Origin: Clostridiales bacterium
Lineage (GTDB): Bacteria; Bacillota; Clostridia; Tissierellales; GPF-1
Direction of reading: 5' to 3'
NCBI GenBank assembly: GCA_013619125.1
Contig: JABXKS010000063.1
Coordinates: forward strand, 1 to 48,505
DNA: 48,505 nucleotides
Positions 1 to 48,505 of the stretch are shown piece by piece (the stretch's first letter is position 1; every line of letters begins with the position of its first letter). The notes beneath the pieces were generated by a model. The model made no database searches. It saw only the letters and a list, made by a program, of their open reading frames with translations, and had not been told where the DNA came from. A program made the position numbers and the translations under genes.

Positions 1-30
1 CAGTACTCTATCCAGCTGAGCTACGGGCGC
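1..30 (-). tRNA. partial tRNA, probably tRNA-Arg (5' part only)
   Basis: Read on the minus strand, the first 30 bases begin GCGCCCGTAGCTCAGCTGG and continue through the D-arm into the anticodon stem. This is the 5' third of a bacterial tRNA; the anticodon lies outside the window. The acceptor sequence GCGCCCG and D-arm match tRNA-Arg genes of many bacteria, so Arg is an inference. The GATAGAGTACTG form is common in gammaproteobacteria, which fits the suspicion that this end of the contig is foreign. Confidence 0.7.
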
Positions 31-305
31 TGCGTGAGGTGTGATCATACCGTATGTGCTGGTTGCGCAGGAAGCGGGGTGTTGATGCCCAGGTAAGGCG
101 CTTATATTTGGAGTACCAGTCACCGGTGTTAAGCGATCAGTATATCCTGCCTATGCCAAGCACCTGAAAGTATTGATAATACTTGTAATTTTATGTATTT
201 GGCGTTTCCAGTATAATTCGGCAGCATTCGTTCCCGGCTGCGGTGTCTTTTGTTGTTATGCGGTGGCGGTGAATCCAATGTTTTCAGATTAATCAGGAGA
301 AGACA
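31..305. other. non-coding stretch between tRNA and first ORF
   Basis: About 275 bases with no convincing gene. An AGGAG-type ribosome binding site at 296-300 precedes the GTG start at 306. The composition looks more GC-rich than the clostridial intergenic regions further in, consistent with the first ~500 bases coming from another genome. No terminator or riboswitch was recognised. Confidence 0.4.
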
Positions 306-1172
306 GTGAGTCAGGATAAAGAGTTTTTTACGACATTTTTTGCGTTAATGGGCGGCTTGACCGTGTTTGCCATTATATTGATTATCCTTGCCGGTAAATT
401 GACCAGCGGAGTATCCGACTACAAGCCTGATGAAATCGTATTGGAGAACATCAAGCCGGTTGGACAGGTATATGTCGCCGGGGAATCCGAGCCGGAAGCT
501 GCAGCGGATATCCCGAAACTCGGAAAAGGAACACCCAATGTTGAAGATATTTTAACCTACGAACCGGATTTGGTTCTTCTAAGTGCCGGTCGCTCGGCGC
601 ATCAAGAGTTGGCTGATGTATTCGATCAAAACGGAATTCAGTATCTCTTTATCGATTACAATAATTTTGAAGAATGTTTGTCGACATATCAAAAATTTTG
701 CCAGTTGACAGATCGATCAGATTTGTTTGAAAGCCAAGGGCTGAAGATGCAAGAGGAGATCAAGTCGATCGTGGCGGAGCAAGGAGAAAAAGAATTTACG
801 TATTTACTATTATTTGCAACATCGAAATCCGTTACAACAAAAGATGACAATATTGCTTCAGAAATCATCAATGAATGCGGCGGCATCAACATCGCGGAAG
901 ACGGTGCTGTAGCCAATGAAGAAAGTAAGCAATTTAGCTTGGAGAAAATCCTTGAAATGGATCCCGACTATATCTTTGTTCAAACCATGGGAACGGTAGA
1001 GAAGGCGCAGGCTCGTTTGGAGTCGGACATCCTGTCCAACCCAGCATGGAATGGTCTGTCAGCCGTGCAAGGTGATCGATACTTGTATCTCCCCAAAGAG
1101 TTGTTCTTGTATAAGCCAAATATGAAATATCCAGATGCCTATCAAACCCTTGTTGATATGATCCATGAATAG
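306..1172 (+). CDS. chimeric ORF: cytochrome c5-like leader fused to BtuF/FecB-type binding protein
   Basis: The 288-residue reading frame is a composite. Residues 1-66 hold a short cytoplasmic start, one membrane helix (about 14-32) and the phrase ENIKPVGQVYVAGE, which resembles the anchor and linker of gammaproteobacterial cytochrome c5 proteins; no CxxCH haem site follows. From about residue 67 the protein is the rest of a periplasmic-binding-protein fold for iron-siderophore or cobalamin uptake (IPKLGKGTPNVEDI, then YEPDLVLLSAG). The usual lipoprotein signal and first beta strands of such a protein are missing. The gene overlaps the permease by 8 bases (ATGAATAG), so the 3' part clearly belongs to the importer operon. 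A natural fusion is possible, but an assembly chimera with its join near 500-510 is more likely. Confidence 0.7.
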   Translation: MSQDKEFFTTFFALMGGLTVFAIILIILAGKLTSGVSDYKPDEIVLENIKPVGQVYVAGESEPEAAADIPKLGKGTPNVEDILTYEPDLVLLSAGRSAHQELADVFDQNGIQYLFIDYNNFEECLSTYQKFCQLTDRSDLFESQGLKMQEEIKSIVAEQGEKEFTYLLLFATSKSVTTKDDNIASEIINECGGINIAEDGAVANEESKQFSLEKILEMDPDYIFVQTMGTVEKAQARLESDILSNPAWNGLSAVQGDRYLYLPKELFLYKPNMKYPDAYQTLVDMIHE

Positions 1173-2157
1173 CAAGGTGGATCGCCGCATAAAAATTTTA
1201 ATTGGAATTTTCCTGTTTTTTGTCGTTTCCTTGTTTTGGGGAATTGCGAAGGGTTCTTTGGAAATTTCGGCAAGGGAAGTGATTTCTGCCATTTTCTCTG
1301 ATGAAAATCGCGTCCATCACAATATAATCTTTAATGTGCGGCTACCTAGAAATTTGATCGCCGCTTTGGTTGGTATCAATCTAGCCTTGTCTGGGGTGAC
1401 TTTGCAGGGCGTTATGAACAATCCCTTGGCGGATCCAGGAATTATCGGGATTTCTTCTGGGGCGGGATTGGCTGCATTTATTGTGATGATTCTATTCCCG
1501 GATTATTCCTATCTGGTACCAGTGGGCGCATTTGCAGGAGCCTTGCTAACGACATTTCTCATCTATTCCCTGGCTTGGAAAAATGGGGTTAGTCCAATCC
1601 GCTTGATCCTGGCTGGGATGGCGGTGTCAGCGTTGTTAGGAGCTGCGATTAATTTTCTAATGACTTTTTATCCAGATCGTATTGCAGGAACCATGTCATT
1701 TATGGTTGGTGGTCTATCGGGTCGAACCTGGCCGGATTTTCGAATGATTTGGCCCTATAGCCTGATCGCTGGTACCGGTTGTTTATTGATGTCCTATCGC
1801 ATGAATGCCCTCTTGTTGGGGGATGAAGTAGCAACGGGACTCGGAATTTCAGTGGAACGGACAAGACGGATTTTTATTGTGCTGGCTGCCTTTTTAGCTG
1901 CTAGCGCTGTGAGTGTTGCTGGATTATTGGGATTTGTCGGATTGATTGTCCCTCATATCGCCCGGTTGCTGATCGGTTCTGATTATCGATATCTATATCC
2001 GGCAACCATTGGATTGGGTGCAGGGATTATGGTACTCTGTGATTGCATTGCTCGTCTGCTGTTTGATCCCGTTGAACTCCCGGTTGGAATTATCATGGCC
2101 CTTTTGGGCGCACCGTTTTTTCTGTACTTGATAAGAGAAAGGAAAGGATCGTTATGA
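1165..2157 (+). CDS. FecCD/BtuC-family ABC importer permease
   Basis: A 330-residue polytopic membrane protein, normal length for the FecCD/BtuC family, which moves ferric siderophores, haem or cobalamin through the inner membrane. Family features visible are RLPRN at 59-63, the NNPLADPGIIGISSGA block at 85-100, about nine to ten hydrophobic helices, and GLLGFVGLIVPHIARLL near the C-terminus, the loop that couples to the ATPase. The start overlaps the end of the binding protein, and the end overlaps the ATPase start (ATGA), indicating translational coupling. The substrate cannot be decided from the sequence. Confidence 0.93.
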   Translation: MNSKVDRRIKILIGIFLFFVVSLFWGIAKGSLEISAREVISAIFSDENRVHHNIIFNVRLPRNLIAALVGINLALSGVTLQGVMNNPLADPGIIGISSGAGLAAFIVMILFPDYSYLVPVGAFAGALLTTFLIYSLAWKNGVSPIRLILAGMAVSALLGAAINFLMTFYPDRIAGTMSFMVGGLSGRTWPDFRMIWPYSLIAGTGCLLMSYRMNALLLGDEVATGLGISVERTRRIFIVLAAFLAASAVSVAGLLGFVGLIVPHIARLLIGSDYRYLYPATIGLGAGIMVLCDCIARLLFDPVELPVGIIMALLGAPFFLYLIRERKGSL

Positions 2158-2936
2158 TTAAAACTCAAGGTTTGAGTCTTGGCTATCATCATACGAAGGT
2201 TGTTCAAAATGTGGATTTGCATATCGAGAAAGGAAAAATTACAACCATCGTTGGTCCAAATGGATGCGGGAAAAGCACCGTACTTAAAGGAATTTCCCGA
2301 CTGCTGGATCCAATCGAAGGGAACGTTTTTTTGGAAGATCAGCGCATTGGCGAGCTGACAAGCAAGCGGATTGCAAAAAAAATTGCGATTCTCCCTCAGA
2401 TTAGAAGGGCTCCGGAGGATATACGGGTTCGGGATTTGATTGCCCTTGGTCGCTATCCACATTTGAATTGGCGTGGGAAGCTCAATCAGAAGGATCAGGA
2501 AATAATTGAGTGGGCATTGGATAAAACGGCCATGACGAATTATGCAGATCGAAGAATTGATCAACTCTCGGGCGGGGAAGCCCAACGGGCTTGGATTGCC
2601 ATGGCTTTGGCGCAGAAAACGGAGCTAATGATCTTGGACGAACCCACTACGTTTTTGGATCTGTCTCATCAATTAGAGGTATTGGAATTGTTGAGTGAAT
2701 TGAATCAGAATGAAGGATTGAGTATTTTGATGGTTTTGCATGATTTGAATCAAGCCATCCGATTTTCTGACCAAATCTATGTGATGAATAAAGGGAGAGT
2801 CATTTGTGGAGGCAAGCCGGATCAGGTTTTGAATGAGTCGATTCTTCAGCAGACATTTTCGGTTAATGCGGATTTTTATCCGGATCAGCGGCATCATTGT
2901 CAGCATATGATTGCTTATAAATCACATATGGGATAA
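2154..2936 (+). CDS. FepC/BtuD-family ABC importer ATPase
   Basis: A 260-residue ATPase that energises the adjacent permease. Walker A is GPNGCGKST (34-42), the Q-loop glutamine is in LPQ (82), the signature is LSGGE (138-142), Walker B is LMILDEP (158-164) and the switch histidine is H196 in VLHDLNQA. Complete and of usual length for FepC/BtuD proteins. It is the last gene of the importer operon and is followed by a strong terminator. Iron-siderophore or cobalamin are the likely cargo; no Fur box or cobalamin riboswitch can be seen because the true 5' end of the operon is missing. Confidence 0.93.
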   Translation: MIKTQGLSLGYHHTKVVQNVDLHIEKGKITTIVGPNGCGKSTVLKGISRLLDPIEGNVFLEDQRIGELTSKRIAKKIAILPQIRRAPEDIRVRDLIALGRYPHLNWRGKLNQKDQEIIEWALDKTAMTNYADRRIDQLSGGEAQRAWIAMALAQKTELMILDEPTTFLDLSHQLEVLELLSELNQNEGLSILMVLHDLNQAIRFSDQIYVMNKGRVICGGKPDQVLNESILQQTFSVNADFYPDQRHHCQHMIAYKSHMG

Positions 2937-2956
2937 GTCATCGTTCACTAAATTGT

Positions 2957-2988
2957 AAGAGGAATTTCATTGAGATTCCTCTTTTTTT
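2957..2988 (+). terminator. intrinsic terminator of the importer operon
   Basis: Inverted repeat AAGAGGAAT / ATTCCTCTT (2957-2965 with 2975-2983) with a 9-base loop, followed by a T run to 2988. Its right half overlaps the promoter of the next gene. Confidence 0.85.
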
Positions 2989-2998
2989 CGTCTATACT
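2970..2998 (+). promoter_or_regulatory. sigma-A-type promoter for uppP
   Basis: TTGAGA (2970-2975), 17-base spacer, TATACT (2993-2998). It sits inside the terminator of the preceding operon and about 25 bases upstream of the uppP start. Confidence 0.6.
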
Positions 2999-3023
2999 GA
3001 GAAGAGCAAAAGGAGGATGTCAG

Positions 3024-3869
3024 ATGGACACATGGATATTATTGATACAATCGGTGATCTTGGGAATCGTTGAAGGGATTACTGAGTTTCTCCCCGTATC
3101 TTCAACGGGTCATTTGATTATTGCGCAAAATATAATTGGTTTTACTTCTGTACGTGGTGCATATTTGGAAATGTATACCTATGTGATTCAGCTTGGCGCG
3201 ATTCTCGCTGTTGTGGTCTTGTATTGGCAGAAGATCAAGGATACCTTGATTCATTTTTTTCCTAAGAAGGTTGGATATGAAGATTCTGGATTTCGATTCT
3301 GGTTGATGATTGTGATTGCTTGCATACCCGGTGGTTTTTTCGGAATTTTACTGGATGATTTGGCAGAGAAATATTTGTTTTCACCCTATACGGTTGCCGC
3401 CGCCTTGTTTGTAGGCGCAATATTCATGATTGTTGCGGAAAATCGATTTCGTGGAAAAAATGGTGGAATTGAGGATTTGAAAATTTCACCGAAACAGGCG
3501 ATTTTGATCGGGCTGTTTCAATGCTTGGCGATTATTCCGGGGATGTCTCGCTCTGCTTCAACGATTATCGGAGGCTGGATTGCAGGACTTTCTACCGTTG
3601 CGGCTGCCGAGTTCTCGTTCTTCTTGGCGATTCCTGTTATGGTGGGCATGTCTTTTTTGAAGATTGTAAAGATGGGCGGATTTGGATTGATGGCCGGCGC
3701 TGAGTGGGGCGCACTGGTTATTGGATTTGTGGTTTCTTTTCTAGTTGCTCTAGTCGTCATTGGCCGATTTATTAACTACCTGAAGCATAAGCCAATGAAA
3801 ATTTTCGCGAAATATCGCATGATCTTTGCGGGATTTGTTGTCATTGCGGGCCTAATGGGCATGTTCTAG
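3024..3869 (+). CDS. uppP: undecaprenyl-diphosphatase UppP (BacA)
   Basis: A 281-residue integral membrane enzyme that removes a phosphate from undecaprenyl diphosphate, recycling the lipid carrier for peptidoglycan and wall polymers; it also gives bacitracin tolerance. The two family signatures are present: GIVEGITEFLPVSSTGH (residues 14-30, with the two glutamates of the ExxxE motif) and IIPGMSRSAST (170-180, carrying the catalytic Arg and Ser). About eight hydrophobic helices follow the known topology. The start at 3024 is chosen because AAAGGAGG lies 7 bases upstream; the open frame extends further 5' but only into the promoter. Single-gene transcript with its own promoter and terminator. 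Confidence 0.95.
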   Translation: MDTWILLIQSVILGIVEGITEFLPVSSTGHLIIAQNIIGFTSVRGAYLEMYTYVIQLGAILAVVVLYWQKIKDTLIHFFPKKVGYEDSGFRFWLMIVIACIPGGFFGILLDDLAEKYLFSPYTVAAALFVGAIFMIVAENRFRGKNGGIEDLKISPKQAILIGLFQCLAIIPGMSRSASTIIGGWIAGLSTVAAAEFSFFLAIPVMVGMSFLKIVKMGGFGLMAGAEWGALVIGFVVSFLVALVVIGRFINYLKHKPMKIFAKYRMIFAGFVVIAGLMGMF

Positions 3870-3887
3870 AAAGAAATGATTGAGAGG

Positions 3888-3911
3888 AGAAGGGGAAACC
3901 CTTCTTTTTTT
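3888..3911 (+). terminator. terminator of uppP
   Basis: AGAAGGG / CCCTTCT stem closed by a GAAA tetraloop, then a T tract. Very stable and typical. Confidence 0.9.
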
Positions 3912-4041
3912 ATACGATATAGGTGTGAGCGACAACCCCTAGGGTTGAATGCTTGCACCTATATTTTTATACAATAAGATTGCGATTGGTTGACGAGCAT
4001 CTATTAGGGCGAAACGCCCGTAATAAAAACCATAAAAAACG

Positions 4042-4071
4042 TTGCAAACCCATAGGGGGGTGGGGTATACT
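4042..4071 (+). promoter_or_regulatory. promoter with G-rich pseudo-palindrome in its spacer
   Basis: TTGCAA (4042-4047), an 18-base spacer, then TATACT (4066-4071), about 32 bases ahead of the start at 4103. The spacer contains ACCC-ATA-GGGGGG-T-GGGG, a layout resembling operators of CsoR/FrmR-family copper or persulfide sensors. Promoter elements are seen; the operator idea is inference. The rest of the 3912-4102 gap holds two short hairpins (near 3931 and 4008) without T runs. Confidence 0.5.
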
Positions 4072-4102
4072 GTGGAGAGGTTTTGACAAAAGGAGTGTTC
4101 AG

Positions 4103-4678
4103 ATGACTAAAAATAGAATTTCAACAATGGATGGTTTGTGGGTAATTACAGTACTGTTTTTTTCTCTAGGGTTTGTGCATATCGGATTTTCGCTTCTAGG
4201 GTTATTTTGCATGGGATTTCCCTTTGCACTATACCTGAAAAGTGGTGAAAAACTTTGGTGCAAGAAATATTGCCCAAGAGCGAGTTTGTTTCTTCGAATC
4301 TTACATAAGATCTCTCTGAAAAAACCATTGCTGAAAGGGTTTACCAAGCAGAACGTGAAAACAGGCGTGCTGATCTATTTTGGAATCAATGTGTTTTTTG
4401 CGACCATGTCAACGATCATGGTCAGTCTCGGGCGGGTCGCACCAATTGACTATGTGAGGTTCTTAATCGTTTTTCCTATTCCTGTGGCTTTTCCTCAGCT
4501 ACTACAATTCACAATTTCACCCTGGTTGCTCCATTTATCTTATCGAATTTATTCGATGATGTTGACGTCAACAACAATTGGTCTCATCCTTGGTTTTCTC
4601 TATGTACCACGAGCGTGGTGTGTGATTTGTCCGATTCAGACACTAACGACAAAGAAGCCTGTGAAAATTCAGGGATAA
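4103..4678 (+). CDS. membrane protein with paired Cys-Pro motifs (NapH/RdxA-like)
   Basis: A 191-residue protein with about four hydrophobic helices and two cysteine pairs that would lie on the same face of the membrane: CxxxCP at 53-58 (WCKKYCPRA) and CxxCP at 173-177 (WCVICPIQT). Cys-Pro pairs of this kind occur in NapH/NosR/CcoG-type membrane polyferredoxin relatives, where they bind iron-sulfur clusters or relay electrons. There are too few cysteines for two full [4Fe-4S] sites, so at most one site formed by both pairs is plausible. The start is set by AAAAGGAG a few bases upstream of ATG 4103; an upstream extension in the open frame has no ribosome binding site and overlaps the promoter. 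Monocistronic. The precise function is unknown. Confidence 0.75.
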   Translation: MTKNRISTMDGLWVITVLFFSLGFVHIGFSLLGLFCMGFPFALYLKSGEKLWCKKYCPRASLFLRILHKISLKKPLLKGFTKQNVKTGVLIYFGINVFFATMSTIMVSLGRVAPIDYVRFLIVFPIPVAFPQLLQFTISPWLLHLSYRIYSMMLTSTTIGLILGFLYVPRAWCVICPIQTLTTKKPVKIQG

Positions 4679-4683
4679 ACATC

Positions 4684-4713
4684 TTGTTTTACTAGCGTTT
4701 TACTCCTTATAAT
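4684..4713 (+). promoter_or_regulatory. probable promoter of cdd
   Basis: TTGTTT (4684-4689), 18-base spacer and a perfect TATAAT (4708-4713), 20 bases before the cdd start. Confidence 0.55.
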
Positions 4714-4732
4714 AAAAGAAAAAGGAGATTCG

Positions 4733-5149
4733 ATGGATATTCGAGATTTGATAGAAAAAGCGATCGCGGCAATGGATTTTGCCTATACACCATATTCCAA
4801 CTTTAAAGTGGGCGCAGCACTTTTAACCAAGAGTGGAAAGATTTTTACGGGCTGTAATATTGAAAATGCCGCTTACTCACCGACGGTCTGCGCGGAACGA
4901 ACAGCAATCTTTAAGGCTGTTTCCGAAGGTGAGACTGAATTCGAAGCAATTGCCGTAGTGGGAGGGCCGAATGGGGAACTAAAAGAAACCGGTGATTTTA
5001 CGGGACCGTGCGGCGTCTGCCGCCAGGTACTGATGGAATTTGGATCAGACATCAAGATTATCAGCGCGAATAGCGTTGACGAGTATTTTATAAATACAGT
5101 GGCTGATTTAACACCCAAAGCGTTTGGTCCTGCCAATTTAGCCGAATAG
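4733..5149 (+). CDS. cdd: cytidine deaminase
   Basis: A 138-residue homotetrameric-type cytidine deaminase that converts cytidine and deoxycytidine to uridine and deoxyuridine for pyrimidine salvage. The zinc site and catalytic glutamate are intact: CAE (C53, E55) and PCGVC (C93, C96). The substrate-binding N-terminal phrase YSNFKVGAAL is also present. Length is standard. A strong AAAGGAG ribosome binding site precedes the ATG. It has its own promoter and terminator, with no coding partner. Confidence 0.96.
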   Translation: MDIRDLIEKAIAAMDFAYTPYSNFKVGAALLTKSGKIFTGCNIENAAYSPTVCAERTAIFKAVSEGETEFEAIAVVGGPNGELKETGDFTGPCGVCRQVLMEFGSDIKIISANSVDEYFINTVADLTPKAFGPANLAE

Positions 5150-5156
5150 AGTAAGG

Positions 5157-5181
5157 AGCCATGGGAACCCATGGCTTTTTT
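5157..5181 (+). terminator. terminator of cdd
   Basis: Perfect 9-base inverted repeat AGCCATGGG / CCCATGGCT with only two bases between the arms (in practice a GAAC loop), followed by six T. Confidence 0.93.
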
Positions 5182-5293
5182 GATGCAAAGAAAAGGGTAT
5201 GAACAAAAGTAGCAGCCCAGAAAGAGCATGGAAATTCGAAATAAGGTTGTGATTTCATGATGTCCTCCCGAATGTCCGAGGATGGTCGCATTT

Positions 5294-5358
5294 CTATTGG
5301 TTCAAGCAAGGATTGAAAATAAGGCTGGAGTGTGGTACGCTTCGCTTGTGACCAATAG
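5294..5358 (+). promoter_or_regulatory. promoter region bracketed by long inverted repeat, upstream of tetR-family gene
   Basis: CTATTGGT-t-CAAGC (5294-5307) is complementary to GCTTG-tg-ACCAATAG (5344-5358), a 13-bp stem with one small internal loop and a 36-base loop. Between the arms lie TTGAAA (5313-5318), a 17-base spacer and TACGCT (5336-5341), a plausible promoter. The repeat could be an operator pair or an RNA/DNA hairpin in the leader of the regulator gene. Confidence 0.45.
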
Positions 5359-5374
5359 TCATAAGGAGGTGCCT

Positions 5375-6001
5375 ATGCCAAAGAACACGTTCTTTCATTT
5401 GTCTTTTGAGAAACAAACGAGAATCATACAGGGCGCGATGAAAGCTTTTTCAGACATGTCTTATTGCCGTGTCACGATTGATCAAATCGTACATCTGGCT
5501 GATATTCCGAAGGGGAGTTTCTATCAGTATTTTGATAATAAAGATGACTTGTTCGTCTATATATTCGGGGAATTGGGAGATGGGGAAAAAGAAACATTAG
5601 AAACCATGATTCATCAAATTAAGTATTATCACTTTGCTGATTTTGTTCCGATGCTTCTCTCTCAATCGAAGGCGGTTGAGAATCAGGATGCTATAATGAT
5701 TGGATTGAAGAATCGTTTTTTGCGGGAATGTCCGCAAGAGGTAAAGAAAGAAATGATGCAATCGATGATTCCAAAGAGCTATCGCTTGTTTGAAACCATT
5801 ATTCGAGCCTATCAGGAAAAGGGAGAATTTCGTTCGGATCTGTCTGTAAAAAATGCAGCATATCTAGTAACAAGCGCGATTACGCAGTTAGAATACTATG
5901 AATCTGTAGAAAATATAGTCGATGAGGAAATCGTCAAGCAGCTATTGCACATGGTTACCATTGGCTTCGGGAAGGAGAAACAGCATGATTCCAATTCGTA
6001 A
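5375..6001 (+). CDS. TetR/AcrR-family transcriptional regulator
   Basis: A 208-residue regulator. The N-terminal helix-turn-helix is clear at about 33-54 (VTIDQIVHLADIPKGSFYQYF), followed by NKDDLF, the standard TetR continuation; the C-terminal ligand and dimer domain (about 60-205) is unlike anything I can name. The start at 5375 follows AAGGAGG by 5 bases; a longer reading frame from 5282 lies in the promoter region and is unlikely. The next gene starts 17 bases before this one stops, so regulator and membrane protein are co-expressed and the membrane protein is the natural regulatory target. The ligand is unknown. Confidence 0.9.
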   Translation: MPKNTFFHLSFEKQTRIIQGAMKAFSDMSYCRVTIDQIVHLADIPKGSFYQYFDNKDDLFVYIFGELGDGEKETLETMIHQIKYYHFADFVPMLLSQSKAVENQDAIMIGLKNRFLRECPQEVKKEMMQSMIPKSYRLFETIIRAYQEKGEFRSDLSVKNAAYLVTSAITQLEYYESVENIVDEEIVKQLLHMVTIGFGKEKQHDSNS

Positions 6002-7256
6002 AGTTGAGGAAAACCAACAATCGCAACAGCGGTTGCTCGTTCTTTTATTCGTTTTTCCAGTTTTATTTCTTGTATTTAGTTTGTTTGTTAAATCCAATGA
6101 ACGCACTTGGATGGATGGGATGTTCGAAATCTTAACTTCTCCCGGTACGTTACTTACAGATTTTTTTGAGGTGGGAGGAATCCGCGCCGCATTTACCAAT
6201 GCTGCTTTGATGGGTGGAGTGACACTATATCTATTCAAGCGTTATAAAGTACGGATTGGTGGATTATCGATTGCCGCATTTTTTACTGTCTTGGGGTTTT
6301 CGTTTTTTGGAAAGAATCCATTGAATATTTTTCCGATATTTATCGGTGGCGCGGTATACTGTAAATATCAAAGAATTGCCATACGTGATGTGTTATTGGT
6401 GTTGATGTTTAGCACGGGGTTGTCTCCAATTGTCAGCCAGATCATGTTCGCGGGTATTTTTCCGCCCTGGATTGCCTTTCTGTTGGGCATGGCGATTGGA
6501 GTCTTGATTGGCTTTATTATTGTGCCGATCTCTTCTCACATGCTGCGGTTTCATGATGGATTCAATCTGTACAACTTGGGATTTACAGCCGGAATTATCG
6601 GCACCATCTTCACGAGCATTATGAGAAGTTTTCAAATCGAAATCGAGCCGGTTTTCCTGGTATATCAGACGAATCACCGCGTAATGATCGTCTTTTTGAT
6701 CTGTCTATTTCTCTATTTGATTGGTTTGGGTTTTCGGATCAATCCCAAAGCGCATCGAAACTATCTGAGGATTCTCCAATTTCCCGGTCGAACCGTTACT
6801 GATTTTCCCATGCTTGTTGGATACGGAATTACTTTCATGAATATGGGCATGATGGGTTTGCTTGCTGTCGTGTATGTCTCGCTGGTTGGAGGTATTTTTA
6901 ATGGGCCGGTGTTGGCGGCGATTTTTACTGTAGTTGGTTTTTCCGCATTCGGGAAACACCCGAAGAATAGTTTTCCCGTGGTACTGGGTGTCTGGATCGC
7001 GGCTGTTTTTTTTGGATATGATTTACAATCGACGGGCATGATCCTCGCTGTTCTCTTTTCAACAACGATCGCGCCAATTGCGGGCACATATGGTCCCTTT
7101 GCCGGGGTGATCGCGGGGATGTTGCATTTGGCGCTTGTAACGAACATTGGTGGCGTTCATGGAGGGATCAACCTCTATAACAATGGTTTTTCGGGTGGGC
7201 TCGTTGCCGGTTTCTTTGTGCCGATCATCGATGCCTTTAAAAAGGGAGGAAGATAA
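5985..7256 (+). CDS. DUF1576-type membrane protein, internally duplicated
   Basis: A 423-residue polytopic membrane protein resembling the uncharacterised DUF1576 family; no biochemical role is known to me. Two halves carry the same motifs: FFTVLGFSFFGKNPLN (99-114) matches IFTVVGFSAFGKHPKN (313-328), and HDGFNLYNLGFTAG (190-203) matches HGGINLYNNGFSGG (392-405). This implies gene duplication and an internal pseudo-twofold axis, as in many channels and transporters. The start at 5985 has GAAGGAG upstream and overlaps the tetR-family gene; a 63-base N-terminal extension is possible but lacks a ribosome binding site. The small gene behind it starts 2 bases after its stop. Confidence 0.8.
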   Translation: MIPIRKVEENQQSQQRLLVLLFVFPVLFLVFSLFVKSNERTWMDGMFEILTSPGTLLTDFFEVGGIRAAFTNAALMGGVTLYLFKRYKVRIGGLSIAAFFTVLGFSFFGKNPLNIFPIFIGGAVYCKYQRIAIRDVLLVLMFSTGLSPIVSQIMFAGIFPPWIAFLLGMAIGVLIGFIIVPISSHMLRFHDGFNLYNLGFTAGIIGTIFTSIMRSFQIEIEPVFLVYQTNHRVMIVFLICLFLYLIGLGFRINPKAHRNYLRILQFPGRTVTDFPMLVGYGITFMNMGMMGLLAVVYVSLVGGIFNGPVLAAIFTVVGFSAFGKHPKNSFPVVLGVWIAAVFFGYDLQSTGMILAVLFSTTIAPIAGTYGPFAGVIAGMLHLALVTNIGGVHGGINLYNNGFSGGLVAGFFVPIIDAFKKGGR

Positions 7257-7258
7257 TT

Positions 7259-7600
7259 ATGAGACATGAGGTAAAGAAAATTTCTCGAATCGTAGACGAG
7301 TTGACAACGATGTTGCTGAAGGATGACACAAATGAGGTGGACTTTAAGATCAAGATGGATCCCAACCAAACGGTGATTAGCATCGTGGATTATCATAGTC
7401 GCTGTGATGAAAAGATGATTGAACGATTGCGAGATGCTTTATCGATCGAGCGGCAACACGAAATGGAAGAATATTATTGGCAATTGGCTGGTGAGAGCGA
7501 TTGCGACGATGAACTGACACTCGTAGGTGCGATGATCGATGAAGCCAAGGTTGAGATGATTGATGGAAATCTAACCATGGAATTGATCCGATACCGATAA
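7259..7600 (+). CDS. small acidic protein, partner of the DUF1576-type gene
   Basis: A 113-residue soluble protein rich in Asp, Glu and Met, with no signal peptide or membrane segment. I do not recognise a named domain. It begins 2 bases after the membrane protein gene and ends at a terminator, so it is the last gene of the tetR-DUF1576 unit. Its position suggests a cytoplasmic accessory or regulator of that membrane protein; this is inference only. The ATG at 7259 has AAAGGGAGGA upstream. Confidence 0.75.
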   Translation: MRHEVKKISRIVDELTTMLLKDDTNEVDFKIKMDPNQTVISIVDYHSRCDEKMIERLRDALSIERQHEMEEYYWQLAGESDCDDELTLVGAMIDEAKVEMIDGNLTMELIRYR

Positions 7601-7630
7601 AAGACTGCTGAATTTTCAGCAGTCTTTTTA
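7601..7630 (+). terminator. terminator of the tetR-DUF1576 operon
   Basis: AAGACTGCTGAA / TTCAGCAGTCTT (12 bp, 7601-7612 with 7615-7626) followed by a T tract. Confidence 0.92.
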
Positions 7631-7646
7631 TTCGAGAAAGATGGGG

Positions 7647-7652
7647 TATAAT
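7647..7652 (+). promoter_or_regulatory. -10 box of the lipoprotein-rubredoxin-traX unit
   Basis: A perfect TATAAT 34 bases before the lipoprotein start. The -35 region would fall in the T tract of the preceding terminator and is poor. Confidence 0.45.
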
Positions 7653-7685
7653 GGAATAAGAGATCAAAGTCGGAAAGGAGTATGA

Positions 7686-8288
7686 ATGAGAAGACTCGGG
7701 TATTGTCTTTTATGCTGTCTTCTGTTGAGCGGATGTTCCAATCCTTCAAATTCTGAGGACAAGCAAGTGTTGGTCCTTGAATCGCAGGTGATGGAGTTGC
7801 AGGAGAAGGCAAGTCAGCTGGAAGAAGCTTTGAATAAAAGCCAAAGGGAGATTGCGTCTTTGCAAGTTGAAAACAAGCGAATTCAAGAGCGTTTGATCCA
7901 AAATGAGTTGGGGATGGATCTTTTCCCTTTATTGAGCAATCTTTCACTGAATTTTGTCCGTGCCCATACAACGGGGGATGCGGAGAGTGTACTATCTTTA
8001 GTTGGGGATCCGATTCGCATTCAAAACGAGGACGGGATACTTCTCGGAAGCTGGGAGGAAAATGGACAGGAGATTGAATGGGAGTTATGGCGAGAGGATG
8101 ATTCCAAGAGCTATCAAGATATGGTGATTCAAGGCTTTGGATTGCTTGAAAATGGCCGTTATGTGATCCATATTAGAGAGTTTTATACGGACTTTGGTGT
8201 AGAAACCTCACCTCCTACTTTTTTGAATCTCCATTTTCAGAAAGTAGAAGAGCAATGGAAAGTCGTCTATTTCGAATTCGACGTGTAG
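7686..8288 (+). CDS. coiled-coil lipoprotein
   Basis: A 200-residue exported lipoprotein. A short charged start and hydrophobic stretch end in the lipobox LLSGC, so Cys17 would be lipidated. Residues about 27-75 are heptad-rich (QVMELQEKASQLEEALNKS), a coiled coil. The C-terminal part (80-200) contains aromatic strand-like segments reminiscent of NTF2-like or DUF4829-type extracytoplasmic domains, though I cannot assign one. AAAGGAG lies 5 bases upstream of the ATG at 7686. It is followed 12 bases later by rubredoxin and may be cotranscribed with it. Confidence 0.85.
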   Translation: MRRLGYCLLCCLLLSGCSNPSNSEDKQVLVLESQVMELQEKASQLEEALNKSQREIASLQVENKRIQERLIQNELGMDLFPLLSNLSLNFVRAHTTGDAESVLSLVGDPIRIQNEDGILLGSWEENGQEIEWELWREDDSKSYQDMVIQGFGLLENGRYVIHIREFYTDFGVETSPPTFLNLHFQKVEEQWKVVYFEFDV

Positions 8289-8300
8289 AAAGGAGTTAGA

Positions 8301-8465
8301 ATGAATTCTTACAAATGTACAGTTTGCGGATATACCTATCGCCCGGAGCGCGGAGATTGGATTCACGATATTCCTCCCAATACTGCCTTTGAGGATCTGC
8401 CCGATGATTGGAGCTGTCCGACCTGTAATCAGCCTAAAATGGCCTTCGAAGAGATCCAGAAATAG
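8301..8465 (+). CDS. rubredoxin
   Basis: A 54-residue protein. Two cysteine pairs bind a single iron: CTVCG (C6, C9) and CPTCN (C39, C42), with the conserved YRPERGD turn and the [14 protein letters not shown] stretch that are diagnostic of rubredoxin. It works as a soluble one-electron carrier, often for oxygen or peroxide detoxification in anaerobes. One oddity: the second pair is CPTCN rather than the common CPxCG, so the NH-S bonding residue glycine is replaced by Asn43. AAAGGAG lies upstream of the ATG. The gene sits between the lipoprotein and traX-like genes with short gaps. Confidence 0.96.
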
Positions 8466-8506
8466 GAGAAGTTAGGAAGATGAAGATATCGTTTTAAGGA
8501 GGATTC

Positions 8507-9403
8507 ATGGAAGCAAGGAGTAATAAACGCAATGATAACATCAAGCTGATTGCAATGGTTACCATGCTGATCGACCATCTGGGTCATATGCGGATGGTGA
8601 GCGAATCTTTGTATACCATTAGCCGAACGATTGGGCGAATTGCGTTTCCAATTTTTGCCTATCAAATCGCCATTGGGTTTGAGAAGACTAGCAATCGAAA
8701 ACGCTATGCCCTTCGTTTATTCGGATTCGGATTGATTGCGCAAATACCCTATATCTGGTTCAATCCAGAACTGAAACGAAATCTTTTGCATTTCAATATA
8801 CTCTTCCTGCTATTGGCAGGATTGGGGGTCTTGCAGCTTTTTGAATGGGGCGAGCAAGCAAGCCGACGCTATCGAGAAGCACAAAAAGGAATTGACTTCT
8901 TTCTTGCCGCAGGTTATTATTTCGCGACCCTTGCATTGATCGCTCTGCCTGAAGTGGTTACCATTCTTTGCCTTCAAAGAGGAATTGAGATCTCTTTTGA
9001 ATACAGCAGCTATGGTCTACTCATGATTTTATTTTTTTATCGATTCCGAAGATCGCCATGGAAGATGGCTGTTGCCTATCTGGCATTGTCGTTGATTGGC
9101 GTGGGGCTGACTTCACTTTGGGTCGCGGTAAAATATGGACCTCAAATTATCGGCGAAGAGGTAGGCTATTTTCAAGCCCTGCAAAACTGGGGCTTGATTC
9201 AAGGAATCATGACGAGAAATCAAGTGCATACAACTTTAACTGGGGTTTGGTTTCAAACGAGAAGTGTTCTCGCAATCCCGATTATTCTGTTTTTTGAAGC
9301 GTACCGAGGGAGACTGCAATTCCATTTGCATCGGGCTGTGGGATATTGGTTCTATCCCGTTCATATTGGGATTCTTGTCGCGATTGCCATGATCATTCGA
9401 TAA
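8507..9403 (+). CDS. TraX-family membrane protein
   Basis: A 298-residue multispanning protein that matches the TraX family, named after the F-plasmid pilin acetylase but widespread in Firmicutes chromosomes with unknown substrates. The N-terminal NDNIKLIAMVTMLIDHLGH with the Asp-His pair D23/H24, the following R-T-I-G-R-I-A-F-P-I-F-A-Y helix and the C-terminal FYPVHI are typical. It is probably a membrane acyltransferase. AAGGAGG precedes the ATG by 6 bases. Last gene before a terminator. There is no conjugation gene nearby, so a chromosomal housekeeping or surface-modification role is more likely. Confidence 0.88.
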   Translation: MEARSNKRNDNIKLIAMVTMLIDHLGHMRMVSESLYTISRTIGRIAFPIFAYQIAIGFEKTSNRKRYALRLFGFGLIAQIPYIWFNPELKRNLLHFNILFLLLAGLGVLQLFEWGEQASRRYREAQKGIDFFLAAGYYFATLALIALPEVVTILCLQRGIEISFEYSSYGLLMILFFYRFRRSPWKMAVAYLALSLIGVGLTSLWVAVKYGPQIIGEEVGYFQALQNWGLIQGIMTRNQVHTTLTGVWFQTRSVLAIPIILFFEAYRGRLQFHLHRAVGYWFYPVHIGILVAIAMIIR

Positions 9404-9416
9404 ATTGGAAAAAGAG

Positions 9417-9439
9417 AAAGGGCAGAAGCCCTTTTTTTT
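9417..9439 (+). terminator. terminator after the traX-like gene
   Basis: AAAGGGC / GCCCTTT with an AGAA loop and eight T. Confidence 0.92.
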
Positions 9440-9608
9440 GAATTCCTGTGGTATGATCAATTAATTGAAAGAAACTCGGATGAAACAACGACGATTTGCG
9501 TAACTGTAATGCTGGGGAGAAAGAGTTCGCGAACCAAGTGATCAGGTGGGAGACAAGCTGATGTTGGGCTTCGATGAAAAAACTTTGCGTATTCTATAAA
9601 AACAAGTG
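9440..9608 (+). other. unassigned segment upstream of the T-box promoter
   Basis: No recognised gene. An extended -10 (TGG-TATGAT, 9449-9457) could start a transcript. Positions 9510-9599 are free of stops in one frame; the 29 codons read in a protein-like way (GERVREPSDQVGDKL, then MLGFDEKTLRIL) but have no start codon with a ribosome binding site and follow two stops. There is also a possible hairpin ATCAG / CTGAT around 9541-9562. It could be a gene remnant or a structured RNA; I cannot decide. Confidence 0.3.
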
Positions 9609-9637
9609 TTGACAAACCACGCACACGATGATAAAGT
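9609..9637 (+). promoter_or_regulatory. promoter of the T-box/peptide transcript
   Basis: Consensus TTGACA (9609-9614), 17-base spacer, TAAAGT (9632-9637). Transcription would begin near 9644. Confidence 0.6.
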
Positions 9638-9643
9638 TACTTA

Positions 9644-9885
9644 ACATTTAAATGACGATGATGAAACGCCAAAATCAGAAACTGTACAGAGAGTTTGGGG
9701 ATTTGCTGGAACCCAAATCAGGGCATGATTTTGAACTCCTTTCTGAGTCTTGTCTGTGAATTGTAGTAGCAGACAACGGAAGCCCCGTTAAAAGCAAAGA
9801 AGAAATTCGGAGTGACACGGTTTGTGTAACGAAGGTGGTACCGCGGGTAATGACTCGTCCTTTTTATAGGACGGGTCTTTTTGTT
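9644..9885 (+). ncRNA. T-box riboswitch, probable leucine (CTC) specifier
   Basis: All T-box landmarks are visible: AGAGAG and the distal loop GATTTGCTGGAA closed by TTTGGG/CCCAAA (9694-9717), lower Stem I helix CAGAAA/TTTCTG (9676-9681 with 9740-9745), Stem III AACGG/CCGTT (about 9775-9789), the T-box AAGGTGGTACCGCG (9832-9845) and a terminator. Aligning its specifier side with the thrS T-box in this window (TTTTGAAA-ACT-ACC there, TTTTGAA-CTC-CTT here) puts CTC (9736-9738) at the specifier, i.e. tRNA-Leu. TCC or ACT in neighbouring registers cannot be fully excluded. Downstream lie two small peptide genes rather than a synthetase or amino-acid operon. Confidence 0.9.
9852..9885 (+). terminator. 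T-box terminator (regulated)
   Basis: GACTCGTCC / GGACGGGTC stem with an 8-base loop followed by TTTTT. Its 5' arm contains the bases that would pair with the T-box in the antiterminator. Confidence 0.88.
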
Positions 9886-9915
9886 TACTTGAAATAAAAA
9901 AAAGGAGGGGAAAAG

Positions 9916-10029
9916 ATGATGGAAAAACGTAAAAATGAGAACCATGAACATTCAACAGTTTATGCATATGCGCAACAAAATGTGAATTATTTTGGTTTGG
10001 GTGCATGTAAAGACGAGTGGGAGGACTAA
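9916..10029 (+). CDS. T-box-controlled 37-residue peptide, copy 1
   Basis: An unrecognised small gene directly behind the T-box. AAAGGAGGGG lies 5 to 7 bases before ATG 9916 (a second ATG follows at once). Residues 1-14 are variable and charged; residues 15-37 are VYAYAQQNVN-Y-FGLGACKDEWED. It has one cysteine (C31), one tryptophan (W35) and an acidic tail. There is no signal peptide or membrane helix. The second copy downstream shares 22 of the last 23 residues, while six of those codons differ only at synonymous positions; this shows selection on the peptide itself. Possible roles are a modified-peptide precursor, a signal peptide or a small regulator. I do not know the function. Confidence 0.85.
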   Translation: MMEKRKNENHEHSTVYAYAQQNVNYFGLGACKDEWED

Positions 10030-10067
10030 AAAGAAAGGCTGAACAAACAAAATGAGGGGGTGAAATC

Positions 10068-10181
10068 ATGATGGAGCAATATAAGGGTGAGAATAATGAA
10101 GTTGCCGCTGTTTACGCATATGCGCAACAAAATGTGAATTTTTTTGGATTGGGAGCATGTAAGGATGAATGGGAGGACTAG
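10068..10181 (+). CDS. T-box-controlled 37-residue peptide, copy 2
   Basis: Same length as copy 1 and 38 bases behind it, with its own ribosome binding site (TGAGGGGG) and the same ATGATG start. The variable part is MMEQYKGENNEVAA; the conserved part is VYAYAQQNVN-F-FGLGACKDEWED, differing from copy 1 only by Phe for Tyr at residue 25. The shared N-terminal frame MMExxKxENxE shows that the whole gene was duplicated, with the first 14 residues free to drift. No modification enzyme, protease-exporter or immunity gene is adjacent; the next large gene is a metallo-beta-lactamase-fold hydrolase with its own promoter. Confidence 0.85.
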   Translation: MMEQYKGENNEVAAVYAYAQQNVNFFGLGACKDEWED

Positions 10182-10184
10182 AGC

Positions 10185-10241
10185 ATGAAAGACGACCTAA
10201 GTGACATTATAGGGAACTTGCAGAAAAATAAGAATCGGTGA
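10185..10241 (+). CDS. possible 18-residue ORF after the tandem peptides
   Basis: ATG at 10185 opens an 18-codon frame (MKDDLSDIIGNLQKNKNR). GGGAGG inside the last codons of peptide copy 2 lies 8 bases upstream and could act as a ribosome binding site, which would couple its translation to copy 2. Its 3' end forms the left arm of the following hairpin, so translation could influence termination. No homology is recognised; it may be chance. Confidence 0.35.
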   Translation: MKDDLSDIIGNLQKNKNR

Positions 10242-10282
10242 GGGCAACCATGGTGTTGAACTTCGCGGGTTCTTATTTTTTT
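10224..10282 (+). terminator. terminator or attenuator of the peptide operon
   Basis: AAAAATAAGAA (10224-10234) pairs with TTCTTATTTTT (10270-10280), and the sequence continues in a T run. The 35-base interior has only weak secondary pairing, so this is less canonical than the other terminators here. Confidence 0.6.
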
Positions 10283-10283
10283 G

Positions 10284-10292
10284 TGATATAAT
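10284..10292 (+). promoter_or_regulatory. extended -10 promoter for the MBL hydrolase
   Basis: TGA-TATAAT (10284-10292), a full extended -10 without a good -35, 21 bases before the start codon. It overlaps the tail of the preceding terminator. Confidence 0.55.
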
Positions 10293-10312
10293 TGCAAAAA
10301 AAGGAGGAGACT

Positions 10313-11179
10313 ATGAAGCTTGAAAAATTAACAGACGGAATCCTGTTTTCTCATCCTGTGGAAGATACAGATCGGCCTATTTTAGCAGGAATTTGCGGTG
10401 ATGACTTCACCCTGATGATAGATGCGGGCAATTCAAAATCCCATTATCAGGAGTTTGAAACCGCCCTTGCCGAGAACCGATTTCCAAAACGGAATGCAGT
10501 TGTTTTAACCCATTGGCATTGGGACCATATTTTTGGTGCGGCCTCGGCAACGGGACCTGTGATCGCTCATCGCCTGACACGGGAAAAAATGATGGAATTA
10601 AAGGATTATAAATGGACAGATGAAGCGTTGGAAGAACGGGTGAAGGCTGGGACGGAAATCGAGTTTTGTCGAACCTGTATCGCAACGGAATTACCGAGTC
10701 CCCGAGAGGTTGTTATTCGAATTCCAGAGATTGAGGTAGACGAGCGTTTGATTCTGGATCTTGGACGCACGCGATGTTTGATCGAGCATCTTGGCAGCGA
10801 GCATGCGAAGGATCATCTCGTTGTTTTTTCGGAAGAGGATCGGGTGCTTTTTATAGGTGATATTTTATTTGTCGAAATCTATGACGGAGAGTGGTATTGG
10901 ACACCGAGAAAGGTCGAGAGGCTAATCGATCGACTATTGTCTTATCCGGCGGAGTGGATTGTAGCATCTCACGTCTATCCCGTACAGTCGAGAGCGGCCT
11001 TTGAAGCGGAATGCTCGTGGATTCGATGGATCGGCGAGGTGGTAGAGGCTACGGGGTCTTTAGAAGCGGTAAGAGAAAGGATCGCAACTGATGCGCCCGG
11101 ACGTGAGGAAGAAGGAATGGAAATGGCAAGCTGGTTTATAGAAGGTTTGAGACGTGAAAATGAGAGCAAGGTGAAATAG
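10313..11179 (+). CDS. metallo-beta-lactamase-fold hydrolase
   Basis: A 288-residue soluble MBL-fold protein. The two-metal site is complete: THWHWDH (H67, H69, D71, H72), H164 in GSEHAKD, D183 in IGDIL and H220 in ASHVYPV. The substrate is not evident; the family includes lactonases, glyoxalase II, thioesterases and phosphodiesterases. The start at 10313 is picked because AAGGAGGAG lies 5 bases upstream; an upstream in-frame start at 10292 lies on the -10 box. It follows the tandem peptide genes but has its own promoter, so a functional link is only conjecture. Confidence 0.9.
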   Translation: MKLEKLTDGILFSHPVEDTDRPILAGICGDDFTLMIDAGNSKSHYQEFETALAENRFPKRNAVVLTHWHWDHIFGAASATGPVIAHRLTREKMMELKDYKWTDEALEERVKAGTEIEFCRTCIATELPSPREVVIRIPEIEVDERLILDLGRTRCLIEHLGSEHAKDHLVVFSEEDRVLFIGDILFVEIYDGEWYWTPRKVERLIDRLLSYPAEWIVASHVYPVQSRAAFEAECSWIRWIGEVVEATGSLEAVRERIATDAPGREEEGMEMASWFIEGLRRENESKVK

Positions 11180-11182
11180 AAA

Positions 11183-11216
11183 GGGTGAAGCTTGATTAAG
11201 CTTCACCCAGTTTTTT
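11183..11216 (+). terminator. terminator of the MBL hydrolase gene
   Basis: Perfect 11-bp stem GGGTGAAGCTT / AAGCTTCACCC, GATT loop, then six T. It overlaps the 3' end of the opposing GNAT remnant. Confidence 0.94.
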
Positions 11217-11447
11217 GTAAGATGACAACATCTAAAATTTCTTCGAATTTTTCAGCGGCTTCTGTCAGTCTGCCAGTTTCAACAAAGCCTTTTTTTAGAT
11301 GTAATTTGATACTGACTTTATTTACCGCTGTGATTTTTGCAATGATCTACTTATAACCTAATTGATCTGCTTCTTGAATGATCCAGTCCAAGCAGATGGA
11401 ACCGAATCCGAACCCATGGAATTTTGGTGCGGGCCGAAAATACGGCT
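11203..11447 (-). pseudogene. GNAT N-acetyltransferase remnant
   Basis: On the minus strand this stretch reads as the C-terminal part of a GNAT acetyltransferase: HGFGFGSICLDWIIQEA, then IIAKITAVNKVSIKLHLKKG and FVETGRLTEAAEKF, ending LDVVILQKTG and a TGA at 11203-11205. The last two-thirds match the usual GNAT motif B (N-x-x-S-I-x-L-H-x-K-x-G-F). An in-frame TAG at 11347-11349 interrupts it and the N-terminal half, including most of the acetyl-CoA loop, is missing where the next gene ends at 11448. A decayed gene, family recognised from motifs only. Confidence 0.6.
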
Positions 11448-12032
11448 TTATGCTGTCGTGACTCCGAGTGTTCTTTGTGTCCATCGTTTCATCCCCCACA
11501 TAGCTGCAAATAAAGCGAGTAGAATTCCAACACTGCGAACCGGTTGATCCACAAGGGTTGAAATCTGAGATCCAATTACCGTCAAAAATAACATAAGAAA
11601 TACTTTGCCGCCCAATAGAGCGAAAAGAAAGTGCTTTCGTGACAAGTTGAACCAAGCCGCACTTGTACTAAGAAGAATCGAAGGCATAAATGGCATCGCA
11701 TACAAGATCAACAAGCCCATCCAACCCTTTGCTTCCATCCATTGATGGATTTTTTTCATTTTATTTGTGTCTGTTTTCTTTTTCCAGCGTGTAATGGCAG
11801 TGTACAGCAGGAAAGATCCCACGACATTGCCTGTCCATGAGTAAAACGCACCGGCGAGAAGTCCGTATAAATGGACATTCAACGCGACAATTGCGGTTAA
11901 TGGAAAGACTGGAAAAAATGCTTCTACGATAGGAATTCCAATACCTGCGACAACACCATATGTTTTCATGGTGGCCATCACCCATTCGATGAGGGCTAGG
12001 TTTGAGAAGAACTCCAAAATTTGATTGATCAT
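11448..12032 (-). CDS. TVP38/TMEM64 (DedA-like, VTT domain) membrane protein
   Basis: A 194-residue membrane protein with about five hydrophobic segments. The phrase PIVEAFFPVFPLTAIVALN followed by a small-residue helix (GNVVGSFLLY) is the reentrant-loop signature of the SNARE-associated/VTT (DedA, TVP38) family, whose members act in lipid scrambling and membrane homeostasis. The ATG at 12032 has AAGGGTGAG upstream. A promoter lies directly ahead. Its 3' end abuts the GNAT remnant, with no separate terminator visible. Confidence 0.83.
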   Translation of the reverse strand: MINQILEFFSNLALIEWVMATMKTYGVVAGIGIPIVEAFFPVFPLTAIVALNVHLYGLLAGAFYSWTGNVVGSFLLYTAITRWKKKTDTNKMKKIHQWMEAKGWMGLLILYAMPFMPSILLSTSAAWFNLSRKHFLFALLGGKVFLMLFLTVIGSQISTLVDQPVRSVGILLALFAAMWGMKRWTQRTLGVTTA

Positions 12033-12060
12033 TAACTCACCCTTTTTTCAGAATTATCTA

Positions 12061-12089
12061 ATTTTATAAAAAATGAGCGGACTTGTCAA
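12061..12089 (-). promoter_or_regulatory. promoter of the TVP38-like gene
   Basis: On the minus strand: TTGACA (12084-12089), 17-base spacer, TAAAAT (12061-12066). Confidence 0.7.
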
Positions 12090-12101
12090 TGGGAATCATT
12101 C

Positions 12102-12740
12102 CTATTTGGGACAAGCACGCAGAAAATAGATGGGCTGCCCCTTGGCTCTGAATTTTCTTTCGTATTCTGTTTCAACGTTCGCTTCAGCCAAATCGGTTTG
12201 ATGCAAATCGCGCTCAATCCGCTGAAGATCCCACTCTTCTTTATGAAATTGTTTCAGTGAATATTCAAAGAGGGGAAGATTATCGGTTTTCATTTCCAGT
12301 ACGCCGCCTGGAGCCAACAGTCGTTGATACTCAATCAAAAAGCTGTGATGTGTCAATCGGCGTTTCGCATGAGAATTTTTTGGCCAAGGGTCTGAAAAAT
12401 TCAAATAGATTCCTTGGATTTCATGGTCTGGAAAATGGGGCAGCGCTTTTTCTGCATCCAGATGAATAAATCGATAATTCTTTGTTTCAAATTCTTCCGT
12501 TTTTTTGGCAGCTCGAATCAAAACTTTTGTGTCCCGTTCAAACCCGACAAAAAAACGTTTGGGGTATTGTTCAGCCATGCCCAATAAAAAATCGCCCATC
12601 CCGGTACCTAATTCGAGATGAAGGGATTGATGGGTTGGCAATGCTGACCAGACTTCTTCGGCCGTCGCTTTTCTGATCGTAATGATTTGTTGACAAGCTT
12701 CTAAAATTTCGTAACCGTTTTCTACATATTTTAATCGCAT
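12102..12740 (-). CDS. trmB: tRNA (guanine-N7-)-methyltransferase
   Basis: A 212-residue SAM-dependent enzyme that methylates G46 in the variable loop of tRNAs. The SAM-binding loop LELGTGMGDF is at 42-51, the catalytic and tRNA-binding block NFSDPWPKNSHAKRRLT at 113-129 and the family-specific ETEYERKF near the C-terminus. Length and motif order are those of bacterial TrmB. It is transcribed leftward from a promoter that faces away from the serine dehydratase promoter; the two promoters share a short divergent region. Confidence 0.95.
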   Translation of the reverse strand: MRLKYVENGYEILEACQQIITIRKATAEEVWSALPTHQSLHLELGTGMGDFLLGMAEQYPKRFFVGFERDTKVLIRAAKKTEEFETKNYRFIHLDAEKALPHFPDHEIQGIYLNFSDPWPKNSHAKRRLTHHSFLIEYQRLLAPGGVLEMKTDNLPLFEYSLKQFHKEEWDLQRIERDLHQTDLAEANVETEYERKFRAKGQPIYFLRACPK

Positions 12741-12760
12741 GAATTCGCCTCCAGTTTCTA

Positions 12761-12789
12761 ATTTTACCTTGTTTTGCAGAATGCTTCAA
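12761..12789 (-). promoter_or_regulatory. promoter of trmB
   Basis: On the minus strand: TTGAAG (12784-12789), 17-base spacer, TAAAAT (12761-12766), with a GGAGG ribosome binding site following. Confidence 0.65.
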
Positions 12790-12796
12790 GCCTTCG

Positions 12797-12825
12797 TTGA
12801 AAGCGAAAACCAAACATGATAAAAT
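12797..12825 (+). promoter_or_regulatory. promoter of the serine dehydratase operon
   Basis: TTGAAA (12797-12802), 17-base spacer, TAAAAT (12820-12825), preceded by TG to give an extended -10. Eight bases separate it from the divergent trmB -35. Confidence 0.7.
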
Positions 12826-12853
12826 GAATTGATTTTAACCAAGGAGGCAACTG

Positions 12854-13525
12854 ATGGTTTTTGATATTCTTGGTCCAATTATGATTGGGCCTTCAAGTTC
12901 TCATACGGCAGGCGCGGCACGTCTTGGAAAGGTGGCCAGAGACCTGGTGGAAGGCGAGATCCTTTCGGTTACCTTTGGCCTCCACGGGTCCTTTGCCGAG
13001 ACCTATCGGGGTCATGGTACGGATCGCGCGCTCTTGGCAGGGGTCCTGGGCATGAGCCCCGATGATGAACGATTGGGTCAATCCAAACAAATCGCTCGCA
13101 ATCATCGATTGATCTATTCTTATGTACGGGTGGATCTTGAAAACGTGCACCCCAATACCGTGAAGTTTATCTTTGTCAACGATCAGCATGAAGTCATTCG
13201 GATCACCGGTTCCTCTCTAGGTGGCGGTCAAATTGTCATCACGCAAATCGACGATTTTTCAGTGAGAATTACTGGAAGTGAACCGACTCTTTTGATTCAG
13301 CATACAGACAAACCTGGCGTAATCAGTACCGTTTCGAAGGTCATTGCAGATTCTGGCGTCAATATTGCCGATATGAGGGTTCGACGAACGGAGAAAGGGA
13401 AATTGGCTTCCATGATTATTGAAACGGATGAATCAATTCCAGTAAAAGCCATTCAAACCTTGAAGGATTTTGCATGGATTCATTCGGTTAAACAGATTGA
13501 TCCGAATGGGGAGGCAATATCATGA
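12854..13525 (+). CDS. sdaAB: L-serine dehydratase, iron-sulfur type, beta subunit
   Basis: A 223-residue subunit of the oxygen-labile [4Fe-4S] enzyme that deaminates L-serine to pyruvate and ammonia. The N-terminal substrate-side domain begins with the typical GPIMIGPSSSHTAGAARLG; residues about 148-220 form an ACT domain (DKPGVISTVSKVIADSGVNI), probably a serine-sensing or dimer domain. AAGGAGG precedes the ATG. Its stop overlaps the alpha-subunit start (ATGA), so the two subunits are made together. Confidence 0.95.
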   Translation: MVFDILGPIMIGPSSSHTAGAARLGKVARDLVEGEILSVTFGLHGSFAETYRGHGTDRALLAGVLGMSPDDERLGQSKQIARNHRLIYSYVRVDLENVHPNTVKFIFVNDQHEVIRITGSSLGGGQIVITQIDDFSVRITGSEPTLLIQHTDKPGVISTVSKVIADSGVNIADMRVRRTEKGKLASMIIETDESIPVKAIQTLKDFAWIHSVKQIDPNGEAIS

Positions 13526-14397
13526 ATTCAGCAAAAGAATGGTTGGAAAACGCACAGGCGATGCAAGCCACGTTATCTGCAACGTATATGGAAGAACAAT
13601 CAAACAAACTGGGTCGAACGAAAGAGGAATTGCTGGGAGAGATGGAAAAGCGATGGATGATCATGGCAAACTCTGCTCAAAAGGGTCTCCATGGTGCCCT
13701 TAATCCCTTGGGAGGGATCATCGGTGGAGAAGCATTTAAGATGAGAGAGTTTCGAAAAAAAAGGAAATCCTACTCTGGTTCTTCTCTTGTCAATGCCATG
13801 GCCTATGCATTTTCGACGTCAGAATACAACGCATCCATGGGGAAGATCTGTGCAGCGCCGACTGCGGGTTCTGCGGGGATTTTGCCTGCTGCGATTTTAT
13901 CAGCACAAGAGCAGCATGAATTTTCAGACGAAGCATGTATGCATGCCTTATTTACGGCTGGCGGAATTGGAGAATTGATCGCAAAGACAGCGACTGTTTC
14001 CGGCGCGGAAGGGGGATGTCAAGCGGAGTGTGGATCAGCGGCAGCCATGGCTGCAGGCGCCTTGGTGGAATTGTCCGGAGGAAGCCCCGAGATGGTCTTT
14101 CATGCAGCTGCCATCGCTTTGAAAAATGTGATGGGCCTTGTCTGTGACCCCATCGCTGGACTCGTGGAAGCACCCTGCTCAAAACGGAACGCTTCGGGGG
14201 TGGTCAATGCCATGATATCAGCGGATATGGCCCTGGCTGGAATTGAAAGCATCATACCATTGGATGAAGTGATTCTCGCCATGAAAGACGTGGGGGATCG
14301 AATGGATCCTGATTTGCGGGAAACGGGAAAGGGCGGTGTTGCCGCGACACCTACCGGACAAAGAATTGCAGATCGTATATTTGGAAGAGACAAATAG
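13522..14397 (+). CDS. sdaAA: L-serine dehydratase, iron-sulfur type, alpha subunit
   Basis: A 291-residue catalytic subunit. Cysteines for the iron-sulfur cluster lie in KICAAPTAGSAGILPA, GGCQAECGSAAAM and CDPIAGLVEAPCSKRN, all standard for the alpha subunit. The pair converts serine to pyruvate in amino-acid fermentation. The ATGA overlap with the beta subunit shows translational coupling; the stop codon lies inside the terminator hairpin. Confidence 0.95.
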   Translation: MNSAKEWLENAQAMQATLSATYMEEQSNKLGRTKEELLGEMEKRWMIMANSAQKGLHGALNPLGGIIGGEAFKMREFRKKRKSYSGSSLVNAMAYAFSTSEYNASMGKICAAPTAGSAGILPAAILSAQEQHEFSDEACMHALFTAGGIGELIAKTATVSGAEGGCQAECGSAAAMAAGALVELSGGSPEMVFHAAAIALKNVMGLVCDPIAGLVEAPCSKRNASGVVNAMISADMALAGIESIIPLDEVILAMKDVGDRMDPDLRETGKGGVAATPTGQRIADRIFGRDK

Positions 14398-14414
14398 TCT
14401 CTTCTATTTTTTTT
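14385..14414 (+). terminator. terminator of sdaAB-sdaAA
   Basis: AAGAGAC / GTCTCTT with a 5-base loop (14385-14403) followed by a T-rich tract. It contains the sdaAA stop codon. Confidence 0.85.
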
Positions 14415-14442
14415 ATAAAAAACTCAGCCAAAGGGCTGAGTT
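14415..14442 (-). terminator. terminator of the acylphosphatase-yihY unit
   Basis: Minus-strand stem AACTCAGCC / GGCTGAGTT with a 4-base loop, followed on that strand by a T tract. It lies back to back with the sdaAA terminator. Confidence 0.9.
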
Positions 14443-15328
14443 ATGATCGGTCTGTAAATTGCAAATCTAATTTTTGAGAATCGCGGTTTGAAGCAAGTTC
14501 CGCATTGAGTTCCGCTCCAAGAAGCAAAATCAAGCTACTTAAGTACATCCAGATCAGAAGAGCGAATAAGCCCCATAAGCTGCCGTAAAAGGACAAGTAA
14601 TGGGCAAATTGCGAAACATAGACGCCAAATATTTTGGAGCTGATCATCCATGCGATAGCAGTCAGGGTTGTCCCCGGCAAAACATGAATTAGTTTTGGCT
14701 GATGCCCGGGAGCAAAGCGATAGATCAAAAGAATATTTAAAAAAGTAACAACAAATGAAATCAAAGTAACAAAAAAATTGAATCCCATATCACTAATATT
14801 GATTCGAAAGACCATGGTTACTATCCAAGTCAGAGCGTTGGATGCAAAGAGTAAAAAGAATGCATCTGCGATAAACAGGATTAAAATCATAAGCGTGAAA
14901 AAAAGCGAGGTTGGGATATTACGTGTGAATTTTCGTTTTGGGACCTCGTCATAGGCGCGATTGATACCCTTCATAATGGCTCGCGTGCCTCGGGAGGCAA
15001 GCCAGATCATAACGAGAAAGCCTGCGGTAAAACCGCCGGCACTTTGACCTCCAGTGATTTCTTGCACGATATTATAGATGATTTGAAAGGACTCCTGAGG
15101 AAGAAAATCCGCCAAGGATCGCACAAATGTTTCTTCCGTAAGGGAAGTGAAGCGACTAAAGGAAGTCAGTAAATATAGAAATGGAAATAGCGCCAGGAGA
15201 ATGTAATAGGTTAATTGTGCACTCAAACCCATTAGATCGTGACGCTGAAATCGGAGGATCATCCCTTTTAACGTGATCAAAGCATAGGAGGGGGAGGAAT
15301 TATCCTCGAATATAAAAGGCTTTTTCAT
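14441..15328 (-). CDS. YihY/BrkB-family membrane protein
   Basis: About 295 residues with six membrane helices, matching the YihY/UPF0761 (formerly BrkB or 'RNase BN') family, whose function is unresolved; the older RNase BN assignment was an error. Typical parts are LSAQLTYYILLALFPFLYLL near the N-terminus, ASRGTRAIMKGINRAYD in the middle and SLWGLFALLIWMYLSSLILLLGAEL near the end. The ATG at 15328 overlaps the acylphosphatase stop by 29 bases, which suits translational coupling; an upstream ATG at 15376 would lie deep inside acylphosphatase. The start remains uncertain because the ribosome binding site is weak. Confidence 0.85.
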   Translation of the reverse strand: MKKPFIFEDNSSPSYALITLKGMILRFQRHDLMGLSAQLTYYILLALFPFLYLLTSFSRFTSLTEETFVRSLADFLPQESFQIIYNIVQEITGGQSAGGFTAGFLVMIWLASRGTRAIMKGINRAYDEVPKRKFTRNIPTSLFFTLMILILFIADAFFLLFASNALTWIVTMVFRINISDMGFNFFVTLISFVVTFLNILLIYRFAPGHQPKLIHVLPGTTLTAIAWMISSKIFGVYVSQFAHYLSFYGSLWGLFALLIWMYLSSLILLLGAELNAELASNRDSQKLDLQFTDRS

Positions 15329-15572
15329 CTTCTGCCAAGGGCAAGTCTGAAGAAGCGACTGCATCCACCCGCGCATGCGGGTGATCGTGCTGAATGGATT
15401 GAAGAAAAAGCATCAGCACATCGCTCGAGCCCTGGATTTCCATCCAGACACTGCCATCCCTTCGGTTTTCGACCCAGCCGGTTATTTGATAGCGCACGGC
15501 GGTTTGCTTGACAAACCATCGAAAGCCAACGCCTTGCACCCGCCCGGTAGCTTTGATCATCACACGTTTCAT
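15300..15572 (-). CDS. acyP: acylphosphatase
   Basis: A 90-residue enzyme that hydrolyses acyl phosphates such as acetyl phosphate or carbamoyl phosphate. Both active-site segments are intact: GRVQGVGFRWFV with the phosphate-binding Arg18, and GWVENRRDGSV with the catalytic Asn36. Normal length. AGGAGG precedes the ATG at 15572. It is the first gene of a two-gene minus-strand unit with the YihY gene, whose start lies inside it. Confidence 0.95.
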   Translation of the reverse strand: MKRVMIKATGRVQGVGFRWFVKQTAVRYQITGWVENRRDGSVWMEIQGSSDVLMLFLQSIQHDHPHARVDAVASSDLPLAEDEKAFYIRG

Positions 15573-15610
15573 AAAAGAACCTCCTAAAATTTCCTATTCA
15601 TATCATACCC

Positions 15611-16567
15611 TTATTTATGATCGGATTCTAGGGGATCTTTCTTTTTCTTCCAAATTGGAGTCAGCTTTTTAAAGAATCGGTACAGGATCAGGAAGAGGAC
15701 GCCTAAAATAATCAGGGTCGGCAGCCATAGAATTGCCCACAAAATGATTCCCTGTACCCCATCGACGACTTGTTGTCCGGCGCGAACCATTTGATTTTTC
15801 ACGCGATCTAAGAAGGTGACTGGTTCAGGAAGTACATTTTTTGTTTCCTGAATATCCAGATACAGGGTGCTATAGCGTACTTGTGAGTCCAGGCGTCGAA
15901 GAATGCCTTGATTGTTTTCGATTTCATATCGGATACGATTCAACTCTTGTTCTAGGGCTAAAACATCTTTTAATTCCGTTGATTTTTCTACTAGTTCCAA
16001 GAGCCTTGCTTCATGGGTCTGCGCGCTCTCGATTCGAGCTGTTAGATCAAAGTAGTGGTCGGTGACGTCCTGGGAATCCAATTGCAATCGACGGACTTGT
16101 ACTTGATTTTGCAAGACTTGAACGGCGCGTTGAAAATTTTCTGCTGGAATTCTGATGGTGTATGATGCGTATCGTCTTGGGTGGTCATAGCTTCCATGAT
16201 CCTCAATACGAGAAGAGGCGATTGAACCATCGAAATCATGAAGCCATTGATCGAGACCGGCAAGGGTTTCATCAAAGTTTTCGGTTTCGACGGAAGCAGA
16301 ACCCGAGTAGGTCATTTTTCGATTTGTGTCTTGCGTGTTCTCCTGAGTGTTCAGAAATGGATCAGACGTTTGATTGACGGAGAATTCCTCTGTTTCGGCC
16401 TCTTCCATCATGTCATAGGCAGGGGCTTCCATTGCAGGCTCGGCGGGCATAGCCATGTCGGCATTGCTCGATTCAGCAGATTGCTCTGCATTCTTTGAAC
16501 GACAGCCTGTTGCCAATAAAATGATTACGAGAAATAGCAGCAAAGTACTCTTTATTCTTTTCATCAT
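15611..16567 (-). CDS. DUF4349-type lipoprotein
   Basis: A 318-residue exported protein. Signal peptide and lipobox LLATGC give lipid attachment at Cys22. An acidic, Met/Ala-rich linker runs to about residue 80; a globular region from about 85 (KMTYSGSASVETENFDETL) with a long coiled coil (about 190-235, LEQELNRIRYEIENNQ) is typical of DUF4349. A C-terminal membrane helix (about 275-298, IILWAILWLPTLIILGVLFL) and a basic tail follow. Thus both termini are membrane attached, as in other family members. Function unknown; an envelope role is likely. AAGGAGGA precedes the ATG. Confidence 0.85.
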   Translation of the reverse strand: MMKRIKSTLLLFLVIILLATGCRSKNAEQSAESSNADMAMPAEPAMEAPAYDMMEEAETEEFSVNQTSDPFLNTQENTQDTNRKMTYSGSASVETENFDETLAGLDQWLHDFDGSIASSRIEDHGSYDHPRRYASYTIRIPAENFQRAVQVLQNQVQVRRLQLDSQDVTDHYFDLTARIESAQTHEARLLELVEKSTELKDVLALEQELNRIRYEIENNQGILRRLDSQVRYSTLYLDIQETKNVLPEPVTFLDRVKNQMVRAGQQVVDGVQGIILWAILWLPTLIILGVLFLILYRFFKKLTPIWKKKKDPLESDHK

Positions 16568-16657
16568 GTCCTCCTTTTTTTATTTTGACGAGAAAACGTT
16601 TGGAAGGTTTCAAAACGTAAAATATTTATAAAATCAGTCCCAAGAGTTTGTATCTAG

Positions 16658-16687
16658 TTGACGATTGCTGTACTATATTTATATATA
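16658..16687 (+). promoter_or_regulatory. promoter of the activase gene
   Basis: TTGACG (16658-16663) and an AT-rich -10 TATATA (about 16682-16687) at 17-18 bases spacing, 20 bases ahead of the start. Confidence 0.55.
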
Positions 16688-16708
16688 GTTTCGAGAGGAG
16701 CAGACAGC

Positions 16709-19700
16709 ATGGAACAAGTTTATTCATTAGGTGTTGATGTTGGTTCAACAACAATTAAATATGTATTACTCGATCCCCAAGGGATTGAGGTGGAAAAAGA
16801 GTACCGTCGCCATCGGTCGGATGTACGACGTACCTTTATGGAAATGCTACGGAGTTTAACGAGCCGATGGTCGGAAAAAGATCTTCGGATCTATATGACG
16901 GGTTCGGCGGGAATTGGAATATCTAGCTGGCTGGACATTCCTTTTATGCAGGAAGTGATCGCTTCTACCCGCGCCATTGAACGCACAGCGCCGGATACTG
17001 ACGTTGCCATTGAGTTGGGTGGAGAAGATGCCAAGATCACCTATCTTTCCCATGCGGTGGAACAGCGGATGAATGGAACCTGTGCTGGTGGGACAGGCGC
17101 ATTTATCGATCAGATGGCGTCCCTCATGGAAACCGATCCAAACGGTCTGAATGATTTGGCCAAAGACGCAAAGCAAATTTATCCCATTGCCTCCCGCTGT
17201 GGCGTATTTGCCAAAAGCGATGTGCAGCCTTTATTGAATGAAGGGGTAAGGAGAGAAGACATTGCCGCCTCGATTCTTCAAGCGATTGTGACGCAAACCA
17301 TTGGTGGACTTGCGCAGGGCAGACCGATACGAGGGAAGGTTGCTTTTCTAGGAGGACCACTCACCTTTTTATCGGAATTAAGAGTGCGGTTTATTGAAAC
17401 CCTACATCTTTCTGAGCATGAAGTTGTTCATCCCGCGGATGCGCAGTATTTTGTTGCAATGGGCGCCGCTTATGGCGCAGAAGAAGACGCGGATCAACCG
17501 ATCTTTCAGTTACAAAAATTGACAAAGAAGATGACGGAACATCAAGATAATTTTGAAATGGCTACGCAGTCTTTAGATCCCATGTTTCAAACAGAAGAGG
17601 AGTTGCTAGCCTTTAGAAGTCGACATGCGGCACATCAAGTACCGAAAAAAGAACTTGCCAGTTACCAAGGTAAGGCTTTTCTGGGGATCGATTCTGGATC
17701 CACGACCACAAAGATTGCTTTAATCGGTGAGAATCATGAGTTGCTTTACTCGTTCTACGAAGTCAATCAAGGAAGCCCTTTGAATACCGTCATTCGAGAA
17801 GTGAAGAATCTCTACGAAGTTCTTCCAGAAGCTGTTCAGATCACGGCAACGGGCGTGACGGGATATGGAGAAGCATTGATCAAAAAAGCATTGCATATTG
17901 ATGTGGGAGAAGTAGAAACCATTGCGCATTATCGCGCAGCGAGATATTTTCGTCCCGATGTTGATTTTATTATCGATATAGGCGGCCAAGATATGAAGAG
18001 CCTTCGAATTCGTGATGGCATGATTGATTCGATCATGCTCAATGAGGCTTGCTCTTCGGGATGCGGTTCCTTTATTCAAACTTTTGCCAGTGCCTTGGGT
18101 GTCTCCGTGGAAAACTTTGCAAAACAGGCCTTGCAATCAAGGTCTCCCGTTGATTTGGGTACGCGCTGTACGGTATTTATGAATTCACGCGTGAAGGAAT
18201 CACAGCGTCAAGGCGCGACCGTCGCGGATATCTCCGCGGGTATTGCCTATTCCGTTGTAAAAAATGCCTTGTACAAGGTCATTCGGATTCACTCGCCAAA
18301 GGATTTGGGACAATCCATCGTGGTTCAAGGTGGAACCTTCTATAATGAAGCGGTGCTTCGCGCATTTGAACTGGAAACCGGCGTGGAAGTCATCCGGCCG
18401 GACATTGCGGGATTAATGGGTGCTTTCGGGGCTGCTTTATTGGCTCAGGATCGATGTGAATCTACGCAATTTCTAACGAAGGAAGAGCTCTCTCATTTTG
18501 ACTATACCCATCAAACCGCGCGTTGCAAGGGGTGTTCGAACAATTGCTTGCTGACGATCAATCGGTTTAACGATAAGACCAGCTATATTGGCGGAAACCG
18601 ATGTGAAAAAGGTTTGGGACTAGAAAAGAAGAAGGATCCAGAGCGGAATCTTTCTCTCTATAAGTATCTACGTGTTTTTGATTATCACCGAACTAGCCCT
18701 GCCATCAGAAAAGAGCGTATTGGGATCCCGAGGGTCTTGAATGTGTATGAAAACTATCCGTTCTGGTATACCTTGTTCGATTCCTTGGGATTCGAGGTGG
18801 TTTTGTCCCACGAGTCCAATCGTAAGTTGTATGATTTGGGTCTGGAAAGCATCCCTTCGGAATCTGTTTGTTATCCGGCCAAGATTGCGCACGGACATAT
18901 CGAAGATCTGGTGAACCAAGGGGTCAGTCATATTTTCTATCCATCTGTGCCCTACAATCAACAGGAAGATCCGAGTGCAACGAACAAATTCAACTGTCCC
19001 ATCGTTGCATCGTATCCGGATGTATTGAAAGGCTCAATTGAAGCCTTTAAAGATCAGGTGCAATTCATGCATCCATACCTTTCCTTTGACAATCCCAAAG
19101 CCCTGGCGACTCGATTGAGTGAGGAGTTGTCTGATTTCAAGGTGACCAAAGGGGAAATTAGGGCTGCTGTTGCACTGGCATATGAAGAGCAAGAGCGATA
19201 CCGAAAAGACATTCAAAAGGCTGGTGAACATTTGCTGGAAGTGCTTGCAGAAGAAGGCGGTCGAGGCATTGTTCTGGCAGGACGCCCGTACCATGTGGAT
19301 CCAGAAATCAATCATGGAATTCCAGACCTCATCGAAGGGGAAGGATTCGCAATTTTTACGGAAGATTCCATTGCTCATTTAGGGGATCTGAAGCGACCTT
19401 TGACCATTCACAATCAATGGACCTATCATGCGCGGCTCTATCGGGCAGCAGCATTTGTAGCCACGCAGCCCCATTTGGAAATGATTCAACTGACTTCATT
19501 CGGTTGCGGCCTTGATGCCATCACAACGGATGAAGTCAAGGAAATCCTCGAGTACGATGGGAAGACCTACACCCTGTTAAAGATTGATGAGATATCGAAT
19601 CTGGGAGCAGCACGAATCCGTGTCCGTTCCTTGAAAGCAGCCTTGGAAGAGCGTGAGAATCAAGTGAAGCACAAGCACACGCCGAAACCCTTGGTGAAAC

Positions 19701-20950
19701 GAACGGCCTTTACAAAAGAAATGAAAGAGACCCATACGATTCTTGTGCCGCAGATGGCGCCATATCACTTTGAATTTATTGGAACCATTTTAAGAAATCA
19801 TGGATACAAAGTCGTTATCTTGCCTGAAATCGATTATGAGGCAGTGACGGAAGGGCTTAAGGTGGTTCATAATGATGCCTGTTATCCGGCGTTATTGACG
19901 ACAGGACAATTTATCCGCGCCTTAAAATCGGGGGAGTATGATCTGGATCGAACGGCCCTCTTGATGTCTCAGACCGGAGGCGGATGTCGGGCGACGAATT
20001 ATATTGCCTTTATCCGAAAGGCCTTGCGGGATTTAGATATGCAGCAAGTGCCTGTGATTTCTTTCAACTTCAAGGGCCTTGAAGGCCAACCGGGATTTCA
20101 ATTGCCGACACGTGCGGTTTTGGAAATGTTGCGTGCCGTTATTTACGGTGACCTCTTAATGAAGTGTGTATGCAGAACGCGTCCCTATGAAAAAGAAGAG
20201 GGAAGCGTGGAAGCTTTATACGAAGCCTGGAATCAAAAAATTCAATCTGAATTGAAGGTAGGACAGAGTTATCACCGTTTCCAAATCGTATTAAAACAGA
20301 TTATCGCAGATTTTGACTGCGTTCCTTTACATGACATAAAAAAACCACGGGTTGGAATTGTGGGAGAAATTTTGGTGAAATTCCATCCGACGGCCAATAA
20401 TCAAGTTGTGAAGGGATTGGAAAAGGAAGGGGCGGAAGTGGTTGTTCCAGAGCTTTTTAACTTCTTAACCTACTATCTATTCAGCAATATCGCAGATCAT
20501 CGCTATCTTGGCGGTACGAGGAAAAAACGGGTGGTCAGTGAGGCGGTGATACAAGGACTGGAACTATATACGAAATCCTTGCGCAAAGCCTTGGATGCAA
20601 GCAGTCGATTCGCGTCTTCTACATCCATCTACCACAAAGCGGAATTGGTGGAGGATTTGGTTTCGACCGGGAATAAAATGGGAGAAGGGTGGCTTTTAAC
20701 GGCAGAAATGATCGAACTTCTTCAAGAAGGGGTGCCAAATATCGTATGTGTGCAGCCATTCGCGTGCTTGCCCAATCATATTTCTGGCAAGGGATTATTC
20801 AAGGCGGTTCGTGAAGCTTATCCAACGGCAAATATCGTTCCCATTGACTATGATCCCGGGACGAGTGAAGTCAATCAAATCAATAGAATCAAACTGATGA
20901 TGTCAATTGCTTTGCGGCAAGGCGCATCGAGTTTTGAAATAATTTCGTGA
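16709..20950 (+). CDS. giant 2-hydroxyacyl-CoA dehydratase-type activase (BcrA/BadF + DUF2229 + HgdB-like)
   Basis: A 1413-residue protein built of two ASKHA ATPase domains and dehydratase-like segments. The first phosphate loop is GVDVGSTTIKYVLLD (about 8-22) with its cluster cysteine in NGTCAGGTGAF; the second is GIDSGSTTTKIALIG (about 325-340) with NEACSSGCGSF. A CxxCxxxC cluster (CKGCSNNC, about 606) opens the DUF2229 region, and the C-terminal third carries HgdB-like motifs such as QTGGGCRATNY (about 1087). By analogy with HgdC/BcrA, ATP hydrolysis drives a very low potential electron from a shared [4Fe-4S] cluster into a partner. Such fused proteins are widespread in Clostridia with unknown partners. 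Start 16709 follows GAGAGGAG; an upstream TTG in frame is the -35 box. Monocistronic. Confidence 0.9.
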   Translation: MEQVYSLGVDVGSTTIKYVLLDPQGIEVEKEYRRHRSDVRRTFMEMLRSLTSRWSEKDLRIYMTGSAGIGISSWLDIPFMQEVIASTRAIERTAPDTDVAIELGGEDAKITYLSHAVEQRMNGTCAGGTGAFIDQMASLMETDPNGLNDLAKDAKQIYPIASRCGVFAKSDVQPLLNEGVRREDIAASILQAIVTQTIGGLAQGRPIRGKVAFLGGPLTFLSELRVRFIETLHLSEHEVVHPADAQYFVAMGAAYGAEEDADQPIFQLQKLTKKMTEHQDNFEMATQSLDPMFQTEEELLAFRSRHAAHQVPKKELASYQGKAFLGIDSGSTTTKIALIGENHELLYSFYEVNQGSPLNTVIREVKNLYEVLPEAVQITATGVTGYGEALIKKALHIDVGEVETIAHYRAARYFRPDVDFIIDIGGQDMKSLRIRDGMIDSIMLNEACSSGCGSFIQTFASALGVSVENFAKQALQSRSPVDLGTRCTVFMNSRVKESQRQGATVADISAGIAYSVVKNALYKVIRIHSPKDLGQSIVVQGGTFYNEAVLRAFELETGVEVIRPDIAGLMGAFGAALLAQDRCESTQFLTKEELSHFDYTHQTARCKGCSNNCLLTINRFNDKTSYIGGNRCEKGLGLEKKKDPERNLSLYKYLRVFDYHRTSPAIRKERIGIPRVLNVYENYPFWYTLFDSLGFEVVLSHESNRKLYDLGLESIPSESVCYPAKIAHGHIEDLVNQGVSHIFYPSVPYNQQEDPSATNKFNCPIVASYPDVLKGSIEAFKDQVQFMHPYLSFDNPKALATRLSEELSDFKVTKGEIRAAVALAYEEQERYRKDIQKAGEHLLEVLAEEGGRGIVLAGRPYHVDPEINHGIPDLIEGEGFAIFTEDSIAHLGDLKRPLTIHNQWTYHARLYRAAAFVATQPHLEMIQLTSFGCGLDAITTDEVKEILEYDGKTYTLLKIDEISNLGAARIRVRSLKAALEERENQVKHKHTPKPLVKRTAFTKEMKETHTILVPQMAPYHFEFIGTILRNHGYKVVILPEIDYEAVTEGLKVVHNDACYPALLTTGQFIRALKSGEYDLDRTALLMSQTGGGCRATNYIAFIRKALRDLDMQQVPVISFNFKGLEGQPGFQLPTRAVLEMLRAVIYGDLLMKCVCRTRPYEKEEGSVEALYEAWNQKIQSELKVGQSYHRFQIVLKQIIADFDCVPLHDIKKPRVGIVGEILVKFHPTANNQVVKGLEKEGAEVVVPELFNFLTYYLFSNIADHRYLGGTRKKRVVSEAVIQGLELYTKSLRKALDASSRFASSTSIYHKAELVEDLVSTGNKMGEGWLLTAEMIELLQEGVPNIVCVQPFACLPNHISGKGLFKAVREAYPTANIVPIDYDPGTSEVNQINRIKLMMSIALRQGASSFEIIS

Positions 20951-20973
20951 GCCCCCATATGGGGGCTCTTTTT
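20949..20973 (+). terminator. terminator of the activase gene
   Basis: Perfect palindrome of GAGCCCCCAT and ATGGGGGCTC followed by five T; it begins within the stop codon. Confidence 0.93.
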
Positions 20974-21008
20974 ATTGGGTAAAAAATACTGTATAGGAGG
21001 TGATAGCT

Positions 21009-22838
21009 TTGTCTTTTCATTGGAATCAAGAGCAAATATTTCTTTTTCATGAGGGCCGATATTTCCAAGCCTATGAGGCGTTCGGGGCACATGCTGCACC
21101 GGAAGGCATACGATTTTGCATTTGGGTACCGGACGCGAAATTCGTTGCGGTGTCTGGTGATTTTTCTGAATGGAATGAAGAAGGAGTTTCTATGAAGTTG
21201 ATCGCCCCTGAATCGGAAATCTGGGAAATAATTGTACCGAATGCAAAAATTGGAGATCGATACAAATATTTGATTGAGACGAGCGCCGGAAAAAGAATTT
21301 GGAAAATGGATCCTTATGGCAGAGAGGCGGAAATTCCTCCGGAAACGGCTTCTATCGTTTCAGAGTTTTCATTGGCGCCCGTATCAAGCGCATCGCGACA
21401 AGTGAAACAAAAACGTGCCGGCAACCAGATTCAACCCATGAATATCTATGAGGTGCATATCGGTTCGTGGCGCGAAAATTGCAATTCTTACCAAGCATTA
21501 AGCAAGTCGCTTCCCGGTTATTTGGTGGAGCACGGATACACCCATGTCGAATTTATGCCGGTTATGTATCATCCCTTTGGCGGGTCATGGGGATATCAGA
21601 TCACCTGTTTTTATGCACCAGCTGCGCAATGGGGGAATCCTCAGGAATTAAGGGGGCTTGTGGAAGCTTGCCATCACGTGGGTCTTGGGGTGATTTTCGA
21701 TTGGGTTCCGGGGCACTTTTGTCAGAATGAAGAAGGGTTGAACGAATTTAATGGGCGCGAGGTATACGAAGCGGAAGAACACCCATTATGGGGAACCAAG
21801 CGATTTCAATTAATGAGACCAGAAGTGCAAAGTTTTCTGATCTCCAATGCCGCCTTTTGGTTTGCTTTTTATGATATCGACGGAATTCGGGTCGATGGGG
21901 TAGCCAGCATGTTGCAGCCCGAAGAAGACTATGATCCTGTCGCTGTTGAATTTTTTCGGACTTTGAATCGCATGCTTTTCAAGCGGTTTCCGTATGCAAT
22001 TGTAGCGGCGGAAGATTCCACCGCATTTCCGAAAGTAACGACACCCGTGTATCATGGCGGTTTAGGGTTTAATTATAAATGGAATATGGGTTGGATGAAC
22101 GACGCCCTGCAGTATTTTTCTTTGTCTGATCGTGAAAAAACTGAAGCACATCATCAATTGACATTTTCCATGGTCTATGCCTTCAATGAATCGTTTGTCC
22201 TTCCTTTTTCTCATGATGAGGTGGTCCATGGGAAGAAGACGCTGTTGGATAAAATGGTTGGCAAGTATGATGACAAGTTCGATAAACTACGGATATTATA
22301 CCTGTATATGATGACGCATCCAGGGAAAAAGTTGAGTTTTATGGGAAATGAGTTGGCTCCGTTTCTTGAGTGGCGATATGATGAAAGCTTAGAATGGAAA
22401 ATGTTGGAATATGATGCGCATCGCTCTTTTTATCGATATTTACATGACTTAAATCACTTTTATCTGAAAGAGAAATCGTTGTGGGAACAAGATCAATCTT
22501 GGGATGGATTTCGATGGATAGACGCGAACAATCAGAAACAGTCTATCTTTGTATATCAGCGTATCGCGAAGGAGACAAAGGACTATAGCATGATCGTGAT
22601 CAACGCAAAAGAGGAAAATCAGTTGGAATTTCGAATGGGGGTGCCCGAGCGTGCGAAATATCGATTGGTCTTTTCTAGCAATCTGCATGCGCGTGGGCTG
22701 CAGCAGTCAATAAAAAAAACCATGCAAGCCACTCCCGTACCGTGGCAAAGTCAACCGTATTCGATCGTTCTTCGATTGCCTGGATACACGGGATTAATTA
22801 TTAAACCGATTAGAAAAAGGAGGCGAAAAGATGATTAA
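21009..22838 (+). CDS. glgB: 1,4-alpha-glucan branching enzyme
   Basis: A 609-residue enzyme that makes alpha-1,6 branches in glycogen. An N-terminal CBM48 domain (about 18-110, FCIWVPDAKFVAVSGDFSEW) precedes the GH13 barrel. Catalytic residues are Asp296 (GIRVDGVASML), Glu335 (VAAEDSTAF) and Asp403 (SHDEVVHGK). The start is taken as TTG at 21009, 8 bases after AGGAGG; the GTG at 21000 in the same frame overlaps that ribosome binding site. First gene of a six-gene glycogen operon; no clear promoter was found in the 35 bases after the activase terminator. Overlaps glgP by 8 bases. Confidence 0.95.
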   Translation: MSFHWNQEQIFLFHEGRYFQAYEAFGAHAAPEGIRFCIWVPDAKFVAVSGDFSEWNEEGVSMKLIAPESEIWEIIVPNAKIGDRYKYLIETSAGKRIWKMDPYGREAEIPPETASIVSEFSLAPVSSASRQVKQKRAGNQIQPMNIYEVHIGSWRENCNSYQALSKSLPGYLVEHGYTHVEFMPVMYHPFGGSWGYQITCFYAPAAQWGNPQELRGLVEACHHVGLGVIFDWVPGHFCQNEEGLNEFNGREVYEAEEHPLWGTKRFQLMRPEVQSFLISNAAFWFAFYDIDGIRVDGVASMLQPEEDYDPVAVEFFRTLNRMLFKRFPYAIVAAEDSTAFPKVTTPVYHGGLGFNYKWNMGWMNDALQYFSLSDREKTEAHHQLTFSMVYAFNESFVLPFSHDEVVHGKKTLLDKMVGKYDDKFDKLRILYLYMMTHPGKKLSFMGNELAPFLEWRYDESLEWKMLEYDAHRSFYRYLHDLNHFYLKEKSLWEQDQSWDGFRWIDANNQKQSIFVYQRIAKETKDYSMIVINAKEENQLEFRMGVPERAKYRLVFSSNLHARGLQQSIKKTMQATPVPWQSQPYSIVLRLPGYTGLIIKPIRKRRRKDD

Positions 22839-25221
22839 AACGGCTGAGGAATTTCAAGTTTTATTGAATAAAAAAATACGGAAAGTAACAGGGGAAAAAG
22901 TCGATCGCGCTTCCCGTCATGAACAGTATTTAAGTCTCGTAGAGGTCGTGATGGATGAGTTGTCCGAAATGTGGGTTGAGTCGAATGAACGACATTATCG
23001 GGAGGATGCGAAACTGGTTTACTATTTTTCAATGGAATTTTTGATTGGGAAACTATTGGATCAGGTTCTGTATGCATTGGGGATTCGTAGTTTGGTTGAA
23101 ATTGGTTTGCAAGAATTGTCGATTTCTCTGGAGGACATGCTGGACGAGGAAAAAGAAGCTGGCCTGGGGAATGGCGGATTGGGTCGTTTGGCAGCATGCT
23201 ACTTGGATTCAATGGCTGCCCTTGGAATCTCGGGACATGGGATGGGGTTGCGCTATACCCATGGTATGTTTGAGCAACAGATTGTGAAGGGAAATCAGGT
23301 GGAGGTACCGGATGATTGGTTGAGCGATGCCTTTTCGTGGGAGGCAGAAAAGCCGACGCGATCCGTTGTCGTGCGATTTGGAGGCCATGTCAGAAGGGAA
23401 GAAATCGAAGGACGATCGGTGTATTTTCACGAGGGATATGACGCGATTCGTGCGGTTCCCTATGATGTTCCGATTGTTGGTATGGGGAATGGTCAAGTCA
23501 ATACCCTTCGCTTGTGGAAAGCAGTCACGATGCGAGATATGGATATTGATGCCTTTCATCGTGGAGAATTTATTGAAGCGGTGCGTCATCAATCGGAAGC
23601 GGAAGCCATCTCTCAGATTCTATATCCCAATGATCAAAGTCATGAGGGGCGAGTTTTACGGTTGAAACAACAATATCTTTTGGTTGCAGCTGGATTGGAA
23701 ACAATCATTGGTCGTTTCGTGGGTCGAGGATGCGATCTGAGTCAATTGTCCGAGTCGGTTGCAATACAGATCAACGACACCCATCCAGCCCTTTGCATCG
23801 CTGAGCTGATGCGCATTTTAATCGATGAAAAAGGAATGGATTGGGAGAGTGCGTGGGAACAGACGAAGAACACTATGCATTATACCAATCACACGATTAT
23901 GCCAGAGGCTTTGGAAGAATGGTCGTACGATACCATGAAAAATTTGCTTCCGCGAATCACTATGATTCTGGATGAGATACATCGGCGGGATCGAATCGAA
24001 AATCCAGAGTTGGATCCGATGATGGAATGGGGAAAAGTCAAAATGGCAACCCTTGCGATCATTGGATCACGAAGAGTGAATGGGGTCGCAAAACTTCATA
24101 CCGAGATATTGAAAGAGGAATTGTTCGTAGCACGATTCCAAAAGAATTCAGAGCAATTTGATTCGATTACCAACGGGGTATCTCATCGTCGGTTTTTAAT
24201 CGGCGCAAACCCAAACTTATCACGACTGATTAGCGAAAAAATTGGAGAAGATTGGAAGAAGAAGCCGGAGTTGCTACAGTGTTTGACTGATTATTCCGAC
24301 GAAAATGGTTTTCTTGATGAATTGCATCGAGTGAAGCAAGGCAATAAAGAAGAATTGACGTCAATTATTCGGAAACAATTAAACGTTCGCGTTGATCCGA
24401 ATTCAATCTTCGATGTACAAGTCAAACGAATTCATGCTTATAAACGCCAATTGATGAACATTTTGCATATTATGCATCTCTATAATCGCATCGTGGATGA
24501 TCACGCGCAAGAAATGTTACCGAGGACCTTTATTTTTGCGGGGAAGGCAGCACCTGGATACTACTATGCAAAACGTTTAATTGAATTGATTCACGCGGTT
24601 TCGGAGAAAATTGAAGCAAATCCCAAAACGAGAGATCGGATTCGAGTGGTGTTTATTCCGAATTTCAACGTAACCCTAGCAGAGCGGCTTTATCCAGCCG
24701 CTGATTTAAGCGAGCAGATTTCCACGGCCTCACGGGAGGCTTCGGGAACTGGAAATATGAAGTTTATGATGAACGGAGCCGTAACCATTGGAACATTGGA
24801 TGGAGCAAATGTTGAAATCTATCGAGAGGCTGGCTGGGATAATATGTTTATTTTTGGTATGAAGGCAGATGAGGTTTTACGTTACTATCGGGATGAATCC
24901 TACCATGCCTTGACTGAATACCAAAAGGATCCACGTTTGAAGCGGGTTGTCGATGAATTGGTCAATGGATTTTTCGAGCGGCGACCGGGTGCTTTTCAAT
25001 CCATTTTTGATTCTCTTCTATTGGAGAATGATCAATTTTTTGTTCTGCGTGATTTTTCGGAATATCTGGAGACGCAGCAGGTCGTTAGTCGCTATTATCG
25101 TGATACGTATCGTTGGAATCGGATGCAGCTCGCGAATATCGCTCATTCAGGATATTTTTCCAGCGATCGCTCGATACAAGAATATGCAGCAAGAATTTGG
25201 AGATTAGGAGGTGAATCATGA
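22831..25221 (+). CDS. glgP: glycogen/starch phosphorylase
   Basis: A 796-residue GT35 enzyme releasing glucose-1-phosphate from the non-reducing ends of glycogen. The signature [19 protein letters not shown] is present in the N-terminal domain, and the pyridoxal-phosphate lysine is K644 in [20 protein letters not shown]. Length fits bacterial GlgP. It overlaps glgB by 8 and glgC by 4 bases, so degradation and synthesis genes are translated from one message. Confidence 0.96.
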
Positions 25222-26345
25222 AAAAGAAATGTGTTGGAATGCTGTTGGCAGGAGGGCAAGGAAGTCGTTTGGGCATCTTAACAAAGAAGGTTGCCAAACC
25301 GGCGGTGCTTTTTGGCGGAAAATATCGCTTGATCGATTTTTCTTTAAGTAATTGTTATCATTCCAATATCGACACGGTTGGGGTGCTTACACAATATCAG
25401 CCATTGGAACTTAACTCATACATCTCTACAGGTAGCGCATGGTCTCTTGATAATGTGAGTGGAGGGGTTACGATCTTGCCGCCGTATCAAAGTCGGTATG
25501 GGGCGAGTTGGTATAGGGGAACGGCAGATGCTATTTATCAAAATCTCTCCTATCTGCAATCCTATGATCCCGAGCACGTCTTGATTATTTCTGGTGACCA
25601 TATTTATAAAATGGATTACTCAGAAATGTTGAATACACATATCAAGAATCACGCGGATCTAACAATCGGCGGACTGATCGTTGAACCGGAGGAAGCATCG
25701 CGGTTTGGAATCATGAGTACGGATCAGGAAAATAGAATTTTGGAATTCGAAGAGAAACCAGAAAATCCCAAAGGAAATCTAGCATCAATGGGGATTTATA
25801 TTTTTCGGTGGCCAGTTTTGAAACGATTGCTGAAAGAGGATGGCGTCAAGGAAGAAAGCCAGCACGATTTTGGGAAAAATGTGATCCCGGCCGTTTTGGC
25901 GCAACAACTTAACGTCTTCGCTTATCCATTTATGGGATATTGGCGTGATGTGGGCACCATTCAAAGTTTTTATGACGCGCAAATGGAATTGTTGTTGCAG
26001 AATCCGCCCCTCAATCTATTTGACAAGGAATTTCGCATTTATTCCAATCACGAAAGCTTGCCGCCTCACTATATTTCGACGGAGGCATCTGTGACAGATA
26101 GTTTAATCTCAGACGGTTGCTCCATTTTCGGAGAGGTGAAGCATTCTATTTTATCCGGCAGTGTAGTCGTTGAAGAGGGGGCAATCATAGAAGATTCGAT
26201 TTTGTTGAAGAATGTGAAGATTGGTAAAAATGCGCGGGTGAATCATGCGATCTTGGATGAAGGGGTTGTGATAGCAGCGGATGAACAAGTTGGATCTGCT
26301 GAACAAGCGATTCTATTACTTGGAAAGGAGGAGTCAGATGCGTAA
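25218..26345 (+). CDS. glgC: glucose-1-phosphate adenylyltransferase, catalytic subunit
   Basis: A 375-residue ADP-glucose pyrophosphorylase. The nucleotide-binding signature [20 protein letters not shown] (11-30) and GGKYRLIDF (33-41) are intact, as is the substrate loop EFEEKPENP. The C-terminal part is a left-handed beta helix ([20 protein letters not shown]). It makes ADP-glucose for GlgA. Starts within the end of glgP (ATGA) and overlaps glgD by 8 bases. Confidence 0.95.
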
Positions 26346-27402
26346 AGTAATGGGTATTATTTTTCAACGGTGGGATCATGAGCTACAGATATTCACCATG
26401 AATCGAGGGATATCGACCATTCCTTTTGGCGGTCGATATCGACTGATTGATTTTGCTCTTTCTAATCTTGTGAATTCGAATATTCGTTCCATCGGTGTAT
26501 TGGGTGGCGCAAAGTATGGTTCTTTAATCGATCATTTGGGAACGGGCCAAGAATGGTCTCTTCATCGAAAAAGTCAGGATCTTGCGATTCTCCCGGCGCT
26601 TGAGAATTATTCGATTGAACCGGGCGTATATTTTGATCTGCGAGAATTGTTGCCAAGCAAATTATTCATTGAAAATCAGACGACCATTCAAATGATTATT
26701 TTTCAGCCGAGCAATCAAATAAACAATCTTGATTTTAAGCCGATGATGGATGAACATTTTAACAGCATGAATGACGTAACCATTGTGGCCGGGAATGGCA
26801 GGAGCGATGAATTTATTGGATCTCCAAATGAAAATCGCAGAAAATGGCGGAACCGTGAAATATTGGCGGTATTGGTTCGACGGACTTTGATAAGCCAAGC
26901 TCTTCAACGGATGAATCAGGGCGGTTCCTATGATTTGCTGAACCTCATTCGAAGAAATCAAGAACACCTTCGCGTGAAGATGTTAATTTATGATGGCTAC
27001 TATCGAGAAATTTCAGATGTGTCGGGATACTATGAAGCGAATTTGGATCTTTTGGAAGCCCCGGTGCGAAAGGAATTATTTGAAGGACCACGCATGATTT
27101 ACACCAAGAGCAAGGACAATCATCCAACCCAATATGACAATGCTTCCATTGTGAACAACGCATGGATTGCAAGCGGATGCCAGATTTCGGGAATTATTCA
27201 AAATAGCATCATATCTCGAGAATCGATGATTGGATCTGGAAGTGTGATTAAGAATTCGATTTTGATGCAGCGTGCACACATTGGAAATGACGTTTACCTG
27301 GAACATGTTATTCTTGACAAAGCAGTCACTATTCGCGATCGGACCGTCTTGAAAGGATCAAAAGACAAACCCATCGTGATTTCAAAAGGGAGTGTGATCT
27401 GA
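26338..27402 (+). CDS. glgD: GlgD, non-catalytic partner of ADP-glucose pyrophosphorylase
   Basis: A 354-residue GlgC paralogue. It keeps [20 protein letters not shown] (30-49) and the C-terminal beta helix but has lost the glycine-rich GGxGSRL triphosphate loop, replaced by [15 protein letters not shown]. As in other Firmicutes, GlgD is expected to pair with GlgC and raise or tune its activity. The start at 26338 has AAAGGAGGAG upstream; the longer frame from 26281 runs back into glgC. It overlaps glgC by 8 bases and touches glgA by one. Confidence 0.94.
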
Positions 27403-28805
27403 TGGCGAAGCAAGTGTTGTTTGTTGCTTCTGAGGCGACACCATATGCGAAGAGCGGCGGGCTTGGCGATGTGATCGGAGCATTGCCTCATGCCCTACAC
27501 AATGGGTGGAAAGCTGAAATTATCATGCCGAAGTATGCCCATATTCAAATTGAAAACCTTGAATTCGTTATGGATTTTGAAGTGATGTTGGGATGGCGTC
27601 GGCAATATGTTGGCGTTTATCGTGCCGAGGATCGAGGGGTTGTTTACTGGTTTATCGATAATGAATATTACTTCCGGCGCGAACAATTATATGGATATTT
27701 CGATGAAGCAGAACGGTATTTGTTTTTTTCTGCGGCAGTTGTGGAATGGATTCGAAGAAATCCTGAGAGGTATCAAATGGTGCATTGCCATGATTGGCAA
27801 TCCGCATGGGTCGTGCAATTGATTAAGGAGAAGCAACTTCCTGTTCCAGTGATCTATACCATTCATAATCTTCGATATCAAGGAAGATATGGGATTGATG
27901 TAGCGGAAGATTTGATGGGTTATGAGGGAATCCCCAATGAACTGGAATTCAATGGGGATTTGAACTTGATGAAAGGGGCGTTGGTTACTGCTGATTATGT
28001 GACCACGGTAAGTCCAAGCTACGCCAAAGAGATCATGGGGGAAATCTATGGAGAAGGACTGGAGCCTATTTTGCAATTGATCCAGAGTAAATTCGGCGGT
28101 GTGCTTAATGGTCTTGATCTGAAGAAATTCGATCCTATGACAGACCCTTCGATTCAATTTCACTATCGGTATTCCAGCCAAAAAAAAGAAAAAAACAAAC
28201 GTTTCTTGCAGGAAGAGTTGGGACTTGCTCAAGCAGAACTTCCATTAATTGGATTTGTGAGTCGTTTGGTTGAACAAAAAGGGTTAGACTTAATTGTTTC
28301 TGTGATTCACGAATTGATCAATTTAGACTTGCAATTTGTTGTGTTGGGAACGGGAGAACAGCATTATGAAGAGTTATTAATGAAAACAAGTCGTGAATAT
28401 CCCAAACGGTTTCGCGTAATTATTGATTTTGATGAGAGCTTGGCTCAACGAATTTATGCGGGAGCTGACATGATATTGATGCCTTCTCGCTTCGAACCTT
28501 GCGGACTGACCCAAATGATCGCGATGAGGTATGGCACGATCCCGATTGTTCGTGCAACCGGTGGGCTTCAGGATACAGTCTGCGATTATAATCGGACAGA
28601 TAAAAAAACAAATGGATTCGTTTTTGAAAGATACAATGGCTTTGCGATGCTTGAAGCAGTCAAGCGTGCAGTGCGGGCGTTTCAAAATCCAGAGAGCTGG
28701 CAATCGCTGGTTCAACGATCGGGAAAGTCCGTTAGAAGTTGGGAAGATTCGGCCAAGGAATATGAGAAGATTTATGATCGAGTGAGAGAGGAGTATATCG
28801 AGTGA
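27402..28805 (+). CDS. glgA: glycogen synthase (ADP-glucose)
   Basis: A 467-residue GT5 enzyme elongating alpha-1,4 glucan from ADP-glucose. The N-terminal KSGGLGDV (Lys17) binds the ADP-glucose phosphate; the C-terminal GT-B domain has the expected PSRFEPCGLTQMIAMRYGTI segment with the catalytic-type glutamate. Length is normal. The start codon shares one base with the glgD stop, and the stop overlaps the GTG start of the next gene. Confidence 0.96.
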   Translation: MAKQVLFVASEATPYAKSGGLGDVIGALPHALHNGWKAEIIMPKYAHIQIENLEFVMDFEVMLGWRRQYVGVYRAEDRGVVYWFIDNEYYFRREQLYGYFDEAERYLFFSAAVVEWIRRNPERYQMVHCHDWQSAWVVQLIKEKQLPVPVIYTIHNLRYQGRYGIDVAEDLMGYEGIPNELEFNGDLNLMKGALVTADYVTTVSPSYAKEIMGEIYGEGLEPILQLIQSKFGGVLNGLDLKKFDPMTDPSIQFHYRYSSQKKEKNKRFLQEELGLAQAELPLIGFVSRLVEQKGLDLIVSVIHELINLDLQFVVLGTGEQHYEELLMKTSREYPKRFRVIIDFDESLAQRIYAGADMILMPSRFEPCGLTQMIAMRYGTIPIVRATGGLQDTVCDYNRTDKKTNGFVFERYNGFAMLEAVKRAVRAFQNPESWQSLVQRSGKSVRSWEDSAKEYEKIYDRVREEYIE

Positions 28806-30673
28806 AGGTGAAGTTTGATTCCCAGGATCCGAAATATCGAAATCCCACTGGAGCAGTTATAGTTGGTACGTCAGTGACTTTCAATGTCGTTGTCGAGATA
28901 TCTGAATCGGTGCATTGTTTGATGCGGTATCGATTTGCCGAAGAGCCTGAACAGATTTGTACAATGGAACGACTAGACGAGTCTGAGCAACGGCACAATT
29001 TCTCTTGCACGGTGGAAATGCCGACTACTCCTGCTTTGGTATGGTATGAATTTGTTATTAGAAAGGGTGAAGACTATCACTATCTTTGCAATCCTGCCGA
29101 TCGGTTGGGCGGTGAAGCGATTTTAGTATCTGAACCGACCGATCCCTTTCAAATTACCGTGTATCGAAAAATGGAAGAACCACCTAACTGGTTTGAGGGA
29201 GGTGTCATGTATCAAATCTTTGTTGATCGTTTTGCGCGCGGATCAAAACCTGGGAAATATCCGCGTCCAGTTTTGATGCATTCCGATTGGATGGATTCTC
29301 CCTACTATCTTCGAGATGAAGAGGGGCGCATCTTGCGCTATGATTTTTTTGGAGGAAATTTGGATGGGGTGCGGGAGAAACTGCCCTATTTGCAGGAATT
29401 GGGGATTACCATTCTATATTTGAATCCCATATTCGAGTCTTCAAGCAATCACAAATACGATACGGCAGATTATAATAAGATCGATTCCAATTTCGGAGAC
29501 GAAGGGGATTTTGTACGTCTAAATGAGGAAGCGGAGCAACATGGTATTACCATCGTTTTGGATGGCGTTTTCAGTCACGTGGGAAGCGATAGCCGATATT
29601 TCAATCGGGAAGGCTTCTATGATGAGGTGGGAGCGTATCAATCCAAAGAATCCCCCTATTATAAGTGGTTTCGATTCAGGCGGTATCCCGATGATTACGA
29701 ATCCTGGTGGGGAATTGATACCATGCCTAATATCGAGGAAGATAATGCAGAGTATCAGGACTTTATCCTAGGCAAGGAATCTGGTGTGATCGCGCACTGG
29801 ATGAACAAGGGCGTAAAAGGGTGGCGACTTGATGTGGCTGATGAACTGCCGGATCAATTTATTCAAGGCATTCACCGTCGTGTCAAAGAAGAAAATCATG
29901 AAGGCATCGTAATTGGAGAAGTCTGGGAAGACGCCTCCAATAAAATCAGTTATGGAAAACAACGGGAATACCTTTTTGGAGGGGAGCTGGATTCCGTAAT
30001 GAATTATCCCTATCGGGAACGGATTTTACGGTTTGTACGACGGGAGGAGAATGCCCTCAGTTTGTCTAGGACCATTAGCTCCATTCAAGAAAATTATCCG
30101 AAAGAAGTCTTTCAACAGCTTATGAATTTTCTCGGCACCCATGATACGATTCGCGTGTTGAATGCGATGATCTACGCGGAAGAACCGAACCGACCCAAAA
30201 GTGAATTGATGCGGCTTGCCTTGACAGAAAAAGAATGGGAGTTGGCAGTAAAGCGATTGGCATTGGCCGTACAATTGCTCTTTACGCTTCCAGGTGTTCC
30301 TTGCGTGTATTATGGTGATGAGGCTGGTTTGGAAGGCTGGAAAGATCCCTTTAATCGGAAAACCTATCCCTGGGGCTCGGAGGATCAATCCGTTTATGAA
30401 TTGTACCGCAAATGGATTCGACGATATCGAGAGCATTCAGCCCTCTCAAGCGGTGTATTTAAAGCGGGTGTTGTTCAGGGACAGTGTTTTACCCATGTGC
30501 GGGAAATGGAAGAAGAAACTTTCTTTTGCATAGTCAATAGCGGTGAGGAGTGGGCAGAGGGAGAATTCCCAAGTATGGGAATATGGGAAGATTTGGATAA
30601 TCATGAGAAGCTAGAGAATACCTGGAGCATTGAGGGCGAGTTTGGTCGAATTTTCATGAAAGTTTCGGAATGA
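28802..30673 (+). CDS. GH13 alpha-glycosidase (cyclomaltodextrinase/neopullulanase-like)
   Basis: A 623-residue amylase-family enzyme with an N-terminal immunoglobulin-like domain (about 1-120), then the barrel beginning GVMYQIFVDRFARGS. Catalytic residues are Asp344 (GWRLDVADELP), Glu373 (VIGEVWEDAS) and Asp448 (GTHDTIR). The N-domain and motif set resemble GH13_20 cyclomaltodextrinase, neopullulanase and maltogenic amylase. No signal peptide, so it acts in the cytoplasm, probably on limit dextrins and maltodextrins from glycogen. Start is GTG, in the GAGTGA overlap with glgA. The exact specificity is not resolved. Last gene of the glycogen operon; no hairpin terminator is obvious after it. 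Confidence 0.9.
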   Translation: MKVKFDSQDPKYRNPTGAVIVGTSVTFNVVVEISESVHCLMRYRFAEEPEQICTMERLDESEQRHNFSCTVEMPTTPALVWYEFVIRKGEDYHYLCNPADRLGGEAILVSEPTDPFQITVYRKMEEPPNWFEGGVMYQIFVDRFARGSKPGKYPRPVLMHSDWMDSPYYLRDEEGRILRYDFFGGNLDGVREKLPYLQELGITILYLNPIFESSSNHKYDTADYNKIDSNFGDEGDFVRLNEEAEQHGITIVLDGVFSHVGSDSRYFNREGFYDEVGAYQSKESPYYKWFRFRRYPDDYESWWGIDTMPNIEEDNAEYQDFILGKESGVIAHWMNKGVKGWRLDVADELPDQFIQGIHRRVKEENHEGIVIGEVWEDASNKISYGKQREYLFGGELDSVMNYPYRERILRFVRREENALSLSRTISSIQENYPKEVFQQLMNFLGTHDTIRVLNAMIYAEEPNRPKSELMRLALTEKEWELAVKRLALAVQLLFTLPGVPCVYYGDEAGLEGWKDPFNRKTYPWGSEDQSVYELYRKWIRRYREHSALSSGVFKAGVVQGQCFTHVREMEEETFFCIVNSGEEWAEGEFPSMGIWEDLDNHEKLENTWSIEGEFGRIFMKVSE

Positions 30674-30674
30674 C

Positions 30675-30703
30675 TTGTTCCTTTTTCGCATTCAGTTTAT
30701 AAT
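30675..30703 (+). promoter_or_regulatory. promoter of the PHP phosphatase gene
   Basis: TTGTTC (30675-30680), 17-base spacer, perfect TATAAT (30698-30703), immediately after the glycogen operon. Confidence 0.65.
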
Positions 30704-30729
30704 GAGGTCAATAAAACTAGGAGGAAAAT

Positions 30730-31497
30730 ATGTTTGATTCGCATATCCACTCCTCGATTTCTTCGGATTCTACCCTAGCGGCTGCCGATGCGATTCGAGA
30801 GATGAAAGACAAAAAAATAGGCGGCGTTTTTACGGAGCATTATGACTTTGGTTATCCGGAGTCTGGAACGTTTTTGTTCGATCCTGAAGTGTATTTCTTG
30901 AACTATGATAGCCTGAGAAGTAGCCAATGCCTCTTGGGCATTGAATTGGGCATGGTACCAGGTTATGACGGAGAAGCATCCAAGTTGGTTCACAATTTTC
31001 CCTTTGATTATGTCATTGGATCCATCCATGTCGTAGAAAACATCGATATTTATTATCCGGAATTTTATGCGGATCGTACAAAATTGGAAACGTATGGTGC
31101 GTATTTTGACGCCATGGAAGCTTGTATCCTTGAGTTTTCCGATTTTGACGCCTTGGGGCATATCGATTATATTGCGAGATATGCGCCATATGCAGACCCG
31201 GAAGTGTGGTCGGAACCTGAACTACATCCCTATATCGATCGTGTCTTGCGAGCTCTGATCAAAACGGAACGCGTGTTAGAATTGAATACGCGCCGAATCG
31301 AGTCAGAGGCCGATTTGAATTCGATACGTCCCATTTATGCGCGATATGCCGAGTTGGGAGGCCGTAGCGTTACGATTGGCTCCGACGCTCATAGTCGTGA
31401 TCGTATAGGTTGGAAGTTGAAGGAAGCCAGTACTTTTATCGATTCTTTGGGGCTCGAGATGGTTATGTTTCATAACCGAAAGATGATCCGATTATAA
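30730..31497 (+). CDS. PHP-domain phosphatase, HisJ/HisK-like
   Basis: A 255-residue PHP-family metallohydrolase. The metal ligands appear as DSHIHSS (3-9), TEHYD (about 35-39), IGSIHV (about 98), GHIDYI (about 141) and GSDAHS (about 218-223). Annotation systems usually call such proteins histidinol-phosphatase of the HisJ type, but no other his gene is here, so the substrate may differ. AGGAGG precedes the ATG by 6 bases. Single gene with its own promoter; possible read-through to phosphoglucomutase. Confidence 0.8.
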   Translation: MFDSHIHSSISSDSTLAAADAIREMKDKKIGGVFTEHYDFGYPESGTFLFDPEVYFLNYDSLRSSQCLLGIELGMVPGYDGEASKLVHNFPFDYVIGSIHVVENIDIYYPEFYADRTKLETYGAYFDAMEACILEFSDFDALGHIDYIARYAPYADPEVWSEPELHPYIDRVLRALIKTERVLELNTRRIESEADLNSIRPIYARYAELGGRSVTIGSDAHSRDRIGWKLKEASTFIDSLGLEMVMFHNRKMIRL

Positions 31498-31614
31498 CGG
31501 TACTGTTTCAAAAAAAGGTCTTTGTACAGAAGCCATCAATCAGAAGAACAAGCATGATGAAAGTTGTAGTCATTGAAAGTTTTTGTGGGTTGGGGAATGC
31601 AGAAGGAGGGTAAA

Positions 31615-33282
31615 ATGGAGATACAGGAGAGGTATCAAAAATGGATCGACAGTGCGTATTTATCCGAAGCAGATCGGGTTTCTCTTTTGAAGATTACGGA
31701 TGGATCGGAAATTGAAGAATGTTTTGCCAGTGAGCTTACATTCGGCACTGGGGGAATGCGCGGCGAATTGGGTTTAGGACCCAATCGAATGAATCGATAT
31801 ATGGTCGGAAAGGCCGTGCAGGCTGCTATGACGCCTATTCGTGTTCGAAAAGACGAGCCCCTGGTGATTATCGCATTCGACACAAGGCGCAGGTCTAAAG
31901 ACTTCGCGGATGAAGCTGCGCGGGTTGCGTTGGCCAATGGCGCGTGGGTGCGTGTTTTTGACGCAGAAAGACCGGTGCCGGAATTATCATTTGCTATTCG
32001 CAAGGCCAAGGCTGATTTAGGCATTATGATCACTGCCAGTCACAATCCACCGGAATATAATGGCATTAAACTATATGGAGCAGACGGCGCTCAATTGGTA
32101 CCAAAACAAGCACAACCGATTGTTGATGCCTTCTCTGCGATTTCTGAATTGTCCATGATTCAGCGAGATCCCTCTCACCGATTATCGGATCATCCAAGGT
32201 TCTCTTATCTGGGAGAAGAGATGGATGAAGCCTATGTAAGCTATTGTCTCTCCCAAAGAAAACGGAAAGAAATTGATTGTTCGATCAAGGTTGTTTATAC
32301 ACCACTTCATGGAGCCGGGAATCGCTTAGTGCGTCGGGTGTTGGCAAGACGGGGGTACCAAAATGTCTGGACGGTTACCTCTCAGGAACGACCTGATCCT
32401 GATTTTTCTACTGTGACAACGCCAAATCCAGAGGAGTCGGCTGCCATGCGGCTTGCTGTGGATTTGGCAAAAAAAAGGGGCGCGGATCTTGTGATAGCCA
32501 CGGATCCGGATTGTGATCGTGTTGGCGTGGTTGTTATGGATCAGGGAAACCCAATCCCATTGAATGGCAATCAGATTGGTGCCTTGCTTTTAAATTACAT
32601 CATCAATCAGACCCAGGAAATTCCAAAGGGAGCAACCGTTGTTAAGACCATCGTGACGAGTGATTTGGGACGACAAATTGCGGAACGCAATGGATTGCTT
32701 TGCGAGGAAACTTTAACTGGATTCAAATATATCGGTGAGAAGATTGAAGCCTATCAATCCATGAACAATCGCAGTTTTTTCTTTGGTTATGAGGAAAGTT
32801 ATGGATATTTGACTGGTGATGCCGTTCGTGACAAGGATGGGGTGCTGGCAGCCATGTTGATTGTAGAAATGGCATCCTTCTATCGGTGCCATGGCGTCAC
32901 GTTGCATGGTCATCTGCAAGAGATTTATAACGATTTTGGTTTCTATCAAGAAGCCTTGGATTCCTTCGAAAGCAAAGGCATTCATGGAAAAGCGAAGATC
33001 CGTGAGTTGATGAATCGTTTTCGAACAGAATCGCCTTTTGTGGATTCGCAGGTGAAGATCATTGATTATCTTTCGTCGGACACTGGATTGCCCTCTGAAA
33101 ATGTTGTGAAAGTATTCTTTGAGCAGGGCTGGGTTGCCATTCGACCATCAGGAACAGAACCGAAGATCAAATGCTATTATTCAACATGGGCGGAATCCGA
33201 GGCGGTTTCGAATCAATTAATGGAGGCGCTTCAAAAACAGATGCGTGCTTTTATCCATTCAGAATTTGACAAACATCAGTGA
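31615..33282 (+). CDS. phosphoglucomutase/phosphomannomutase (alpha-D-phosphohexomutase family)
   Basis: A 555-residue enzyme interconverting glucose-1-phosphate and glucose-6-phosphate. Four family sites are seen: GTGGMRGELGLGPNRM near the N-terminus, the phosphoserine loop TASHNPPEYNG with Ser142, the magnesium loop DPDCDR (about 297-302), and RPSGTEPKIKCY near the C-terminus. The length and GMRG start fit the PgcA-type mutases of Firmicutes. Start 31615 is chosen for its GGAGGG site; an upstream TTG at 31573 is less likely. Its place after the glycogen operon joins glycogen turnover to glycolysis. The thrS promoter begins inside its last codons. Confidence 0.93.
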   Translation: MEIQERYQKWIDSAYLSEADRVSLLKITDGSEIEECFASELTFGTGGMRGELGLGPNRMNRYMVGKAVQAAMTPIRVRKDEPLVIIAFDTRRRSKDFADEAARVALANGAWVRVFDAERPVPELSFAIRKAKADLGIMITASHNPPEYNGIKLYGADGAQLVPKQAQPIVDAFSAISELSMIQRDPSHRLSDHPRFSYLGEEMDEAYVSYCLSQRKRKEIDCSIKVVYTPLHGAGNRLVRRVLARRGYQNVWTVTSQERPDPDFSTVTTPNPEESAAMRLAVDLAKKRGADLVIATDPDCDRVGVVVMDQGNPIPLNGNQIGALLLNYIINQTQEIPKGATVVKTIVTSDLGRQIAERNGLLCEETLTGFKYIGEKIEAYQSMNNRSFFFGYEESYGYLTGDAVRDKDGVLAAMLIVEMASFYRCHGVTLHGHLQEIYNDFGFYQEALDSFESKGIHGKAKIRELMNRFRTESPFVDSQVKIIDYLSSDTGLPSENVVKVFFEQGWVAIRPSGTEPKIKCYYSTWAESEAVSNQLMEALQKQMRAFIHSEFDKHQ

Positions 33283-33294
33283 AAGAATTATAAT
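33266..33294 (+). promoter_or_regulatory. consensus promoter of thrS
   Basis: Perfect TTGACA (33266-33271), 17-base spacer, perfect TATAAT (33289-33294). The -35 lies within the phosphoglucomutase coding sequence. Confidence 0.88.
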
Positions 33295-33300
33295 AGCGTC

Positions 33301-33566
33301 AATCAGAAAAGCAATGAAGGGACGAGTAAAAATCAGATGCCTCAAGAGAGGATGGGATGCTGGAATCCATCTAGGCTTATGGTTTTGAAAACTACCCCGG
33401 AGCTGGATCAAAGACCTGTTTGGCAGCAGATAATCTGCGACAGGTAATGATACCCGTTTGGACACGTTACGTCTTTTGAGGAAACAGCGGCTTTATGGTT
33501 GTTTCGAATTAGGGTGGTACCACGTGATGCATACCTCTCGTCCCTATTAAGACGAGGGGTTTTTTT
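33301..33566 (+). ncRNA. T-box riboswitch of thrS, threonine (ACT) specifier
   Basis: Contains AAGAGAG and the distal loop GATGCTGGAAT closed by GATGG/CCATC, the specifier segment TTTTGAAA-ACT-ACC with ACT at 33391-33393, a Stem III-like hairpin, the T-box AGGGTGGTACCACG (33511-33524) and a terminator. ACT matches tRNA-Thr and the gene controlled, so it serves as an internal standard for reading the other T-box in this window. Confidence 0.95.
33533..33566 (+). terminator. T-box terminator of thrS (regulated)
   Basis: ACCTCTCGTC / GACGAGGGGT stem (33533-33542 with 33551-33560, one G-U pair), 8-base loop, T run. Confidence 0.9.
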
Positions 33567-33600
33567 ATGTTGTTTTTTAATCTGTAAAGGAGGGTTTTGG

Positions 33601-35514
33601 ATGAATCAAAATGTAGAAGTAACGTTGCCGGATGGATCGATCAAAGAGGTGCAAAAAGGCACGACAATCCTAGATGTTGCAAGAGGAATTTCAGAAGGTT
33701 TGGCACGTGTGATTGTTGGGGCCAAATGGAATGGGGAATTGACGGATCTGAGTGAAACCCTTGAATCAGACGGGCACTTGGCCTTGTTGAAGGTGGATGA
33801 AGAAGACGGAAAGCATTTTTTCTGGCATACAAGCGCTCATCTATTGGCTCATGCAATTCAAAATTTATTTCCAGATACCAAGTTTGCAATAGGACCAGCC
33901 ATTAAAGAGGGTTTCTATTATGATGTTGAAACAGAGCATCGTTTCACACCGGAAGATTTGGAAAAACTGGAAACAGAAATGAAAAAGTTGGCAAAGCAAA
34001 ACTTTGCGATGGAAAAAGAAATTTTGACTCGTGAGGCTGCCTTGGAACTCTTCCGTGAAAAAGGGGAAGATTATAAAGTTGAATTGATTCAAGATCTGCC
34101 AGAGGACGCGGAAATTTCCATTTATCGACAGGGCGACTTTATCGACCTGTGCAAGGGACCGCATCTTTTGGGAACCAAGCGAATCAAGGCAATTAAATTG
34201 ATGAGTATTGCAGGCGCTTACTGGCGTGGAGATGAGAACCGCACCATGCTTCAACGCATTTATGGCATTACTTTTGAAAAGAAAAAAGAGTTGGATGCCT
34301 ATTTGGAAAGAATTGAAGAAGCAAAAAAACGGGATCATCGCCGTTTGGGAAAAGAGTTGGGACTCTTTGTTATGCACAAAGAAGGACCCGGATTCCCATT
34401 CTTCCTACCAAAGGGAATGGTGATTCGGAATCTATTGCAGGATTTATGGAAACGCGAGCATATCTTACGCGGTTATGGTGAAATCATGACGCCTTTGATA
34501 TTGAATGAAGACTTGTGGCATACTTCGGGTCATTGGGATCATTATCAAGATAATATGTATTTTACAAAAATCGATGAAGAGGATTATGCCATCAAGCCAA
34601 TGAACTGTCCAGGTTCGATGTTGGCGTATAAGAGCGGACGCTACTCTTATCGAGATTTGCCATTAAGACTGGGTGAATTGGGTCTCGTTCATCGTCATGA
34701 AGCAGCAGGAGCCTTGCATGGTTTGTTCCGTGTTCGTTCATTCACGCAAGATGACGCGCATATCTTTATGACGCCTGATCAAATTAAGGATGAGATCAAG
34801 GGTGTAATGAAATTTGTCGATGAAATCTATGCAATTTTTGGGTTTAAGTATAACGTAGAGGTTTCAACTCGTCCTGAGGATTCCATGGGAACGGATGAAG
34901 AGTGGGAACATGCAACGGCTTCCCTGGTTTCTGCCTTGGATGAGATGGAACAACCATATACCCTCAATGAGGGAGACGGCGCCTTTTACGGTCCGAAAAT
35001 TGATATTCATTTGGAGGATGCAATTGGCAGAACTTGGCAATGTGGCACCGTTCAACTGGATTTCCAAATGCCTCAGCGTTTTGAGTTGTCCTATGTTGGC
35101 GCCGACAATCAGAAACATGTACCGATAATGATTCACCGCGTACTCTTTGGAAGCATTGAGCGTTTTATCGGGATTTTGATTGAGCATTATGCGGGTAAAT
35201 TCCCGGTATGGTTGTCGCCTGTTCAGGTCTCTGTGTTGCCGATTAGCGACAAGTATAATGCGTATGCGCAAGAAGTCATGACTTCTCTGCAACGGGCAGG
35301 CGTTCGTGTGGATATGGATCAAAGAACCGAGAAGATCGGGTATAAAATACGCGAAGCACAATTGCAAAAGACACCTTATATGATAATCGTAGGTGAAAAA
35401 GAAGTGGAATCGAAGCAAGTGGCAATACGAAATCGAGATGAAGGCGATCTTGGCGCCATGGAACTTAACGATTTTATTGCGCGGATCCACGAAGAAGTGG
35501 AAAAGTATCAATAA
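33601..35514 (+). CDS. thrS: threonine-tRNA ligase
   Basis: A 637-residue class II synthetase. An N-terminal TGS domain (about 1-62, VTLPDGSIKEVQKGTT) is followed by the SAD editing domain (HTSAHLLAHAI at about 77, with the HxxxH metal motif), the catalytic core (NCPGSMLAYKS, RLGELGLVHRHEAAGALHGL) and the anticodon-binding domain from about 535. All parts are complete. Start 33601 follows AAAGGAGGG. The T-box directly upstream would raise expression when tRNA-Thr is uncharged. Its stop overlaps the rsmE start, so RsmE is made from the same message. Confidence 0.97.
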   Translation: MNQNVEVTLPDGSIKEVQKGTTILDVARGISEGLARVIVGAKWNGELTDLSETLESDGHLALLKVDEEDGKHFFWHTSAHLLAHAIQNLFPDTKFAIGPAIKEGFYYDVETEHRFTPEDLEKLETEMKKLAKQNFAMEKEILTREAALELFREKGEDYKVELIQDLPEDAEISIYRQGDFIDLCKGPHLLGTKRIKAIKLMSIAGAYWRGDENRTMLQRIYGITFEKKKELDAYLERIEEAKKRDHRRLGKELGLFVMHKEGPGFPFFLPKGMVIRNLLQDLWKREHILRGYGEIMTPLILNEDLWHTSGHWDHYQDNMYFTKIDEEDYAIKPMNCPGSMLAYKSGRYSYRDLPLRLGELGLVHRHEAAGALHGLFRVRSFTQDDAHIFMTPDQIKDEIKGVMKFVDEIYAIFGFKYNVEVSTRPEDSMGTDEEWEHATASLVSALDEMEQPYTLNEGDGAFYGPKIDIHLEDAIGRTWQCGTVQLDFQMPQRFELSYVGADNQKHVPIMIHRVLFGSIERFIGILIEHYAGKFPVWLSPVQVSVLPISDKYNAYAQEVMTSLQRAGVRVDMDQRTEKIGYKIREAQLQKTPYMIIVGEKEVESKQVAIRNRDEGDLGAMELNDFIARIHEEVEKYQ

Positions 35515-36221
35515 TGAATCTGATTTTATTGCGTGAAGATGATTTTCTTCCCTCTGGACTGGCGAAAGTCAGTCCGCGGCAGGAGCGCCATATTCGTAGT
35601 GTACATCAAGCGGTGACAGGACAAACCCTGCGAGTGGGAGTAGAGAATGGAAAGATGGGTGTGGGCACGATCATATCCATGGAAGAGGAGGCCATTCTTT
35701 TGGAAGTTGAATGGACGGAAGAGCCGCCTGAACCGTCTTCGATTCGATTGATTCTGGCGATGCCCCGACCAAAGGCTTTGAATCGCATTATCCAGGATAT
35801 TGCGACCCTTGGGATCAAGGAGTTGCATATCATAAAAACATGGCGAGTGGAAAAAAGTTATTGGTCCTCTCCAGTCCTGAGCCCGGAGAGCCTGAATGAA
35901 CAGATTCGGCTGGGTTTGGAACAGGGGCGGGATACCGTTTTTCCTACCATTACGGTGCATCCATACTTTAAGCCCTTTGTTGAGGATATTTTGCCAGTGA
36001 TAAGCGAAGGGAGCTTAAAGCTTGTTGCCCATCCCAAAACAGAAACAAAAGCGCCTCGCACTATTGATCAACCCGTTACTTTGGTTATTGGACCAGAGGG
36101 CGGATTTATCGACTATGAGGTTGAAAAGTTTGAAGAACTCGGGTTTCAAATTGTTTCTCTCGGAGCACGCATTATGCGGGTAGAAACAGCCATAACAGTA
36201 TTAATCGGACGACTCACTTAG
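35514..36221 (+). CDS. rsmE: 16S rRNA (uracil1498-N3)-methyltransferase
   Basis: A 235-residue SPOUT methyltransferase acting on U1498 of 16S rRNA. An N-terminal PUA-like region is followed by the knotted domain with LILAMPRPKALNRIIQDIATLG, VIGPEGGFIDYEVEKF and LGARIMRVETA, all RsmE signatures. It starts at the last base of the thrS stop codon, so translation is coupled and transcription is under T-box control. The stop lies inside the terminator hairpin, which the opposing helicase gene also enters. Confidence 0.93.
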   Translation: MNLILLREDDFLPSGLAKVSPRQERHIRSVHQAVTGQTLRVGVENGKMGVGTIISMEEEAILLEVEWTEEPPEPSSIRLILAMPRPKALNRIIQDIATLGIKELHIIKTWRVEKSYWSSPVLSPESLNEQIRLGLEQGRDTVFPTITVHPYFKPFVEDILPVISEGSLKLVAHPKTETKAPRTIDQPVTLVIGPEGGFIDYEVEKFEELGFQIVSLGARIMRVETAITVLIGRLT

Positions 36222-36238
36222 AGTCGTCCGATTTTTTT
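36206..36238 (+). terminator. terminator shared by rsmE and the opposing helicase gene
   Basis: Perfect 10-bp stem CGGACGACTC / GAGTCGTCCG with an ACTTA loop and a T run on the plus strand. Both convergent genes end within it. Confidence 0.92.
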
Positions 36239-38283
36239 AATAGGTTATGCCGCGCGACAAATTCTCGAGCGAATTTTTTGCATCCCTGTTTGGGAAAGTC
36301 AATCCAAATGCATTTATAGTCCAGTTGTTGAATCACACCCACGCCCAAGGTTTTGTGTGCGACCGTTCCACCGACGACCCACTCATCGGGTGGTTGTATA
36401 GAAAGAAAGGGTTGAAGCTCCGCCAGATAGGGCGAGGGAGTGCTTGGTGCTTGATCCAATCTTGTGTAGCTGTAGAAAGAACAGGACTTTTTGGCCCGCG
36501 TCATTCCCACATAAAACAACCTTCGTTCTTCTTCCAATAGAGCGGAGTCTCCAAAAGAATCCTGTTTTTTTGCTACTGCCGATGGTAGGATTCCATCGAT
36601 CAGATCGATGATTAAAACGTGATCGAATTCGAGGCCCTTCGCGCCATGGAGGGTAGAAAGGGTGATGGACGATTGGGTTTTTTCAAACCGAGACAATCGT
36701 TTTTGCAAGTCTTCACATCGAGAAAGAAAATCAATAATGGAAACCGACTGTGTGGCAAGGGTTTGAAGAATCGAAAGATGTTGGGAATCGACTTCACCCC
36801 GATAATTTGCGCTTTCTTTTTTTTGGTTCAGATGTTCTCGGTAGCTCAGGTCTCTAAGGATTGTTTCAATGGCAAAACTTGGACGTTGTTTTTGAAGTTG
36901 ATAAAAGCAATCTTCTATCCGCAGAATATTCTTGCGCTGGTAAAGAGGCAAATCAGCGGTTCGGATCAGTCTGCGCAATAGGTTCTCTTCGGATTCAAGG
37001 GCACGAAGCTGCTGATAATCACGTTTTTTAATGTAGCCGTTGAATTTATACCAAATTTGATCCAAGGCATCGCCATCAGAGAGATCCATGGAAAAGAGAA
37101 AAAAGGCACGAAAATCTTTGAAGAGAGCGGAACGAAAAAAACTGGTTTGAAGATCCCGGACATTGACAGCAATCTGATGGCTTTCCATCAAATTCAAAAC
37201 AGGAAGGGCTGATATTCGGTTACGAAATAAGATGCCAATGGATCCTAGATCACGTTTTTCCTGCACCTTTGCTTCAATTTGCTTCAGTTGATCCTCTGGA
37301 TTGTTGCAGATATGCAGCTCCAGGACCGTTGAAGCGTCAGCACGCTTTTGCATCTTCTTATCAAAACGAGCCACATTTTTCTTGATAATCGTGTTGGCGG
37401 GCTCAATTAAGGGCGTGCCGGAACGATAATTGGTTTCCATTCGATAAACAGAAAAATCCGCTTCATTTTTTGTAAAGGCAAAGAGTTCTTCGGGCATGGC
37501 GCCCCGAAATCCATAGATGGATTGATCATCGTCCGCAACCATAAATATGTTTTTTTTGATAGATAAAAGACAGGAGATCAACTGAAATTGAATGGGAGAA
37601 AGGTCCTGAGTTTCATCCACTTGGATATAGGGATATTGATTTTGCAATCGATGCTGCAGTTCAATATCACTGCGCAGTCGATTCAAGGTATGGCGCAAAA
37701 GGTCGTCATAATCAAACCAGCGGTTCTTCTCTTTCTCAGATTCGTAGCGCGCGGCAATTTCCGGTAAGGCTTTCACCATAGATGAAGTGGGAACAGAGGT
37801 TTCGCGGTTCTTCGCGACACTGATTTGACGCAGGATTTCTTCAGTTATTTCCTCATTGGGCCATGCGTGATGGAGGGAGTAATGGACTTGAGCGATCAGC
37901 TTTTTCTTGGAAATAGGGGCGTTTTTTCCTTCAATCAGAGTCCACTCAGGCTGTTCTCGATCAAAAGCTTTTAGGAATCGATAACAAAAGCTGTGAAAGG
38001 TCGAAAAGGAAATATTGGCATGAACATGGGATTGAAAGAGTTCGTTGAATCTTTTTTTCATATCCATAGCCGCTGCGCGGCTGAATGTCAAAGAGAGAAT
38101 GGAATGAGGGGCAACCTGCTGTTCGAAGATCAAAAATCCAGTGCGGCAGATGAGTGTTGTTGTTTTCCCAGCGCCAGGCACGGCAAGGATTAAGGCAGGT
38201 CCTTGGGTGTGTTGAATGGCATCAAGTTGCTGTTGATTAAATTGAAGAGCATGGTTTTGCTCGAGTTCTTGAATAAATGTCAT
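36214..38283 (-). CDS. UvrD/PcrA/Rep-family superfamily 1 DNA helicase
   Basis: A 689-residue SF1A helicase. Motif I is AVPGAGKTTTL (34-44), Ia LTFSRAAAMDMKKRF, motif II VDETQDLSPIQ (DETQD in place of the usual DEAQD), motif III ADDDQSIYGFRGA, motif IV TNYRSG, then TLHGAKGLEFDHVLI (V) and LFYVGMTRAKKS (VI). Length is a little short of PcrA (about 720-750), and the C-terminal tail VAHKTLGVGVIQQLDYKCIWIDFP is a PcrA-like Tudor-type segment. Likely a DNA repair or replication-restart helicase that does not obviously equal PcrA itself. It has its own promoter and converges on rsmE. Confidence 0.92.
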   Translation of the reverse strand: MTFIQELEQNHALQFNQQQLDAIQHTQGPALILAVPGAGKTTTLICRTGFLIFEQQVAPHSILSLTFSRAAAMDMKKRFNELFQSHVHANISFSTFHSFCYRFLKAFDREQPEWTLIEGKNAPISKKKLIAQVHYSLHHAWPNEEITEEILRQISVAKNRETSVPTSSMVKALPEIAARYESEKEKNRWFDYDDLLRHTLNRLRSDIELQHRLQNQYPYIQVDETQDLSPIQFQLISCLLSIKKNIFMVADDDQSIYGFRGAMPEELFAFTKNEADFSVYRMETNYRSGTPLIEPANTIIKKNVARFDKKMQKRADASTVLELHICNNPEDQLKQIEAKVQEKRDLGSIGILFRNRISALPVLNLMESHQIAVNVRDLQTSFFRSALFKDFRAFFLFSMDLSDGDALDQIWYKFNGYIKKRDYQQLRALESEENLLRRLIRTADLPLYQRKNILRIEDCFYQLQKQRPSFAIETILRDLSYREHLNQKKESANYRGEVDSQHLSILQTLATQSVSIIDFLSRCEDLQKRLSRFEKTQSSITLSTLHGAKGLEFDHVLIIDLIDGILPSAVAKKQDSFGDSALLEEERRLFYVGMTRAKKSCSFYSYTRLDQAPSTPSPYLAELQPFLSIQPPDEWVVGGTVAHKTLGVGVIQQLDYKCIWIDFPKQGCKKFAREFVARHNLLKKSDDSK

Positions 38284-38301
38284 GGTGTTCCTCCTCGCTC
38301 T

Positions 38302-38330
38302 ATTGTAGAAAAGAAATGAGTAGGATGCAA
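38302..38330 (-). promoter_or_regulatory. promoter of the helicase gene
   Basis: On the minus strand: TTGCAT (38325-38330), 17-base spacer, TACAAT (38302-38307), then AGGAGG before the ATG. Confidence 0.6.
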
Positions 38331-38336
38331 GGGGCG

Positions 38337-38345
38337 TGGTATAAT
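38337..38345 (+). promoter_or_regulatory. extended -10 promoter of the zinc-type ABC genes
   Basis: TGG-TATAAT (38337-38345) without a good -35; only 17 bases before the start, so the leader is short. No clear Zur or MntR palindrome was recognised. Confidence 0.5.
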
Positions 38346-38362
38346 ATCCAAGGGAGGGGATT

Positions 38363-39115
38363 ATGAAAATTTTGGAAGTTAGAAATTTAGACGTCTATCG
38401 TGGTGATAAGAAAATTTTGGAAGATGTTTCTTTTTCCCTGAATCGGGGTGAAGTTTTAGGGATTCTTGGTCCCAATGGTGGCGGGAAAAGTACCTTGGTG
38501 CAGACGATTACTCGGGCGATTCCCTTCAATAAGGGAGTCGTTTGGATTCATAAAGGGGAACGATTGGGGTATGTGCCGCAATTTGCAACCTTTGATTTGC
38601 AGTTCCCCATCACAGTCGAGGAAGTGATTTTAAGCGGAAGCGCTCATTTTTCTAAACGAAAGCGCATTGCGGCTGGTGATGACAGTAAAGCAAAAGACCT
38701 GATGAAACAATTTCAATTGCTGGATGTGGCGGATCATCCGATTTCGGATTTATCAGGAGGTCAAACCCAAAGAGTTCTGATTTGTCGTGCCTTGATGGGA
38801 GAGCCAACGATCCTTTTGATGGATGAACCGACGGCCAGTATCGATTTTCAAACGAAGGATCAAATTATTCGTCAGTTGAAAGACAAGGATCCTGAATTGT
38901 CTATCGTCTTGGTCAGTCATGACTTAAACGTAATTAATCAGACTGTTGATTCCATTCTCTGTGTCAATTTTCATGCCGATTTTCATGCCGGTAATCGGCT
39001 GGAGTCGGATCAATTGAAAAAAGTATATGGTTGCCCGATTGAAGTGGTCTTGCATGGCGAAATTCCCCATCGGATTCTGGATTCACATTTGAAGAAAGAG
39101 GAGGATAAGCCTTGA
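38363..39115 (+). CDS. metal ABC transporter ATPase (ZnuC/MntB-like)
   Basis: A 250-residue ATPase. Walker A is GPNGGGKST (36-44), signature LSGGQTQR, Walker B ILLMDEPTAS and switch VLVSHDLNV. The C-terminal phrase HADFHAGNRLESDQLKKVYG is typical of zinc or manganese importer ATPases. It overlaps the permease gene by 4 bases. There is no substrate-binding protein gene beside it, which is unusual: ZnuA may be encoded elsewhere. Zinc is the likeliest metal, manganese or iron possible. Confidence 0.9.
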   Translation: MKILEVRNLDVYRGDKKILEDVSFSLNRGEVLGILGPNGGGKSTLVQTITRAIPFNKGVVWIHKGERLGYVPQFATFDLQFPITVEEVILSGSAHFSKRKRIAAGDDSKAKDLMKQFQLLDVADHPISDLSGGQTQRVLICRALMGEPTILLMDEPTASIDFQTKDQIIRQLKDKDPELSIVLVSHDLNVINQTVDSILCVNFHADFHAGNRLESDQLKKVYGCPIEVVLHGEIPHRILDSHLKKEEDKP

Positions 39116-39927
39116 TATTTTCTTATCAATTTGTACAGAGAGCATTGATCGCGACTCTTTTTGCTGGAATTATTTCAGGAGTGTTGGGCACCTTGATAAC
39201 AGAAAAAAAGAAGATTATGATGACCAGTGGGGTTGCTCATGCCTCTTTCGGTGGGATTGGTCTCGGGTATTTATTGGGTATTGATCCGATGTTGCCTGCC
39301 TTGGGTGTGGCTGGATTGGTGGTCATGGTAATGAAACAGATGGAGGAAAAGCTGTCGAGTCATTCTGACACGGTCATGGGTATGTTGTGGGCTTTAGGAA
39401 TGGCATTGGGTATGATTTTTGTTGGACTCCGTCCGGGATATCCACCGGATATGACAAGCTATCTTTTTGGTGATATATTGACGATTTCCGAGCGTGATCT
39501 ACTTTTTATGGTCATCGTCAGTGTGGGCTTTTTAATGATTTACAGTTTTCGATTTGAGCAATGGAAGATTGTTCTTTTTGATGAAGAACACGCTAAACTT
39601 CAGGGATTGATGGTTGATCGCTACAAGACAGTCTTTTATTTATCAATAGCAGTCGCTGTTATTGCGATGATCAAGGTTGTGGGCATTATTCTCACCCTGG
39701 CAATCTTAACGACACCGCCGATGACGGCAAAACTGTTTACAAAGCGATTGTTGCCTCGAATGATTCTGGCGACAATCTTCGCATGGATCACCATATTCTT
39801 GGGATTTTTCTTATCCTTTTTAATCGATGTGCCATCCGGTGCTATGATTATTTTTGTTTCCGTCTTGGTATACTTTTTGATGGCGGGGGGAAAAAAGATG
39901 GAGAAAGTTCTTGCAATTCGCAAATGA
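39112..39927 (+). CDS. metal ABC transporter permease (ZnuB-like)
   Basis: A 271-residue membrane protein of the ABC-3 family (ZnuB, MntC), with seven to eight helices. Family phrases are SGVAHASFGGIGLGYLLGI near the N-terminus and VKVVGIILTLAILTTPPMTAKL late in the protein. TTG is taken as start at 39112, 6 bases behind GAGGAGG and overlapping the ATPase stop. Partner of the preceding ATPase. The glnA promoter begins in its last codons. Confidence 0.9.
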   Translation: MIFSYQFVQRALIATLFAGIISGVLGTLITEKKKIMMTSGVAHASFGGIGLGYLLGIDPMLPALGVAGLVVMVMKQMEEKLSSHSDTVMGMLWALGMALGMIFVGLRPGYPPDMTSYLFGDILTISERDLLFMVIVSVGFLMIYSFRFEQWKIVLFDEEHAKLQGLMVDRYKTVFYLSIAVAVIAMIKVVGIILTLAILTTPPMTAKLFTKRLLPRMILATIFAWITIFLGFFLSFLIDVPSGAMIIFVSVLVYFLMAGGKKMEKVLAIRK

Positions 39928-39939
39928 TTCCGGTATAAT
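39911..39939 (+). promoter_or_regulatory. promoter of glnA
   Basis: TTGCAA (39911-39916), 17-base spacer, TATAAT (39934-39939). Confidence 0.75.
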
Positions 39940-39964
39940 TCTTTTAATAACTAAATCACTTATC

Positions 39965-40020
39965 GGACAACGGCGTCCAACAAGCAGGGTGAACCCCCGC
40001 TACGTTGAGGCGCTTTTTTT
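39965..40020 (+). promoter_or_regulatory. glnA leader: ANTAR-type antitermination hairpin overlapping a terminator
   Basis: GGAC-AACGGC-GTCC (39965-39978) is a hairpin with a six-base loop having A at position 1 and G at position 4, the requirement of ANTAR protein binding. Its 3' arm is also part of the 5' arm of a terminator: GCGTCCAAC (39973-39981) pairs imperfectly with GTTGAGGCGC (40004-40013), enclosing an inner GGG/CCC stem, followed by TTTTTTT (40014-40020). The two structures exclude each other. A second ANTAR hairpin, usual in such leaders, was not found with certainty. An ANTAR regulator gene follows glnA. Confidence 0.7.
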
Positions 40021-40043
40021 GTACTTATTTAGGAGGATGAAGA

Positions 40044-41381
40044 ATGAATAGAAATTTTACTAAGGAAGATGTTTTACGAATTGCCATTGAACAAGAGCTT
40101 GCATTTATCCATTTGCAGTTTACGGATGTTGCCGGTATTATGAAAAATCTCTCCATCCCATTGAATCAATTGGAAGCGGCACTCGATAATGAATTGATGT
40201 TTGATGGATCTTCGATTGATGGATTTGTACGTATTGAAGAATCGGATATGTACCTGTTCCCGGATCCAACGACCTTTGTCATTTTCCCTTGGTCAACACC
40301 AGGCGCTTTGGAAGCGCGTTTGATCTGTGACGTGTATAAAGCGGATGGCACGCCGTTCGACGGTTGCCCTCGCCAAACCTTGAAGCGGACTTTGAAAAAA
40401 GCGGAAGATATGGGATATTCTTTAAAGGTAGGACCCGAGTGTGAGTTCTTTCTGTTTAGTACAGATGAATCAGGCGAGCCGACATTGGAAACCCATGACA
40501 AGGCGGGATATTTCGATTTAGCACCGGTAGACATGGGTGGCAATGCGCGTAAGGATATGGTGAAGGCACTACAAGATATGCATTTCTTGGTGGAAGCTTC
40601 TCATCATGAGGTAGCGGCAGGACAACATGAAATTGATTTCAAATTTGATGATGCACTACGCGCGGCAGATAGCATTATGACTTTCAAAATGGTTGTTCGA
40701 ATTATGGCACAGCGTCACGGACTTCATGCGACCTTTATGCCGAAACCAGTTGCCGGTATCAATGGTTCTGGCATGCATATCAATATGTCTCTTTCTACTT
40801 TGGAAGGACAAAATGCATTTTATGACGCAGATGGAGAAGCGCAATTGTCTGTTGAAGCCTATGAGTATATTGCAGGTTTGGTAAAACATGCAAAGGGTTT
40901 CGCCGCTTTAACCAATCCAACAGTCAACTCTTACAAACGTTTGGTTCCGGGTTATGAAGCACCGACCTTGATTGCATGGTCAGCGAGTAACCGTAGTCCG
41001 TTGATTCGAATTCCAGCAAAGCGTGGAAAGGGTACTCGAGTTGAATTGAGAAACCCAGATCCAGCGGCAAACCCATATTTGGCTTTGGCAGCGGTTTTAG
41101 CTGCAGGTCTTGATGGAATTGAGAATAAAATGACACCGCCAGCGGCAAGCAATATGAACCTATATCATGTGACGCAAGCGGAATTGGACGAGCTGGGCAT
41201 TGAATCATTGCCAACAAACTTGAAGGAAGCCATTGCGGAATTGGATCAAAATGAAGTGATTAAAGTCTCCTTGGGAGAACATGTTTATGAAGCACTGAAA
41301 GCGACAGCCTTGGCAGAATGGGATCAATATTCCCAAATTGTTTCCGAATGGGAGTTGGACACGTATTTGAAAAAGTTTTAG
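40044..41381 (+). CDS. glnA: glutamine synthetase, type I
   Basis: A 445-residue GSI-alpha enzyme that makes glutamine from glutamate, ammonia and ATP. Typical segments are MFDGSSIDGFVRIEESDMYL, the metal and glutamate site PECEFFLF, HHEVAAGQHEIDF, and NPTVNSYKRLVPGYEAPTL. The short length and absence of the extra 25-residue insertion fit the Firmicutes alpha type, which is feedback controlled rather than adenylylated. AGGAGG precedes the ATG. Expression is predicted to depend on antitermination in the leader. Confidence 0.97.
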   Translation: MNRNFTKEDVLRIAIEQELAFIHLQFTDVAGIMKNLSIPLNQLEAALDNELMFDGSSIDGFVRIEESDMYLFPDPTTFVIFPWSTPGALEARLICDVYKADGTPFDGCPRQTLKRTLKKAEDMGYSLKVGPECEFFLFSTDESGEPTLETHDKAGYFDLAPVDMGGNARKDMVKALQDMHFLVEASHHEVAAGQHEIDFKFDDALRAADSIMTFKMVVRIMAQRHGLHATFMPKPVAGINGSGMHINMSLSTLEGQNAFYDADGEAQLSVEAYEYIAGLVKHAKGFAALTNPTVNSYKRLVPGYEAPTLIAWSASNRSPLIRIPAKRGKGTRVELRNPDPAANPYLALAAVLAAGLDGIENKMTPPAASNMNLYHVTQAELDELGIESLPTNLKEAIAELDQNEVIKVSLGEHVYEALKATALAEWDQYSQIVSEWELDTYLKKF

Positions 41382-41390
41382 GAATTGGGT

Positions 41391-41421
41391 AAGCGGCTCT
41401 TGTAGTCGCTTCCTTTTTTTT
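41391..41421 (+). terminator. hairpin terminator between glnA and the ANTAR gene
   Basis: AAGCG-g-CT / AG-t-CGCTT (41391-41398 with 41404-41411) followed by CC and eight T. With a small internal mismatch it may allow some read-through into the regulator gene. Confidence 0.75.
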
Positions 41422-41451
41422 ATAAAGTAGTGGTAGAGTAGGAGGTTGGCT

Positions 41452-42024
41452 ATGAACAACCGGATATTAATTGTTGACTCAGATGAAAAAAGCCGCATCC
41501 GTACGGCGACTATACTGCATCAATATGGCTATGATGTTCATCAGGCACGGGAAGCAACGAAGGCATTACGAGATGCTCGCCGTCTTCGTCCTGTATTGAC
41601 ATTGATTGACATGGAGATGACCCGTGGCATGAATGCCTATGAGCTGGCTAAAATTGTCGAAAGTGATAGAATCTCCTCATGCCTTTTTATGAGCACGCGC
41701 TATGATTCTGCTTTGGTTGCGCAGATGGAAACCTTGCGTCTATACGCCTATGTGCAAAAGCCTATTCAACCCCTTTCTTTGATTCAAGTGATTGAATTTA
41801 GTTTATCCATGAGCCAAAAATTGATGGCTTTAGAAGAAAAGGTGGAAGACCTGGAATCCTCCTTGGAGGGAAGGCGAAAGATGGATCGATTAAAAGGTCT
41901 CTTGATGGAGAAAAAAGGGATGACGGAACCTGAGGCTTATCGCTTAATCCGAAAAAGAAGTATGGACAATGGAGAAAAAATCGAAGTGACCGTGGAACAA
42001 ATGCTTGATTCCATCTTGAAGTAA
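41452..42024 (+). CDS. ANTAR-domain response regulator (NitR-like antiterminator)
   Basis: A 190-residue protein: a receiver-like domain (1-115) with acceptor-type Asp53 (TLIDMEM) and Lys103 (VQKPIQP), a short coiled coil (about 120-140) and a C-terminal ANTAR RNA-binding domain (about 141-171, KGLLMEKKGMTEPEAYRLI). ANTAR proteins stabilise paired hairpins to prevent termination. Clostridium saccharobutylicum has a comparable regulator (NitR/GlnR) directly downstream of glnA that acts in nitrogen control; by analogy this one should act on the glnA leader. No sensor kinase is adjacent. AGGAGG precedes ATG 41452; a TTG six bases earlier is also in frame. Confidence 0.9.
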   Translation: MNNRILIVDSDEKSRIRTATILHQYGYDVHQAREATKALRDARRLRPVLTLIDMEMTRGMNAYELAKIVESDRISSCLFMSTRYDSALVAQMETLRLYAYVQKPIQPLSLIQVIEFSLSMSQKLMALEEKVEDLESSLEGRRKMDRLKGLLMEKKGMTEPEAYRLIRKRSMDNGEKIEVTVEQMLDSILK

Positions 42025-42066
42025 GCGGGTTGATATGATACGATTTCCCGCGTGGGGGTGAGAACT

Positions 42067-43803
42067 TTGATAAAACGGTTTATTCAATACTATCGGCCAC
42101 ACTGGAGATTATTTTCTTTGGATCTTTTGTGTGCCTTTTTAATGTCTATCATTGACTTGTTGTTTCCGGTTTTAACGCGGCACGCAATGAATACCTTGAT
42201 TCCGCAAGGACAGATCCAACGACTGATGGTCTTTGGCGTTGTGATGTTGATCTTGTACTTGATACGGGCTGGATTTGAGTATTTTGTGGAATGCTATGGA
42301 CATGTGCTTGGGGTTCGCATGGAATATGATATGCGAAAGAATCTGTTTGCGCATCTGCAATCACTGTCCTTCCGATTTTATGATAAAAACCGAACGGGGC
42401 ATTTGATGTCTCGCATTGTCAATGATTTGCGGGATATTACAGAATTGGCTCATCATGGTCCCGAGGATTTATTTATCTCTTTAGTGATGATTATTGGATC
42501 TTTTCTTGTCTTGGTTCAAATTGAATGGCGATTGGCGGTTGTAACCTATGGTTTTTTACCCTTTATTATTTTGTACGCCATCAAGATGCGCTCAAAATTG
42601 GCTTACAATTTTAAAGAAGTAAAAAGGAAGATTGCAGACGTCAATGCCCAGGTGGAAAATTCGATCTCCGGCATCCGCGTGGTTCATTCCTTTACCAATG
42701 AAGCCTATGAGATTGAAAAATTCGAGAGTGGAAACAATTTGTTTCGCATATCAAGAGAGAATGCTTTTAAGACCATGGCGCAATTGATGACTGGAATTCG
42801 CACCATGTTGAATGTGTTGAATTTGACTGTTTTGCTCTATGGAGGATGGTTGGTTTACTCGGGAGCCATTACAATGGGCGATCTATTGGCGTTTCTCCTG
42901 TATATTGGACTGTTCTTGCAGCCAGTAAGGCGGTTGATGAATTTCACACAGCAGTATGAGCAGGGAATGGCTGGATTTGGCCGTTTTTGCGAGATTATGG
43001 ATGTGCGGCCAGAGATTGAAAATCGAATTGATGCAAAAGTGGTTGAAGAGGTACGTGGAGAAATACGGTTTGAGGATGTTGATTTTTCTTATGAAGAGGA
43101 AGAATCAATTTTAAGGAAAATATCTTTCACTATTCCGGCTGGGAAAACGACAGCGTTGGTGGGACCTTCCGGGGGAGGGAAAACGACGATTTGTCAGTTG
43201 ATCCCTCGATTTTATGAAGTAACTGGCGGAAGTGTACGTCTCGATGGCACAGACATACGAGATTTACGCCTGGAAAGTTTGCGTAAGCATATCGGCATTG
43301 TACAGCAAGATGTCTTTCTGTTCGCCGGTACGATTGCTGAAAATATTACCTATGGACGAGGGGAAGCGACAGAAGAAGAAATGATGGAGGCGGCCAAACA
43401 AGCTGAGATCCATGATTTCATTGTCAGCCTTCCCGCGGGATATAAAACAGAAATTGGTGAACGGGGCATTCGCCTATCGGGTGGCCAGAAACAACGTTTG
43501 TCTATTGCAAGAGTTTTTCTGAAAAATCCGCCGATTTTGATTTTGGATGAAGCGACATCGGCGCTTGATAATGAGACCGAAGTCAAGATCCAAGCTTCCT
43601 TGGAGAAATTGTCCAAGGGGAGAACGACCCTCGTGATTGCGCATCGTCTATCAACGATTCGATCGGCCGACCAAATTTTGGTTGTTTCCGATGTTGGAAT
43701 CGAAGAATCCGGAACCCATGAAGACTTGTTGGCGAAAGCAGGGGTATACGAGCATCTTTATAAGATGCAGTTCCTAGGATTGGAAAAGCAAGGCGATCGT
43801 TAG
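42067..43803 (+). CDS. ABC exporter half-transporter (TM domain fused to ATPase)
   Basis: A 578-residue type IV ABC protein: six helices (about 15-300) and a C-terminal ATPase with GPSGGGKTT (about 366-374), LSGGQKQRLS (about 469), ILILDEATSALD and the switch IAHRLSTI. Close in layout to lipid or multidrug exporters of the MsbA/BmrA type; works as a dimer, substrate unknown. I take TTG at 42067 as start because GGGGGTGAG lies immediately upstream; the GTG at 42052 in the same frame lies in that purine stretch. Single gene with no partner half. Confidence 0.9.
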   Translation: MIKRFIQYYRPHWRLFSLDLLCAFLMSIIDLLFPVLTRHAMNTLIPQGQIQRLMVFGVVMLILYLIRAGFEYFVECYGHVLGVRMEYDMRKNLFAHLQSLSFRFYDKNRTGHLMSRIVNDLRDITELAHHGPEDLFISLVMIIGSFLVLVQIEWRLAVVTYGFLPFIILYAIKMRSKLAYNFKEVKRKIADVNAQVENSISGIRVVHSFTNEAYEIEKFESGNNLFRISRENAFKTMAQLMTGIRTMLNVLNLTVLLYGGWLVYSGAITMGDLLAFLLYIGLFLQPVRRLMNFTQQYEQGMAGFGRFCEIMDVRPEIENRIDAKVVEEVRGEIRFEDVDFSYEEEESILRKISFTIPAGKTTALVGPSGGGKTTICQLIPRFYEVTGGSVRLDGTDIRDLRLESLRKHIGIVQQDVFLFAGTIAENITYGRGEATEEEMMEAAKQAEIHDFIVSLPAGYKTEIGERGIRLSGGQKQRLSIARVFLKNPPILILDEATSALDNETEVKIQASLEKLSKGRTTLVIAHRLSTIRSADQILVVSDVGIEESGTHEDLLAKAGVYEHLYKMQFLGLEKQGDR

Positions 43804-43821
43804 ATCTCCTTGCTTTTTTTT
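43785..43821 (+). terminator. terminator shared by the ABC exporter and the opposing Cys-rich gene
   Basis: AAAGCAAGG / CCTTGCTTT (43785-43793 with 43808-43816) with inner GATC pairing in the loop, followed by T on the plus strand. It covers the stop codons of both convergent genes. Confidence 0.85.
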
Positions 43822-44066
43822 ACGCCTTCGTATAGGACTTTCAATTTCGTTAAAACGGGTTGATAGTTATCCTTATGGTGGGGAAAGGTACAGTTTTGGC
43901 AGCTCTTTATCCCCGATTCCAACCAGGTTGGATTGCCTCCGCATTCATCGCCCAAGGCATAGAGAGGACAATAGCAAAACAGGCAATTGAATTCCTCAAT
44001 TGGGACATGTTCGTGGCAAGGGAAGTATTCACAGTCTTTGTGTTGAAAAAACGAATATTTGGACAT
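43800..44066 (-). CDS. cysteine-rich small domain protein
   Basis: An 88-residue protein with eight cysteines (12, 17, 28, 31, 33, 42, 56, 59) and several histidines. The layout YSFFQHKDCEYFPCHE...NCLFCYCPLY...CQNCTFPHHKDNY matches the 'cysteine-rich small domain' family (PF04071), which is found in many anaerobes, sometimes near cobalamin-salvage genes. It probably binds zinc or an iron-sulfur cluster. AAGGAGGA precedes the ATG at 44066. It converges on the ABC exporter gene. Function unknown. Confidence 0.88.
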   Translation of the reverse strand: MSKYSFFQHKDCEYFPCHEHVPIEEFNCLFCYCPLYALGDECGGNPTWLESGIKSCQNCTFPHHKDNYQPVLTKLKVLYEGVKKSKEI

Positions 44067-44089
44067 TTCAGTCCTCCTTCATGAAATGG

Positions 44090-44118
44090 TTGTGCTCTGG
44101 CATGAAAAAAAGTAAAAT
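44090..44118 (+). promoter_or_regulatory. promoter giving a possibly leaderless PAP2 mRNA
   Basis: TTGTGC (44090-44095), 17-base spacer, TAAAAT (44113-44118). The expected start point coincides with the ATG at 44125. Confidence 0.5.
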
Positions 44119-44124
44119 GAAAGA

Positions 44125-44646
44125 ATGAAGAGTTTATGCGAGTTTTGGATAAAAATTGATCATCGAACAGATCAAATCATGCAGTCTCAACGTCTTTCTA
44201 CTAGTTTACCGTTCTTTCAATTGATCAGCAAGGAATTCAGCCTGTTTCTTTCTCTCTTGATTCCCTTGGTGGGATGGGTGCTTCTTCGAGAACGCATTTG
44301 GCTTGTTGCCTTGGTCGCAGGAACAATCGCTTATATGTCAGCGAAATGGGTGAAGGGCTTGGTTGGTCGTGCGCGACCTCAGGAAGCAACAAGGACAACT
44401 TTTCGCATTGATCAGGAGTCCAGTAGCTTTCCATCACGTCATGTTGCCGTATTAACGTCTGAATGCATGGTCTTAATTCTCAATCAGTCGGAGTGGGCGA
44501 TTCTCTGGATGATCGCAACCTTTTTGGTAGCAGTCTCGCGAATTATCTTGCGGGAGCATTATATATCGGATATTTTTGCGGGGATCAGCCTGGGTATTCT
44601 AGCCGGCTTAACCGTTGAGTTAATTAAAGGAGTTTTGACAGCATGA
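44125..44646 (+). CDS. PAP2-family membrane phosphatase
   Basis: A 173-residue membrane phosphatase. The three PAP2 motifs are KWVKGLVGRARP, SFPSRHVAVL (SRH in place of the common SGH, seen in other bacteria) and SRIILREHYISD. Such enzymes dephosphorylate undecaprenyl diphosphate or phosphatidyl-glycerol phosphate. No ribosome binding site is visible before ATG 44125. It overlaps the flippase gene (ATGA), which suggests the pair handles a lipid-linked wall precursor. Confidence 0.87.
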   Translation: MKSLCEFWIKIDHRTDQIMQSQRLSTSLPFFQLISKEFSLFLSLLIPLVGWVLLRERIWLVALVAGTIAYMSAKWVKGLVGRARPQEATRTTFRIDQESSSFPSRHVAVLTSECMVLILNQSEWAILWMIATFLVAVSRIILREHYISDIFAGISLGILAGLTVELIKGVLTA

Positions 44647-46157
44647 GTGAAAGAACATTTTTAAAAGGTGCTTTATTTTTATCCCTAGCTGGGATTTTTT
44701 CAAAGATTATGGGTTTGATTCTCAAAATGCGGCTCAGTGTAATTCTGGGTCCTGAAGGCTCGGGAATCTTCAGCTACCCGCAGCAATTTTATGTATTGAT
44801 GATTGCTGTCTCCGCCACTGGTTTTGCTTCTTCCATCTCAAAATTGGTTGCAGAAAAACGCTCGGTTGGGAAGATGAGGGAAGCCCATCGAGTATTTCAT
44901 GTTTCTTTGGTAGTAATGCTGGTACTCAGCGCTACTATTACCTTATTGATGCTTCTATTTACCCCGGTTGCCATGAAGATATGGGGCGAATCGGTTTATT
45001 ACGCATATATTGCCGTAGCGGTGGGGCCAATTTTCGTATCGATTATGACCTCCTTTCGCGGCTATTTCCAGGGCATGCAATTGATGCAGGCTACCTCTGT
45101 TTCACAGGTTTTTGAATCGGCAGGCCGCCTTGTATTCGGTCTTGGATTGGCTGCCTTTTTCGCTGGTTCCAGTGTAGCGAAAGCAGCAGGCGGTGCGTCC
45201 TTTGGCGCGGCAGCCGGAGGTGTAATCGGTTTTGGCGTTATTGTCCTTTATTATCTGCGGAACCGCGGAGGGATTATGAATGACCTTGAAGCAGATCATC
45301 ATCCCCAGGACAAAACTTCGTGGGAATTGGCGAAGGAATTGATTGCATTCACACTCCCCATTACCATCAATTCTGTTATCGTGCCTTTGATGCCCTTGTT
45401 CGATTCCCTATTGATCAAGCCGCGTGCAATCGCGGGGGGATACTCCCCGGAAATGGTTGATCGTATGTATGCTTGGTTGAGCAGCGCGGTTACGGTTAAC
45501 GGACTACCGCTTACATTCACCCTCGCGTTGGCAGTGAGTTTGATCCCCGCTATTTCTAAGGCGGTGGCGAAAAACGATATGTCGGAAGCAAATCGAAAAA
45601 TCAATCTGAGCTTGCGTTTGGGCTTTTTGATTGGATTTCCTTGCTTCGTGGGGTTCTTGGTGATCCCGGAAGAGATCATGGTCTTGTTGTTTCCTACTTT
45701 TGCAGGTAGCGGATACGTCTTGCAGGCCTATGCAGTGTGTTTGATATTTATGATCGTATCTCAATTGATGAGCTATTCCCTTCAAGGGATCGGACGTCCA
45801 AGGATCGCGACAAAGAATCTGATGATCGGATCTGCGATCAAACTTATTCTCAGTTATTTCTTGATTGCGTGGGAGCCTGCCGTGGGTGCAAGTATCGCAA
45901 CCTTGGCTGCTTATCTGTTCATTTCCACCATGAATTTTCGGGCCGTTAAACAATATACGCAGATTCGGTTTGACAAGCGGATTCTATATGCGCCTTTGAC
46001 CGCTTCCGTCGTGATGGGAATCGGAACCTATGTTGTCAATCGAGTCTTCAGCAACACCTTGCTTTCCATTGGAACGGCTGCTGTCATCTATTTCATCGGA
46101 GTCGTTGTTTTTGGAGGGATTCGGAAAGATGAAATCCGTGAAATGATCGGTCGCTAA
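44643..46157 (+). CDS. MOP-superfamily lipid-linked oligosaccharide flippase (SpoVB/MurJ-like)
   Basis: A 504-residue protein with about 14 helices. The N-terminal LSLAGIFSKIMGLILKMRLSVILGPEGSGIFSYPQQFY is characteristic of the SpoVB/YtgP branch of polysaccharide transporters, which move lipid II or related undecaprenyl-linked units to the outer face. It is translationally coupled to the PAP2 phosphatase. Whether it is the sporulation protein SpoVB or the vegetative flippase cannot be decided here. No distinct terminator follows. Confidence 0.9.
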   Translation: MSERTFLKGALFLSLAGIFSKIMGLILKMRLSVILGPEGSGIFSYPQQFYVLMIAVSATGFASSISKLVAEKRSVGKMREAHRVFHVSLVVMLVLSATITLLMLLFTPVAMKIWGESVYYAYIAVAVGPIFVSIMTSFRGYFQGMQLMQATSVSQVFESAGRLVFGLGLAAFFAGSSVAKAAGGASFGAAAGGVIGFGVIVLYYLRNRGGIMNDLEADHHPQDKTSWELAKELIAFTLPITINSVIVPLMPLFDSLLIKPRAIAGGYSPEMVDRMYAWLSSAVTVNGLPLTFTLALAVSLIPAISKAVAKNDMSEANRKINLSLRLGFLIGFPCFVGFLVIPEEIMVLLFPTFAGSGYVLQAYAVCLIFMIVSQLMSYSLQGIGRPRIATKNLMIGSAIKLILSYFLIAWEPAVGASIATLAAYLFISTMNFRAVKQYTQIRFDKRILYAPLTASVVMGIGTYVVNRVFSNTLLSIGTAAVIYFIGVVVFGGIRKDEIREMIGR

Positions 46158-46161
46158 CGCT

Positions 46162-46189
46162 TTGCAATTTACGAGAAAAATGATAAAAT
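46162..46189 (+). promoter_or_regulatory. promoter of the small membrane protein and ybjQ-family genes
   Basis: TTGCAA (46162-46167), 16-base spacer, extended -10 TGA-TAAAAT (46181-46189). Confidence 0.65.
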
Positions 46190-46207
46190 TAAGGCGGAGG
46201 TGGTGAA

Positions 46208-46414
46208 ATGAAACAATTTCTTGCCATCGGATTGGCAATTGTTTATGCTATTTTTGTTATAGTGGTATTGTTTTGGGGAGATCCAACAGATGCTTTGGTT
46301 CTGGGTTTTATGCGCGGGATGGGAGTTGTTGTTGTCTTATTGTTGGGACTTCTGATTTTTGAACGTATTCAGGATCGCAGAGAGGAGAATGACGATGATC
46401 ATCGTAAATACTGA
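46208..46414 (+). CDS. small two-helix membrane protein
   Basis: A 68-residue protein with two hydrophobic segments (about 4-23 and 34-51) joined by a short WGDPTDALV loop, ending in a strongly charged tail (RIQDRREENDDDHRKY). GGAGGTG precedes the ATG. It overlaps the YbjQ-family gene by 20 bases, so it is likely its membrane partner. No family recognised. Confidence 0.8.
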   Translation: MKQFLAIGLAIVYAIFVIVVLFWGDPTDALVLGFMRGMGVVVVLLLGLLIFERIQDRREENDDDHRKY

Positions 46415-46709
46415 AACCATACATGGAAAAGAAATTACAGAGACTTTGGGTCTTGTTCGTGGAAGCACAATTCGAGCCAAACACATTGGGAAAGATTTGA
46501 TGTCAGGGCTTCGACAAATTGTAGGCGGCGAGATGAAAGAGTACTCTGAGATGTTGACAGAAGCACGTCAATTTGCAACCTTGCAAATGGTGGAAGAGGC
46601 AAACGCTCTGGGAGCGGATGCGATTGTAAATGTACGATATACGACATCTGCGGTTATGCAAGGTGCCGCTGAAATTTTAGCATATGGAACGGCAGTTAAG
46701 TTGAAATAA
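46395..46709 (+). CDS. YbjQ/UPF0145-family protein
   Basis: A 104-residue protein of the YbjQ (UPF0145) family, which forms ring-shaped oligomers of unknown function. Typical phrases are GKEITETLGLVRGSTIRAKH near the N-terminus and ADAIVNVRYTTSAVMQGAAEI. The start at 46395 is placed 7 bases after GAGGAG; the ATG at 46389 would be too close to it. Some family members carry membrane segments in the same chain; here the preceding small membrane protein could provide them. Confidence 0.88.
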   Translation: MIIVNTETIHGKEITETLGLVRGSTIRAKHIGKDLMSGLRQIVGGEMKEYSEMLTEARQFATLQMVEEANALGADAIVNVRYTTSAVMQGAAEILAYGTAVKLK

Positions 46710-46730
46710 GCGGAGGAAACTCCGCTTTTT
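46708..46730 (+). terminator. terminator after the ybjQ-family gene
   Basis: AAGCGGAG / CTCCGCTT with a GAAA loop, then T. Confidence 0.88.
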
Positions 46731-46752
46731 GATTTGTAACGGGAGGATTTGG

Positions 46753-47637
46753 ATGAAAGTATTATTGGGAAAACCAGTAGCAGATGCGATTTATAATAAA
46801 GCGAAAGCGAGAGTTTCTTTACTTCGGGAATACGGATATGTTCCACGGGTTGCAATGGTGCAAATTGGTGCGGCTTCGGATGACACCTATTACAAACAGA
46901 GTTTAGTGCGCCAATGCGAAAAAATTGGAATTCAAGCGGATGACGTCTCCTTGCCCAAATCTATCACAGAAGAGGATTTGATCCATCAAATTCAATTATT
47001 TAATGAAAATCCGGAAATCCATGGCGTGATGATTTTTCGTCCCCTGCCTGACCATATTTCCAATGAAAAAATCAGCAGCTTTCTAGATCACTGCAAGGAT
47101 GTTGACTATATGAATCCTGATAATCTTGGGAAAATTATTATCGGAAAAAGCAAAGGTCGTTTACCCGGCACACCGGCGGCGGTGATGGAAATGCTGGATT
47201 TCTATGAGATTCCCTTGGAAGGACAGGAGGTGGTGATTGTCAATCGCTCACTTGTTGTGGGGAAACCCTTGGCGATGCTGCTCTTGGATCGAAATGCAAC
47301 GGTTACGGTTTGCCATTCCAAGACGAAGAATCTGACCGAAGTGATGAAACGCGCGGACATCGTTGTATCGGCTGTTGGAAGAGCTGAGTTGTTCACGTCT
47401 TCGTCTTTCGATACCCATAGCGTTGTCATTGATGTCGGAATCAACAGAAGAACGGATGGATCCATGTGCGGCGATGTTAAATATGCGGAGGTTGAAAATC
47501 GCATAGCCGCCATAACGCCAGTCCCCAGAGGGATTGGAGCAGTCACTTCAGCTGTGCTCTTAAGGAATGTTGTGTATTCTTGTCGTCAGCTCAGCGGACT
47601 AAGCATGGTTGCATCCTTTGAGGAAAGATGGGGGTAA
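46753..47637 (+). CDS. folD: divergent FolD-like methylene-THF dehydrogenase/cyclohydrolase
   Basis: A 294-residue folate enzyme of the FolD family, which oxidises 5,10-methylene-THF to methenyl-THF and hydrolyses it to 10-formyl-THF. The NADP-binding loop is VIVNRSLVVGKPLAMLL. Several hallmarks are altered: QLPLP is FRPLP, DVDGFHP is DVDYMNP, PCTP is PGTP and PGGVGPMT is PRGIGAVT. In the ASxxYVxxK segment the tyrosine remains (DDTYYKQSL) but the catalytic lysine position seems to be leucine. It therefore belongs to a divergent clostridial branch, possibly with only dehydrogenase activity. Start 46753 follows GGGAGG. Confidence 0.85.
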   Translation: MKVLLGKPVADAIYNKAKARVSLLREYGYVPRVAMVQIGAASDDTYYKQSLVRQCEKIGIQADDVSLPKSITEEDLIHQIQLFNENPEIHGVMIFRPLPDHISNEKISSFLDHCKDVDYMNPDNLGKIIIGKSKGRLPGTPAAVMEMLDFYEIPLEGQEVVIVNRSLVVGKPLAMLLLDRNATVTVCHSKTKNLTEVMKRADIVVSAVGRAELFTSSSFDTHSVVIDVGINRRTDGSMCGDVKYAEVENRIAAITPVPRGIGAVTSAVLLRNVVYSCRQLSGLSMVASFEERWG

Positions 47638-47642
47638 ATAAA

Positions 47643-48505
47643 ATGAACGGATTTTTAATTGGACATGCAGATGATCAGAATGCAAGAACGGGTTGTACGG
47701 TATTTCTCTGTCCAAAAGGCGCAATCGCCGGTGTTGATGTGCGTGGCGGTGCCCCGGGTACAAGAGAAACTGCGTTGTTGGATCCGCGCATGACGGTAGA
47801 ACGCGTTCATGGCGTTTTGCTATCGGGTGGAAGTGCCTTTGGTTTGGATGCAGCTTCGGGTGTGATGCAGTATCTGGAAGAGCAAGGGATTGGATTTGAT
47901 GTAGGCGTTGCGAGGGTGCCTATTGTTCCGGCTGCAGTTCTCTTTGATTTGGCTGTGGGGTCTAGTTTGGTTCGACCAAATGCAAATATGGGATATCAAG
48001 CGTGCGAAAATGCGAAAGCTGAAACCCCGAAGCAAGGGAATTTCGGTGCAGGAGCCGGTGCAACCGTAGGTAAGGAAAAAGGAATGAATTTTGCTATGAA
48101 GTCCGGATTCGGATTTTCGATGATACAAAAAGATGAATTGTTTGTCGCGGCAGGTATTGCAGTGAACAGTTTTGGAGAGATCTATTCCCCTACTGGGATC
48201 AGGATCGCAGGGGTACGAGTGCATACGGATGTGCAGCCGGATCAGCGTCCGTTTTTGGGCAGCAATACAACGATTGGTGTGATACTAACCAATGCCGTTG
48301 TAACGAAGGCACAAGCGAACAAATTGGCGTCTGTTGGACATAACGGATATGCAAGAACCATTCGACCATGCCATACGCCCTATGACGGAGATACCTTGTT
48401 TACCATGTCAACGGCACAAGTACCCGTTGATTTTTATCGCTTATGCAAATTGACTGAAGAGGTTGTGGCTTCAGCGGTAATCAATGCTGTCGAAGAGGCG
48501 GTTTC
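47643..48505 (+). CDS. P1/S58-family (DmpA-like) aminopeptidase, 3' end cut by window
   Basis: The reading frame is open from ATG 47643 to the window end (287 codons), so the C-terminus is missing. It matches the DmpA/P1 (S58) family of self-cleaving N-terminal nucleophile peptidases: RGGAPGTRETALLDP, GVLLSGGSAFGLDAASGV, GNFGAGAGATVGK and the cleavage site SNTTIGVILTN. By comparison with DmpA, cleavage would fall before Thr209, which becomes the nucleophile. In place of the more usual GAGTGATVGK this protein has GAGAGATVGK. It starts 5 bases after folD and probably shares its message; a weak AAGATGGGGG lies upstream. Substrate unknown. Confidence 0.9.
   Translation, partial: MNGFLIGHADDQNARTGCTVFLCPKGAIAGVDVRGGAPGTRETALLDPRMTVERVHGVLLSGGSAFGLDAASGVMQYLEEQGIGFDVGVARVPIVPAAVLFDLAVGSSLVRPNANMGYQACENAKAETPKQGNFGAGAGATVGKEKGMNFAMKSGFGFSMIQKDELFVAAGIAVNSFGEIYSPTGIRIAGVRVHTDVQPDQRPFLGSNTTIGVILTNAVVTKAQANKLASVGHNGYARTIRPCHTPYDGDTLFTMSTAQVPVDFYRLCKLTEEVVASAVINAVEEAV

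Follow-up and report, generated by a model that had tools for sequence, protein, structure and literature searches.

Between positions 9609 and 10,282 of the window, by which we mean the whole 48,505-nucleotide stretch of DNA analysed here, a promoter is followed on the plus strand by a complete T-box leader, a tandem pair of 37-codon genes and, last, a strong terminator (Table 1). This layout had been proposed in a sequence-only reading, and each of its elements was confirmed at the sequence level. The operon proved to hold more than that reading had listed. It had counted two genes, designated here A1 and A2, and had missed a third open reading frame (ORF) of 18 codons, which starts three bases past the A2 stop codon and lies between A2 and the operon terminator; we refer to its putative product as micropeptide B. 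A1 and A2 are 78% identical, and each is preceded by a purine-rich ribosome-binding site. The GGGAGGA upstream of micropeptide B falls in the last codons of A2.

Table 1. Features of the T-box operon, with positions in the window.
Feature	Position	Strand	Evidence
Promoter of the T-box operon, TTGACA-17-TAAAGT	9609..9637	+	10/12 consensus matches
T-box leader (RF00230): stem I, stem II, stem IIA/B region, stem III, antiterminator	9649..9865	+	cmscan, 115.7 bits
Leucine codon CUC, read as specifier; bulge GAA-CUC-C	9736..9738	+	cmscan alignment; identical in three species
Bulge UGGU of the antiterminator, with complementarity to the tRNA-Leu end ACCA (A73)	9836..9839	+	T-box alignment, tRNA letters
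Intrinsic terminator of the T-box	9852..9882 (hairpin 9852-9877)	+	terminator scan; folding, -17.3 kcal/mol
A1, small protein of 37 aa, MMEKRKNENHEHSTVYAYAQQNVNYFGLGACKDEWED; upstream sequence AAGGAGGGG	9916..10029	+	ORF, conservation
A2, small protein of 37 aa, MMEQYKGENNEVAAVYAYAQQNVNFFGLGACKDEWED; upstream sequence GAGGGGGTG	10068..10181	+	ORF, conservation
Putative micropeptide B, 18 aa, MKDDLSDIIGNLQKNKNR	10185..10241	+	start, stop and length conserved in three species
Operon terminator, 5' arm within micropeptide B	10221..10282	+	folding, -26.8 kcal/mol

We compared the locus with two congeneric genomes. The order of promoter, T-box, two peptides, third ORF and terminator was the same in both (2/2). 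Both congeners retain TTGACA and the 17-nt spacing, with TACACT or TAATCT as the -10 element; as a class, promoter-like sites in the region of 9609 were not more frequent than in shuffled sequence (three against a mean of 2.3 expected). The operon terminator was found by folding and was absent from a simple terminator scan, and a hairpin is kept there in both congeners. The next gene encodes an MBL-fold hydrolase (10313-11179, plus strand; Pfam), which also follows the operon in both congeners, and an extended -10 element (TGTGATATAAT) could be read between the operon terminator and this gene. On the upstream side, about 7.4 kb present in both congeners is missing from the window between 9506 and 9534. 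In one of them (G001), the corresponding stretch encodes a PRD-type regulator, an EIIC-like permease, and the solute-binding protein and ATPase of an ABC transporter, and the other (G002) carries the same ORFs. The scar (9404-9596) has remnants of two genes at its edges, the start of one for a PRD-type regulator and the final 22 codons of one for an ABC ATPase. The deletion ends just upstream of the T-box operon, which is intact.

We next examined the leader. The cmscan match covered the full RF00230 model (positions 1-219; E 5.3e-25). The sequence-only reading had staked its T-box on the threshold of this model, and the score lies above the gathering score of 93 bits; the T-boxes of the two congeners scored 106.1 and 98.6 bits, both above the cut-off. 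The antiterminator and the GACUCGUCC hairpin with its U-run share the segment CUCGUCC and are mutually exclusive. Twelve T-box pairs vary among the three species, and all nine that lie outside stem III keep standard pairing, one of them having changed on both sides. Unpaired or gapped cells (6/141) are all in stem III. The specifier loop of T-box stem I has an AGUA/GAA motif, and the Rfam consensus contains both strings. All three species compared here have the GAA side, with CGCC in place of the usual AGUA on the 5' side; the leuA T-box of the host genome, read by eye, also lacks AGUA on that side. A search within the genome for the nearest paralogue of the window T-box gave no informative answer (identities of 41-53%). 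The same genome contains two similar T-boxes about 2.5 kb apart (L039 and L040; C12:29748-29973 and C12:27212-27436), each before an amino-acid ABC substrate-binding protein, and the N-terminal stretches of these two proteins are nearly identical.

On its 3' side, the specifier bulge reads GAA-CUC-C, followed by UUUC pairing with GAAA. The T-box database places the codon at positions 2-4 from the bulge end (PMC7778990), and this convention, applied to the window bulge, gives the specifier CUC, a leucine codon. Leucine had previously been proposed from an alignment with the thrS T-box of the window. The present prediction adds that the leuS and leuA T-boxes of the host genome (genes named by NCBIfam) also have CUC and UGGU, and that the host possesses a tRNA-Leu(GAG) with A73, which pairs with the UGGU of the window T-box. 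A serine specificity, with UCC read one base later in the bulge, was rejected because the serS T-box of the host has UGGC, against G73 of tRNA-Ser, whereas the window T-box has UGGU. The agreement between the UGGN bulge and the discriminator base has an exception in the thrS T-box (window 33305-33548), which has UGGU while the host tRNA-Thr genes have U73. These comparisons support the prediction that the window T-box senses leucine via tRNA-Leu(GAG).

The substitution pattern among the three species was that of coding sequence. In the core of A (codons 14-36), variable columns at codon positions 1/2/3 numbered 1/1/12 for A1 and 2/2/10 for A2, and the core dN/dS was 0.02-0.17 in five of six orthologous comparisons, the sixth having a saturated dS. 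Judged from these substitutions, the A1/A2 core appears to be under strong purifying selection. For micropeptide B, the variable columns (4/3/8 by codon position) are modest evidence of coding on their own. Each A copy in the genus has a single leucine codon, TTG or TTA (6/6). The idea that this codon choice is an adaptation to starvation was dropped, since TTG and TTA together make up 231 of the 452 leucine codons in 12 window genes. The peptides of the genus contain no cysteine or one, and in one copy the cysteine is replaced by tryptophan. Searches of Pfam, NCBIfam and PHROGs with the six genus peptides gave no significant match; NCBIfam returned none, and the single Pfam match (beta-TrCP D domain, one member) had the best E value, 0.043. 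Among solved structures there was no convincing match (best E 0.4), and the predicted structure was poor (pLDDT 62, pTM 0.31).

We then searched for relatives beyond the genus. The first profile gave five matches among the 246 other genomes of the order (E 0.035-0.047), one in a class sample of 390 others (E 0.0027, without a T-box) and none at E 0.005 in a phylum sample of 397 others. This pattern suggested a family confined to the genus, a view that changed once weak matches were checked for T-boxes. In G090, from another family of the order, a match at E 0.188 lies directly behind a T-box of 116.8 bits; the protein has 38 aa from its likely start, ends in YEQNLNFFGNGMFKDNFEN and is followed by a 10-aa ORF, MEDEIIHIIT, and a terminator. 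A profile that included this member led to G506, from another order of the class (E 0.107), where a T-box of 129.8 bits precedes a 60-aa protein ending in STMNYFGTGSLKNNW, followed by a hairpin and then an opposite-strand ORF. With both members added, the profile gave some match at E 1 in 87 of the 214 genomes of the order of G506. Fourteen of these genomes, which have the conserved tail described below, were accepted; 12 of them, G506 among these, have a T-box and two lack one. The second profile matched 111/249 genomes of the window's own order at E 2 and 54/391 of the class at E 0.3, and almost all of these matches look like chance.

Counting the profile matches whose locus sequence was inspected, 13 genomes outside the genus encode an A protein behind a T-box that reaches the gathering score (106.9-129.8 bits); T-box core and matched tail share a strand, with the core 138-856 nt upstream. 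They do not amount to 13 independent origins, as four share a genus and six share a family. For an association count, we wrote the tail as N[YFH]FGxG-x(3,9)-stop. Among 104 candidate loci outside the genus, a T-box core lay within 1 kb upstream in 13 of the 18 with this motif, a figure that is a description and not an independent test because the motif was written after members had been seen, and in 1 of the 86 without it (two of the 86, L016 and L153, are the same place counted twice, and removing the repeat barely changes the figures). At that one locus, L155, the T-box-like string lies inside a coding gene and is a chance occurrence; cmscan found no T-box there, nor at any of the 20 weak-match loci scanned, L155 included (0/20). 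The motif-bearing loci without a T-box are L194 and L202, which are congeneric and have a plausible A and B, together with L147, L180 and L218, whose fragments look accidental. Two further weak matches led nowhere, L047 because its T-box is downstream of the match and L051 because it has no T-box. Searches of viral contigs with the genus profile, of plasmids and phages with one window peptide, and of plasmids with two relatives from the wider family found no relative.

The sequence-only reading had held that its proposal would fall if the peptides lacked expression and were absent from all related genomes; relatives with a T-box upstream were found in 15 other genomes. It had foreseen neither the spread of the family beyond the genus nor an isoleucine branch. 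That branch is seen in the specifiers, which we assigned by eye: CUC (Leu) in the window genus, L176, L190-L193 and L196, and AUC (Ile) in L005, L195, L197, L198, L203, L205 and L206. AUC also occurs out of the usual position in L193 and L196, as the bulge there reads GAUCUC. The antiterminator bulge is UGGU in 13/13 T-box relatives.

The A proteins have 33-65 residues from the chosen starts, with a variable, hydrophilic N-terminus and a conserved tail, N[YFH]FGxG-x(3,9), in which an aromatic residue stands within the last three positions in 15/15 relatives. In eight of the 15, a B ORF of 10-15 aa lies within 25 nt after A; such ORFs begin with ME and are acidic and rich in Ile/Leu (for example MEDIDIILKT, MEEIDIIIKV and MESDIDLDINIDISN). 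The f94 relatives and L206 have no clear B ORF. After A, all 15 relatives have a hairpin with four or more T among the eight bases behind it, a weak one in L176 and L206; this is a raw count made without shuffles. Past the terminator, the nearest long frame lies on the opposite strand in 8/13 T-box loci, which makes A the likely output. The downstream frames, not all of which were identified, vary among relatives. Some relatives lack cysteine. Ten wider members had no significant match in Pfam or NCBIfam (TruD at E 0.045 in NCBIfam, Ten1 at 0.17 in Pfam), and anti-TRAP was not among the matches. By sequence, the A proteins form part of a broader family without a name, and its members are mostly the sole genes behind predicted Leu or Ile T-boxes.

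Individual loci showed further variation. L203 (G1128, minus strand, T-box at 2009-2244) is a second case of tandem A proteins behind a single T-box; the two end in PVNFFGCGNFELY and NCNYFGCGSFEF, and an Ile/Asp-rich B ORF comes next (the third example above). A further T-box lies on the opposite strand at 2499-2725. In L195 (G1010, 452-1560), a transposase-like ORF (TnpA-like by eye) lies between the T-box and A; this is the locus with the 856-nt distance. L194 and L202 (G1052 and G1029), which have A and B without a T-box, carry a CodY-box-like site with three mismatches just upstream of a promoter-like sequence, which suggests another possible route from the same signal.

The T-box, its leucine specificity, the coding status of the ORFs, the stand-alone operon and its recurrence are well supported by the comparisons above, and the locus is probably a dedicated operon for starvation-induced, trans-acting microproteins under a leucine T-box. 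RNA polymerase would start at the promoter and transcribe the leader, which, with tRNA-Leu(GAG) charged, would end at the T-box terminator. When this tRNA is uncharged, its anticodon would pair with CUC and its ACCA end with UGGU, and the antiterminator would form as in characterised T-boxes. The sole products before the operon terminator would be A1 and A2, possibly with micropeptide B, and we infer that uncharged tRNA raises the levels of A (and B). The tail is likely the working part, being the conserved part of A. It would most probably bind a cellular target in trans and so adjust metabolism or gene expression in branched-chain amino-acid starvation. By analogy with anti-TRAP, A most likely acts on a protein that is important under such starvation.

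CodY is a candidate for this target, because it is activated by branched-chain amino acids, as described for S. aureus (PMC5794164), and is encoded in the host genome. We tentatively suggest that the N[YF]FGxG tail might let A act on a regulator that responds to branched-chain amino acids, for instance on CodY as an "anti-CodY", a specific version that is possible and for now somewhat doubtful. CodY-box-like sites near the promoter were matched in 2 of 400 shuffles for L203, 6 for L206, 7 for L194 and 12 for L202, and in at least 38 shuffles for the other 12 of the 16 loci, the window included. No CodY box was found above the window operon, and such sites in the window as a whole were at chance level. 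The pattern in four of 16 loci is a lead only.

Other readings of the operon were weighed. The A proteins could be precursors of a modified or processed peptide (a signal, or a bacteriocin-like or cofactor-like product), the tail being the product, the N-terminus a leader, and the maturation enzymes and exporter lying elsewhere. Small precursors, in tandem in the window genus and in L203, with a conserved C-terminal segment, a variable N-terminus and an aromatic residue at or near the end in 15/15 relatives, would suit this explanation. However, inspection of the surrounding DNA to about 10 kb in the two congeners and the window (20-kb stretches of the congeners and 22 kb of the window, with 10 proteins scanned with Pfam and the rest read by eye; for the relatives, loci of about 3 kb or less) brought up no maturase, protease or peptide exporter. 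The cysteine that is tryptophan in one copy and missing from several relatives, the varying downstream frames and the lack of a significant family match also speak against precursors, and we consider this explanation unlikely.

The short ORFs might instead be cis-acting leader or attenuator peptides, with B letting ribosomes modulate read-through into the MBL-fold hydrolase gene. The B ORFs are Ile/Leu-rich and stand directly before the terminator, whose 5' arm lies inside B in the window, and a Leu-rich attenuator peptide is described upstream of ilvD in S. aureus (PMC5794164). Against this, the long frame nearest the terminator runs on the opposite strand in 8/13 T-box relatives, the f94 relatives have no clear B, and the window's downstream gene, a hydrolase and not a branched-chain amino-acid gene, is preceded by the extended -10 element past the terminator. 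The single leucine codon per A copy (6/6) is unlike classical leader peptides. For A a cis-acting role does not fit, and for B it is unlikely; we regard this account as rather improbable overall. It is very improbable that the T-box chiefly controls the MBL-fold hydrolase by read-through with the peptides as by-products: the gene is on the same strand and follows the operon in both congeners, but the strong conserved terminator and the promoter-like extended -10 after it stand in between, and relatives have other neighbours. The least credible reading, an orphan T-box that has lost its amino-acid gene and is followed by incidental ORFs, could appeal to the large deletion beside the operon in the window's lineage and to the lack of an amino-acid gene downstream, but it is contradicted by conservation, namely the coding-type substitution pattern, the same operon in congeners without the deletion, and the occurrence of related proteins behind T-boxes outside the family, both elsewhere in the order and in a second order.

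The reading we prefer, starvation-induced microproteins acting in trans, has its closest precedent in the anti-TRAP operon of Bacillus subtilis, which we take to be rtpA-ycbK. Anti-TRAP has a cysteine zinc-binding site, and the window-genus peptides, with at most one cysteine each, lack a zinc site of paired cysteines. No Pfam or NCBIfam family is significantly similar to the A proteins, and, in contrast to anti-TRAP, the A genes are often in tandem or accompanied by a second micro-ORF. The T-box that controls anti-TRAP responds to Trp, whereas those of the window family are predicted to respond to Leu or Ile. As in the window operon, the output of the anti-TRAP T-box is a small protein outside the usual classes, being regulatory and not a synthetase, biosynthetic enzyme or transporter (PMC7430163; PMC2494555, Table 2).

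Other known systems differ further. In Bacillota, the leucine T-boxes before ilv-leu, leuS and yvbW control leucine synthesis, charging or transport, whereas the window T-box appears to control micro-ORFs only. Wels et al. (2008) counted 54 T-box genes of unknown function; the leucine entry in their Table 2 is a permease (yvbW), and that table does not give protein lengths (PMC2494555). For C. difficile, the account in PMC11477304 lists 25 T-box units, of synthetase, metabolism, transport or ACT-domain genes. The same account lists the gene downstream of c-di-GMP-I riboswitches merely as a small hypothetical protein, which resembles the present case, although riboswitch class and ligand differ from those of the window T-box. 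The Leu-rich attenuator peptide of S. aureus ilv-leu is likewise a short ORF tied to branched-chain supply, with CodY involved, but as described in PMC5794164 it acts in cis on ilv-leu and has no T-box, whereas the window operon has no branched-chain gene and one leucine per A. Among the literature matches listed, no title or abstract start dealt with T-boxes driving such peptides, and a mention in print is possible.

The proposal that the operon represents a new type of T-box output is supported, as a new output class for a known riboswitch, with anti-TRAP, unrelated in sequence, as the nearest case. T-boxes are usually viewed as feedback switches for synthetases, biosynthesis and transport, and recurrent Leu/Ile T-box microprotein operons would add starvation-induced protein effectors to their outputs. 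They would also define a protein family without a model in the libraries scanned (Pfam, NCBIfam and PHROGs) and give a direct handle on the coupling of tRNA charging to a wider response. If the anti-CodY reading were true, the A proteins would inform a sensor of free amino acids about the state of tRNA charging, much as anti-TRAP informs TRAP, and in Clostridia the operons would form an arm of branched-chain amino-acid starvation signalling that is driven by tRNA charging.
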